Made by a program: the position numbers and the translations under genes. Shown in pieces: positions 1 through 47,023 of a stretch of 47,023 nt of DNA. Origin of the DNA: Candidatus Gastranaerophilales bacterium (GTDB lineage Bacteria; Cyanobacteriota; Vampirovibrionia; Gastranaerophilales; Gastranaerophilaceae); contig CALUTL010000015.1 in the NCBI GenBank assembly GCA_944323655.1, forward strand, positions 1-47,023. Direction: 5' to 3'. Every line of letters begins with the position of its first letter. Positions within the stretch are counted from its first letter, which is position 1. Under the pieces are notes generated by a model that worked only from the letters and a program-made list of their open reading frames with translations, did no database searches and was not told the DNA's origin.

Positions 1-1
1 G

Positions 2-76
2 CTTCAGACGGAATACGACAGCATCAAGAGCGTAATTGAAAAGAACGTTGAGAGAAGCTTCAAAATCTTCTCATAA
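2..76 (+). CDS. C-terminal end of an unknown protein (truncated by window edge)
   Basis: An open frame runs from the window edge to a TAA at 74-76 and gives 24 residues ending in ...VERSFKIFS, polar and helical in character. Too little remains to assign a family. A weak hairpin (TAAGAA/TTCTTA, 74-88) overlaps the stop codon. The neighbouring stress-protein gene converges on it, which fits a real gene end. Confidence 0.45.
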   Translation, partial: LQTEYDSIKSVIEKNVERSFKIFS

Positions 77-94
77 GAATTTTTCTTAAACTGC

Positions 95-976
95 TTATGT
101 TTTATCGTTATGCTTAATACTGTCTTTTACAATCAGGACGTCACACTTGGCGTTTTCGAGGATTTTTTTACTGACGGAACCAAGCAAAAAGTCTTGCATT
201 TTACTTTTACCGCGGCTACCTGTCACAATAAGGTCAATATTTTTTGCAGATGCATAGTCAAGAATTTTTTGTGCGGGGTTTCCGCTTAAAACAACTTCCT
301 CTGCGGTCATAAGACCTCTATGTTTAAACCTCTCTTTTAACTCCTTTAAAGCTTCCGACGAAAATTTCTGTTGTTTTTCTTCAATTGACATAATCCAGTT
401 AGAATCGAGGTTTCCGTTCAAAAACAACATGTCCGCCGTTTCATTAACCGTACACAAAAATATTTGCTTATTTTCAAGATTTAAATTTTCAAGGACTTTG
501 GTAATCGCTAAATTTGCACTATCAGTTCCGTCGGTTGCAAAGAGTATATTTGCCCCGGAATTTTCCTGCTTTGATATATAAGTAGTAAGCCTTTCCCCGT
601 AAGCGATTTCTCTTGAAACAGAACCGAGCCATTTTTGAATACCCTTTTTTCCGTGAGAACCTAAAAGAATTACATCATAATCCTCTTTTTCACTCTGTTC
701 TAAAATGCTTTCAACAGCGCTTCCGCAATATTTAAACGTTTCTCCGCAAAGCATACCGAGATTTTCGATTTCATTTTTAGCATACAAAAGAATATCATCA
801 GCAATATTTGCGCACGTATTACTGAAGCCTGAAGCTTCTACTCTGACGTTTTCAGGCAAAAAGCTCCAATCAATTACGCAAATAACATCAATTATTGCAT
901 CTTTTGCCCACCTTGAAAAATTGCTAAGCGCATTATAACTAATCTTAGAACCGTCTGTACAAAATAAAACTTTCAT
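95..976 (-). CDS. Universal stress protein, two tandem UspA domains
   Basis: A 293-residue cytoplasmic protein made of two UspA-type domains (about 1-140 and 141-293). UspA proteins are stress-survival proteins, many of which bind ATP. Each half starts with a beta strand followed by an acidic loop (LFCTDGS, LFATDGT). The second half has the full ATP-type loop G-2x-G-9x-GS (GSRG...LLGS). The first half has the same loop with only eight residues between the glycines (GSHG...WLGS), so its nucleotide binding may differ. The start was placed at the ATG at 976, preceded by AAGGAGA, rather than 13 codons upstream where no ribosome site is seen. It is a monocistronic gene converging on the partial gene at the left edge. 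Confidence 0.9.
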   Translation of the reverse strand: MKVLFCTDGSKISYNALSNFSRWAKDAIIDVICVIDWSFLPENVRVEASGFSNTCANIADDILLYAKNEIENLGMLCGETFKYCGSAVESILEQSEKEDYDVILLGSHGKKGIQKWLGSVSREIAYGERLTTYISKQENSGANILFATDGTDSANLAITKVLENLNLENKQIFLCTVNETADMLFLNGNLDSNWIMSIEEKQQKFSSEALKELKERFKHRGLMTAEEVVLSGNPAQKILDYASAKNIDLIVTGSRGKSKMQDFLLGSVSKKILENAKCDVLIVKDSIKHNDKT

Positions 977-1115
977 ATATTTCTCCTTCTGGATATACAT
1001 TGTAATGTTAATCAATATATAATTATGTTAAGGAAATTTAAATTATCTGGTAATCTATATTTTTTTTTGTTATTATGTATGCAGGAATCAGATTCTAGGA
1101 TAAAGTGTTGTAGTT

Positions 1116-1727
1116 ATGACAGCAGAACAGAAGGTTAACCTCAGGGATTACCAAAATTTAATTGAAACAATTGCTAAGGTTGAATATCAAAAATTTTCAG
1201 TTTCACATTTAATAGAGCTTCCGGAATTAGTTAATATCGGGAATCACACTCTTTATGTACTTTTTAAGAACAATTCTCCGGAGAACTACAACAACACCTA
1301 CCTTTCCACTGCAATAAAGTGGGCAATACGTAATGAAGTTCGACGCAGATATAAATGGTACACACTAAAAAATAAAAAACAGCAAATGCAAGAGGCTGAG
1401 GAATCTCAAGAGCTTCGTGTAGAGGTGTATAAAACAATCTTATCTATTGACGAAATGCAGGAAGGAGAAATGCCGACACAGATTAAGGCAGAAGACAAAA
1501 CTCCCGAAGAATCCATAGAATTTGCAGAACTTAAAGCACATATTCTGGAATCAATGAAAAAGCTTCCAGCAAGAGAAAGAGAACTTATAGAATATAAATT
1601 TTTTAAAGAAAAAAAACTCAGAGAAATATCCGAAGAATTTGACATATCACAATCAAGAATATCCAGAATTATCCAGACAGGGCTTGATAAAATAAAAAAA
1701 GATTTAAAAAAACAGGGAATTATTTAA
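1116..1727 (+). CDS. Small sigma-70-family factor, FliA/WhiG-like (regions 2 and 4)
   Basis: A 203-residue sigma factor. The N-terminal half carries a region 2-like segment with the core [16 protein letters not shown]. The C-terminal 50 residues are a region 4 helix-turn-helix ([14 protein letters not shown]...[11 protein letters not shown]) for -35 recognition. Region 1.1 is absent and the linker is acidic. It is a clear paralogue of the sigma factor at 20141-20803, with the same IRNE and RYKWY block. No good ribosome site precedes the ATG. The stop lies 5 bp before gcvPB, so the two are probably co-transcribed. Which promoters it reads is unknown; the flagellar setting of its paralogue makes a sigma-28-like role possible. 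Confidence 0.8.
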
Positions 1728-1732
1728 CTTTT

Positions 1733-3157
1733 ATGGAAACAATTTTTGAAAAAAACAACAACACAAACGGGATATTATTAACAGACGAAAAACCGGATTT
1801 ATCCATAATAGAAAGTAAGTTTTTACGCACAGACAACTGCGGCTTGCCGGATATAGGCGAACTGGAAGTTTTAAGACATTATAAAGAACTTTCAGACAGA
1901 AATTTTTGTATTGAAAAAGGCTTTTATCCGCTTGGCTCCTGCACAATGAAATATAATCCTAAAGTGAACGAATTATTAGCTTCCCTTGAAGGGTTTTCAA
2001 ACCTTCATCCCTCACAGCCCGACGAAGATTGTCAGGGTGCGCTTGAATTGATGTACAAACTTCAAGAGGCTCTAAAAAAAATAACAGGCATGGATGCTTT
2101 TACTCTACAACCGGCAGCAGGCGCTCACGGCGAATTAACCGGCATGATGGTAATCAAAAAGTATTTCGAAGTTAAGGGGGATGTAAGAAAAAAAGTTATC
2201 GTCCCTGACTCCGCTCACGGCACAAATCCGGCAAGCGCAGCCCTTTGCGGTTTTGAAATAGTACAGGTTAAATCAAACAAAAAAGGGCAGGTAGACGTTG
2301 AGGATTTGAAATCCGTATTAACCCCTGAAGTTGCGGCGATTATGATGACAAATCCTAATACTTTAGGAATTTTTGAAGAACAAGTTCTTGAGATTTCAAA
2401 AATAATGCACGAGAACGGATCTTTGCTTTATTACGACGGAGCGAACTTCAATGCGATAATGGGATACACAAATCCGAAGCTTATGGGCTTTGACGTAGTT
2501 CACCTGAATCTTCACAAAACATTCGCAACACCGCACGGAGGCGGAGGTCCAGGTGCCGGCCCTGTCGGGGTAGTTGAGAATTTGAAAGAATTTTTACCAT
2601 CACCCGTGATTGACTTTGACGGAGAAAAATATTTCAGGAACTACAACATAAAACACACAATAGGGAATGTTCGGGACTTTTACGGCAGCTTCGGAGTTTT
2701 GGTAAGAGCTTACGCATATATTCTTATGATGGGCAAAAACCTTAAAGAAGCCAGCGAAAATGCAGTTTTAAATGCAAATTACCTGAAGGAACAGCTAAAG
2801 AAATACTACACGCTTCCGTTTGATACAATTTGCAAACACGAATTTGTACTTTCGGGAGAGGATTTAAAACACAAAACAGGTGTTTCAACTTTAAACACCG
2901 CAAAAGCTTTAATGGATGAAAACACACATCCGCCAACGGTATACTTCCCGCTTATAGTTCACGAGGCAATGATGATAGAGCCTACAGAAAGCGAAACAAA
3001 AGAAAGATTAGACGAATTTGTTAAGACAATGATTAAGATATACGAGGAAGCAAATACAAATCCTGAAAAACTTCTTTCAGCACCGCATTCCACACCTGTA
3101 AAAAGAGTGGATGAAACTTTGGCGGCAAGACACCCTGATTTAAGTTTCAAAAATTAA
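1733..3157 (+). CDS. gcvPB: Glycine dehydrogenase (decarboxylating) subunit 2, P-protein beta subunit
   Basis: A 474-residue PLP enzyme, the catalytic half of the split glycine-cleavage P protein. It decarboxylates glycine and passes the aminomethyl group to lipoyl-GcvH. The PLP lysine is K262 in [14 protein letters not shown], and the glycine-rich [12 protein letters not shown] follows, as in the family. Length matches the two-subunit form. Subunit 1 (gcvPA), gcvH and gcvT are not in this window, so the complex must be completed elsewhere. The gene starts 5 bp after the sigma-factor stop with only a distant AGGGA as a possible ribosome site. Confidence 0.95.
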
Positions 3158-3205
3158 ATACAGATCAAAAATTTATATTAAAATACAAATGAAAGGCACA
3201 ATAAA

Positions 3206-4378
3206 TTGGCAGATAAAAAGAACAAAAAAATAAAAGTAGCATTTCCCCATATGGGAACAATATATATAGCCTGGTCAGCGGCGTTAAGAAAAGTAGGAGT
3301 TGAACCTTTTATACCGCCATACACAAGCAAAAGAACACTTTCTCTCGGGACAAAATATTCACCTGAAGCGATTTGTCTTCCATACAAGCTTATAATGGGT
3401 AATTTTATAGAAGCAATTGAAGGCGGAGCGGATTATGTAGCAATGATATCTTCACCGGGCTGCTGCAGACTTGGAGAATACGGCAAATGTATCAACAATG
3501 CCCTTGACGATTTAGGGTATCACGCAAATTATATAGAATTACAGCTTTATGACGGAATCCAGGGGCTTTATAATTTTTTGAAGGAAATTTCAGGGAAAAA
3601 TGATCCTGTATTGTTTGTCAGAGCAATAATTCTTGCGATAAGAAAAGTATTTCTGCTTGATGATTTACAAGCAAGATTGTCCTATTTAAGAGCAAGGGAA
3701 TTACATTTCGGAGATGCGGAAAAGCAGTTTAATAAAGCCTTAAAAATAGTAGACGAAGCAATGAATACCCGTCAGCTTAATAAAGCTAAAAAACTTGCCT
3801 TTGCCGAGCTGGACAAAGTTGAATATGACGCTAAAAAGGAAGTTTTAAATGTTGATATCACAGGCGAGATTTATCTTGTATGCGACAAATTTTCGAACCA
3901 AGATATAGTGAAAGAATTGGGCAAAATGGGCGTTGAAACAAGAAAAAGTCTTACCGTAAGCGGATTTTTAAAAGATGCAATAATTCCAAAGATTTTCAGG
4001 AAAGGCGAAACGCACCTTCAAAGAGCAAACAGGCTTGCACAACCGTATTTAATGCGAGATATCGGCGGCGATGCTCTTGAATGTGTTTCGGATGTAGCTT
4101 ATGCAAATGAAAGAGGAATAGACGGCATAATTCACATAAGCCCGTTCACCTGCATGCCTGAAATAATGTCACAGAATATATTTCCTGCAATGAGAGAGAA
4201 TTGTGACATACCGATATTGCCTTTAATAATGGACGAACAAACCGGAAAAGCCGGATATTTAACACGATTGGAAGCATTCGTTGATTTAATGAGAAGAAGA
4301 AAACGCAAAAGGGCAATGGAAGCAGGTTTAAAACCTGAACAAATTAAAGAAGAAATACAAGAAGAAATTCTTAAGTAA
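3206..4378 (+). CDS. CoA-activase-like protein (2-hydroxyacyl-CoA dehydratase activase-related, DUF2229 type)
   Basis: A 390-residue protein resembling the C-terminal part of large acyl-CoA dehydratase activase/BcrAD-like proteins. Family-like features are the start KIKVAFPHMGT, C57 in EAICLPYKL, C86/C87/C95 in SPGCCRLGEYGKC, and C316 in SPFTCMPEIM. These cysteines could hold an iron-sulfur cluster, which is inference. The N-terminal ASKHA ATPase half is missing, so this is the stand-alone form. The start is TTG with AAAGG about 10 bases upstream; the next in-frame ATG would cut the conserved first strand. It lies 48 bp after gcvPB in the same run. Substrate unknown. Confidence 0.7.
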   Translation: MADKKNKKIKVAFPHMGTIYIAWSAALRKVGVEPFIPPYTSKRTLSLGTKYSPEAICLPYKLIMGNFIEAIEGGADYVAMISSPGCCRLGEYGKCINNALDDLGYHANYIELQLYDGIQGLYNFLKEISGKNDPVLFVRAIILAIRKVFLLDDLQARLSYLRARELHFGDAEKQFNKALKIVDEAMNTRQLNKAKKLAFAELDKVEYDAKKEVLNVDITGEIYLVCDKFSNQDIVKELGKMGVETRKSLTVSGFLKDAIIPKIFRKGETHLQRANRLAQPYLMRDIGGDALECVSDVAYANERGIDGIIHISPFTCMPEIMSQNIFPAMRENCDIPILPLIMDEQTGKAGYLTRLEAFVDLMRRRKRKRAMEAGLKPEQIKEEIQEEILK

Positions 4379-4423
4379 ACCGACGGTTATTTTATTTTAA
4401 AATTAAGAGGTTAATATAAATAT

Positions 4424-5272
4424 ATGTTCAAACTTTTTAAAGATTCGTTTAAGACTGCAACCGATTGCATAATTTTAGCGATACCGTTTGTACTTTTTAT
4501 GTGCATATTATCGTTTTATTTTGCATTTTCAAACTCAGTCGTAGACACACCCGCAAAATTAGGACTTGCATTTTTCACAGTTTTATTTATGGTAGGGGCA
4601 TTTTTATCAGGCTGGTTTTATATGGTTAAAAACGCCATACAAATTTCGAAAGTCGTATATGTAATGGACGAAGACCGCGCAAAAGCAACTATGAATCTTT
4701 TTAAAGACATTCCGTACGGGATAGGAAAATACTTTATTTCATTCATATTAATGGCTCTGGCATTTATATTAATCGTATCAATTACTGCCTATTTGGTACT
4801 TGCAATCGGAAATGAATTCATAGGAAATGTATTTACTTCCGAGCAGATAACAATGGCATTATCCTCGACTCAGGATATGAAAGCCTTCATAGATTCACTG
4901 GACATAACTCAAAAAGAAAAATTGTTTTTATGGAATTTGCTGATAATGTGCACAACAACCTTTATGTCCTATTTGCTTATGCTATGGATACCGGAAATTA
5001 TCTATAAAACAATGAACCCCTTGATAGCACTTTTCAAATCCATAGGAAAACTGTTTATTAAATTTCCGAAAACTCTTTTATTATTTGTTTATATCTCAAT
5101 TTTAAATATTATAATGTCTTTTTTAAGCACGTTTACACTTGTTCATCCTTTGCTTTACATACTGATAATGGTAATTTATTTTTATTTTATTGTTTATGTA
5201 GTAGTGCTTGTATTCAGCTTTTACGAGAAAGAATTTTGCGAAGGTGAATCAAATGAAGATCAAAAAGCCTAA
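4424..5272 (+). CDS. Unknown six-helix membrane protein
   Basis: A 282-residue inner-membrane protein with hydrophobic spans at about 14-37, 45-68, 101-128, 167-190, 216-238 and 241-265, and an acidic cytoplasmic tail (ESNEDQK). I do not recognise a family and see no catalytic motif. An AGAGG ribosome site precedes the ATG. Its last 20 bp overlap the start of miaA in another frame, so the two are translationally linked. Part of the sigma-gcvPB-miaA run. Confidence 0.8.
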   Translation: MFKLFKDSFKTATDCIILAIPFVLFMCILSFYFAFSNSVVDTPAKLGLAFFTVLFMVGAFLSGWFYMVKNAIQISKVVYVMDEDRAKATMNLFKDIPYGIGKYFISFILMALAFILIVSITAYLVLAIGNEFIGNVFTSEQITMALSSTQDMKAFIDSLDITQKEKLFLWNLLIMCTTTFMSYLLMLWIPEIIYKTMNPLIALFKSIGKLFIKFPKTLLLFVYISILNIIMSFLSTFTLVHPLLYILIMVIYFYFIVYVVVLVFSFYEKEFCEGESNEDQKA

Positions 5273-6122
5273 AGTAACAGCCATAGTCGGGCCGACAGCC
5301 TCAGGCAAGACTGATTTTGCAATAAATCTTGCGCAAAAAACAGGCGGTGAAATAGTATCCGCAGATTCAAGGCTTGTTTATAAGGGTTTTGACATAGGAA
5401 CAGCAAAGCCGACGATAGAAGAAAGAAAAGGGATTCCGCATTATATGATTGATATAGTGGAGCCCGAAGTTGATTATTCCTCAGGGTTATACGCAGAAGA
5501 CGCTCAAAAAGCTATATCTGATATTTTAAGCAGAGGCAAGCTTCCGATTATTGCAGGCGGAACAGGATTATATTTTCGGCTTTTGCTTGAGAATTATGAT
5601 GTTCCGAGAATTGAGCCTGACTACGAATTGAGAGAGAAATTAAAAGAATATTCTTCAGAGGAACTTCACCGTAAATTACAAAAAATGGACGGAATAAGAG
5701 CAGCAGAAATTGACCCTAACGATAAAAAGAAAATAATTCGCGCAATAGAAATGGCTGAACATCTTGAAAAACCTTTATCGGAATACAAAAAAGAGCCTTT
5801 ATACGAAGTTGAATGGCTTGGAATAAATTGTCCGAGAGATATTTTGTATGAAAGAATAAACAAACGTGTAGATTTAATGATAGAAAAAGGGCTAATAGAA
5901 GAAACCCAAAACTTACTAAAAAAACACGGGCGAATTAAAAATCTAATATGCACAATCGGATATCAGGAGATGACAGCCTACCTTGACGGAGCAATTAGCA
6001 TTGACGAGGCGAAGGAAAAATTAAAACAAAATACAAGGAATTATGCCAAACGCCAGCTAACCTGGTTCAGAAAGAATGAAAAAATCAAATGGAATTATGA
6101 GCCAGTAAAATTAAAAAAATAA
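5253..6122 (+). CDS. miaA: tRNA dimethylallyltransferase
   Basis: A 289-residue enzyme that transfers a dimethylallyl group to N6 of A37 in tRNAs reading UNN codons. The P-loop GPTASGKT is at 13-20, followed by SADSRLVYKGFDIGTAKP (the family usually has DS.QVY) and the C-terminal RQLTWFRK block. I chose the internal ATG at 5253 because AAGGTG sits just upstream and it places the P-loop at the usual distance from the N-terminus. The first 20 bp overlap the preceding membrane-protein gene. Confidence 0.95.
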   Translation: MKIKKPKVTAIVGPTASGKTDFAINLAQKTGGEIVSADSRLVYKGFDIGTAKPTIEERKGIPHYMIDIVEPEVDYSSGLYAEDAQKAISDILSRGKLPIIAGGTGLYFRLLLENYDVPRIEPDYELREKLKEYSSEELHRKLQKMDGIRAAEIDPNDKKKIIRAIEMAEHLEKPLSEYKKEPLYEVEWLGINCPRDILYERINKRVDLMIEKGLIEETQNLLKKHGRIKNLICTIGYQEMTAYLDGAISIDEAKEKLKQNTRNYAKRQLTWFRKNEKIKWNYEPVKLKK

Positions 6123-6191
6123 ACAAAATTTATAAATAAATAATTTATGATAAAATATATTCATAGGGATAAAAGTAAGGAGAGGGATTAT

Positions 6192-9100
6192 ATGATAAAC
6201 AGAGCTTTAAAAATAGCAGGATTTACCGTAATCGGCATACTGGCAATATTTTATATAGCATTTCTTATATCTCCGCTTTTTGTGAACTCATATATAAAAT
6301 CACACAATTCTGAAATAACCGACCAAATAGAAAGTTTAAGCGGATTTAAGGTCGTATTAAATGACTTAAAACTTGTGACAACCCCAAAGCTTACGGCAGG
6401 TATAAAATTATCCCACGCAGAATTAGCCCCCTCACAAGGCCAAAACATTACCTCTCTTGACAATTTTGAAGTAAAGCTTTCACTCATACCTCTTTTGATA
6501 AAAAAAGTTGAAATCGACAAGGTTTCGGCAGAAAACATTAGAATCTTTTTAGAAGTTAAAAAAGACGGACATTTTCTTCTTGAGGACTATTTAAAAGATA
6601 TGCCGATATCCGCACAAGAGCAGGAAGAATCAGCATCTGTCCCAGGACTTCCGTTTGGTTTTAAATTATCGAACAAACTTCCTAACATTTATTTGAAGAA
6701 GTTTAACATTGAATTTATATCAACGGATACAAACAAAAAATACTACTTTGATGCGCCGGAATTCAAATTAACTGATTTTATCTTCAATAAAAAGGTAAAA
6801 ATCACCTCAAACGGCTCACTGTATCTTGACGGTTCCAAACATTTTTCATACGATGTCAAAATCAAGAATTACATAATGCCTCTGCAAGACATAAATGATG
6901 TAGTATTTGCCCCCCAGCCTGAGCAGACAGAGAGCAAATCCACAGTTACAGCAAAAACAGCACAAACAACTCCCGTAATAAACATCATTGATATTTTCGA
7001 CGGAATTCACAAAAACAAACTTGCCGCAAACTTAACGGCAGATATAAAAACAGAAGGAACTTTTGAAGATATTAACTTATTCGGCAAAACCTCAATTGAC
7101 GGACTAACAGTCGCAACAGACGGTCAAACACTTCCCGAAAGCTCTTTTAATATGGAGTTTAAGTCAAAAAGTATCACAATCAATTCAACCTTCTACACCT
7201 CAAAATCTTTACAAGAAATTACATCTCTAAACGGCAATATAAAAACAGGTAAAAATCCGGAAATTGACCTACGTTTAGCGTCTAATGCCGGAATAAACAA
7301 TATTATAAATCTAATTGACAGTATTGCTAAATCCTTTGGCATAAATGATTTAAATACCTTAAGCGGTACAGGAAACATTGATGCCGATTTATGGCTGACA
7401 GGCGACAAGAAAAAAATCAAATCTTCCGGATACTTAAAAATTCCGGAAGCAAGTATTTCTTATGGATTATACAGCATTTTAATAGACAAAATAAAAGCAG
7501 ACATTGACCTTTCGAACAACAACCTGAATTTTAAAGACGTATCCTTCAGCGTATTTAATCAGCCGTTAAAATTTTACGGCACGATATCAGATAAAGCCGA
7601 AGCGGATTTGCATCTGACAGCAGATAAACTACTTATAAAAGCTCTTGTTGCAACCGCAGGGCAATTTTCACTATTAAAAGAAAACAAATTTAACTCCGGA
7701 ACCTTATCCGCCGAAGCAATTTTGGAAGGTAAATTAACCTCACCAATTCCCTCCGTAAGCCTGAGCGCAGATAATGTTAACATCAAAAACACAGCCTCAG
7801 ACACCACGCTTAAATTAAACAAAGCTGTTTTTGACATAACAACAAATGACGCTACTTATGAAGGGCTTTTGAATATCAATTCAGCGGATATAATTTCGCC
7901 TTTAGCGACGGTTAAAATACCGCAAAGTGAGGTAACTCTTAATGAAAAAGACCTTAATATCAATAACGCATATATGATAATAGACAATTCAAGAATTGAT
8001 ATCACAGGAAGCATAAACGATTATGCGGATCCTGAAGACGTCAGTATAAACATTAATGCGAGGGGAAATCTTGTTGCATCAGATTTATATAAGATGATTC
8101 CGGCAGATTTCAGAAAGGATATGAGTGCAAAGGGCAAATTACCTTTAAAAGTTTCAGTTACCGGAAATCTTAAACAGCAATTAATCAATGCTTCGCTTAA
8201 TATGACGCCTGATAATTACCTGTCAATTTTAGACATTGATTTAATGAAAAACAAACCTGCGGCTTTAAATGCAGTATTAAAATTTGCAAATGACACCTTA
8301 AAAATAGATAAAATCGGGCTTGCCGTAAATGGTAACGATATAGCTTTTGCGACAGGAAGCATAAGCAATATATCCAAAACGCAAAATATGGCAATAGATT
8401 TTTCTATCCCCTCATATATTTCAATGCCGATACCGATGATGGGCCAAAATTCTTTAATAAAAACAAAAGGCGATCTGATAATCGGCGGAACGCCTTTAAA
8501 TCCAACCTTAAAAGGAAGTGTTTCGATTCCTTTAATAGAACTTACCGATATGCTTGTAAAACTTGAAAATCTTGATATGAACTTATCAGGTTCAGTAGCA
8601 AACGGAAAGGGGACTTTAGGCAAGTTAACCTCAGGCGGAATTGTCGCTGAAAATCTTGCAGCTGATTTCACTTACAATTTGAACAACGGCATTTTATATC
8701 TTTCAAACATTACCGGCTCAACCTTTAAAGGCAATATAAAAGGTAATGTTTCATATAACATAATGAACGGGAAAATAGGAGTTGACCTGACCGGTGAAGG
8801 ATTGGATGCAGCTTCTGCAATCAACGGTGCGGCGGGGATTAAAAACGCTTTAACCGGAACCTTAGGTTTTACAGCAAATGTTACAACCTCTGGTGCTACG
8901 GATGTTGAATTAATTAAAAATCTCAAAGGTCAAGTTTCGTTTGACATAAAAGAAGGAGCGTTTGCCGGAATCGGCCGTATAGAAATGCTTTTATCAGCAA
9001 ATAACATTATGTCAAATATCATTTTAAAAGCCGCAGTTGCGGCATTATCAAGTGTTGATGTAATTAAACAAAGTGCCAATTTTGATTACATAAAAGGCAA

Positions 9101-9788
9101 TATGACCTTTAGCGACGGCTGGGCAAACATAAGTTCCATTACCTCAGCAGGCGAAAATACTGCATACTATATAACGGGTAAATACAATATTCTAAACGGA
9201 ACAGCAAACCTTATTATATTAGGTCGTCTAAGCTCTGATGTTGTGGCGGTACTCGGGACATTAGGAGAGCTTTCTGTGGATAAATTTACATCCTATATTC
9301 CAAAATTCGGCTCTCTAACCTCAAGCATTATAAAAACAATGACAACAAATCCAGCTGCGGAAAAGACTGAAAATATTCCATCCCTTACAGGCGGCGACAC
9401 TGTTTATAAAGACTTTAAAGTAGAATTTAACGGCGGAATCGAAAGCACAAGTGCGGTTAAATCTTTCAAATGGCTTAACAATCCTGATATGTCAGCAATT
9501 GAATCCACAAGCCTAAAAGAACAGGTTCAAACAAGCACCGAAAATTTAAAACAAAACATTAAAACAAATATTGAAAACGTTAAAGAAATCCAAACTCAAA
9601 CTAAAGAAAGCCTGAAAAATACCGCCTCAGACATAAAACAACAATCACAACAGGCAAAAGAGGATATAAAAAATCAGGTTCAAAACGTAAAAGACAGCGT
9701 TGATGAGATTATGAATTTATTCAAAAAACCGTCTTCACAAACCCGGCCGACGACAGAAACAACACCTTCATCAACAACAGCACAATAA
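6192..9788 (+). CDS. AsmA/TamB-like envelope protein
   Basis: A 1198-residue protein with one N-terminal membrane anchor (about 7-30) and a long beta-rich, periplasm-facing body typical of AsmA-family bridge-like proteins, which in other Gram-negatives help move phospholipid between membranes or support outer-membrane assembly. The C-terminal AsmA-like core (around 930-1080) contains a segment beginning FDIKEGAFAGIGRIEMLL and later GKYNILNGTANL. The last ~100 residues differ: a K/Q/T-rich amphipathic helix with repeated TKE/NVK/DIK blocks, then a Ser/Thr/Pro tail. The start is at the ATG at 6192 with AAGGAGAGG upstream. It implies a diderm envelope. A bidirectional terminator follows. Confidence 0.8.
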   Translation: MINRALKIAGFTVIGILAIFYIAFLISPLFVNSYIKSHNSEITDQIESLSGFKVVLNDLKLVTTPKLTAGIKLSHAELAPSQGQNITSLDNFEVKLSLIPLLIKKVEIDKVSAENIRIFLEVKKDGHFLLEDYLKDMPISAQEQEESASVPGLPFGFKLSNKLPNIYLKKFNIEFISTDTNKKYYFDAPEFKLTDFIFNKKVKITSNGSLYLDGSKHFSYDVKIKNYIMPLQDINDVVFAPQPEQTESKSTVTAKTAQTTPVINIIDIFDGIHKNKLAANLTADIKTEGTFEDINLFGKTSIDGLTVATDGQTLPESSFNMEFKSKSITINSTFYTSKSLQEITSLNGNIKTGKNPEIDLRLASNAGINNIINLIDSIAKSFGINDLNTLSGTGNIDADLWLTGDKKKIKSSGYLKIPEASISYGLYSILIDKIKADIDLSNNNLNFKDVSFSVFNQPLKFYGTISDKAEADLHLTADKLLIKALVATAGQFSLLKENKFNSGTLSAEAILEGKLTSPIPSVSLSADNVNIKNTASDTTLKLNKAVFDITTNDATYEGLLNINSADIISPLATVKIPQSEVTLNEKDLNINNAYMIIDNSRIDITGSINDYADPEDVSININARGNLVASDLYKMIPADFRKDMSAKGKLPLKVSVTGNLKQQLINASLNMTPDNYLSILDIDLMKNKPAALNAVLKFANDTLKIDKIGLAVNGNDIAFATGSISNISKTQNMAIDFSIPSYISMPIPMMGQNSLIKTKGDLIIGGTPLNPTLKGSVSIPLIELTDMLVKLENLDMNLSGSVANGKGTLGKLTSGGIVAENLAADFTYNLNNGILYLSNITGSTFKGNIKGNVSYNIMNGKIGVDLTGEGLDAASAINGAAGIKNALTGTLGFTANVTTSGATDVELIKNLKGQVSFDIKEGAFAGIGRIEMLLSANNIMSNIILKAAVAALSSVDVIKQSANFDYIKGNMTFSDGWANISSITSAGENTAYYITGKYNILNGTANLIILGRLSSDVVAVLGTLGELSVDKFTSYIPKFGSLTSSIIKTMTTNPAAEKTENIPSLTGGDTVYKDFKVEFNGGIESTSAVKSFKWLNNPDMSAIESTSLKEQVQTSTENLKQNIKTNIENVKEIQTQTKESLKNTASDIKQQSQQAKEDIKNQVQNVKDSVDEIMNLFKKPSSQTRPTTETTPSSTTAQ

Positions 9789-9799
9789 TTTATAAAAAA

Positions 9800-9836
9800 G
9801 ACCGCAGATTTTTTAAGCAATTTCTGTGGTCTTTTT
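9800..9836. terminator. Bidirectional intrinsic terminator between convergent genes
   Basis: GACCGCAGA (9800-9808) pairs with TCTGTGGTC (9823-9831) with one G-U pair. It is followed by TTTTT on the plus strand and preceded by AAAAAA, so it also works for the minus-strand gene ending at 9846. Confidence 0.85.
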
Positions 9837-9845
9837 ATGCAAATT

Positions 9846-10817
9846 TTACAAAATACATGCCAGCACCATTAAGAGTAACGTACCTATTTGTACGGCAGTT
9901 GTAATATTTTGCGAGAACTTGTTTGTATCGTACTTATCGGCAGATTTTTGAGCCTTGTAAGCGCTTGAAATACGATTAATTCTGGTTTCATTATCGTCTG
10001 ATCCGAAATTAGTACCGAACATAGCGCTTTCCAATCTAGAAAGGCGGTTTTCTGTCGAATCATTTTTGTAGGTTTTATCAAGAATATTTTTTTCGACCGT
10101 AGTAAGACTGTACTTTTTACCGCTGTCAGCAACTCGAGAATAATTTTGAGCATCAAAACTATCCTGCATAGCTTTTTGGCGAGCATTAAAACTGTCATAA
10201 CCGAAATCATCATAAGTCTGGTATTTATCCAAATGATAATCAGAAGCCAACGGCGGCACATAATCATCATAAAAATCATTTGAAGATTGCGCGATGTAAT
10301 TATCCATAAGAGATCTTGGCTTAATTTCTGCCTTCAGCCTGTCAGTACGTGTTGCCAAATCGTCATTAGAATATTCTTTCCCGAAAGTTTCCATCTCTAA
10401 TTTTGAAAGCCTTTTTTTAATATCTTCTTTAGGAGTGACTTTATTAAAAACAATTTCTTCAAGCTCGTCAACCGCAGGATAAGTTATATTTGAGGAGGCA
10501 ACAGGGGCATCTTCAATTTCAAAATTATCTTCAGCAAAAGTATCAGTCGTCGGCTCTATTTCCTGTCCGATTAAATCTGCCGACATATCCTTCTTCAACC
10601 TTGCAATCCTCTGTGCTGCGGGCTTTGCTGAAACAGTACCGTAAACCGTATTTTCAAGACGATCAAGCCTTGAGGTTTCATTTTCAGATGAGTAAGTAAA
10701 ACCGTAAAGCGAATTTTCAAGCTTATCAATAACCTGCGCGTTATTTTCCGCATAGGCAGCTGAAGAACTTAAGGCCAAACCCAAAATAATACCGATTGTA
10801 AGAATTTGTTTTTTCAT
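9846..10817 (-). CDS. Exported protein with six LExxxFG/RLxRLE repeats and a C-terminal membrane anchor
   Basis: A 323-residue protein with a clear signal peptide (MKKQ... to AYA, cleavage about residue 23) and a hydrophobic C-terminus (about 305-323). Between them are six copies of a ~22-residue unit, roughly hxxhExxh(F/Y)(G/N)xx(Y/F)x7RhxRhE, at about 30-54, 51-75, 116-141, 138-162, 238-263 and 259-284. The RLxRLE end of one copy doubles as the start of the next. The middle (165-225) is rich in Asp and Tyr. The protein at 27358-28452 has the same unit. I do not know a family name. An AAGGAG ribosome site lies 7 bases before the ATG and is complementary to an arm further up the leader (see 10818-10882). 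Confidence 0.85.
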   Translation of the reverse strand: MKKQILTIGIILGLALSSSAAYAENNAQVIDKLENSLYGFTYSSENETSRLDRLENTVYGTVSAKPAAQRIARLKKDMSADLIGQEIEPTTDTFAEDNFEIEDAPVASSNITYPAVDELEEIVFNKVTPKEDIKKRLSKLEMETFGKEYSNDDLATRTDRLKAEIKPRSLMDNYIAQSSNDFYDDYVPPLASDYHLDKYQTYDDFGYDSFNARQKAMQDSFDAQNYSRVADSGKKYSLTTVEKNILDKTYKNDSTENRLSRLESAMFGTNFGSDDNETRINRISSAYKAQKSADKYDTNKFSQNITTAVQIGTLLLMVLACIL

Positions 10818-10882
10818 ATTGCAACTCCTTAAAGACAGAATAAAGTTTTGCGTGATTGAAAACTATTCTACGAAGCTGCAAT
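10818..10882 (-). promoter_or_regulatory. Possible ribosome-site-masking stem in the leader of the repeat-protein gene
   Basis: On the minus-strand RNA, ATTGCAGCTTC (rc of 10872-10882) can pair over 11 positions, two of them G-U, with GGAGTTGCAAT (rc of 10818-10828). The second arm contains the GGAG ribosome site and abuts the ATG. The loop is 43 nt. The second repeat-protein gene has an unrelated sequence with the same arrangement. Confidence 0.45.
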
Positions 10883-10918
10883 TTTAAAAAGATTAAAAAT
10901 GCTTATAAATCCTTAAGC

Positions 10919-10952
10919 AAAAAGCAGTACGAAAAAAATTCATACTGCTTTT
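10919..10952 (-). terminator. Terminator of nifU-nifS
   Basis: AAAGCAGTA (10921-10929) and TACTGCTTT form a perfect stem with a 13-nt loop. On the minus strand it is followed by a U-run (TTTTTG). It lies about 25 bp after the nifS stop. Confidence 0.8.
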
Positions 10953-10977
10953 AGACTACAAATAAGATTAACTCTTT

Positions 10978-12171
10978 TTAACCTCTAAGTCTTTTAAGAT
11001 TTGCAAGCTCATCCTGATAAGGCGAAAGAGCCGTAATTTTGTCGATAATTCCGGGCAGAACTTTTAATACATAATCAATTTCGCTTTCTTTAGTGTATCT
11101 TGAAAGCGACCATCTTATACTTCCATGAATTGCGGTAAACGGTACATTCATCGCTCTTAACACATGGCTTGGTTCAAGAGATCCAGACGTACAAGCACTT
11201 CCTGAACTTGCGCAGATACCAAGATCGCTCAGGTGAAGAAGAATAAGTTCACCCTCAATATATTCAAATCCAATATTTGTTGTGTTTGGAACTCTGTTTG
11301 AAATACTTGTGTTTATTCTTGAATTGAAGATATTTTTAATAATTCCAGCCTCAAGCTTATCTCTAAGACGCTTAACCTCAGTTAATTCATATTTCATGCC
11401 GTCAGCTGCAAGTTCAGCAGCCTTAGCAATTCCTGCGATATACGGAACATTTTCAGTCCCCGCACGCTTTCCTCTTTCTTGATGCCCGCCGATAATAAGC
11501 GGAGTTATAAGAGTTTTGGAATTAACATACAAAACTCCAATTCCTTTCGGTGCGTGAAACTTGTGTCCTGAAATTCCAAGCAAATCAACACCTAGAGCCT
11601 GTACGTCTATCGGAATTTTGCCTGCCGCCTGAACTGCATCTACAAAAAATTTCGTTTCTTTATTTTTAGATTTAATTATTTCGGAAATTTTCTCAATCGG
11701 ATAAATAACCCCCGTTTCGTTGTTGGCATACATAATCGACACCAACGCAGTATCATAATTTATAGCTTCTTCTAATTGCGCAAGGTCAAGTTCTCCGTTT
11801 GAATTAACGCCGATATAATCGACTTTATACCCTTCTTTTTCAAGAGTCTGATACAAATTCAAAACACAAGGATGTTCGACTTTTGTGGTTATTATGTGGC
11901 GTCTGTTTTTGTTCATATTCAAAACGCCGCGGATAGCGGTATTTGCGCTTTCTGATCCGCAGGATGTAAATAGGATTTCTTTTTCATTTGCGGCATTAAG
12001 AAAATCTTTTATAACACCTCTTGACTCCCTTACGGTATGATTTGCGTTTTTAGCAAACTCATAAATACTTGAAGGATTGGCATATTCTTCCTTGAAATAC
12101 GGAAGCATAACCTCCAAAACTTCAGGCGCAACTTTAGTCGTTGCATTATTATCTAAATAAATCAAATCCAT
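10978..12171 (-). CDS. nifS: Cysteine desulfurase NifS/IscS
   Basis: A 397-residue PLP enzyme that takes sulfur from cysteine for Fe-S cluster assembly. The PLP lysine is K204 in SGHKFHAPKGIG. The persulfide cysteine is C327 in the long mobile loop SSGSACTSGSLEPSHVL, typical of the NifS/IscS class rather than SufS. Its ATG overlaps the nifU stop by one base (TAATG), so the two are translationally coupled and NifU is the obvious sulfur acceptor. No nitrogenase genes are nearby, so a housekeeping Fe-S role is likely. Confidence 0.95.
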   Translation of the reverse strand: MDLIYLDNNATTKVAPEVLEVMLPYFKEEYANPSSIYEFAKNANHTVRESRGVIKDFLNAANEKEILFTSCGSESANTAIRGVLNMNKNRRHIITTKVEHPCVLNLYQTLEKEGYKVDYIGVNSNGELDLAQLEEAINYDTALVSIMYANNETGVIYPIEKISEIIKSKNKETKFFVDAVQAAGKIPIDVQALGVDLLGISGHKFHAPKGIGVLYVNSKTLITPLIIGGHQERGKRAGTENVPYIAGIAKAAELAADGMKYELTEVKRLRDKLEAGIIKNIFNSRINTSISNRVPNTTNIGFEYIEGELILLHLSDLGICASSGSACTSGSLEPSHVLRAMNVPFTAIHGSIRWSLSRYTKESEIDYVLKVLPGIIDKITALSPYQDELANLKRLRG

Positions 12172-13010
12172 TATGCCACCTCAACTACAACAATATTTTT
12201 GTCAACGGTTTCTCTTAAAGTGCTTTCTACAAATGCTTTTAGCGTCAAGTGCGAATTTTTGCATCCTGAACATTTCCCTCTGAGTTTTACAAGCACCTTG
12301 TTCCCGTCAATATCAACCAGAGTAATATCTCCGCCATCCTTTTGAAGCTCCGGAGAAATCTGAGATTCTATAATTTTGTTAATCTTTAAAATTTTCTGAG
12401 CAGGTGAAAGTGAACCTTCGTCTTTGCGGCTTTCTTCTTTTTTATAATAAGTATCAATTATATCCTGAATAAGCCCCTTGCACTTTCCGCAAGCACCGCC
12501 GGCTTTTGTGTAATTTGTAACTTCTTCAACTGTTCTAAGTCCGTTTTGTTTAATTGCCTCCCAAATGAGGTTTTCCGTAACATTAAAACAAGTACAAACA
12601 ATTTTTTCCGCCGTTTTTTCTTCTCTCAAATCATCAAGATCCGTCATATCGTCAAAATTTTTCAACGCATCTTCTAAAGCCTCATACCCCATGACAGAGC
12701 AGTGCATTTTTTCAGGCGGAAGTCCTCCGAGCTGATCTGCAATATCTTTATTTGTAATCTTTTTAACTTCTTCGACAGATTTTCCGATAATCATTTCAGT
12801 CAAAATACTTGAACTTGCAACCGCACTTCCGCATCCGAAAGTTTGAAATTTTGCATCGGTTACAATTCCGTCTTTAATCTTTAGATATATTTTCAAAGAA
12901 TCACCGCAGGTAAGAGAACCGGCTTCACCGATTGCATCAGCATTATCAATTTTGCCGACATTTCTGGGGTTTCTGTAGTGATCCATTACTTTTTCCGAAT
13001 AATCCCACAT
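12171..13010 (-). CDS. nifU: Fe-S scaffold protein NifU (three-domain form)
   Basis: A 279-residue modular scaffold. The N-terminal IscU-like domain has the three cluster cysteines C35, C60 and C104, with the conserved aspartate in LTCGDS. The central BFD-like [2Fe-2S] domain has C139, C141, C174 and C177 (CTC and CGKC). The C-terminal Nfu domain has the CxxC C247/C250 (GKCSGCKNS). All cysteines of a complete NifU are present. The ATG has AAGGAAA upstream. It is first gene of the nifU-nifS pair. Confidence 0.95.
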   Translation of the reverse strand: MWDYSEKVMDHYRNPRNVGKIDNADAIGEAGSLTCGDSLKIYLKIKDGIVTDAKFQTFGCGSAVASSSILTEMIIGKSVEEVKKITNKDIADQLGGLPPEKMHCSVMGYEALEDALKNFDDMTDLDDLREEKTAEKIVCTCFNVTENLIWEAIKQNGLRTVEEVTNYTKAGGACGKCKGLIQDIIDTYYKKEESRKDEGSLSPAQKILKINKIIESQISPELQKDGGDITLVDIDGNKVLVKLRGKCSGCKNSHLTLKAFVESTLRETVDKNIVVVEVA

Positions 13011-13139
13011 AGCATTTTCCTTATTTTTGTCTAACCATAATTACATTTTAACCCAAAAAAATACCAGCGTTTACTTTTTAATATAAAATTAATTATTCAA
13101 AAACAGATAAACATTAAAAAATCACTAGAGGAAAAAGTA

Positions 13140-13844
13140 TTAAACCCCAGTTTTTACTTCACTTTCTAACACGGGACGCGTAAGCAGATTTTCATAACCT
13201 GCAAGTTCTGACATTTGTTGCCCCCACTGCCAGATAATTTCGTCCTCCGGAAGTTTATATGAAATAGGCTTACCGATTCTAAGCTTAACATTACGTCTGG
13301 TAAAAGGCTTAAGCTTCGGATATCCGTCAAAACCTTCTATTCCGACCGGAATAATATCAGCTTTTGCATTCTTTGCAATAACCACGAATCCTTTTTTAAT
13401 CTCATCAATTTTTCCGTAAGGTCTGATTCCGCCCTGAGGAAAAACGCCCAAAGACCAGCTTGTGGAAAGAATATCTCTTACCGTTTTAAATGTTGCAATC
13501 TCCGGCTTTGATCTGTCAACAGCGAATGCGCCTAATCTTTTAACAAGCCAGCTTAGTTTTTCTTTAGGGTCAAACAATTCTTTTTTAGCCATATAAGCAA
13601 TAGGCTTTCCGATTGCCATTGAAACCATAGGAGGATCAAAAATTGATACGTGATTTGCTGTATAAATAAATTTACCGTTTTTCTTCTCTTTCGGAAGATT
13701 TTCTCGACCGCTAATCTCATAGTTATAAAAAATCTTCATAAAGGAAACGACGACAACATAAAGAAAAGTCATATAGAATATTGTTCTGAATATTCCATAT
13801 TCTGAAGGATACCTTCTATTATAATTTCTTTGTTTTCCAGCCAT
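13140..13844 (-). CDS. PlsC-like acyltransferase (copy 2 of a tandem pair)
   Basis: A 234-residue membrane-associated lysophosphatidate acyltransferase-like protein with a hydrophobic N-terminal segment (about 18-38). The catalytic HX4D block is NHVSIFDPP. The third motif reads FPQGGIRPYG instead of the usual FPEGTR: both the glutamate and the Thr-Arg order are changed, so acceptor binding may differ from classical 1-acylglycerol-3-phosphate acyltransferase. It lies 12 bp after a second PlsC-like gene; the two share AVxR and GK(P)I(P/S)Y segments and look like an old duplication. Confidence 0.8.
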   Translation of the reverse strand: MAGKQRNYNRRYPSEYGIFRTIFYMTFLYVVVVSFMKIFYNYEISGRENLPKEKKNGKFIYTANHVSIFDPPMVSMAIGKPIAYMAKKELFDPKEKLSWLVKRLGAFAVDRSKPEIATFKTVRDILSTSWSLGVFPQGGIRPYGKIDEIKKGFVVIAKNAKADIIPVGIEGFDGYPKLKPFTRRNVKLRIGKPISYKLPEDEIIWQWGQQMSELAGYENLLTRPVLESEVKTGV

Positions 13845-13856
13845 AACTCTAAACTC

Positions 13857-14522
13857 CTAACTAATTTTATTTTCAGCTTCAAGATATTTAAAGCCCGTCA
13901 ATTCTTGGATTTGCTCAATCCATTGAGAAACAACCTGTTCGGTATCGTCACTGTAAGGAATAGGTTTACCTATTTTGACGATAATCTGTCCCGAAAACGG
14001 AATTCTTTTAACCTCGTTTGTCCCGATAAGTCCGACAGGAAGCACCGCACATTTTGTAATTTTAGCAAGCCCCGCAAAACCTTTAGAGATATTTTCAATT
14101 ACTCCGACTTCACCTCTTGTGCCTTGCGGGAAAATACCAAATACCCACTTACTTTTTTTAATATTCATAACGGTTTTAATGGTAGAGGGGCTAAGACTTT
14201 CTCTATTAACGGCAAAAGCACCCAACCAATCAATCCACCATCTTAAAAACCTTATATCAAACAATTCTTTTTTTGCCATAAACGAAACTCTTCTTGGCAA
14301 AACAGCTGCAACAAGCGGCGGATCCAAAGTTGAAAGATGATTAGGACAAACGATATAAGCATTGTCTTTCGGAACATTTTCTAATCCTTCTACCTTCAGC
14401 CTGTATACAAGCTTTAATCTAATCATATAGAAAAATTTACACACTATTATCTGAAAAAGTGATCGCCATCTGTTAAAAGTTTCGACCGGTCTTTTGGAAT
14501 AATTTTTAGGTTCTTTACACAT
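13857..14522 (-). CDS. plsC: PlsC-like 1-acylglycerol-3-phosphate acyltransferase (copy 1)
   Basis: A 221-residue acyltransferase, the more canonical of the pair. It has the HX4D motif NHLSTLDPPL, a hydrophobic N-terminal stretch, the substrate-site block FPQGTRGEVG and a C-terminal proline motif GKPIPYSD. The family usually has FPEGTR; Gln replaces Glu here as in the neighbour. The expected reaction is acylation of lysophosphatidate to phosphatidate in membrane lipid synthesis. GGGAG precedes the ATG. First gene of a two-gene minus-strand unit, divergent from the phosphohexomutase. Confidence 0.85.
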   Translation of the reverse strand: MCKEPKNYSKRPVETFNRWRSLFQIIVCKFFYMIRLKLVYRLKVEGLENVPKDNAYIVCPNHLSTLDPPLVAAVLPRRVSFMAKKELFDIRFLRWWIDWLGAFAVNRESLSPSTIKTVMNIKKSKWVFGIFPQGTRGEVGVIENISKGFAGLAKITKCAVLPVGLIGTNEVKRIPFSGQIIVKIGKPIPYSDDTEQVVSQWIEQIQELTGFKYLEAENKIS

Positions 14523-14566
14523 TATTTATCTGACTCCCTTAAAAATATTATATATCAAAATAAATA

Positions 14567-14595
14567 TTGAACAATAGTTATTTTTCTTATATAAT
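14567..14595 (+). promoter_or_regulatory. Promoter of the phosphohexomutase gene
   Basis: TTGAAC (14567-14572), a 17-bp spacer, then a perfect TATAAT (14590-14595). It predicts a start near 14602 and a 29-nt leader containing the ribosome site. Confidence 0.7.
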
Positions 14596-14630
14596 TCAGC
14601 TATATGGCAGTATTTAAAAAGGAGAGAGTA

Positions 14631-16898
14631 ATGACCTCATTCAAAAAATCAAACAACACGCTTGAAAACGAGCTATTTGAAAGCGTTTACGAAAAAACAC
14701 CCGAGTATATAAAACAGCTTGATTTAATGAATTTTGACAACAAAAACGAATTTACTTTTACTTTAAAAAGAGAACATCTTGAAGCATACGATAAAGAAAA
14801 AAATCCTGAAGGGTTAAACTTAAAAGAGTGGTTTGCGAATTACGCAAAAGAAGCGAAAGTTTCAACAGCAGGTATAAGAGGCCCTCAAAACATTCTTTTT
14901 CCGCAGGACACAAGATTCCCGATTAACCTTGTCGGAATCGTTCTTGCAACCTTAGCCAAAGCACTTGTGGCAAAAGAAAAATATCAAGGGAAAGAAATTC
15001 TAAAAATAGCAGGCAGGGAAGTCCGTTACAATTCTGAGCTTTATCTGGAAGCTATCGCAAGAATTCAGGCGGCTCAAGGGATTAAAACACTTCTTCCCGA
15101 AGGCAGAAAAACAATTCCAATTTGGCTTGCATCATTTTTAGCATTCAAGCTTGACCTTTTGGGCGGAGAATACATCACTTCTTCTCACGGAATTTCCGTA
15201 AAAAATGCAACAAAAGACTTGAACTCACAAGGCAGCCAGTATCTTCCGGAAGAAAGTCTTGAATTTGTCGATAAAATAAGAGAAATTTTTGAAGAAACAG
15301 AAAAGAATGGCACCTACGAAATAAAAATTGCCAAAAACGACAGCCCGCTTATAGACGAAAAAATAATGAAATCACTTGAAGACGGGACAAATCTTTATGT
15401 TGAATATTTAAAATCCGGAGTTGCACAAAAACATAATCTTAACTTAATTAAAAATTTTGAGGACAAAATTGTAATAGAAAATGTCGGGGGTTCGGCTTAC
15501 AGAACATTAAGCAGAGTATTAAAGAAGCTTGATATTTCGGATAAATTTGTATGGCTCAACACGGAAGAAGATCCTTTCTTCCACTCAATCGGCAAATACG
15601 ACCACACTCCGAAGGGAGAAAAAGCTTTCTACGATTATTCCGTAGATGCAACGGTTCTTGCAAAACGCCCTGACGGCAAGAAGTATTTTCCTGTAATTGA
15701 GACAATGCACTACGAAGAAAAACTTAAAGACATGCCCTATTTGACAACGGTTCTGATTACGGATCCGGATCACGACAGACTTACAATTGCGCAGAAAGAA
15801 ACAATTCTAAGAGCCCCTAAACTTGAAGAAGCCGGAATTGATTACATAAAACTAGATGACAAATCAATTTTGACAATTTTCACGGCAAATCAGGCGTTCT
15901 TAATGCTTATGGATTTTCAGGCAAAGCAGCTTAAGGCACAAGGATTGTGGGACAATCACCCAAGATTCATGATAAAAACAACCGCCTCTGCCCTAAGCTG
16001 GGATGAATGGGCAAAACATCAGGGAGTAAAAGTTGTAAACGTACCTGTCGGATTTAAAGAAATCGCAAACATAATGAAAAAAGTCGAATTAAAACTTAAG
16101 AACAATCCTGATAAAGAAGTTTTGGTAGACGACGTATTTTCAAACACAATAAACCTCGGTGTAAATCCTCGCTTGATTTTTGCAGGAGAAGAAAGCGGCG
16201 GAATGATTATGGGAACGGAAGATCTCATAAAATCAAATTCCGGAAGATTTGCTGTTGCGATGAGAGAAAAAAGTGCAACGGAGGCTATAATTGTTGCATC
16301 AGCTTTAATCGCAAGCCTTCAAGACGTATCATTGTCAAGAAATTTAGTCAGAATCTTCGACGAATGCTCGATAAAAGGCCGATATGACACAAGAATTGAT
16401 ATAGCTTATTACAACGAATCCGAGCCTGATATTGAAAAGCTTAAAAAATCAAAAGCCGAAGGCGAAAAGAAAAGAACCGAAAACGATTTATTTTATCTTA
16501 CAATGGCAATAGCTGTTAAAGAAGGTAAAATGACACTTGATGATGTAAAAGAAGTTCTGAACGATTCTTTCAAAAGCCTTTGCTTCGACAATCTTTTATC
16601 TATAAAATTTGTAGGCGACGGGACATATCTTGAATTCAACGACAAATTCATAGAAATTCGCCCGTCAGGAACAGATGCCAAAACAAAAGCTTACGGAGCG
16701 GGAATTGATAAAAGCGTTCTTGAGCTTTACGCCGCTAATATGGGAAATTACAGCGGTTTTAGAACTGAAATTCACAAAAAATACATTGATGATGAATTCT
16801 ATAACTCCGCAAAAGATAAGGCGATGGATTATTACCTTGCATTCGTGGATAAGGACGCTAATAACGAAAAGTTTGAAATTCCCGAATACAGTTTCTAA
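14631..16898 (+). CDS. Phosphoglucomutase/phosphomannomutase family protein
   Basis: A 755-residue member of the alpha-D-phosphohexomutase superfamily, longer than the usual 450-600 residues. All four signature loops are visible: the phosphoserine loop TSSHGIS (S185; the family usually has TASHNP), the metal loop DPDHDR at 378-383, the sugar loop GEESGGM and the phosphate loop RPSGTDAKTKAYG. It probably interconverts hexose 1- and 6-phosphates, linking to pgi in this window, but the altered active-site loop leaves the substrate open. The start was set at the ATG at 14631, preceded by AAAGGAGAG, nine codons inside the longest frame. It is monocistronic between its promoter and a strong terminator. 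Confidence 0.88.
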   Translation: MTSFKKSNNTLENELFESVYEKTPEYIKQLDLMNFDNKNEFTFTLKREHLEAYDKEKNPEGLNLKEWFANYAKEAKVSTAGIRGPQNILFPQDTRFPINLVGIVLATLAKALVAKEKYQGKEILKIAGREVRYNSELYLEAIARIQAAQGIKTLLPEGRKTIPIWLASFLAFKLDLLGGEYITSSHGISVKNATKDLNSQGSQYLPEESLEFVDKIREIFEETEKNGTYEIKIAKNDSPLIDEKIMKSLEDGTNLYVEYLKSGVAQKHNLNLIKNFEDKIVIENVGGSAYRTLSRVLKKLDISDKFVWLNTEEDPFFHSIGKYDHTPKGEKAFYDYSVDATVLAKRPDGKKYFPVIETMHYEEKLKDMPYLTTVLITDPDHDRLTIAQKETILRAPKLEEAGIDYIKLDDKSILTIFTANQAFLMLMDFQAKQLKAQGLWDNHPRFMIKTTASALSWDEWAKHQGVKVVNVPVGFKEIANIMKKVELKLKNNPDKEVLVDDVFSNTINLGVNPRLIFAGEESGGMIMGTEDLIKSNSGRFAVAMREKSATEAIIVASALIASLQDVSLSRNLVRIFDECSIKGRYDTRIDIAYYNESEPDIEKLKKSKAEGEKKRTENDLFYLTMAIAVKEGKMTLDDVKEVLNDSFKSLCFDNLLSIKFVGDGTYLEFNDKFIEIRPSGTDAKTKAYGAGIDKSVLELYAANMGNYSGFRTEIHKKYIDDEFYNSAKDKAMDYYLAFVDKDANNEKFEIPEYSF

Positions 16899-16917
16899 TA
16901 TCTAAAAAATTGAATTT

Positions 16918-16954
16918 AAAAAGCATCTTTTTAATATAAAAAAGGTGCTTTTTT
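16918..16954 (+). terminator. Intrinsic terminator of the phosphohexomutase gene
   Basis: AAAAAGCATCTTTTT pairs with AAAAAGGTGCTTTTT, with one wobble pair, and a U-run follows. Confidence 0.8.
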
Positions 16955-16996
16955 ATATGGAATTTATAATAAAATTCTGCAACATTACTAAAAACA

Positions 16997-17005
16997 TGCT
17001 ATAAT
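16997..17005 (+). promoter_or_regulatory. Extended -10 promoter of metF; predicts a leaderless mRNA
   Basis: TGC-TATAAT (TG at 16997, hexamer 17000-17005). Six bases separate the hexamer from the ATG at 17012, so the expected +1 is the A of the start codon. No ribosome site is visible upstream. The -35 region is poor, as is common for extended -10 promoters. Confidence 0.6.
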
Positions 17006-17011
17006 CAGCTT

Positions 17012-17863
17012 ATGAAACTAAGAGAGATCTATCAATTCGAAAAAACGATTATATCCTTTGAGATTTTTCCTCCCGACGACGAAGAAAAGTTTAAAAAATT
17101 ACAAGATGAAATAACAATTTTAAACAAGTACACCCCGCAATTTTTCTCACTAACCTGCGGCGCAACAGGTAAAAAAAGCCGAGCATACCGAACAGTTTTA
17201 GAAAAGCTTAAACAAACAATCGACACTGATATAATGCCCCATATAACCTGCATTAACCGCTCAAAAGAAGAAATTGATTCTCATATAAGTTTTTTAAAAT
17301 CGCTTAAAACGGAAAATGTCCTTGCGCTTAGAGGAGATTATCCTGAGGATTCGGAAGATTTTTACAATTACTTTTGCTATGCCAATGACCTTGTAGAATA
17401 CATTAAAACCAATACTGATTTTTCAATAGCGGTAGCGGGCTACCCTGAGGGGCACTTGGAAAGCAAAACAATAGAAGATGATATTGAGAACTTAAAAAAG
17501 AAGATTAGCTCAGGCGCCGATGCCATTTTTACCCAGATGTTTTTTGAAAACGATAAGTTTTTTAATTATCTTGAAAGGCTTGAAAAAGCCAAAATACAAG
17601 TTCCTGTAATCGCAGGGATTATGCCGATTATCAGCTTTAAACAGCTTGAAAAAATTATGCCGCTTGCAAGAGTAACCCTTCCGGCAGAATTTAAAAACAA
17701 AATAATAAACCACTTTCAAGACAAAGATTATGTTAAGAAACTCGGCATAGAATTTACCTCGAAACAATGCGCAGAACTCATTGAAAACAAAGTAAAAGGA
17801 CTTCACTTTTTTACACTTAATAAAGCATTTTCAACATCAAAAATTTTAGACAACATTTTATAA
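17012..17863 (+). CDS. metF: 5,10-methylenetetrahydrofolate reductase
   Basis: A 283-residue FAD-dependent TIM-barrel enzyme reducing methylene-THF to methyl-THF for methionine synthesis. The family start SFEIFPP with catalytic-type glutamate E17 is present, and LALRGDYP and a GYPEGH-type block follow. Length is normal. Together with gcvPB in this window it points to active folate one-carbon metabolism. The gene appears to be leaderless (see promoter at 16997). deoC follows after 11 bp. Confidence 0.92.
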   Translation: MKLREIYQFEKTIISFEIFPPDDEEKFKKLQDEITILNKYTPQFFSLTCGATGKKSRAYRTVLEKLKQTIDTDIMPHITCINRSKEEIDSHISFLKSLKTENVLALRGDYPEDSEDFYNYFCYANDLVEYIKTNTDFSIAVAGYPEGHLESKTIEDDIENLKKKISSGADAIFTQMFFENDKFFNYLERLEKAKIQVPVIAGIMPIISFKQLEKIMPLARVTLPAEFKNKIINHFQDKDYVKKLGIEFTSKQCAELIENKVKGLHFFTLNKAFSTSKILDNIL

Positions 17864-17874
17864 TAGGAGAGCTT

Positions 17875-18531
17875 ATGGAAAACTTAAACAAACACATTGA
17901 ACACACACTGCTAAAACAAGATGCAAAAAAAGAAGACTTTATAAAACTTTTTGAGGAAGCAAAAAAGTATGAGTTTCTTGGGGTTTGCGTGAACCCTATG
18001 TATGTAAAGCTTGCAAAAGAAAACCTTAAAGACAGTTCCGTTAAAATCGTAACAGTCGTAGGCTTTCCGCTTGGCGCAAACAGACCGGAAGTAAAGGCTT
18101 ATGAAACAAAATTAGCTATAGAAGACGGAGCTGATGAAATTGATATGGTTATAAATGTTACGGCACTAAAAAACAAGGATTATGAATTTGCAAAATATGA
18201 CATCGAAACCGTAAAATCCGCCTGCAAAGATAAACCGCTGAAAGTTATTTTAGAAACTGATCTGCTTGATAAAGAAGAAATCAAAAAAGCATGCGAACTT
18301 TGTATTGAAGCAAAAGCGGATTTTGTAAAAACGTCAACAGGATTTGTGAAAAACGGTGTCGGCGCAAAGGCTGAAGATGTTGAATTGATGTATAAAACAG
18401 TTTCGCCTTACGGTTTAAAAGTGAAAGCATCAGGCGGAATAAGGGATAAAGAAACAGCCATAAAAATGCTTAAATCAGGGGCCGAAAGACTTGGAACAAG
18501 CAGCGGCGTAAAAATTGTCGAAACGAACTAG
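17875..18531 (+). CDS. deoC: Deoxyribose-phosphate aldolase
   Basis: A 218-residue class I aldolase splitting 2-deoxyribose 5-phosphate into glyceraldehyde 3-phosphate and acetaldehyde. The Schiff-base lysine is K152 in DFVKTSTGF and the second active-site lysine is K184 in KASGGIR; D90 in DEIDMVINV is also conserved. AGGAG precedes the ATG. It is co-transcribed with metF and lies upstream of a small membrane protein gene. Confidence 0.95.
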   Translation: MENLNKHIEHTLLKQDAKKEDFIKLFEEAKKYEFLGVCVNPMYVKLAKENLKDSSVKIVTVVGFPLGANRPEVKAYETKLAIEDGADEIDMVINVTALKNKDYEFAKYDIETVKSACKDKPLKVILETDLLDKEEIKKACELCIEAKADFVKTSTGFVKNGVGAKAEDVELMYKTVSPYGLKVKASGGIRDKETAIKMLKSGAERLGTSSGVKIVETN

Positions 18532-18576
18532 CAAAAATATTTTTTACAGGTTTTAAAATATTGCAAGGAGGATTTT

Positions 18577-18978
18577 ATGCAGATTCAACCGAATTTCACA
18601 TCCAAATACACTTATTCTAAAACCGAAGATGAAAGAAAGTATAATGTTTTAAAAGATTCTTACAAAGCAGCAGAAGGTTTAGCTGCTGCCGGAGTTACTT
18701 ACGGAATAACCGAGACCATAGACAAGTTTATTTTAACAAAGAACAAGAATAATCTCTCAGCACAAGAGCTTTCAAAACTTGCGAAAAAGCACACTAAAAG
18801 AAACCTGCTAATAGGTCTTGCAGCTGGAATTGTAAGTTATTTAATAACTTGGCCAATATATAAGAAAATGGAACCGACTCAATTAAAACTCCAAAAATGG
18901 GCTGATGACCAGAACCGAATTGCAGAAAAAGCAGAGCAGCTTGTAAAAGAAGAAAATGAAAAAGCTAATAATGCCTAA
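18577..18978 (+). CDS. Small unknown membrane-associated protein
   Basis: A 133-residue protein with a strong AAGGAGG ribosome site. It has one clear membrane span (about 76-95, LLIGLAAGIVSYLITWPIY), a weaker alanine-rich hydrophobic stretch at 31-48, and a charged helical C-terminus. No family recognised. Its N-terminus (IQPNFTSKY) recalls that of the small protein at 45587 (STPSFKG). It lies 45 bp after deoC and probably belongs to that transcript. Confidence 0.7.
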   Translation: MQIQPNFTSKYTYSKTEDERKYNVLKDSYKAAEGLAAAGVTYGITETIDKFILTKNKNNLSAQELSKLAKKHTKRNLLIGLAAGIVSYLITWPIYKKMEPTQLKLQKWADDQNRIAEKAEQLVKEENEKANNA

Positions 18979-19008
18979 CTTGAGTGTTTTATAAATTATT
19001 TTTGACCA

Positions 19009-19017
19009 TGCTATAAT
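19009..19017 (+). promoter_or_regulatory. Extended -10 promoter of flhB
   Basis: TGC-TATAAT with hexamer at 19012-19017. The 11-base core CATGCTATAAT is identical to that at metF. The predicted leader is 17 nt and contains AAAGGAAG. Confidence 0.55.
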
Positions 19018-19040
19018 ATTCATTAAGAAAAGGAAGTAGT

Positions 19041-20138
19041 ATGGGTGATGAAGATAAACAATTTGATGCCACCCCAAGGAAACTTGAACAGGCAAGAAAA
19101 GAAGGTCAGGTTGTAAAATCTAAAGATTTTTCAACCGCAGTTTCATTGCTTGTTTTGTTTTCTGCAATAGTCGGAGTTGCGCCTTTTGTATGGAATCAGA
19201 TTGCGCAGCTTTTCACGCTTATGTATGAGCAAATTCCAAATGCTCACCTTGATGAAGTCGGTATGGCTTATATTTTTACAATTACGGTAAAAGCAGCTTT
19301 ATTAATAATCGGGCCGATACTTTTTCTTGCGTGGTTTGTCGCAATTTTAGCAGACTTTATACAGGTCGGGCCGCTTGTTGCAACAGCCCCTTTGATGCCA
19401 AAACTCGATAAACTTAACCCGACTAAATATTTCAAAAATATTATGTCTATCAAAACCCTGTTTGAACTTTTCAAAAATATCGTAAAAGTAATTCTTCTCG
19501 GTTATATCGGCTGGGTAGTTTATATGGGACATATTGAACATATTTTAATGCTTGCGGCAATAGACAACAACTTTGCTGTTTTGATAGAATTCGGAAAACT
19601 TATTACTGAATTTATCTTTAAAGCCTGCATAGCATTCCTTGTAATCGCAGCAGCCGATTACGGGGTTACAAAATGGAAATTTTTAAAAGACCAGAAGATG
19701 TCATTTAAAGAGATTAAAGATGAATACAAAAACACTGAAGGCGATCCTAACGTTAAGGCGGCACTTCGCCAAAGACGTATGCAAATGCTTCAAAGAGGCA
19801 TGATGGATTCTGTTCCTGATGCGGATTTTGTCGTCACAAACCCAATCCATATAGCATGCGCACTTAAGTATAAAGCAGAAGAAATGGATTCACCGACTCT
19901 TATTGCCAAAGGAACAGAGCTTATTGCAAAGAAAATTATACAAATAGCAAAAGACCACAATGTGCCTGTTATTGAAAACCCGCCTGTTGCAAGAGCTTTA
20001 TTTAAGATGGTAGACCTTAACCACCAGATACCGCCTGAACTTTACAAGGCAATCGCTGAAATTTTACTTTTTGTTTACAACTTGAAAAATAATCCTAATA
20101 GAAGTACAATAGTGAAAGAGCCTAAGACTAAAAAATAA
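19041..20138 (+). CDS. flhB: Flagellar export switch protein FlhB
   Basis: A 365-residue inner-membrane component of the flagellar type III export gate. The N-terminus ATPRKLEQARKEGQ is the family signature, and four hydrophobic segments (about 31-50, 75-105, 145-165, 180-205) precede the cytoplasmic domain. The self-cleavage motif, normally NPTH, reads NPIH at 267-270, followed by the usual ALKY. In other FlhB/YscU proteins cleavage between N and P switches export specificity from hook to filament, so the Thr-to-Ile change is notable. The next gene, a FliA-like sigma factor, begins 2 bp after the stop. Confidence 0.93.
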   Translation: MGDEDKQFDATPRKLEQARKEGQVVKSKDFSTAVSLLVLFSAIVGVAPFVWNQIAQLFTLMYEQIPNAHLDEVGMAYIFTITVKAALLIIGPILFLAWFVAILADFIQVGPLVATAPLMPKLDKLNPTKYFKNIMSIKTLFELFKNIVKVILLGYIGWVVYMGHIEHILMLAAIDNNFAVLIEFGKLITEFIFKACIAFLVIAAADYGVTKWKFLKDQKMSFKEIKDEYKNTEGDPNVKAALRQRRMQMLQRGMMDSVPDADFVVTNPIHIACALKYKAEEMDSPTLIAKGTELIAKKIIQIAKDHNVPVIENPPVARALFKMVDLNHQIPPELYKAIAEILLFVYNLKNNPNRSTIVKEPKTKK

Positions 20139-20140
20139 TC

Positions 20141-20803
20141 ATGATTATGCAAGAACAAAACAGATTACAAAAATACCTTGATATAGTTAGAAAAGTTGCA
20201 AAGGTTGAACACAGAAGAATACCTTCTCATATGGTTGAATATGAGGAACTTTTATCCATAGGTATTATTGCAATTCAAGGTATAATTGCCAATAAAACAG
20301 CCGAACAACTGGAAAACTACAACATTGCATATATAGCAACAGCAGTAAGATGGGCTATAAGAAATGAGCTTCGTATAAGATACAAATGGTATTCATTAAA
20401 ACATACCTCGGATGATGAGGTTACACCGGAAGAAGAAGTTGAAGGAATGGACATGCAAAAGGCAAAAATCCGTGAAACCATCTACGAAACGGTTTTGTCT
20501 ATAGACGGGCTTGCGGCTGCTGCCAGTGACAACGATTCGCCGTTTGATTTTCTGAAGGATCCACACGCAAAACCTGATGAACAGGCTGAAATTACAGAAT
20601 TAGGCAGAATGATTAGGGCTGCAATTTCCAAACTTCCTCCAAAGGAAAGAACCGTTGTTGAATACAGATTTTATAGAAATATGCAGGTAAAAGACATCGC
20701 AACTCAAATCGGTCTTTCACCTTCTCGTGTCACACGTATTGTGCAATCCTCATTAAACTTTATAAAAGAATATTTAAATAACCACGAACAGTATGACTAT
20801 TAA
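20141..20803 (+). CDS. FliA-like sigma factor, coupled to flhB
   Basis: A 220-residue sigma-70-family factor with a region 2 core (AVRWAIRNELRIRYKWY) and a region 4 helix-turn-helix (LPPKERTVVEYRFYRN...LSPSRVTRIVQ). It is paralogous to the factor at 1116-1727. It starts 2 bp after flhB with no separate ribosome site, so it is probably translated by coupling. Placement directly after an export gene suggests it is the flagellar (sigma-28-type) factor, which is inference. Its TAA overlaps the stop of the convergent gene on the other strand. Confidence 0.83.
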   Translation: MIMQEQNRLQKYLDIVRKVAKVEHRRIPSHMVEYEELLSIGIIAIQGIIANKTAEQLENYNIAYIATAVRWAIRNELRIRYKWYSLKHTSDDEVTPEEEVEGMDMQKAKIRETIYETVLSIDGLAAAASDNDSPFDFLKDPHAKPDEQAEITELGRMIRAAISKLPPKERTVVEYRFYRNMQVKDIATQIGLSPSRVTRIVQSSLNFIKEYLNNHEQYDY

Positions 20804-22359
20804 GCTTGAACAATATTAACTCTCCGGTCATCTCTGATTTCAAGAGGCTGTTTCATTTTCCTGATATAATCACAGGCTAATTTATTTTTGTCTACATCGT
20901 ATTTCTTTATTATGAAGTCCGGATTTTCATTGCTTGGCAAATAATTATCCCCTCCGGTTGCAAAGAAGTCATCCATTGCACAGGTAAGTTTATGATTAGG
21001 ATCCGGATTATTTACATCAATTTTATGTTCATTACCGTCTTTATCCTGATATGACAAATCAAGCAGTTCGCCTTTATCATTCAGTGTATACTTCATGCCG
21101 GACACAAGAAGAATTCCAGGTTTTGAATTGTGCGACACAAGCGACTTGCCGCCGACTTTCAAAGCATCAACTATATCTTTTTCTGAAAGGCTTCCGACAA
21201 GCATTTTATCCTCAAAAGGCGTAATGTCATTAATCAAACGGCTGTCTACTTTGCCGACATCAAAATGTCCTCTTATGTTGCCTGCGTTCAGAATTGCGAT
21301 TTCTGTACCCAATTCCTGCCGCATAGCGTCTGCAATAAGGTTTCCATGAGGGTTGTTGGCAATCAATCTGTTCTTAGGTTCCGGATCTGCATAAGCTACG
21401 GTTCCTAAAATCTCTGGTTTTCCGATAATTTCTTCTACAGCAGTCCGGCTGGGAAGAGTTCTATTGAATTTTTGGGTATTAATCACATTATTTTGGACTT
21501 TTGACAATACGCCGTCATCAGTCCATTCTACATTCAGAACACCGACATTTTCACCGTCTTTGCCGGCCTGAGTAATGACTACCGGTTCGCCGGATTTTGA
21601 ATAAAAAAGATTTTCGCCTTGTTTGATATCCTTAATCATTTCATGAGAATGTCCGCCGATAATTATATCTATTCCTTCCGTTTCCTGAGCGATTTTTTTA
21701 TCCTGCTTAAGCCCGCTGTGAGAAAGAAGAATAATCTTATTAATGCCTTTTGAGCGCAGATTGTTTACTTCCTCCTGAACTTTTCTGATTGTTGTATCAA
21801 AATCATCAATTTTAATATCTTTCATTGAATCGTTAAGTTTGACGCGTTCTGCCATATCAGAAGGGGCAACTCCGATTATACCGAATTTCTGGCCATCACG
21901 TTCTTCTATTGTAGATTTCTGAATTTTTCCGGCCATCGGACTTGTCGGAGCCACTGACGCATTGATTGCCAGAAGTTTAAAGTTTGCGTTTTTCAACAAT
22001 TCTGCAAGGCGGCTCGGAACAACATCCAGTTCATGGTTTCCAAGTGCGTTTGCACTGACTCCTATCCAGTTTAGGAATTTGCTTGCGACCATGTTTGATA
22101 TAAAATTAGCACCTAAGATAATATCTCCGGACGCAAGTTTTAATCGGACAGTGTTTTCATCTTTCGGAGATTTGTCAAAAACATCTGAAACCGTCTTAAT
22201 TCGTTCCATATTAGTCATTTTACCGTGTACGTCATTCAGATAAAAAATGCTTGTCTTTGCTGTGGGATGTTTTTTATTTTGAGGGGTTGATGTATTTTCA
22301 TGCCCTTGCATATCTTGCTTTATTATATTTGAATTCGGATATGAATTGAAATTAATCAT
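20800..22359 (-). CDS. 5'-nucleotidase/2',3'-cyclic phosphodiesterase-like metallophosphatase without signal peptide
   Basis: A 519-residue protein with the UshA-type two-domain layout. The N-terminal calcineurin-like domain carries the metal motifs NDVHGK, SGDIIL, GNHELD, LSHSG and GGHSHE. The C-terminal 5'-nucleotidase domain has NAGNIRGHF and FFATGGDNY. UshA homologues are normally exported, but the first 40 residues here are polar (Asn, Gln, His, Lys) and show no signal peptide. Either it stays in the cytoplasm or it leaves by an unconventional route. The stop overlaps that of the convergent sigma factor. The next gene upstream, also without a signal peptide, shares an SYP near the N-terminus. 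Confidence 0.88.
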   Translation of the reverse strand: MINFNSYPNSNIIKQDMQGHENTSTPQNKKHPTAKTSIFYLNDVHGKMTNMERIKTVSDVFDKSPKDENTVRLKLASGDIILGANFISNMVASKFLNWIGVSANALGNHELDVVPSRLAELLKNANFKLLAINASVAPTSPMAGKIQKSTIEERDGQKFGIIGVAPSDMAERVKLNDSMKDIKIDDFDTTIRKVQEEVNNLRSKGINKIILLSHSGLKQDKKIAQETEGIDIIIGGHSHEMIKDIKQGENLFYSKSGEPVVITQAGKDGENVGVLNVEWTDDGVLSKVQNNVINTQKFNRTLPSRTAVEEIIGKPEILGTVAYADPEPKNRLIANNPHGNLIADAMRQELGTEIAILNAGNIRGHFDVGKVDSRLINDITPFEDKMLVGSLSEKDIVDALKVGGKSLVSHNSKPGILLVSGMKYTLNDKGELLDLSYQDKDGNEHKIDVNNPDPNHKLTCAMDDFFATGGDNYLPSNENPDFIIKKYDVDKNKLACDYIRKMKQPLEIRDDRRVNIVQA

Positions 22360-22437
22360 TACTTTTACCTGTTTTCACTATTTCTAACGTTTCTAAAATT
22401 TTTTTTTGACTATTCTGGAAAAATTTGTAACAAATAG

Positions 22438-23865
22438 TTACGCTGCCATTTTTTGGGGCACAGAGTCCGGTTTGCTGTTTTTTTTCATTTCCTGATATGA
22501 TTTAAGACCTTCTACCCAGTTTTCTACGAGGTTTACGTCATCTTTGACAACTTCCTGAGGCAATCCGGCATGATGAATTTTAGGAAGCAGGACTTCCGCA
22601 CTGTATTCTACAGCATGTGGAATATCGTCATCCGTGTCATTGCAGATGTATATCAATTTGCCTGATTTATCATATTTTTGGCCTGTTATTGTAATTTCAT
22701 GACCGTTTATGATTTTATTATTTTTATCAACTTCCGTATAACCTATGATTACATTTTCACCAAGATTAAGCGCATCTGATATCTGCTTTTTCATTGTCTC
22801 AAAATCTGTTTCATAACCTGTTAGTCTGGCATCATCATCCACTGTCTGATAGGTGACCGAAATTTTGTTTTTATCTTCTACCACTGATTCGGTAAAGGTC
22901 TTTTCAAATTCTATTAAACCTTTGTCGTTGTTATTAAATTTACCTTTGCGTTTGTCGCTTAAGCTGTCATAAGTCTGCTGTGAACCTACCTGCATAAAGG
23001 TAGACTGCATCAATACATCCAAAGCTGATCTTTCGTTCGGATCACGGTTTGTTGTCTGAATTCTTGCTCTAATTATTGCGTTTTTATCAGGCGCAAATGT
23101 GATGTTCGCATTGTCATAATCATCCATCTTAAAAGGAATTTCAAATGCGTTCAAAAGCCAGATTGAATCAAGCGTATTATCTGTCAGGTTTTTCATTTTA
23201 ATATTCTTCTTAACCGACATTGAAGGAGAGGTTAAACCTTCCGCAAAACGTGCAAATTCGGCGGGCATTTTTTTTGCAAGATTAAATTCAATACTTGATG
23301 CCACACAAGTGCCGGAATGTTCGACATTTATATCGCTTTCTGCTGTTTTTCTCTGCGCGGTATCAAAATTGTTTTCCTTCATATAATTTTCCAGAATATG
23401 CTCTCTTATATTCACGGGAATATCTCCGAACTGCTGGGTTATAATATGAGGATCAGCTATCGTTGCTATTGTGTTTTTCAAAATATCATCCCTTGAAAGC
23501 CCTTGAGCACGATCATTTACAGCAATATTATACAAATTATCAAGAACCGTTGAATTGTCGTTTGACTCTGCGTTCAGTAAAATACCTGACTTCAAAAGCG
23601 TTTTCATCTTTTTCTTTGAGGAACTGTCCAAATGTGATAACACTGTATTATATTTATTTTTCTCCTCTTGACTGTTTAATCGGGTTCTTAGTTTTGACGC
23701 CGCAAAAGCTGGATTAAACGGAATCCTCTCATTACTTATGGGATTTGTAGCGTAAATATTTGTCTTTGCTTGAGGAACACTCTCACAAACTTCAACTTTT
23801 TCGGCATGTTTGCCTGAAGTTGTGTTATAATTATAATATATTGGATATGAACCTACTGAATACAC
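22438..23865 (-). CDS. Unknown protein with a possible papain-like Cys-His-Asn triad
   Basis: A 475-residue protein starting at a GTG preceded by CGGAG. No family recognised with certainty. The order of motifs suggests a papain-like fold: C187 in HSGTCVASSIEF (helix-capping Cys as in GxCWA), H389 in INGHEITITG (beta-strand His), and N409/D410 in YICNDTDDD. There is no signal peptide or membrane span. The N-terminal ~150 residues are Asn/Ser-rich and helical. It lies 78 bp upstream of the nucleotidase gene. The function could be a cysteine peptidase or transglutaminase-like enzyme; this is inference from motif order only. Confidence 0.6.
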   Translation of the reverse strand: MYSVGSYPIYYNYNTTSGKHAEKVEVCESVPQAKTNIYATNPISNERIPFNPAFAASKLRTRLNSQEEKNKYNTVLSHLDSSSKKKMKTLLKSGILLNAESNDNSTVLDNLYNIAVNDRAQGLSRDDILKNTIATIADPHIITQQFGDIPVNIREHILENYMKENNFDTAQRKTAESDINVEHSGTCVASSIEFNLAKKMPAEFARFAEGLTSPSMSVKKNIKMKNLTDNTLDSIWLLNAFEIPFKMDDYDNANITFAPDKNAIIRARIQTTNRDPNERSALDVLMQSTFMQVGSQQTYDSLSDKRKGKFNNNDKGLIEFEKTFTESVVEDKNKISVTYQTVDDDARLTGYETDFETMKKQISDALNLGENVIIGYTEVDKNNKIINGHEITITGQKYDKSGKLIYICNDTDDDIPHAVEYSAEVLLPKIHHAGLPQEVVKDDVNLVENWVEGLKSYQEMKKNSKPDSVPQKMAA

Positions 23866-23913
23866 TACAATACACTCCGATTATCTATATAAACAACAAT
23901 AACTCAAAAAAAT

Positions 23914-23922
23914 TGCTATATT
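23914..23922 (+). promoter_or_regulatory. Extended -10 promoter of the TOPRIM gene
   Basis: TGC-TATATT with hexamer 23917-23922, predicting a ~29-nt leader that contains AAAGAGGA. It is the same TGC-extended type as at metF, flhB and the GH13 gene. Confidence 0.4.
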
Positions 23923-23957
23923 AAATTAATTAAGTTAATAAATGTAAAGAGGATCTA

Positions 23958-24971
23958 TTGGAAAAGATTAAAATTAAACCGCTGACAAAAGAACAAATCC
24001 TTATTTCAGCTTCACGCCTTACAAGATTTAAGCATACGGAAATTAAATACCTTAGAGTTTTCAAAGATATAATTACGGGAAATCTTATTTATCCTAAATA
24101 TAAAAAACAACAGCTTGACGAATTTGACTATGATACAGTAAAAGATTTAGCAGAAAAGATTATTAATTTTTCTCTTGCTGAACTTGGAATTGAAGAATAC
24201 AAAGATTATTTAATAAATCAAAGACTTTTTGACTATGAAAATTCGGTTTTTAAAATTAATGCGCAAACTCAAAAGCTTTTGAAAAACAAAATTAACTACA
24301 AAGGCATAGCAGAGCTTATTTCGGACAATGAAGTTAACAATTTAAGGTGGCTTAAAGCTTTGGGGGCAGAAAACAATCTAACTAAAGCAAGAGAAAAAAA
24401 CTCGCTTCATTTTCCCGTAGAAAAAGTTATAATATGCGAAGGGATTACGGAAGAAACGCTTCTTCCGGCATTTGGGGATGTATACGGGTTTAATTTTGAC
24501 AAAAACGGAATTCATATAATTTCTGCCGGAGGCAAAAATCAAGTTGTAAAAACTTATTATGAACTTTCCGAATATCTTAAACTGCCGATATTTGTTTTGC
24601 TTGATAAAGATGCTGAAGAAAATCTTCGGGCCGTTAACCATAAACTCAGAGATATTGATGAAGTTTATATTCTTGCAAGCGGAGAATTTGAAGACCTTCT
24701 GCCGCAGGGACTTGTTGAAAGAACTTTAGGTTACGCTTTTGAGAATATTTCGCTTCTTGATATTAAACTTCTTGATTCTGATGTTCCAAGAGTTAAAATT
24801 TTAGAAGAAATATTTAAAACAAGAGGGCTTCACGAATTTAAGAAAGCTGAATTTGCAAATCTTGTGAAAATTAACATCAAAGACAAATCGGATCTTTCTG
24901 ATGAGATTATAAGAATTTTAGACAAAATAACCGCAAACAAAAAGGAACTTCCCGAAAAAGTTCCTTCGTAA
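23958..24971 (+). CDS. Stand-alone OLD-type TOPRIM domain protein
   Basis: A 337-residue protein starting at TTG (AAAGAGGA upstream). The C-terminal half is a TOPRIM domain like that of OLD-family nucleases: IICEGITEETLLPAF with E161, the VLLDKDAEEN motif with D216 and D218, and EFEDLLP with E243/E245. OLD proteins normally begin with an ABC-type ATPase; here the first 150 residues are a helical region with no Walker motif. It could be a nuclease whose ATPase partner is elsewhere, or a truncated defence protein. The 3' end of the gene contains the terminator of the convergent flagellar operon. Confidence 0.7.
   Translation: MEKIKIKPLTKEQILISASRLTRFKHTEIKYLRVFKDIITGNLIYPKYKKQQLDEFDYDTVKDLAEKIINFSLAELGIEEYKDYLINQRLFDYENSVFKINAQTQKLLKNKINYKGIAELISDNEVNNLRWLKALGAENNLTKAREKNSLHFPVEKVIICEGITEETLLPAFGDVYGFNFDKNGIHIISAGGKNQVVKTYYELSEYLKLPIFVLLDKDAEENLRAVNHKLRDIDEVYILASGEFEDLLPQGLVERTLGYAFENISLLDIKLLDSDVPRVKILEEIFKTRGLHEFKKAEFANLVKINIKDKSDLSDEIIRILDKITANKKELPEKVPS
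24937..24966 (-). terminator. Terminator of the fliJ operon, lying inside the TOPRIM coding sequence
   Basis: AAGGAACTT (24942-24950) and AAGTTCCTT (24958-24966) form a perfect 9-bp stem with a 7-nt loop. On the minus strand it is followed by TTTTTG, the layout of an intrinsic terminator. The sequence also encodes KELPEKVPS of the opposite gene. Confidence 0.65.
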
Positions 24972-25008
24972 AATGGAGTTTAAACCGTTATAATGCATTA
25001 GCTAAATA

Positions 25009-25845
25009 TTAGTTGCCGACTAACCTCAAAGCTTCTTCTAAAAGCTCCTTGTTTGTTGAAATAAGTTTGTTTGAAATTTCCATTTGCAATTTTGCCATTT
25101 GGAAATACGAAATATTACCTTTGAAATCAGCGTTTGACATTTCTAACAGGCCTGATCTTATTTCACCCATTCCAAGAACAGGTTTTCCTGATTCTTCAGT
25201 TTCTATAAAATAGCCTTCTTTAATCTCATACAAAGCAGCAGCATTATGGAAATTGCGTGTGGTGATTCTGTATAAAGGAATAGTTCTTTTTCCGCCGTCG
25301 GCTTTTCCGTAAATTGTACCGTCTTCTTTTATTTCATAATCGTCGTATTTGCCTAAAAACTTGCCGTTACTAGGGTCTATCCAGAGTTTGATGTTTGTTG
25401 TCGGAACATCCAGAGCACCTCCGTTTAGTGCGGTTTGCTCATACAAGTCCTGTGAAACCGCTTTTGTACCCTGCATAATTTCGCCTTTATCATTCAGGAT
25501 ATAACCTTGAACAGTATTTCCGTTTTTAGCACGATAAACACCTTCTCCGTCAAAGGTAAATTCACCAAGACGTGTGTATACACTCTTGCCTTCGGGAGTT
25601 TTGGTGAGGAAAAAACCCTTGCCTTCTAAAAACAAGTTATCCTTTGATGTACCTGGGGTTGATTTTCCCTGATCGGTTTTCTTGTCATAACCGTCGGCTA
25701 TCGCTCCGCCTAAAAAGGTCTTAAAGTTTACCTGCTCTTCCCTGAACCCCGGTGTATAGACGTTCGTCATGTTATGAGCAATTACGTCCATCCAGTTTTG
25801 GGTTGATTTTTGGGTGTTCAACGCCGTGGTGTAAGAATCATTCAT
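25009..25845 (-). CDS. Flagellar rod/hook protein of the FlgG/FlgF/FlgE family
   Basis: A 278-residue axial protein. The N-terminal rod motif is ALNTQKSTQNWMDVIAHN followed by MTNVYTPGF, and the C-terminal motif GEIRSGLLEMSNADFKGNI precedes a long amphipathic helix. Length is nearest FlgG/FlgF, but position after a FliK-like gene would suit a hook protein, so I leave the paralogue open. The start is the ATG at 25845 with AAGGAG, overlapping the stop of the preceding gene by 8 bp; the upstream 32 codons belong to that gene in another frame. Confidence 0.85.
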   Translation of the reverse strand: MNDSYTTALNTQKSTQNWMDVIAHNMTNVYTPGFREEQVNFKTFLGGAIADGYDKKTDQGKSTPGTSKDNLFLEGKGFFLTKTPEGKSVYTRLGEFTFDGEGVYRAKNGNTVQGYILNDKGEIMQGTKAVSQDLYEQTALNGGALDVPTTNIKLWIDPSNGKFLGKYDDYEIKEDGTIYGKADGGKRTIPLYRITTRNFHNAAALYEIKEGYFIETEESGKPVLGMGEIRSGLLEMSNADFKGNISYFQMAKLQMEISNKLISTNKELLEEALRLVGN

Positions 25846-26779
25846 TATCATTCTCCTTATCTTTACGTTTTTCGGATTCCTGTTCACGTTCTTTGTATTT
25901 GCTGTATGTAAGCTCATTATACGGAAGATTTTCTTCGTCAAAACGGCTTCTTAAATATGAAATGTTATTCTTTAAATACGCTTCAACCGCTTTATCTCCC
26001 GGTATGAAATTAGCATTAAGGTTGCCGTCTTTATCAACTCTCATTACGACAGAAACATCTTTATCAAAATCTATTCTGAAGGCTTTGCCGGTTTTCATCG
26101 AGTCTGCCAAAGCATCCATTAAAACACTTGAAACCTTCGCCGTTTTTTGAACATCCTGAACTTTTGCGGTATTTAAAGATTTTTGAAATTCTCCTGCTAT
26201 ACTTGACATTGTCATATCTGTCTTTGTCACAAGATTTGCAAAAAACAGAGCATCTCCGTCAGACATCGAAATTGAGGCATAGTCAATTTTGGGTGAATTG
26301 CTGAATACATCTTCGCTTATACCTGCCTTAAATGCAGCATTATTTAATTGATTTACGCCGTTTGACTTTGAATTAAGTTTTAACATCTCTGCAATTTCAT
26401 CAGACAACATCGCAGACTGAGGGTTTTGCTGATTTTGCCCGTTTTGAGAATTTTGACCTGACGGATTTTGGGAATTTTCATCCTGCGTTTCGTTTTTAAC
26501 CTGATTATCTTTCGTGTTTTCTGTCTTTTGAGCTTTATCTTCACCTTTAGACGAAACTTTAACATCATCCTCGGAGGATGAATCTTCTTTTGCTTGCACT
26601 TCCGCTGCGTCACTGTCTGAAGCTTCTGCATCTTTAACTGAAGTTTCCGTTTTTGATGAAGTCATTGAATCAAGTTGAAACTTAAATGCCTCATTACTTT
26701 GAGTTTTTGAATTCTGATAAGCTGCTATATAATTATTTTTCTCACTTCCCGCCGATAAAACGGTTGTATCTATATTCAT
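25838..26779 (-). CDS. fliK: Probable flagellar hook-length control protein (FliK-like)
   Basis: A 313-residue, mostly polar protein. Residues ~40-125 are a low-complexity Ser/Asp/Glu/Lys then Asn/Gln-rich linker. The C-terminal part (around 230-300) has a compact segment (RIDFDKDVSVVMRVDKDG ... AYLKNNISYLRSRFDEE) similar in pattern to the FliK C-terminal domain that contacts FlhB. Sequence alone is weak; position between fliJ and a hook/rod gene is the stronger evidence. It starts directly after the fliJ stop and its end overlaps the next start. Confidence 0.6.
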   Translation of the reverse strand: MNIDTTVLSAGSEKNNYIAAYQNSKTQSNEAFKFQLDSMTSSKTETSVKDAEASDSDAAEVQAKEDSSSEDDVKVSSKGEDKAQKTENTKDNQVKNETQDENSQNPSGQNSQNGQNQQNPQSAMLSDEIAEMLKLNSKSNGVNQLNNAAFKAGISEDVFSNSPKIDYASISMSDGDALFFANLVTKTDMTMSSIAGEFQKSLNTAKVQDVQKTAKVSSVLMDALADSMKTGKAFRIDFDKDVSVVMRVDKDGNLNANFIPGDKAVEAYLKNNISYLRSRFDEENLPYNELTYSKYKEREQESEKRKDKENDNE

Positions 26780-27268
26780 TTAGCCCTCCAGTTGTTCAAG
26801 CTGTCTTAGAATTTCTGCGTCTTCTTCTTCCTCCTGACGCTCCTGCGACTGCCTGAAAAATCGCTGAACTCCGAGTTCGGAATATCCTTTTAATTCTGCT
26901 TTCTTTTCTTCTTCAAGATATGCCTCTCGACTCTTCTCTTTGTGTTTCTCAAGAACTTTAACCGCCTGCTCAAGCTTTACAAGTTTTGCTTTTTCTATAT
27001 CTAATATTCTTTGAGCTTCAGCGCGTATCTGTTCAAGCTGCTCTGCCTTCTCCCAAAGATGTATAAGGTATTTATCATAAATATCATACATCATCGGATC
27101 CGCTTTTCGCATATTTATCTGTGTGTCACGAATTTCTTCGTTGTTTTTGCGGATGTTTTCTTCTGCAATAAATACCGCCTGCTGGGCTTTTTGAACAACA
27201 AGTAACTGTTCTTCTTTCTTTCTTATTCTGAAATCAAGTACTTTTTGCAGTCTGTATCTAAAAGGCAT
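26780..27268 (-). CDS. fliJ: Flagellar export chaperone FliJ
   Basis: A 162-residue almost entirely coiled-coil protein with the family start FRYRLQKVLDFRIRKKEEQL. FliJ sits in the export ATPase (FliI) ring and recycles chaperones. Heptad-like charged helices run through the whole length. FliI, usually just upstream, is absent; a promoter and an unrelated gene are found instead. First gene of a three-gene operon with no gaps. Confidence 0.85.
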   Translation of the reverse strand: MPFRYRLQKVLDFRIRKKEEQLLVVQKAQQAVFIAEENIRKNNEEIRDTQINMRKADPMMYDIYDKYLIHLWEKAEQLEQIRAEAQRILDIEKAKLVKLEQAVKVLEKHKEKSREAYLEEEKKAELKGYSELGVQRFFRQSQERQEEEEDAEILRQLEQLEG

Positions 27269-27289
27269 TTTCTACACTTTCTTACTGTA

Positions 27290-27317
27290 ATTATCCGTTA
27301 TTTTGAAAGTGTTACAA
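27290..27317 (-). promoter_or_regulatory. Candidate promoter of the fliJ operon
   Basis: On the minus strand, TTGTAA (27312-27317), a 16-bp spacer, and GATAAT (27290-27295). It is sigma-70-like rather than sigma-28-like, giving a leader of about 15 nt. Confidence 0.45.
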
Positions 27318-27357
27318 ACATCTATTTGTATGATATTAGTTTAATGATATTTTTTTA

Positions 27358-28452
27358 TTAGTCAAGAATTTGCACCCCCATACCTCCGCCTCGGGTTGTA
27401 TTATTGTAAGCATATCCGCCCCAGTTGTCTGTGTAGCCCTGCTGAATACCGCTTCCACCCATCCCAAACGGCGGCATTGATGGTATCGGAGGGGTTAGGC
27501 CCGTCGGATAACCCGTAAAAAAACGGCCTGCGCGTCCTAAAGTGTTTCTCCAACCTGTCTGTGGAATGTATCCGCCATAACAAGCATCATATTGCGAAAC
27601 TTGAGGACTCTGAGCTTTTTGTTGCTTCGCCATTAGTGCTGACTCTACCTTCCTCAACCTGTTATCCAAATCTCCAGATTGTATTGTCCCGAAAAGTTCT
27701 TCTTCTATTCGTGAAATTCTGTCGGAAACAGGACTGTCACTGTATGTTCGGTTAAAAATACGCTTTTCTATCTTTGAAAGTTCTTTATCCGAAATTGTGT
27801 TTGCATTATAATTCACGAAAATATTATTTATTCTTTCCGACTCATCCATTGTCGGAAAAGTCTTGTTAAACATCTCCTTTTCAAGCCTGTTAAGACGTAA
27901 ATTAATTGATTGATGCTCAAAAGATTTACCGTATACATTTTTCTCAACAAGCGATAACCTGGAATCTTTAACAACTTTTTGAGCTTCAGAAACATTAATC
28001 ATCGAATTAATTTCATCCTCTGACAAACTCTTTGTTCTGTATGTTAAATCAGGATTTTCATTTTTTTCACTATCCATATATAATTTTCTGCGCATTGTAA
28101 ATATATTTTTAAACATCTTATCTTGAACAGACTTTTCATCATCACAAGAACAAGCTTCACTCACCTGCGCTTCCGGAACTTCGGAAACTCTATAAGATGA
28201 TGCACCCTGATAAACAGGATAGTAATTCCCGTTATAAATTCGTCCGAATGAATTCCCGTAATAATACGGTCTTATTAAATTACTTCCGTAATAACGGTTA
28301 TAATAATTCCCGTAATTTCTGTAATATGGTCTTACAAAAGGACTTACACTTCTGTTATAAGGAATCGGGCGTGAGGTTCTTATCACTCTTGGGGCTGCAA
28401 AAACTTCAGGGGCAATTAAAATCAATGCCAATAATAAGGCTAGTTTCTTCAT
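27358..28452 (-). CDS. Exported protein with LExxxFG/RLxRLE repeats, Tyr-rich N-terminus and Gly-rich tail
   Basis: A 364-residue protein with a signal peptide (MKKLALLLALILIAPEVFA, cleavage about 19). Residues 43-86 are very rich in Tyr, Asn, Gly and Arg. Four copies of the ~22-residue repeat seen in the 9846-10817 product follow at about 166-191, 187-212, 225-250 and 246-271 (for example SLVEKNVYGKSF, SKIEKRIFNRTY). The C-terminus is Gly/Pro/Met-rich. A CSC pair lies at 101-103. No family known to me; an envelope or surface role is inferred from the signal peptide. Its AGGAG ribosome site is covered by a perfect leader inverted repeat (28454-28499). Confidence 0.83.
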   Translation of the reverse strand: MKKLALLLALILIAPEVFAAPRVIRTSRPIPYNRSVSPFVRPYYRNYGNYYNRYYGSNLIRPYYYGNSFGRIYNGNYYPVYQGASSYRVSEVPEAQVSEACSCDDEKSVQDKMFKNIFTMRRKLYMDSEKNENPDLTYRTKSLSEDEINSMINVSEAQKVVKDSRLSLVEKNVYGKSFEHQSINLRLNRLEKEMFNKTFPTMDESERINNIFVNYNANTISDKELSKIEKRIFNRTYSDSPVSDRISRIEEELFGTIQSGDLDNRLRKVESALMAKQQKAQSPQVSQYDACYGGYIPQTGWRNTLGRAGRFFTGYPTGLTPPIPSMPPFGMGGSGIQQGYTDNWGGYAYNNTTRGGGMGVQILD

Positions 28453-28453
28453 G

Positions 28454-28499
28454 TTTTTCTCCTGTTACTCTTCTTTTATAAGTTATTACAGGAGAAAAA
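28454..28499 (-). promoter_or_regulatory. Leader inverted repeat masking the ribosome site
   Basis: On the minus-strand RNA, TTTTTCTCCTGT pairs perfectly over 12 bp with ACAGGAGAAAAA, which contains AGGAG and ends one base before the ATG at 28452. The loop is 22 nt. The first arm can also pair with GAGAAAA immediately upstream, giving a possible competing fold. A terminator is unlikely because the second arm is followed by the start codon, not by a U-run. Confidence 0.65.
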
Positions 28500-28519
28500 T
28501 TTTCTCATTATCCGGCAGG

Positions 28520-28948
28520 CTATTCTGAAGGGTTATTTTGATCAATACTTTCTTCTATAGCATCTTGCTTACCATTTTCAAACGTAGAAATTATAGAAAT
28601 AAATATAAAAGCTCCAATACAACCAATTAAATAAGACAAAGGAACAGCTAAAATAAATAACAAAATTGCAAGAACTGAGTTCCACAATTTTTTGCAAGTC
28701 ATTACAGCACAACCTACACTTACCGAAAAGATCATACCAAAAATCGGTCCCCATATATGTCCAATTTTTGTACCTATCGCAATACCATTTACTCCACATG
28801 CGACCTCATTAAACTTACAATAAGAAATTGAAATTACGGCACAAAAAAGACCCGCAAGTAAGCCGCCAACTAATACATAAACTATATAAAATCCTAAAGC
28901 ATTTAACCCGCTTCTTTTTACTGATAAATCAAATAAATTCTTAAACAC
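28520..28948 (-). CDS. Unknown small membrane protein
   Basis: A 142-residue protein with a GTG start (AGAGGTG upstream) and three or four hydrophobic segments (about 17-43, 63-84, 91-120). It has several cysteines (YCKFNEVACG, VGCAVMTC, IGCIG). The C-terminus is acidic. No family recognised. It follows recO by 10 bp and is probably the last gene of the pilT-recO transcript. Confidence 0.7.
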   Translation of the reverse strand: MFKNLFDLSVKRSGLNALGFYIVYVLVGGLLAGLFCAVISISYCKFNEVACGVNGIAIGTKIGHIWGPIFGMIFSVSVGCAVMTCKKLWNSVLAILLFILAVPLSYLIGCIGAFIFISIISTFENGKQDAIEESIDQNNPSE

Positions 28949-28958
28949 TCAACACCTC

Positions 28959-29720
28959 TTAGCATATTTCCTGCAAAATATTTGTTGAATTAAACTTTTT
29001 AGGGGAATGCAAATTTATATATCCCTTCAAAAGTTCAAAACATACTAAACAAATTTTTTCTGTAGCTTTTTCTTCATAGTCATTTTTTTTATCAAAATCG
29101 GTTGTTTCAAGACTTTTAAGAAAATCTCTGAGTTTATGATGCATAATAACCGGAATTCCGTAAGATTGATTACATTCCCTGCAAATAACTCCGCCTAGAG
29201 ATGATGAAAAATACATATTATCTTCTCTTAATTCGCAACCGCATTTTAAACACGTGTTAAGCTCAACTCCAAACCCCGATAAAGCCATCATTTTCATTTG
29301 GAATTTTAAAACCGCCAGCAATACATCAACCTTATCAGATGCCTCCGCTATTTTTTCCAATGCCTTATACAACAAGTCGAAAATCTCACCTGAACAAGGA
29401 TCATCCTCTACTCCAAAATTCGTCACTACCTCGCTTATATAAAGCGAATAAAAGATTTTATCCATATTCTGACGAATCTTGTGGAATGTATTCAAAGCTT
29501 CTGCCTGACAAATTGTATCAAGATTTTTGCCCTTATAAAGCATAAGCTTATTGGCAACAAGAAGATCCATTCTGGCTCCAAGCTTGCTTTTAGGCTTTTT
29601 GACACCCTTAGCAACTCCTCTTATCAGCCCCTTATCTCTTGAATACATTACTATAATTTTATCTGATTCACTTAAATTATAAGCTTTCAGATTTATCGCA
29701 TCCGTCACGAAATTGTTCAT
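28959..29720 (-). CDS. recO: DNA repair protein RecO
   Basis: A 253-residue recombination mediator that loads RecA with RecR at ssDNA gaps. The N-terminal OB-fold begins DAINLKAYNLSESDKIIVMYSRDKG, the family pattern. A four-cysteine zinc finger is present (CLKCGC and CRECN). Length is normal. It begins 2 bp after the pilT stop, so translation is likely coupled. Confidence 0.92.
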   Translation of the reverse strand: MNNFVTDAINLKAYNLSESDKIIVMYSRDKGLIRGVAKGVKKPKSKLGARMDLLVANKLMLYKGKNLDTICQAEALNTFHKIRQNMDKIFYSLYISEVVTNFGVEDDPCSGEIFDLLYKALEKIAEASDKVDVLLAVLKFQMKMMALSGFGVELNTCLKCGCELREDNMYFSSSLGGVICRECNQSYGIPVIMHHKLRDFLKSLETTDFDKKNDYEEKATEKICLVCFELLKGYINLHSPKKFNSTNILQEIC

Positions 29721-29722
29721 AT

Positions 29723-30838
29723 TTATTGAAAATCTCTGTCTTTCCCTGAACTTGTACCATGAAATACACCACGGAACATCTGTTTTAATTCGTTCTTGTC
29801 ATCAGAATATTCAAGTGCTACTTCTTCTGATACCAATCCATCATTATATAAATTATACAAAGACATATTCATGGTTATCATATTATTAAACGAACCCTTG
29901 CGAACAAGGTCGTATATATCTTCTAACTTGTCTTTTTCGATAAAATCTTTAACCGTCGGTGTCACTACCAAAAGTTCACATGCCGGACGTCTTCCCATAC
30001 CATCCTGCTGCGGAAGCAGTCTTTGAGAAACCGTTCCTCTCAAAATTTGCGCAATCTGACCTCTGACGTGAAGTCTGTCTGCAGGCTCAAACATGTTTAC
30101 TATTCTGTTTACAGTCTGCACAGCGTCATTAGTGTGAATTGTTGCAAAAACCAAATGACCTGTTTCTGCGGCCTTTAATGCGCTTATTACTGTTTCTCTA
30201 TCTCTGATTTCACCGATGAATATTACATCAGGATCCTGCCTTAAAGCATACTTTACACCATCAGGAAACGAAGGGGTATCAATACCTATTTGACGCTGAG
30301 AAATTATTGATTTCCTGTTACTAAAAATAAACTCCACAGGATCCTCAATAGTTATAATATGCTTTGGATAATTCTGGTTTATATAATCTATTAACGATGC
30401 AATTGTTGTAGATTTACCGCTTCCGGTCGGGCCTGTAATTAAAACCAAACCGTTATTTAATGTGGAAAATTGCTCTATTGATAATGGCAAATGCAGCTGC
30501 GATACGGTTTTAATTTCATATGGAATTGTTCTTATTACAAGAGAAAATCTTCCCAACTGCCGGCTTAAATTCACACGAAATCTTGAACATCCCGCTATTT
30601 CATAAGCGAAATCCAAGTCGTAAATATTGTCAAGCATTGTGTTGTTTATACTTGCCGGAAGCAAAGTTCCATATGCTTCATCTATATCAGTAGCAGTTAA
30701 TACCGGCATGTTTATTTTTATAATTTTTCCGTCTTTTCTTATTGCCGGGTACTCATTTACTGACAAATGTATATCCGATGCTCCTATTGCAACGGCTCGC
30801 TCCAAAAACGCAACAATATCAAAACTGCTTTCAGCCAT
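29723..30838 (-). CDS. pilT: Type IV pilus retraction ATPase PilT
   Basis: A 371-residue hexameric motor ATPase that depolymerises type IV pili. Walker A is GPTGSGKST at 136-144, Walker B/Asp box is DVIFIGEIRDRETV, and the His box is TGHLVFATIHTNDAVQTVNRI in part. The start SDIHLSVNEYPAIRKDG is typical of PilT rather than PilB. GAGAGGA precedes the ATG. No other pilus genes are in the window. Confidence 0.93.
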   Translation of the reverse strand: MAESSFDIVAFLERAVAIGASDIHLSVNEYPAIRKDGKIIKINMPVLTATDIDEAYGTLLPASINNTMLDNIYDLDFAYEIAGCSRFRVNLSRQLGRFSLVIRTIPYEIKTVSQLHLPLSIEQFSTLNNGLVLITGPTGSGKSTTIASLIDYINQNYPKHIITIEDPVEFIFSNRKSIISQRQIGIDTPSFPDGVKYALRQDPDVIFIGEIRDRETVISALKAAETGHLVFATIHTNDAVQTVNRIVNMFEPADRLHVRGQIAQILRGTVSQRLLPQQDGMGRRPACELLVVTPTVKDFIEKDKLEDIYDLVRKGSFNNMITMNMSLYNLYNDGLVSEEVALEYSDDKNELKQMFRGVFHGTSSGKDRDFQ

Positions 30839-30864
30839 ATTTTCCTCTCTATTCTTATTGCAAA

Positions 30865-30893
30865 ATTATATCATTTTTGTCAGTATATGACAA
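30865..30893 (-). promoter_or_regulatory. Promoter of pilT-recO
   Basis: On the minus strand TTGTCA (30888-30893), a 17-bp spacer and a perfect TATAAT (30865-30870); the predicted leader is about 20 nt. Confidence 0.75.
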
Positions 30894-30964
30894 CTTTTTA
30901 TCAAATGCCCCCATTATTTAAACGATTTATTACAAGATTGTAACAATACTTTAAATCCAAGCAA

Positions 30965-31148
30965 TTTAACAACATAAAAATACTTTATATAAATGTAAGG
31001 GATTTTAAAAGTTATGATTGGATAATTAAAAGATAATAAAAATCGTTAATATAGCAGGACGAAATTAAAGAAAAAGTTTTTTTTATACTCTCTCTCTTAA
31101 TATCCTCGTGTTTATTTAATGTTGCCTACTTACAGGCAACTTTTTTTT
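30965..31148 (+). ncRNA. Candidate small RNA between pilT and tRNA-Glu
   Basis: A strong terminator (31121-31148) sits on the plus strand although the nearest plus-strand gene upstream ends 6 kb earlier, so it must end a local transcript. A possible promoter is TTTAAC (30965-30970), 17 bp, TATAAA (30988-30993), giving an RNA of about 31000-31148. The interval has no credible open frame. It includes a pyrimidine-rich run (ACTCTCTCTCTTAATATCCTC). No known RNA family recognised. The promoter is weak, so the 5' end is uncertain. Confidence 0.4.
31121..31148 (+). terminator. Orphan intrinsic terminator
   Basis: GTTGCCT (31121-31127) and AGGCAAC (31134-31140) form a 7-bp stem with a 6-nt loop, followed by TTTTTTTT. 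Confidence 0.85.
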
Positions 31149-31171
31149 ATTTATGACTGATTAAAAAGTCC

Positions 31172-31211
31172 TTGCAATTCTGTTATATGCGAATTAAAAT
31201 ACAAATATAAT
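31172..31211 (+). promoter_or_regulatory. Promoter region of tRNA-Glu
   Basis: Two overlapping options are seen. TTGCAA (31172-31177), 17 bp, TAAAAT (31195-31200) would give a short precursor. A perfect TATAAT (31206-31211) would place +1 at 31218, the first base of the mature tRNA. Confidence 0.5.
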
Positions 31212-31217
31212 TCACAT

Positions 31218-31292
31218 AGCGGTATCGTCTAGTGGTTAGGACGGGAGATTCTCATTCTCCAAACAGGGGTTCAATTCCCCTTACCGCCGCCA
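31218..31292 (+). tRNA. tRNA-Glu (anticodon CTC)
   Basis: A 75-nt cloverleaf with D-arm beginning GTCTAGTGGTTAGGAC, anticodon stem GGAGA/TCTCC around loop TTCTCAT (anticodon 31251-31253), and T-arm AGGGG-TTCAATT-CCCCT. The acceptor strands are AGCGGTA and TACCGCC, leaving an A1-C72 mismatch at the end. CCA is encoded. It is followed directly by a terminator. Confidence 0.93.
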
Positions 31293-31293
31293 T

Positions 31294-31327
31294 TAAAAAA
31301 GAGCCTTTTAAAACGGCTCTTTTTTTA
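31294..31327. terminator. Bidirectional terminator between tRNA-Glu and trxB
   Basis: GAGCC (31301-31305) and GGCTC are flanked by AAAAAA and TTTTTTT, so the hairpin can act for tRNA-Glu on the plus strand and for trxB on the minus strand. Confidence 0.85.
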
Positions 31328-31338
31328 TTTCTTTAATT

Positions 31339-32283
31339 CTAAACAACTTGCGGAGCTTCTTTTATACTTTCTAAATACTTAACCGCATAAACTGCCCCAA
31401 CAGCCCCGTCCGCTGCGGCTGTTATAACCTGTCTTAACGGCGTTTTTCTAACATCACCCACCGCATAAACTCCGTCAAGTGAAGTTTTCATTGTCTCATC
31501 AACTATTATAAAACCATTTGCATCCTGCTCAACTTGACCGGCAATCCCTTCAATGTTCGGAGTCATGCCAATATAAGGGAAAACTCCATCAGTTTTAAGA
31601 TTTGAAAGCTCTTTAGTCTTTACATTTTCAAGAACTGCGGTATGTACAAGATTATCACCCTTTATTTCTTTTACTACGCTGTCCCAGATAAATTCTATTT
31701 TATCATTTTTAAAAGCTCGTTCTTGCACGATTTTATCAGCTCTTAATTCATTTCTTCTGTGAATTACATAAACCTTATCCGCAAATTTAGTCAAATACAT
31801 AGCTTCTTCAACCGCTGCGTTTCCGCCTCCGACAACGGCGACAACTTTATTTTTATAAAAAGCCCCGTCGCAAACTGCACAATAACTAACCCCGCGGCCT
31901 ACAAACTCGGCTTCTCCGGGAACCCCTAATTTCATCGGCTGTGCACCGCATGCTATGATCACTGTTTTAGTCCTAAATTCTGCTTCCTGTGTTTTTATAA
32001 TCTTAGGATTTGATTTTAAATCAACGCTTACGATTTCCTGCATCGGAAATTTTTGAACTCCGAATTTATCAGCATGTTCTTCAAACTTCTCCATCAAATC
32101 GTACCCGCCGATAATCGGAAATCCGGGATAATTTTCTAACTCAAGATAATTTGACGGCTGTCCGCCAAGCATTGACGTATCTATAATTGCAGTTGATACA
32201 GCACCTCTGCTTGCATAAATTCCTGCACTTAACCCTGCTGGGCCGCCCCCTAAAATTACAGTATCAAATTCATAATTTTGCAT
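31339..32283 (-). CDS. trxB: Thioredoxin reductase
   Basis: A 314-residue FAD/NADPH enzyme reducing thioredoxin. The FAD motif GGGPAGLSAG starts at 12, the redox pair is C135/C138 in CAVCDG, the NADPH motif is VVGGGNAAVEEA, and the C-terminal FAD motif YAVGDVR is present. Length is typical. GAGGA lies before the ATG. It follows a small exported protein gene by 9 bp. Confidence 0.95.
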   Translation of the reverse strand: MQNYEFDTVILGGGPAGLSAGIYASRGAVSTAIIDTSMLGGQPSNYLELENYPGFPIIGGYDLMEKFEEHADKFGVQKFPMQEIVSVDLKSNPKIIKTQEAEFRTKTVIIACGAQPMKLGVPGEAEFVGRGVSYCAVCDGAFYKNKVVAVVGGGNAAVEEAMYLTKFADKVYVIHRRNELRADKIVQERAFKNDKIEFIWDSVVKEIKGDNLVHTAVLENVKTKELSNLKTDGVFPYIGMTPNIEGIAGQVEQDANGFIIVDETMKTSLDGVYAVGDVRKTPLRQVITAAADGAVGAVYAVKYLESIKEAPQVV

Positions 32284-32292
32284 ATCTTTTCC

Positions 32293-32835
32293 TCATTTTT
32301 CCAATATACTCATACCTGAAATCTTTTCTCCGACAAGTACATATTCTGCACTTTGTACACTTACAACCCTGCCGTTAGAAACTGTTTTTAATGTCAGTCT
32401 GTTTACTCCGGTAAATTTGTTCCCGTTAAGCCTTAATTCAACAGAATCCGTAAGCTTTTTATCATCAGACCCTCCCTCTTTTGTAAATTTAACAACATTT
32501 CCTTCAACCAATTCAACAGATAAATCAGCTGAAGCTCCGGTAAACGGGTTACTTAAATTCATGACGTTTCCGTTTCTTGAGAGGTTCCACAAATCAGCAC
32601 TTTTTTGCCTAAATGTTTCCGGACTGTCAGTTTTAGCCAAAACCGCAGCAACGCGCCAAGTTCCGAATAATCCTGAAGGAATATTATCTACAAGAGATAT
32701 TTCTGCCTTTAACGTTTTGCCTATGGCCATATTATTATTTAAACCCGCTGCACCGTTTAATAACAGAATAATTGTAATTATAAATAAAGCTGATATTATC
32801 TTTTTTAAAACTTTAATCAAAACGGAAATCCCCAA
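32293..32835 (-). CDS. Unknown exported or membrane-anchored protein
   Basis: A 180-residue protein with an N-terminal hydrophobic segment (about 8-30) that could be a signal peptide or anchor, then a beta-rich body (GLFGTWRVAAVL ... VKFTKEGGSDDKKL ... FTGVNRLTLKTV). No family recognised. The start is uncertain: the TTG at 32835 has no good ribosome site, and another TTG five codons later is possible. Probably the first gene of a two-gene unit with trxB. Confidence 0.65.
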   Translation of the reverse strand: MGISVLIKVLKKIISALFIITIILLLNGAAGLNNNMAIGKTLKAEISLVDNIPSGLFGTWRVAAVLAKTDSPETFRQKSADLWNLSRNGNVMNLSNPFTGASADLSVELVEGNVVKFTKEGGSDDKKLTDSVELRLNGNKFTGVNRLTLKTVSNGRVVSVQSAEYVLVGEKISGMSILEK

Positions 32836-32898
32836 TCTTTATTTAATAATATAATAAACATTAAAAAAATAACAACTCCGTATTATAAACTTACCCGC

Positions 32899-32932
32899 TA
32901 TAAAAGACTTGCAAATTAGCAAGTCTTTTATA
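32899..32932 (-). terminator. Terminator of pgi
   Basis: A perfect 14-bp stem, TATAAAAGACTTGC / GCAAGTCTTTTATA, with a 6-nt loop, 27 bp after the pgi stop. The U-run lies inside the stem, so its strength is uncertain. Confidence 0.6.
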
Positions 32933-32958
32933 AATCGGATTATAAATTAATTACAAAT

Positions 32959-34350
32959 CTACACAACCGCAGCCATTTTTGACTCAAGAAGCTGAGCAGA
33001 TTCTTCATAACCTTTTCTGCCCATAAGAGCATAAGTATAATTTTTTGCCTGCTCAACCCCTGGCTGGTTAAAAGTATCTATGTTATAAAGTTCGCCGGTG
33101 ATAGCGGTCTGAACTTCCAGCATATAAAGCAATTGCGCAACATTATAACCGTCAACTTTCTCCAAACTGATTGTAACCGTCGGTCTGCCGTAATCCGCAA
33201 GTGCTACACGAGTTGCATCGGCTTCGGCATTAATTAAACGATTTACAGTCTTCCCTCCAAGATATCCTATTCCGGTATATTCAAAAATATTCGGAATTTC
33301 CAAAGTCGTATCAAAATTTTCTACTCTTATAAAATTGATAATCTTATTATTCGGGCCTTCATTATAAAGTTGAATTTGAGAGTGCTGATCTGTTGCGCCA
33401 AGAGCCTTAACGGGAGTTTGACCGATATGAACTTCATTTCCTTCTTTATCCTTATTTTTGCCTAACGATTCCGCCCAAAGCTGCGCATACCAATCAGAAA
33501 CATATCTTAAACGGCTTGAATAAGGCATCATAACAGATATATTCTTACCCTTTTTAACATCCATTAAATAATGAATTAAAGCATTTTGTGCCGCAATATT
33601 GTTGTGAATATCGGTATTTTTCAAGGCCAAATCCATATCCTTAATACCGTTTGTAATTTCATCAACGTCAAGTCCAACAAGAGCAAACGGTAACAAACCG
33701 ACGGCTGAAAATACCGAAAATCTTCCGCCGACATCATCGGGAACAACAAAAGTTTTATACCCTTCCTGTTCTGCTATTTGTCTTAATACACCTGTTTTTT
33801 TGTCAGTCGTTGCGACGATATTATATCTGTAATTGTCGCCCAAAGCCTTTTCTAATTTGTCCTTCACAATCATAAACTGCGACATGGTTTCAGCAGTCGA
33901 GCCGGATTTGGTAATTACATTTACAAGAGTTTTTTCTAAATCCAAAACCTCCAAAAGACCGTTAATCGAATCAGGATCAATATTATCTAAAAAGAAAATT
34001 CTTGGAAGACCGTCTCTTTGCTCTTCGGAAAGTAAATTCCAATAAGGTTTCAAAAGAGCTTCAGTCACCGCAAGCCCGCCTAATGCAGAACCGCCGATTC
34101 CAAGCACCAAAATATTCTCAAATCTATCTTTAACCATTGCAGCATATTCTTTTACATACCAAAGGGTTTCTTCATTGTAGCCCAGATTCATCCACTGAAG
34201 CCACTGACCGTTTTTGTCTTTTCTTTTGTTCAAATCGGCTATTATATAAGCTATTTTGTCTTTGTACTCATTAAACTCCGCTTCAAGATTTAACCCGTTT
34301 TCCTCTCCTATAACCAACGCATCTGCATTCTTGTAGTTTAATTTTATCAT
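32959..34350 (-). CDS. pgi: Glucose-6-phosphate isomerase
   Basis: A 463-residue enzyme interconverting glucose 6-phosphate and fructose 6-phosphate. Signatures are GIGGSALGG, the phosphate loop TKSGSTAET, VVPDDVGGRFSVFSAVGL, TDQHSQIQLYNEGP and the C-terminal QPGVEQAKNYTYALMG. The shorter length (about 450 versus 550 in E. coli) fits the Bacillus/cyanobacterial form. GAGGG precedes the ATG. It is transcribed alone. Confidence 0.95.
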   Translation of the reverse strand: MIKLNYKNADALVIGEENGLNLEAEFNEYKDKIAYIIADLNKRKDKNGQWLQWMNLGYNEETLWYVKEYAAMVKDRFENILVLGIGGSALGGLAVTEALLKPYWNLLSEEQRDGLPRIFFLDNIDPDSINGLLEVLDLEKTLVNVITKSGSTAETMSQFMIVKDKLEKALGDNYRYNIVATTDKKTGVLRQIAEQEGYKTFVVPDDVGGRFSVFSAVGLLPFALVGLDVDEITNGIKDMDLALKNTDIHNNIAAQNALIHYLMDVKKGKNISVMMPYSSRLRYVSDWYAQLWAESLGKNKDKEGNEVHIGQTPVKALGATDQHSQIQLYNEGPNNKIINFIRVENFDTTLEIPNIFEYTGIGYLGGKTVNRLINAEADATRVALADYGRPTVTISLEKVDGYNVAQLLYMLEVQTAITGELYNIDTFNQPGVEQAKNYTYALMGRKGYEESAQLLESKMAAVV

Positions 34351-34534
34351 TTGTAACCCTCTTAAATATATAAAAATTAGTACTTATAAACAATTGGCAG
34401 TGTGTAAATTTTTAACGCAGCACGGAAATGCGTTTCTCCTACACTTATTGTATCCGCTGAACTTTAAATTACAACGATTTGAAGGATAATGTAATATTTA
34501 TTAACGGAATTACCTGCTTAGGGTATTGCAAAAA

Positions 34535-36088
34535 TTATGCCTCAACTTTTGGCTGTTTAACCATTCTTTGAGCTTTTTGTTTTTCTTCAAGACGTTTTTG
34601 CTCGTAGCCGTAGCCAGCGTAGATTATAAAACCTATCAAAAGCCAAAGCGGAAAATACAATGAAGATGTTGTCAAGAACTTCATTGAATATATCATTAAT
34701 CCGCCGCAAGTTAATATCCCCAATATCGGGAACACAGGTGAAAACGGAACTTTAAAAGGACGAGGTCTATCCGGATCTGTTTTCCTTAAAATCAATACCG
34801 CAATACAAATTATTATAAACGAAGTAAATGTTCCGAAATTACAAAGTTCAGCCGAGATATTCAAATCCATAAACAGAGAACAAACCACAACAACTATACC
34901 TGAAATCCAGGTTAAAACGTGAGGTGTTCTGTATTTTTTGTGAATAAGTCTTAAAGATTTAGGTAAAAATCTATCACGGCTCATTGCATACAAAATACGA
35001 GTTGTCCCGAGCTGATAAATCAACAGGACGGAAGTCAAACCGCAAAGCGCCCCAACAGAAATAAACCCTGCGAACCAATCCTGTCCGATAAACCTCATAG
35101 CATGAGCAATCGGCGCTTGGGTGTCAATTTGCCCGAAAGGTACCGCCCCTGTAAGAACAAGTGCCACACCAATATATAGAATTGTACAGATTAAAAGCGT
35201 TCCTAAAATTCCAATCGGCAAATCCCTTTGAGGATTTTCGGTTTCTTCAGCCGTTGTTGATATCGCATCAAAACCGATATAAGCAAAGAATATCAAAAAC
35301 GCCCCCATAAAAATTCCGCTGAACCCGTTCGGTGCAAAAGGTGTCCAGTTTTCAGGCTTAACATAGAAAGCCCCGACAAGGATAAACGAAGTAATTATAA
35401 GCAAATTCACTCCTACCATAATACTTGCAAATCTGGTAGATTCCTTAACTCCTTTTATAAGAAGCATGGTTAAAACCAACACGATTACTATTGCGGGAAG
35501 GTTTATCGCAACAGGAATATGCCCGAACAAATAAGGGATTTTGTCGTGAATATCTAACCCGAATTTGTCACAGTTCGCTGCAATTGCCCTGTAATCCATC
35601 CTGAGCCATATCGGAAAATTTACTATAAAATCCGGAAGATAAGCCTTAAACCCTTTCAAAAGCTGAGTAAAATACCCAGTCCAAGCGCTTGCGACAGTAA
35701 TATTTCCAATAGCATACTCTAACATCAATATCCAGCCGACCATCCAAGCCATAAATTCACCCATTGTTGCGTAAGTATAAGTATAAGCACTTCCCGCAAC
35801 AGGAATCATTGCTGCAATTTCACTGTAACAAAGTGCTGAAAATATACAAGCGACTACCGCAAACAACATTGATATAATAATTGCAGGACCTGCTCCGACA
35901 CCTTCCGGCCCCCCTTGAATAGCGCTTCCGACTATCGTAAAAATACCTGTTCCGACAACTGCGCCGATACCTATTACTATTAGATCAAATACGTTCAAAG
36001 TCTTTTTCAACTCTGACTTTTTGCTTGTCGCAATAAGTTCATCAGGGCTTTTTTTCTTTAATGCATTTTGAATTATATTTTTAATCAT
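34535..36088 (-). CDS. APC-family amino acid permease (second of a tandem pair)
   Basis: A 517-residue permease with about 12-14 membrane helices, of the cationic amino acid transporter/YfnA type. The first helix has the substrate-binding break GIGAVVGTGIF. FFAYIGFDAISTTAEE and the C-terminal RKTDPDRPRPFKVPFSP are family signatures. The start was set at the second Met (36088), which has GGAAAGAAG upstream, while the first has none. Substrate cannot be told from sequence. It shares a 115-bp nearly identical stretch with the permease upstream. Confidence 0.88.
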   Translation of the reverse strand: MIKNIIQNALKKKSPDELIATSKKSELKKTLNVFDLIVIGIGAVVGTGIFTIVGSAIQGGPEGVGAGPAIIISMLFAVVACIFSALCYSEIAAMIPVAGSAYTYTYATMGEFMAWMVGWILMLEYAIGNITVASAWTGYFTQLLKGFKAYLPDFIVNFPIWLRMDYRAIAANCDKFGLDIHDKIPYLFGHIPVAINLPAIVIVLVLTMLLIKGVKESTRFASIMVGVNLLIITSFILVGAFYVKPENWTPFAPNGFSGIFMGAFLIFFAYIGFDAISTTAEETENPQRDLPIGILGTLLICTILYIGVALVLTGAVPFGQIDTQAPIAHAMRFIGQDWFAGFISVGALCGLTSVLLIYQLGTTRILYAMSRDRFLPKSLRLIHKKYRTPHVLTWISGIVVVVCSLFMDLNISAELCNFGTFTSFIIICIAVLILRKTDPDRPRPFKVPFSPVFPILGILTCGGLMIYSMKFLTTSSLYFPLWLLIGFIIYAGYGYEQKRLEEKQKAQRMVKQPKVEA

Positions 36089-36121
36089 ACTTCTTTCCAT
36101 TTTATTTATATTAGTGTAAAT

Positions 36122-37714
36122 CTACATTTTTAATTCAAGTTTTCTTTGTTCAACTTTTTCATTGTGAACTTTATTTTCATTCATTCTGTTTCTAACAAAT
36201 CCGTATAACAGATAAATCATAGCACCGATTCCGAGCCAAACAGGGAACAACAAAGCCGAACTTGATGCTTGCATTGACTTATAAATCATCAACCCTCCGC
36301 AGCAGATTATTCCTAATGACGGAACAACCGGTGAAAACGGAACTTTAAAAGGACGAGGTCTGTTCGGATCGGTTTTTCTTAAAATCAATACCGCAATACA
36401 AACAACAATGAATGAAGTAAATGTTCCGTAATTACAAAGTTCAGCGGCCACATCAAGATTCAAAGTTAAAATACCGATAACCGAAAGTAATCCGACAGTC
36501 CAAGTCAAAACATGCGGAGTCTTAAATTTCGGGTGCAATTTTTGGAATCTTGCAGATATAAAATGATCTCTGCTCATTGCATAAAGTATTCTTGTCGCAG
36601 CCATTTCCATAACAAGCAAAACAGAAGTCAATCCTGCAAGTGAACCGATTGAAACAAGTCCTGCCGCCCAGTTTAGATTTATAAGCTTCAGACAATAAGC
36701 CATCGGCGCCTTCAAAAATGCCGAAGTAGCAGTTACGCTTGTATCCTGAAGTCCTGTTAAAATCAATGCAACAAGAACATAAACAATAGTTGTAACGATT
36801 AAAGAACCGATAATCCCGATTGGCAAATCTTTCTGAGGATTTTTGCATTCTTCTGCCGCCGTCGCAATTGCGTCAAAACCGATGTAAGCAAAGAAAATTA
36901 TAAAGGCACCTGCAAAAATTCCCGCTGCCCCGTGAGGCGCAAACGGAACCCAATTTTCAGGCTTAACATAAAAAGCACCTGCAATTACAAATAAAGCAAT
37001 AACAGCTAATTTAACAACAACCATAACAGCCGTCATTTTAGCCGAATCCTTTGTACCTTTTACAAGAATCGCCGTGGACAATAAAACCATAACTATTGCC
37101 GGAAGATTTATACAAATAGGAATTCCGAAAATTGTCGGCACAAAAGCATTCGGATTTTCAGCAACAATTTTAGCCGCCGAAAACGGATCATTAACAAGCC
37201 AAACAGGAGGATTTGCAAGCCAAGCCGGAAGATACTGTTCAAACCCGTTTAAGAATTGAACAAAATGATTTGACCATGCGCAAGCAACCGCAATAAAGCC
37301 TATTGCATACTCAAGCATCAAAACCCAACCGACCATCCACGCCGCAAATTCACCCAACGTTGCGAATGTATAAATATATGCCCCGCCTGATACAGGAATC
37401 ATCGTTGCAAATTCAGAATAACAAAGTGCTGAAAATACGCACGCAATAGCCGCAATAATCATTGAAATCACAAGAGCAGGCCCTGCGCCTGGAGAACTTC
37501 CGTCAGCACTTCCTGCCGCCGCAATTCCGACTATCGCAAAAATTCCGGAACCTATAATCGCTCCGACTCCAAGTATGATTAAATCCCACACACCAAGAGT
37601 TTTTTCGAGTCCTACTGACTTTGCCTCAGATAACATCTCATCAGGCTTTTTAATTCTTGTAATAGTTTTCAAAAAGTTACGGGTAAGGGTAGCGCGACTG
37701 TATTTTTCTGCCAT
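36122..37714 (-). CDS. APC-family amino acid permease (first of a tandem pair)
   Basis: A 530-residue permease with the same organisation as its neighbour: GVGAIIGSGIFAIVG in helix 1, FFAYIGFDAIATAAEE in the middle, and RKTDPNRPRPFKVPFSP near the C-terminus. It starts 15 bp after glyQ with AAGGAAG upstream. The operon glyQ-permease-permease hints that the transported amino acid may be glycine or a related one, but that is only context. Helix-rich throughout; the last 30 residues are charged. Confidence 0.88.
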   Translation of the reverse strand: MAEKYSRATLTRNFLKTITRIKKPDEMLSEAKSVGLEKTLGVWDLIILGVGAIIGSGIFAIVGIAAAGSADGSSPGAGPALVISMIIAAIACVFSALCYSEFATMIPVSGGAYIYTFATLGEFAAWMVGWVLMLEYAIGFIAVACAWSNHFVQFLNGFEQYLPAWLANPPVWLVNDPFSAAKIVAENPNAFVPTIFGIPICINLPAIVMVLLSTAILVKGTKDSAKMTAVMVVVKLAVIALFVIAGAFYVKPENWVPFAPHGAAGIFAGAFIIFFAYIGFDAIATAAEECKNPQKDLPIGIIGSLIVTTIVYVLVALILTGLQDTSVTATSAFLKAPMAYCLKLINLNWAAGLVSIGSLAGLTSVLLVMEMAATRILYAMSRDHFISARFQKLHPKFKTPHVLTWTVGLLSVIGILTLNLDVAAELCNYGTFTSFIVVCIAVLILRKTDPNRPRPFKVPFSPVVPSLGIICCGGLMIYKSMQASSSALLFPVWLGIGAMIYLLYGFVRNRMNENKVHNEKVEQRKLELKM

Positions 37715-37729
37715 TTATCTTCCTTATGA

Positions 37730-38602
37730 TTATTTGCAAAGAGGAAATCCCATTCTTTCTCTTTGCGCTACGTACAACTTCGCAACGGCCGATGCCATTG
37801 TTCTTACTCTGTTTATAAAGTTTATTCTTTCATCCTTGCTTATTACACCTCTTGCGTCAAGAAGGTTGAAAGTATGGGAGCATTTTAAGACATAATCATA
37901 AGCCGGAAGCACAAGCTCGGCTTTAACACAATTATCAACTTCTTTCTGATATAAATCAAACATTGCAAAAAGACTCTTTGCATCAGAAACTTCAAAGTTA
38001 TATTTTGATTGTTCTATTTCATTTTGAAGATAAATGTCGCCATATTTAAGGGTATCATTCCACATAATGTCATAAACGGAAGCCTTATTCTGCAAATACA
38101 TTGCAATTCTTTCAAGTCCGTAGGTCAATTCTAACGCAACAGGCTTAATTTCAAGTCCGCCAACCTGTTGGAAATATGTAAACTGTGTAATTTCCATCCC
38201 GTCAAGCCAAACTTCCCAGCCGACTCCAGCTGCTCCTAATGTCGGAGATTCCCAGTTGTCTTCAACAAATCTGACATCATGTTCTTTTAAATTAATTCCC
38301 ATAGCCTCTAAACTTTTCAGGTAAAGTTCCTGAGCGTTATCCGGAGAAGGTTTCAAGATGACCTGAAACTGAAAATAATGTCCGAGTCTGTTCGGATTTT
38401 CTCCGTATCTTGCATCTGTCGGTCTGCGGCATGGTTCAATCATTGCAGTATTCCAAGGTTCAGGCCCCAATGATCTTAAAAAAGTTGCAGGGTTCATTGT
38501 CGAAGCACCTTTTTCAATATCATAAGGCTGCTGTATTATACACCCGTAATCCGACCAAAATTTTGATAAATTAAATACCAGTTCCTGAAAATTTAAAGCC
38601 AT
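37730..38602 (-). CDS. glyQ: Glycine--tRNA ligase alpha subunit
   Basis: A 290-residue catalytic subunit of the bacterial alpha2beta2 glycyl-tRNA synthetase. The start [18 protein letters not shown] and the blocks [15 protein letters not shown] and [27 protein letters not shown] are characteristic. The beta subunit gene glyS is not adjacent. The predicted +1 lies only 9 nt before the ATG and no clear ribosome site is present, so this mRNA may be almost leaderless. Confidence 0.96.
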
Positions 38603-38617
38603 ATAATCATTTCCACT

Positions 38618-38647
38618 ATTGTATAAATTACACTTATTTTATCTCAA
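38618..38647 (-). promoter_or_regulatory. Promoter of glyQ-permease operon
   Basis: On the minus strand TTGAGA (38642-38647), an 18-bp spacer, TACAAT (38618-38623). The predicted +1 is about 38611. Confidence 0.6.
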
Positions 38648-38822
38648 ACTGCAAAATCTTCTTTCACAGCGCTTAGTAAATACTACGACCAACAAATTCA
38701 AATTGCAATAAAATTGTTTAAAAATATTAAGCACCCCTAAAAGTCAAATCTACTCTTATTCTCAACTTGAGAGCTTTTTTCTTTTAAAGGTTTATGATAT
38801 TTTTAAATAAAAAGGAGAAAAG

Positions 38823-39335
38823 ATGGCGGACAAAATTATAATATTTTCAGGCAAACAATATTCAGGCAAAGACACAGCAGCAAAAATTATGCTTGAAGCG
38901 ATGAAGGATTACAGAAGATGCGCAATGGGTGATATTATTAAAATCACTTACGGAAAAGAAAAGAATCTTTCTTACGAGGAAATAGAAAAAAACAAACCGC
39001 TTTATCGACAGGATTTGATTAATTTAGGGAACTGGGGCAGAGCCAAAGATCCTGATTACTGGCTTAAAAAGATTCTTGAACAAGAAGGAAATATTATAGT
39101 AACAGATGTCAGAGTTCCGCATGAATACGAAGTTTTCAAAAATGCCGGAGCCATTACGATAAGGGTAGAAGCAACTCGTGAGACCAGAAGCAAAAGAGGA
39201 ACTCTTATCGGTGAAAACGATATAACAGAAACAGGCCTTGATAACATCAAAGACTGGGATTTTATAATTGATAACAACGGAGATTACGAGGCTCTGAAAA
39301 ATAATGTTGAAAAAATAATTAAAGAAATTCAATAA
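38823..39335 (+). CDS. P-loop kinase resembling animal-type phosphomevalonate kinase
   Basis: A 170-residue NMP-kinase-fold protein. The P-loop is SGKQYSGKDT (9-18); YRQDLINLGNW at 61-71, VTDVRVPHE with D95, and GLDNIKDWDFIIDNNG at 128-143 follow. As I recall human PMVK, these match its SGKRKSGKD, FRKDMIRWG, VSDTRR and GLDN-DWVIENHG blocks in order. The bacterial function is unknown: a mevalonate step, or a nucleoside monophosphate kinase. No other isoprenoid mevalonate gene is in the window. AAAAGGAG precedes the ATG. Monocistronic. Confidence 0.72.
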   Translation: MADKIIIFSGKQYSGKDTAAKIMLEAMKDYRRCAMGDIIKITYGKEKNLSYEEIEKNKPLYRQDLINLGNWGRAKDPDYWLKKILEQEGNIIVTDVRVPHEYEVFKNAGAITIRVEATRETRSKRGTLIGENDITETGLDNIKDWDFIIDNNGDYEALKNNVEKIIKEIQ

Positions 39336-39341
39336 CGAAAA

Positions 39342-39369
39342 AAAAGAGGATTAAAAAAAATCCTCTTTT
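39342..39369. terminator. Bidirectional terminator
   Basis: AAAAGAGGATT (39342-39352) and AATCCTCTTTT (39359-39369) form an 11-bp stem flanked by A- and T-runs. It serves the kinase gene on the plus strand and the response regulator on the minus strand. Confidence 0.85.
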
Positions 39370-39397
39370 GATTATGCAACTATAATTGACTAAAAAC

Positions 39398-40102
39398 TTA
39401 CACCATACCCTCTTTAACAGCCTTAACCGCAGCCTGCACTCTGTCATTAACGCACATCTTTTGCAGAATTGAGCAGACGTGAGCTTTTGCGGTATGAACA
39501 CTGACAATAAGTTCTTTAGCGATTTCTGTATTACTTTTACCGGTTACAAGGTGTTTTAGAACTTCAAATTCTCTTTCGGTCAGCGGGACTCTTCCTTCGC
39601 CGTGAGATTTATTCGGCAGGAATCCGATATTATCAACCTTCGGGAAAGCATTAAGAGCAAGCTGAGCGACAACCGGATCAATCCAGCACACACCTAAAGA
39701 CACATCACGCACGACATCAGCAAGTTTTTGAGGATCAATATCTTTCAAACAGTAAGCGCTTGCACCTGAACTTAAAGCTGCCACAACTTCTTCTTCTCTG
39801 TCATGGGAAGTCAGCGCAATAATTTTAATTTCGGGAGCAAATTCTTTAACTTTAATCATGGCTTCGATACCGTTCATACCGGGAAGCCCCAAATCCATTA
39901 AAACAACATCAGGCCTGTATCTTTCAATAAGTTTCAGACCTTCGATTGCATCTTCGGATTCCGCAACGACATTTAAATCAGGATTTTCATTAAGCGCACA
40001 TCTTAAACCTACACGAGTAAGCTTAAAATCTTCAACAATTACGATATTAATAACCGTATTTACAACACTTGTTTGACCTTCTGATTGATTTTTCACTGAC
40101 AT
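39398..40102 (-). CDS. NarL/FixJ-family response regulator (orphan)
   Basis: A 234-residue two-domain regulator. The receiver has acidic pocket E24/D25, phospho-acceptor D70 in LMDLGLPGM, T98 in IALTSHD and K120 in YCLKD, all canonical. A LuxR-type helix-turn-helix follows (LTEREFEVLKHLVTGKSNTEIAKEL in part). No histidine kinase is nearby. AGAGGTG precedes the ATG. Target genes unknown; the divergent GH13-like gene is the nearest candidate. Confidence 0.92.
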   Translation of the reverse strand: MSVKNQSEGQTSVVNTVINIVIVEDFKLTRVGLRCALNENPDLNVVAESEDAIEGLKLIERYRPDVVLMDLGLPGMNGIEAMIKVKEFAPEIKIIALTSHDREEEVVAALSSGASAYCLKDIDPQKLADVVRDVSLGVCWIDPVVAQLALNAFPKVDNIGFLPNKSHGEGRVPLTEREFEVLKHLVTGKSNTEIAKELIVSVHTAKAHVCSILQKMCVNDRVQAAVKAVKEGMV

Positions 40103-40247
40103 TTTTCACCTCTCTTTTTAAATTCTAAAATTTACCTGATGTCTACATGACTATTAAAAAATGGCGGCAAGAATTAATCCATTACCCTGTCAGCTAATAT
40201 TGTAAAATTTACAATTAATATCAAAGCATGGTTTTTGAATTTTGTTG

Positions 40248-40256
40248 TGCTATACT
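40248..40256 (+). promoter_or_regulatory. Extended -10 promoter of the GH13-like gene
   Basis: TGC-TATACT (hexamer 40251-40256), predicting +1 near 40263 and a 26-nt leader with CGGAG. Confidence 0.5.
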
Positions 40257-40288
40257 CAGGATATATATTATAAGAACGGAGCAGTTTT

Positions 40289-42616
40289 ATGTTTGGATTT
40301 TTATTCGGAAAAAAAGAAAACAAAATTCCCAGAGAAAAACAAATTAATGAAATTTTTTCTAAACTTTCGACGCACTACGAAGTCGAAAAACTTTCCTTAG
40401 ACAGAAAAAATTATCTAAGAAATATAATGATTAAAAACGGATATTTAAATTATCCATACATAAAGGCATTGGAAGAACTTACTCCTGCGGAAATTTTATA
40501 CGCACTGCAATTCAAATGGACAGACAACCATATTTTTAATGACGGCAAATTCCGTTTTGACAATGATAAGATAAGCCCTCTTGCAAGGGACAACGTCAAA
40601 AATTCAAACTGGATAAAAAAAGAAGGTCATGACATTAAGCTTATAAATCTTGCAGGCTTAAAAGACGGCAACAAAACGAAAGATACCGGCAAATTTATGG
40701 ATTGGCTCAGACAGCTTTTAATACTCCCGACCGGAAACTCAGCAAACGATATTTATAATACAACGATATATCTTATACCGTTTCATCCGAGAGAGTTCGG
40801 GTGTGCTTATCTTCCAAGGAGCAGCGAAGTCAGCGAAAAGCTTTTTGATGAGGAAATTTTTAATCTCACAGGCTTGGATGCAAAAGGGCAGGTGCAAACT
40901 TTTATAACTTTAGCGCAGCTTGCGGGGCATCCAGTGATTTACGATATACTTCCACAGACAGGAAGATTTTCAAAAGCAGTTCTTGCAAACCCGACAATCG
41001 CCCGCTGGTATGACGTAAACAATCTTCTTGAAACTTTGCACTCATACACTGATAATCTTGTAGAAAATTCTTCAAATGTTTTGTTTGAAGAACTTAAAAA
41101 ATCAGGAATCACAAACTGTGACAAAGAAGATTTAGAAGTTGTAAAAAACATTTATAAACAAAGACTTGACGGCGGAGCCGGAGAACTCAGCGAACATTAT
41201 CAAAAAATTTATGACATTTTTGAAAAAAATCTTGACGAATATAAAAGAAAATTGTCCGAAGATATGCTGAAGAAAAACAATCAAATCAAAATTCACAAAC
41301 GGGTAATTGATATTGTTGCAGAAACTTTGGAAGTTAAATCAGGTACAAAATTAACGGAAGATGACATAACAAAACAGCTTGATATTATTCAAAACTTGAT
41401 ATCAAAAGGCTTGTGGCCTGCACCCGGCGGGGCTTGGTGTTCAGCGGGAGTTCCTATTTTTGACAAAATGAGCGAAGGCAGAGATTACCCCGTATTTAAG
41501 CATTACAATTACAAAGGCGAAGACGTTTCCTGCTTTGCAAACTTGGATTGCCAAACACCATATTATTTTGCCTACCTTGAAAACGGAACTTTTAACGAGC
41601 CTGTTATTAATTATTTTATAAAATACATGAAAGATCTTCAGCAATGCTATAATTTTGACGGCTTCAGAGTTGACCATATAGACCATATCGTAGACAGAAT
41701 TTCCGAAAATAACGGTAAACCGATAAGCTATCGTGCGCCGAGGTATGTTTTGAACAAGCTTAATTCTGCAATGAAAGCAAAGATTCCATACTTTGGCACT
41801 TTGGCAGAATATATGCTCTGGGACGACTTTTTGAAAGAATACCATGAAGATATGAATTTTGATCTTTTATGGGGGAATGATATCGTATCTCAAGCAAGCA
41901 AAAATCCCGAGCAAATTTTAGATGATAACAACCATCTTTCAAATTACAACGTAAAATTAAAAAGCAAAAATAAACTTGCCATCTTAAAAACATACAACAA
42001 TCAGGACGGTGAATTCAGAAGCATAGACCAATATCCAGGACAACTGGGAGAGCAGGGGGCTTTATATAAATGGTTCAAATATAAATTTCTCCCCGGCGGA
42101 AAGTTTGCGCAAAGACCTGTTTTATATGTTGACGGCGACGAAAGCTTCACAAAAACAGGAATTGAAAAAGTAATCGGCGAAGAAATTTCAATGGCAAGAG
42201 CATATAATTACGATTTTTACAAAAAATTTGATGCAATCGACAGGTTCGTAAAAAATCACAACATAATAACCGACGGCGAAGCTCAAATTATTTTGCAGGA
42301 AGAAGACGGCTTTGCAGCCTGGATGATTTCAAAAGAACCGCTTAAAAAAGCTTTTCTTATAATCTCTAACTACAAAAATCCGGAAGAAAAAATCTCTAAA
42401 ACTGATGAAAACGGAAATTCTTACGTCGAAATTGAACACGGCAATCCGATTGAAAACAAAAAGCTTCAGCTTCCGGGCGAATTTAAAATCAAATCCGAAT
42501 TTGTAATCGACGGCGAAGACTTTGTAAAAAGCAAATATAAAACAACTGACAACACAATAGAAGTTGAAAGACTTGAACCCGGAGAATTCAGAGTTTTCGG
42601 AATTGAAAAGGGCTAA
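40289..42616 (+). CDS. GH13-like alpha-glycosidase with altered region I
   Basis: A 775-residue protein. Region II is FDGFRVDHIDHIVD with the likely nucleophile D462 and R460. Region III is YFGTLAEYM with acid/base E507. Region I normally has D...NH, but VIYDILPQTG has D219 and then Gln where His is expected. The barrel strand block for region IV is not clear (KTYNNQDGEF). About 200 residues lie between regions I and II, including a charged helical insertion (260-370). The C-terminal ~130 residues form a beta domain. Cytoplasmic (no signal peptide), so storage-glucan metabolism is likelier than external starch digestion. Substrate uncertain. Confidence 0.75.
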   Translation: MFGFLFGKKENKIPREKQINEIFSKLSTHYEVEKLSLDRKNYLRNIMIKNGYLNYPYIKALEELTPAEILYALQFKWTDNHIFNDGKFRFDNDKISPLARDNVKNSNWIKKEGHDIKLINLAGLKDGNKTKDTGKFMDWLRQLLILPTGNSANDIYNTTIYLIPFHPREFGCAYLPRSSEVSEKLFDEEIFNLTGLDAKGQVQTFITLAQLAGHPVIYDILPQTGRFSKAVLANPTIARWYDVNNLLETLHSYTDNLVENSSNVLFEELKKSGITNCDKEDLEVVKNIYKQRLDGGAGELSEHYQKIYDIFEKNLDEYKRKLSEDMLKKNNQIKIHKRVIDIVAETLEVKSGTKLTEDDITKQLDIIQNLISKGLWPAPGGAWCSAGVPIFDKMSEGRDYPVFKHYNYKGEDVSCFANLDCQTPYYFAYLENGTFNEPVINYFIKYMKDLQQCYNFDGFRVDHIDHIVDRISENNGKPISYRAPRYVLNKLNSAMKAKIPYFGTLAEYMLWDDFLKEYHEDMNFDLLWGNDIVSQASKNPEQILDDNNHLSNYNVKLKSKNKLAILKTYNNQDGEFRSIDQYPGQLGEQGALYKWFKYKFLPGGKFAQRPVLYVDGDESFTKTGIEKVIGEEISMARAYNYDFYKKFDAIDRFVKNHNIITDGEAQIILQEEDGFAAWMISKEPLKKAFLIISNYKNPEEKISKTDENGNSYVEIEHGNPIENKKLQLPGEFKIKSEFVIDGEDFVKSKYKTTDNTIEVERLEPGEFRVFGIEKG

Positions 42617-42662
42617 AACCGTTTATTAAAATCAGTTTTTTTTGTAAAAAATATTTAAAATA

Positions 42663-42691
42663 TTGCGCCAAAAGTGACTTTGGGCTATCCT
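42663..42691 (+). promoter_or_regulatory. Promoter of recN; predicts a leaderless mRNA
   Basis: TTGCGC (42663-42668), a 17-bp spacer, TATCCT (42686-42691). Six bases separate the hexamer from the ATG at 42698, placing +1 on the A of the start codon. No ribosome site is seen. Confidence 0.5.
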
Positions 42692-42697
42692 GTTGTT

Positions 42698-44350
42698 ATG
42701 ATTAAACAACTGAGAATTAAGGATTACATATTAATAGACGAATTAACGGCGAATTTTCATCAGGGGCTTAACGTCATAACAGGTGAAACAGGCGCCGGAA
42801 AAAGTATTTTAATAAGCGCAATTGATCTGGCTTTTGCCCCGAGAGTTTCAAAAGAAGTAATAAAAAACGGATGCGAAAAAACTGTTATTGAGCTTACCAT
42901 TGAAAACACAAAACACGATTTAAAACAACTTTTTGAAGAAAACGGAATTGACGATTTCGGTGAAGAAATAACTCTTTCAAAAGAGATTACGCCAAACGCC
43001 GTCAGAACAAGAGTAAACGGAACTTTAGTCAATCAGGATTTTATTAAAAATCTTAGAACGTTATTTCTTGATATACATTCACAGCACCAGACATATTCAT
43101 TCTTGCAGCCAAAATATCATATAACACTTCTTGATACTTATGCAAAAGATGTTTACGGCGCAAAACTTGAAGAATACAAAAGACTTTATTCAGAATACAC
43201 CTCGCTTAAATCTCAGCTTGAAAAAGCAAAAAATTCAGCAGATGCAACAGAAAACCAGATTGAATTTTTAAGATTTCAAGTGAATGAAATAGAAAGCGCA
43301 GAAATCCAATCCCCGACAGAAGACGAAGAATTAAACAATGAGCTTGAAGTTTTAGAAAATGCAGAAAAATTAAAAGAACTCACAGGCACATCCTACTGGG
43401 CAATCAACGGGGATGACGGCTCAATATTGGAGGGTTTGGGCAAGATTAAGCAGAATGTCTCAAAAGCCGCCTCTTTTGACAGCAAATTAAACGACCTTGA
43501 ACAGAACTTAATAGAATGTATAGAAAATCTTCATGACATATCTTCTGAACTTAGAAATTACAGCCAGAATTTAGACAATGACACTGAAAGATTAAACGAG
43601 ATTCAAGAACGATTGTTTTTGCTTGACAAATTAAAACGCAAATACGGCGGTACTCTTGAAGCTGTTATTGAATCCCACCAAAAATTAGCGGAAGAACTTT
43701 CTTCGATAGAATTTTCGACAAAAAATATTGAAGAACTTGAGAATTTAATTGAACAAGCAGAAAAAAATCTTCTTGAAAAAGCAAAAGACATAAGCGAACA
43801 CAGAAAAGATTACGCAAGCGTTTTATCGGTATATATTCAAGAAAGACTCACAAAACTTGAACTTCCGAAAGCCAGATTTGAGATTGCCGTAAGAGAAAAA
43901 ACGCTTTCTTCAGACGGAATTGATGATGTGGAATTTTTAATTTCAACAAACGTATCGGAAGATTTAAAACCGCTTGCAAAAGTAGCCTCAGGGGGTGAAA
44001 TATCAAGAGTAATGCTTGCAATAAAATCAATTTTTGCGCAAACCGACGACATTGATACAGTAATTTTTGACGAAATTGATACGGGAATTTCGGGTAAAGC
44101 CTCGCAAAGCGTCGCTGATGAAATAGTAGAGCTTTCAAAATTCCATCAAATTATATTAATCACCCACCAAGCAATTATTGCTTCAAAAGCAGACAAACAT
44201 TTTTACGTGAGAAAATCACAAAATGACGAAACAAAAGTTGAAGTTTATGTTTTGACAGGCGACAACAGAATTAAAGCTCTGGCAGAACTTGCAGGAGGCG
44301 ACATAAACGAACGCTCAATAGAGTTTGCAAAATCACTGATTGAGGCATAG
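42698..44350 (+). CDS. recN: DNA repair protein RecN
   Basis: A 550-residue SMC-like ATPase acting early in double-strand-break repair. Walker A is GETGAGKS at 29-36, the signature motif is ASGGEISR, and Walker B is VIFDEIDTGISG. Two coiled-coil arms (about 150-215 and 260-380) flank a central hinge. I chose the ATG at 42698 (MIKQLRIKDY), which matches the family start, over the ATG eight codons upstream. A strong hairpin follows the stop. Confidence 0.95.
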   Translation: MIKQLRIKDYILIDELTANFHQGLNVITGETGAGKSILISAIDLAFAPRVSKEVIKNGCEKTVIELTIENTKHDLKQLFEENGIDDFGEEITLSKEITPNAVRTRVNGTLVNQDFIKNLRTLFLDIHSQHQTYSFLQPKYHITLLDTYAKDVYGAKLEEYKRLYSEYTSLKSQLEKAKNSADATENQIEFLRFQVNEIESAEIQSPTEDEELNNELEVLENAEKLKELTGTSYWAINGDDGSILEGLGKIKQNVSKAASFDSKLNDLEQNLIECIENLHDISSELRNYSQNLDNDTERLNEIQERLFLLDKLKRKYGGTLEAVIESHQKLAEELSSIEFSTKNIEELENLIEQAEKNLLEKAKDISEHRKDYASVLSVYIQERLTKLELPKARFEIAVREKTLSSDGIDDVEFLISTNVSEDLKPLAKVASGGEISRVMLAIKSIFAQTDDIDTVIFDEIDTGISGKASQSVADEIVELSKFHQIILITHQAIIASKADKHFYVRKSQNDETKVEVYVLTGDNRIKALAELAGGDINERSIEFAKSLIEA

Positions 44351-44362
44351 AAGTTTTTAATT

Positions 44363-44393
44363 GCGGCGAAGCCTTCGGCTTCGCCGCTTCTTT
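44363..44393 (+). terminator. GC-rich terminator after recN
   Basis: GCGGCGAAGCC (44363-44373) and GGCTTCGCCGC (44377-44387) form a perfect 11-bp stem with a TTC loop, followed by TTCTTT. Very GC-rich for this AT-rich region. Confidence 0.75.
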
Positions 44394-44401
44394 AAACAAA
44401 T

Positions 44402-44422
44402 AAAAACCGGCAAAAGCCGGCT
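44402..44422 (-). terminator. Terminator of the RpoD-like sigma factor gene
   Basis: CCGGC (44407-44411) and GCCGG (44416-44420) with a 4-nt loop; on the minus strand a TTTTT run follows. Confidence 0.7.
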
Positions 44423-44433
44423 GTGAACAATAA

Positions 44434-45408
44434 TCAATCCTCTATAAAATCTTTAAAATGCCACAAATCCTTTTTCTCTCTGATTTTAGCAAGAGCAATA
44501 TCTTCAAGCTGTCTGATACGCTCTTTAGAATACCCCATCTCACGACCGAGCTGTTCAAGCGTCATAGGAGAACACCCGTTTATCCCAAAGCGGTAATTAA
44601 TAATCTTCTTTTCTCTTTCGTCAAGCGTTTTTAGAAGATGATTAACAGAACCTTTCAGCGTGTTGTTTTTTGTTTGTTCATCAGGCGAATTGTATTTTTT
44701 ATCCTGAATATAATCCCCGACATTCAAATCATCCGTCACAGGTGTTTCAAGACTAATCGGCTCCCTAATAATCGACTTTCTAATAGCGGAAAGTTTTTTA
44801 GACGAAAGCCCCATTTTTTCCGCAACCTCAAGATCGCTCGGTTCACGCCCCAATTCAAACGAAAGCATCGTGTAAATCTTTTTATATTTTCTGATTTTAT
44901 CGGCCATATGCACAGGAATTCTTATAGTGCGGGAATTGTTAGAAATAGCCCTTATAATTGTCTGCTTAATCCACCAGGTCGCATAGGTTGAAAACTTAAA
45001 ATTCTTAGAATAATCAAATTTTTCAGCAGCCTTGATAAGCCCAAGAGAACCCTCCTGAACTAAATCCATAAACAAAACCCCCTGCCCGATATACCTCTTT
45101 GCAATACTTACAACCAGACGCAAATTTGCCTGAATAAGCTTTCTTTTTGCGATATCCGCTTGAGATGGCTTGCCTTCCCTGATTTGTTTGCCGAGCATCT
45201 TCTCTTCTTTAGATGAAAGAAGCTTAACCTTACCGATATCTTTCAAATACATCTGCAAAAGATCGTCCTCTTTTGCAACAGAATTAAAAGTTTTCGGCTC
45301 TAAATTAATAATATCCTCATCATCAGCCGAGATAATATCCTCCTGCAAATAATTACTCTGAAAATCCTTAAATAAATTTTCTTCCCTTAACTCAACATTC
45401 AAACTCAT
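44434..45408 (-). CDS. RpoD/SigA-family sigma factor (group 1 or 2)
   Basis: A 324-residue sigma-70. Region 1.2 ([21 protein letters not shown]), region 2 ([24 protein letters not shown], then [18 protein letters not shown] and TIRIPVHM), region 3, and region 4 ([27 protein letters not shown]) are complete. Region 1.1 is missing. This could be the primary sigma factor or a closely related group 2 factor; sequence alone does not decide. The start is the ATG at 45408 with AGAGGA about 10 bases upstream, three codons inside the longest frame. Confidence 0.9.
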
Positions 45409-45586
45409 TGAAATCAATTCCTCTCTTCCAAGTCTAAATCTCTACAACATTAATGACGAAAATAAAATAAATTTGTTTCAAAAGGTTAAGCTAAAGATTA
45501 TAAATATTGATTATAAAAAACTAATATTGTAGTATTGAGTCAAACTTTTAAAATTACAGATTATGCAAACCAGAAAGGAAACAACA

Positions 45587-45844
45587 ATGGCTATCAGACC
45601 AATTACATCTACTCCGTCTTTCAAAGGACTTATCGTATCCACAAGTGATAAAATTGCAGTGAATACAAAACACATTATATCAATGAAAGAAACTTCCGAT
45701 ATAGGAAAAGTACAGACCCAAATATATTTAACCGACAATACTATAAGAACGATTAATGCCCCACTAAGAGATGTTCTTCAGGCATATCTTAAAGCGAGCC
45801 CAAACGACTGCAACATTGAACGTGTTAAACCATCTAGAGATTAA
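45587..45844 (+). CDS. Small unknown protein, FlbD/LytTR-like pattern
   Basis: An 85-residue protein starting at the ATG at 45587 (AAAGGAAA upstream). After a short N-terminus (PSFKGLIV) comes a compact beta-alpha unit, IAVNTKHIISMKE then TQIYLTDNTIRTINAPLRDVLQAYL. This resembles the small FlbD-like fold or the last part of a LytTR domain: strand, strand, helix with the ILTDG-type turn. Function unknown. A terminator follows 42 bp after the stop. Confidence 0.65.
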   Translation: MAIRPITSTPSFKGLIVSTSDKIAVNTKHIISMKETSDIGKVQTQIYLTDNTIRTINAPLRDVLQAYLKASPNDCNIERVKPSRD

Positions 45845-45886
45845 TCAGCCAAATTTCAAACAATAACAAACAATTATTCAAACACT

Positions 45887-45915
45887 AAAAAAGAGCCATA
45901 TAAAGGCTCTTTTTT
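45887..45915 (+). terminator. Intrinsic terminator
   Basis: AAAAAAGAGCC (45887-45897) and GGCTCTTTTTT (45905-45915) with a 7-nt loop. Confidence 0.85.
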
Positions 45916-45928
45916 ATTTGGGAAAGAG

Positions 45929-45959
45929 TTGACAGAACTCGAACTGATTTTGATATAAT
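45929..45959 (+). promoter_or_regulatory. Consensus-like promoter upstream of the 46105 gene
   Basis: Perfect TTGACA (45929-45934) and perfect TATAAT (45954-45959) with a 19-bp spacer (or GATATA at 17). The predicted leader to the ATG at 46105 is about 140 nt, unusually long here. Confidence 0.6.
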
Positions 45960-46039
45960 TTCTGAGTTTTTATTGCAATTAATTATTATTGATAATGGAC
46001 TGTAACAATTATATACAAACGTCTTTTAAAATGGCAATT

Positions 46040-46078
46040 TTGAGAGAAAATAATACTTTATTTATATACAATATTGTA
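46040..46078 (+). promoter_or_regulatory. Second promoter with overlapping palindromic operator
   Basis: TTGAGA (46040-46045), 17 bp, TATATA (46063-46068), overlapped by the 12-bp palindrome TACAATATTGTA (46067-46078), which would cover the start point. The layout suggests repressor control. Confidence 0.35.
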
Positions 46079-46104
46079 GAAGTTTAACTAATTAGGAGGT
46101 TAAG

Positions 46105-46737
46105 ATGGTTAACTTGTTTGGTAGAATATTTGGTTTTGGCTCTAAGAAAATAACAAAGGAATTACAACATCATGTTCAAAATACAAAAACTGTTCAAGAA
46201 GTTGTATCCGAAGTTAAATCAGAAGTGGGGAATAGAGTCACACAAAGGACAAAATCTACTGCTCCATCGATAGGTAGTCAATTAGATTATGGAAAATGGT
46301 ATTATGGCGTTGATACAAAAGCTAAACCAGTAGTTAGAAGATTTACAGGTGGTATTGAGAAAAGATATCCTTGTAAAGATGGAGGCGAAGTTGTTGTAAC
46401 TTATGTTTCTAGAGCAGACAAATCTTCACGTTTAGATATAGTAAAAACAGGTAACCCTAAAGATTCTGGGCGTGGTGATTGGTTTAGAGGATTTTATTCT
46501 GAAACGGCAATAAAAAATTATAAAGATAGATTTGGTAATGATGTGACAAAAACAATCAAGAAAAAAGGAGCTCGAAAACAGGTGTTAAGTTGCCAAAATG
46601 GACGACCGACTGAAGAAGTGCATGTTCCATTAAAGAGATGGGAGCTTATAAAAGAATATTTTGGGTTTAATAATGGGAAAAAAGTTAGTGATATAAATCC
46701 TCATAATCCTAGAGATTTTGATAGATTTATTGACTGA
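46105..46737 (+). CDS. Unknown soluble protein
   Basis: A 210-residue basic protein with a strong AGGAGG ribosome site. No signal peptide or membrane span. The N-terminal 50 residues are helical and polar. The rest contains short beta-like blocks (GGEVVVTYVSRADKSSRLDIVKTG) and aromatic/basic segments (RGDWFRGFYSE). I recognise no family. It ends in TGA and stands between an unusually strong promoter region and a tRNA gene with tandem repeats, a setting typical of accessory genes; this is inference. Confidence 0.75.
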   Translation: MVNLFGRIFGFGSKKITKELQHHVQNTKTVQEVVSEVKSEVGNRVTQRTKSTAPSIGSQLDYGKWYYGVDTKAKPVVRRFTGGIEKRYPCKDGGEVVVTYVSRADKSSRLDIVKTGNPKDSGRGDWFRGFYSETAIKNYKDRFGNDVTKTIKKKGARKQVLSCQNGRPTEEVHVPLKRWELIKEYFGFNNGKKVSDINPHNPRDFDRFID

Positions 46738-46746
46738 TTTACATAT

Positions 46747-46775
46747 AAAAAAGGACCTTTATAAGGTCCTTTTTT
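46747..46775. terminator. Bidirectional terminator between the unknown gene and tRNA-Leu
   Basis: AAAAAAGGACCTT and AAGGTCCTTTTTT form a 13-bp stem with a TAT loop. It can end both the plus-strand gene and the minus-strand tRNA transcript. Confidence 0.85.
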
Positions 46776-46781
46776 AGTATC

Positions 46782-46860
46782 TGGGCATGAAGAGACTCGA
46801 ACTCCCATGCTTTCGCACTAGTTCCTAAGACTAGCGTGTCTACCATTCCACCACATGCCC
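46782..46860 (-). tRNA. tRNA-Leu (anticodon TAG)
   Basis: Acceptor GGGCATG/CATGCCC, anticodon stem CTAGT/ACTAG around CTTAGGA (anticodon TAG), a short type II variable arm TGC-GAAA-GCA, and T-arm GGGAG-TTCGAGT-CTCTT. Discriminator A. CCA is not encoded, unlike tRNA-Glu in this window. Confidence 0.92.
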
Positions 46861-47023
46861 ATATTTAATTGTCATAAAAGTTTCGAAAACTTTTGGCGTG
46901 TCTACCACCTCTCACAAACGATACTTAATCGTTTGTTCGGCAGAGTACCACATGCCCATATTTAATTGTCATAAAAGTTTCGAAAACTTTTGGCGTGTCT
47001 ACCACCTCTCACAAACGATACTT
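46850..47023. repeat. 97-bp tandem repeat derived in part from the tRNA-Leu 5' half
   Basis: The unit beginning at 46851 recurs at 46948 with no mismatch over the 76 bases available before the window ends. Each unit contains the first ~11 bases of the tRNA (rc of ACCACATGCCC) and the D-arm 12-mer GCGTGTCTACCA (46834-46845 in the tRNA; 46896-46907 and 46993-47004 in the units). Between them is a hairpin ACAAACGAT/ATCGTTTGT, and outside is AAAAGTTT/AAACTTTT. The array may continue beyond the edge. Confidence 0.85.

Follow-up and report, generated by a model that had tools for sequence, protein, structure and literature searches.

A perfect 12-bp hairpin in the mRNA leader of P1, a gene for a secreted repeat protein of Candidatus Gastranaerophilales bacterium, encloses the Shine-Dalgarno (SD) sequence of that gene, and masking of this site is predicted almost throughout the genus. 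From these comparisons we infer, with a probability of about 0.6, that the hairpin sequesters the SD and represses P1 translation. SD-sequestering leaders are a known kind of control element; the P1 leader itself is new, and a literature search for it found no description. Post-transcriptional control has been little explored in the non-photosynthetic gut relatives of Cyanobacteria, and the genome considered here, a MAG of gut Melainabacteria, is without CsrA and Hfq. The P1 leader offers a concrete, testable control element on a fast-evolving secreted protein, encoded beside flagellar-type genes in a genome with no detectable flagellin.

Results

The ribosome site of P1 lies within a perfect stem

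The window, that is, the whole stretch of DNA analysed, is 47,023 nt long, and all features described in it here are on the minus strand. Read directly from 5′ to 3′ on that strand, the leader runs TAATGAGAAAA TTTTTCTCCTGT AATAACTTATAAAAGAAGAGTA ACAGGAGAAAAA C ATG AAG. The 5′ or anti-SD arm, TTTTTCTCCTGT (28488..28499), is 100% complementary over 12 bp to the 3′ arm, ACAGGAGAAAAA (28454..28465), and a 22-nt loop (28466..28487) lies between the two. The SD, AGGAG (28459..28463), is contained in the 3′ arm, 6 nt 5′ of the ATG (28452-28450), and is invariant across all aligned relatives. A single base (28453) separates the 3′ arm from the start codon. The sequence-only reading had described this stem, its coordinates and loop, the enclosed ribosome site and the one-base spacing to the ATG exactly. 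Folding of the 111-nt leader, which it had proposed as a check, gave −24.6 kcal/mol (z = −3.7), a value equalled by none of 200 shuffles. In most relatives a further, inner stem (AACUUU..AGAGUU) can form inside the loop, separated from the outer stem by a 3-nt bulge.

The same reading had stated that the hairpin is not a terminator, and we reject an intrinsic terminator as well: C-ATG directly follows the stem, without a U-run, and a terminator search called none there. A mobile or repeated element was also rejected, as the hairpin occurs at a single place in the genome. When Rfam covariance models were searched against the window, only tRNAs scored above the gathering score; the P1 leader matches no Rfam family, its best sub-threshold match being Mu-gpT-DE (E 1.3).

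The 364-aa product of P1 (27358..28452) carries a signal peptide and a short repeat, R-x-x-[LIV]-E-x-x-x-[YF]-[GN], present in several copies; no family in Pfam, PHROGs or NCBIfam reaches its cut-off for this protein. A plasmid search for P1 returned no match. The upstream gene (28520..28948), which has a weak DUF6773 match, ends with a stop codon 67 nt before P1 and is itself preceded by recO and a PilT-like ATPase gene; these three genes and P1 probably form one operon. On the 3′ side lies a fliJ-like gene (26780..27268), followed by a fliK-like gene. All 14 genomes of the genus set, among which G000 is the genome of this contig, share the arrangement of P1 behind recO and the DUF6773-like gene and ahead of fliJ and fliK. 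Besides its fliJ-like and fliK-like genes, G000 has a FliA-type sigma factor (above cut-off), yet a search of the whole genome for the flagellin N-terminal domain found none, which suggests that its flagellar system is reduced or repurposed.

Stems of this length over an SD are rare in the genome

Ranks were obtained from a 1.25 Mb sample of the genome that includes the window, with about 1,130 genes called by a simple ORF rule; these calls are rough, with a slight effect on the ranks. Among 1,123 gene starts, just one has a perfect Watson-Crick stem across the SD window that is longer than that of P1 (15 bp). This start is without an SD, and the P1 stem is thus the longest perfect stem over a recognisable SD in the sampled gene starts. 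When the SD was kept and the remainder of the leader was dinucleotide-shuffled, 12 bp was not reached once in 20,000 shuffles. Opening the SD of P1 is predicted to cost 9.3 kcal/mol, a value in the top 1.1% of 731 genes that have an SD. When G-U pairs and longer loops were permitted in a mixed score, P1 ranked 6th of 1,121.

Masking is kept by paired changes in the genus

A masking fold is predicted for the P1 leaders of 13 of the 14 genus genomes. Their SD-opening costs range from 6.5 to 14.2 kcal/mol, against a median of 1.65 for the genes of G000, and all fall within the top 3.3% of these genes. The exception is G193, whose leader is predicted to be open (0.5 kcal/mol). The genus leaders share an SD arm of ACAGGAG, or a close variant, together with an upstream arm capable of pairing with it. 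The two arms have changed in step, as seen by comparing TTTTTCTCCTGT/ACAGGAGAAAAA in G000 with AATCTCCTGTTG/CAACAGGAGATT in G175, AATCTTC/GGAGATT in G143 and CTTCTGT/ACAGGAG in G194. A stable helix pairing with the SD is therefore kept by compensatory change, the feature by which SD-sequestering leaders are recognised.

Pair counts gave two-sided changes at 8 pairs, with 77% of cells paired compared to 48-56% in slid controls. The covariation score was matched by 3 of 500 shuffles, a count that overstates significance because the sequences are related. RNAalifold returned a weak 9-pair consensus (−4 kcal/mol). Because the alignment was not fitted to structure, G143 is misaligned within it and the RNAalifold consensus is weak, we rate the apparent covariation of the arms as good rather than overwhelming. 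Within the outer stem, conservation is highest where the SD and its flanking bases are paired (columns 25-29 with 54-58), not in the outer part; bases of the loop and inner stem (TAACTTTTA ... GAAGAG) are likewise conserved. With a covariance model trained on 13 leaders, the P1 leader was recovered from all 14 genomes (E ≤ 1.1e-10), although those 13 leaders account for 13 of the matches and the leader of G191 is almost the same as one of them.

The sequence-only reading had named the loss of complementarity in relatives that keep the gene as the finding that would tell against it. Within the genus masking stays, with G193 as the one departure; the picture outside the genus is less favourable. 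P1 orthologs adjoin fliJ in many other genera, with different upstream neighbours, and their leaders cannot be aligned with those of the genus. Some carry strong masking stems of unrelated sequence (L100, where AAACTCTCCT pairs with AGGAGAGTTT, as well as L027, L026/L089 and L088), whereas several orthologs have none. The median SD-opening cost of orthologs outside the genus is 4.1 kcal/mol, compared to 1.65 for the genes of G000. These varied leaders and this median argue that predicted SD masking is enriched in the wider P1 family, not universal.

An AATG is conserved ahead of the stem

Comparison of the relatives' leaders revealed a conserved AATG (28506..28509), a candidate for either the start of a leader ORF or a promoter element. 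Its ATG is located 56-58 nt 5′ of the P1 start in all 14 genus members, where it is preceded by A and usually by TA, while between 11 and 39 nt separate it from the upstream stop, depending on the genome. In G000 the candidate leader ORF (28508-28476) has 10 codons, MRKFFSCNNL*, and passes through the first arm. In 7 of the 14 genomes an ORF of 10-12 codons crosses the 5′ arm and ends within the loop region. In G194 it extends to 34 codons, past the P1 start codon, and in the other six (G104, G124, G191, G050, G193 and G143) it is reduced to 1-4 codons, being simply ATG TGA in three of them. A coding leader peptide is thus unlikely to be the conserved feature. No good SD was found before the conserved AUG in the genus leaders.

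In translation attenuation of the ermC type, a short leader ORF overlaps the anti-SD arm. The seven P1 leaders with 10-12 codons resemble this arrangement; the genus leaders differ from it in the six very short ORFs and the one that passes the start codon, and no inducer or stalling peptide is known for P1.

An AAT-type match is present in the scanned stretch of 65 of 68 leaders of the genus and family, 48 of them AATG, counts that are biased upward since the site was picked by score within a window and some genomes contribute two loci. Some other genera read AATT or AATA at the motif. In L100 and L170 an apparent terminator lies directly before it, which implies that transcription starts there. 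No clear -35 partner was found, only weak columns, some of which belong to the end of the coding sequence upstream. TAATG shows no clear excess before SD stems genome-wide and was rejected as a motif of promoters or leaders in general, so conservation of the AATG is specific to these leaders. Its fixed position fits either a ribosome-opened leader or a promoter element.

Discussion

How the P1 hairpin may be opened

If the hairpin acts as we propose, P1 translation would be repressed unless the first arm is occupied. The sequence-only reading had called the leader a translational switch. The masked SD and the paired changes lend good support to translational control within the genus; the two-state form of the switch, in which the first arm would pair instead with GAGAAAA just upstream and free the ribosome site, is not conserved, as this alternative pairing is present only in G000 and G078 (2 of 14 relatives).

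The opener could be a ribosome that has finished translating the upstream gene and reinitiates, or else one that loads at the conserved AUG just before the stem. With a ribosome on this AUG, the anti-SD bases (at about +14 to +18, counted from the AUG) would be covered and the SD freed, and P1 output would thereby be tied to translation of its own transcript. We tentatively rank such a ribosome first among possible openers, because when bound at the AUG it would reach the anti-SD bases and because, in one of the two established models of coupling, upstream ribosomes unfold the RNA (PMC12548453). The fixed distance of the AUG from the P1 start, beside the variable distance to the upstream stop, points in the same direction. 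On the other hand, the leader ORF is very short in six genomes and its AUG lacks a good SD, while the AATT or AATA of some genera and the terminators of L100 and L170 would suit a promoter better.

The P1 leader can be compared to the SD-sequestering leaders of coupled genes (rpmI-rplT, MS2 coat-lysis), in which an intergenic hairpin likewise masks the downstream SD in an apparent operon; its 67-nt spacing is comparable to the +52 nt of rpmI-rplT (PMC12548453). It differs from them in that 20 nt separate the upstream stop from the P1 stem, so that upstream ribosomes normally would not enter it, and in that a conserved AUG without a clear SD stands between this stop and the stem.

Alternatively, an RNA-binding protein or small RNA might recognise the hairpin, through its inner stem and loop, or the 5′ arm, and so hold or release the SD; we consider such a trans-acting switch doubtful. 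Bases of the inner stem and loop are conserved too, and masking is strong, so that an opener would be needed if P1 is made in quantity. Against this, the leader has no Rfam match, and to our knowledge its loop is too small for most known aptamers. Flagellar leaders controlled by CsrA, of the hag type, have a GGA overlapping the SD. The P1 leader also has an SD-overlapping GGA, near flagellar-type genes, but in this genome, which is 99.9% complete, profile searches found neither CsrA (PF02599) nor Hfq (PF17209) and did find the control profiles. Since neither protein is encoded, we rejected both a CsrA-regulated leader and a target of Hfq-dependent small RNAs. Of the protein and small RNA options raised by the sequence-only reading, these two routes are thus weakened; the argument does not extend to every protein or small RNA.

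It is unlikely that the hairpin is a static brake, merely setting a low, fixed rate of P1 translation relative to its operon neighbours. Such a role would agree with the position of P1 within a probable operon (recO upstream, fliJ/fliK downstream), with a stem predicted to be closed over a wide temperature range, and with the relatives' leaders, in which no conserved alternative fold was seen. However, a weak SD would achieve the same with less sequence, and conservation of the inner stem and of the distance to the AUG hints at a further role.

A hairpin that stabilises or processes the RNA at a 5′ end or between genes, with SD masking as a side effect, is improbable. The AATG may be promoter-proximal, as suggested by the terminators before it in L100 and L170, which would place the hairpin at a 5′ end, but the part of the outer stem that is best conserved pairs with the SD and its flank and not further out. 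We regard chance complementarity kept by common descent as very improbable. The genomes all come from a single genus, and the SD arm is under constraint in any case, yet the shuffled leaders never reached 12 bp, diverged relatives carry paired changes, and all but one keep the masking.

Least probable of all is an RNA thermometer, in which heat would melt the stem and expose the SD: P1 shares with ROSE, FourU and prfA-type thermometers an SD paired in a leader hairpin near the start codon, but its 12-bp stem is perfect and predicted to stay closed beyond 60°C (at 60°C opening the SD is still predicted to cost 6.1 kcal/mol, compared to 9.3 at 37°C, which also makes the temperature option of the sequence-only reading unlikely), several relatives have a higher opening cost, and the temperature of a gut organism is near constant.

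Other masked leaders in these genomes

P2, a paralogous repeat-protein gene of the window (9846-10817, minus strand), shares its repeat with P1 (E 8.5e-7). Its leader (10818-10882, minus strand) has a different SD-masking fold, made of an outer stem, ATTGCAGCTTC/GGAGTTGCAAT, and an inner stem. Across ten genus genomes this leader is 88% conserved and shows paired changes. The P2 leader gave no Rfam match above the gathering score.

A 2-hydroxyacid dehydrogenase gene on contig 3 (L185, from G000:C3:80155 on; L186-L196) carries an SD-masking hairpin in 12 genus genomes. This hairpin displays the strongest covariation of all, with a 15-bp helix, 97% of cells paired and a score matched by 0 of 500 shuffles. 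It may also act as a terminator, because a T-run after the stem fills the space between SD and ATG and reaches the ATG.

Independently covarying masking leaders on two further genes of the genus suggest that this mode of control is used repeatedly. The P2 and dehydrogenase leaders were noticed through a model match or a high rank, so they illustrate a style and give no measure of its frequency. One could speculate, with little confidence, that a general style of gut Melainabacteria is at work, in which the masked sites of P1, P2 and the dehydrogenase gene all need active opening, those of P1 and the dehydrogenase by the footprint of a ribosome loading at an AUG and not by a peptide. We also observed that in the leader of a gene for a secreted protein, G000:C14:13083 (minus strand, EIKFDNQNFTLKATA...), the SD arm AAAAGGAAAAATTATA pairs with the upstream TGTAATTTTTTCTTTT; a related gene of G104 (L091, G104:C1) has a similar leader.
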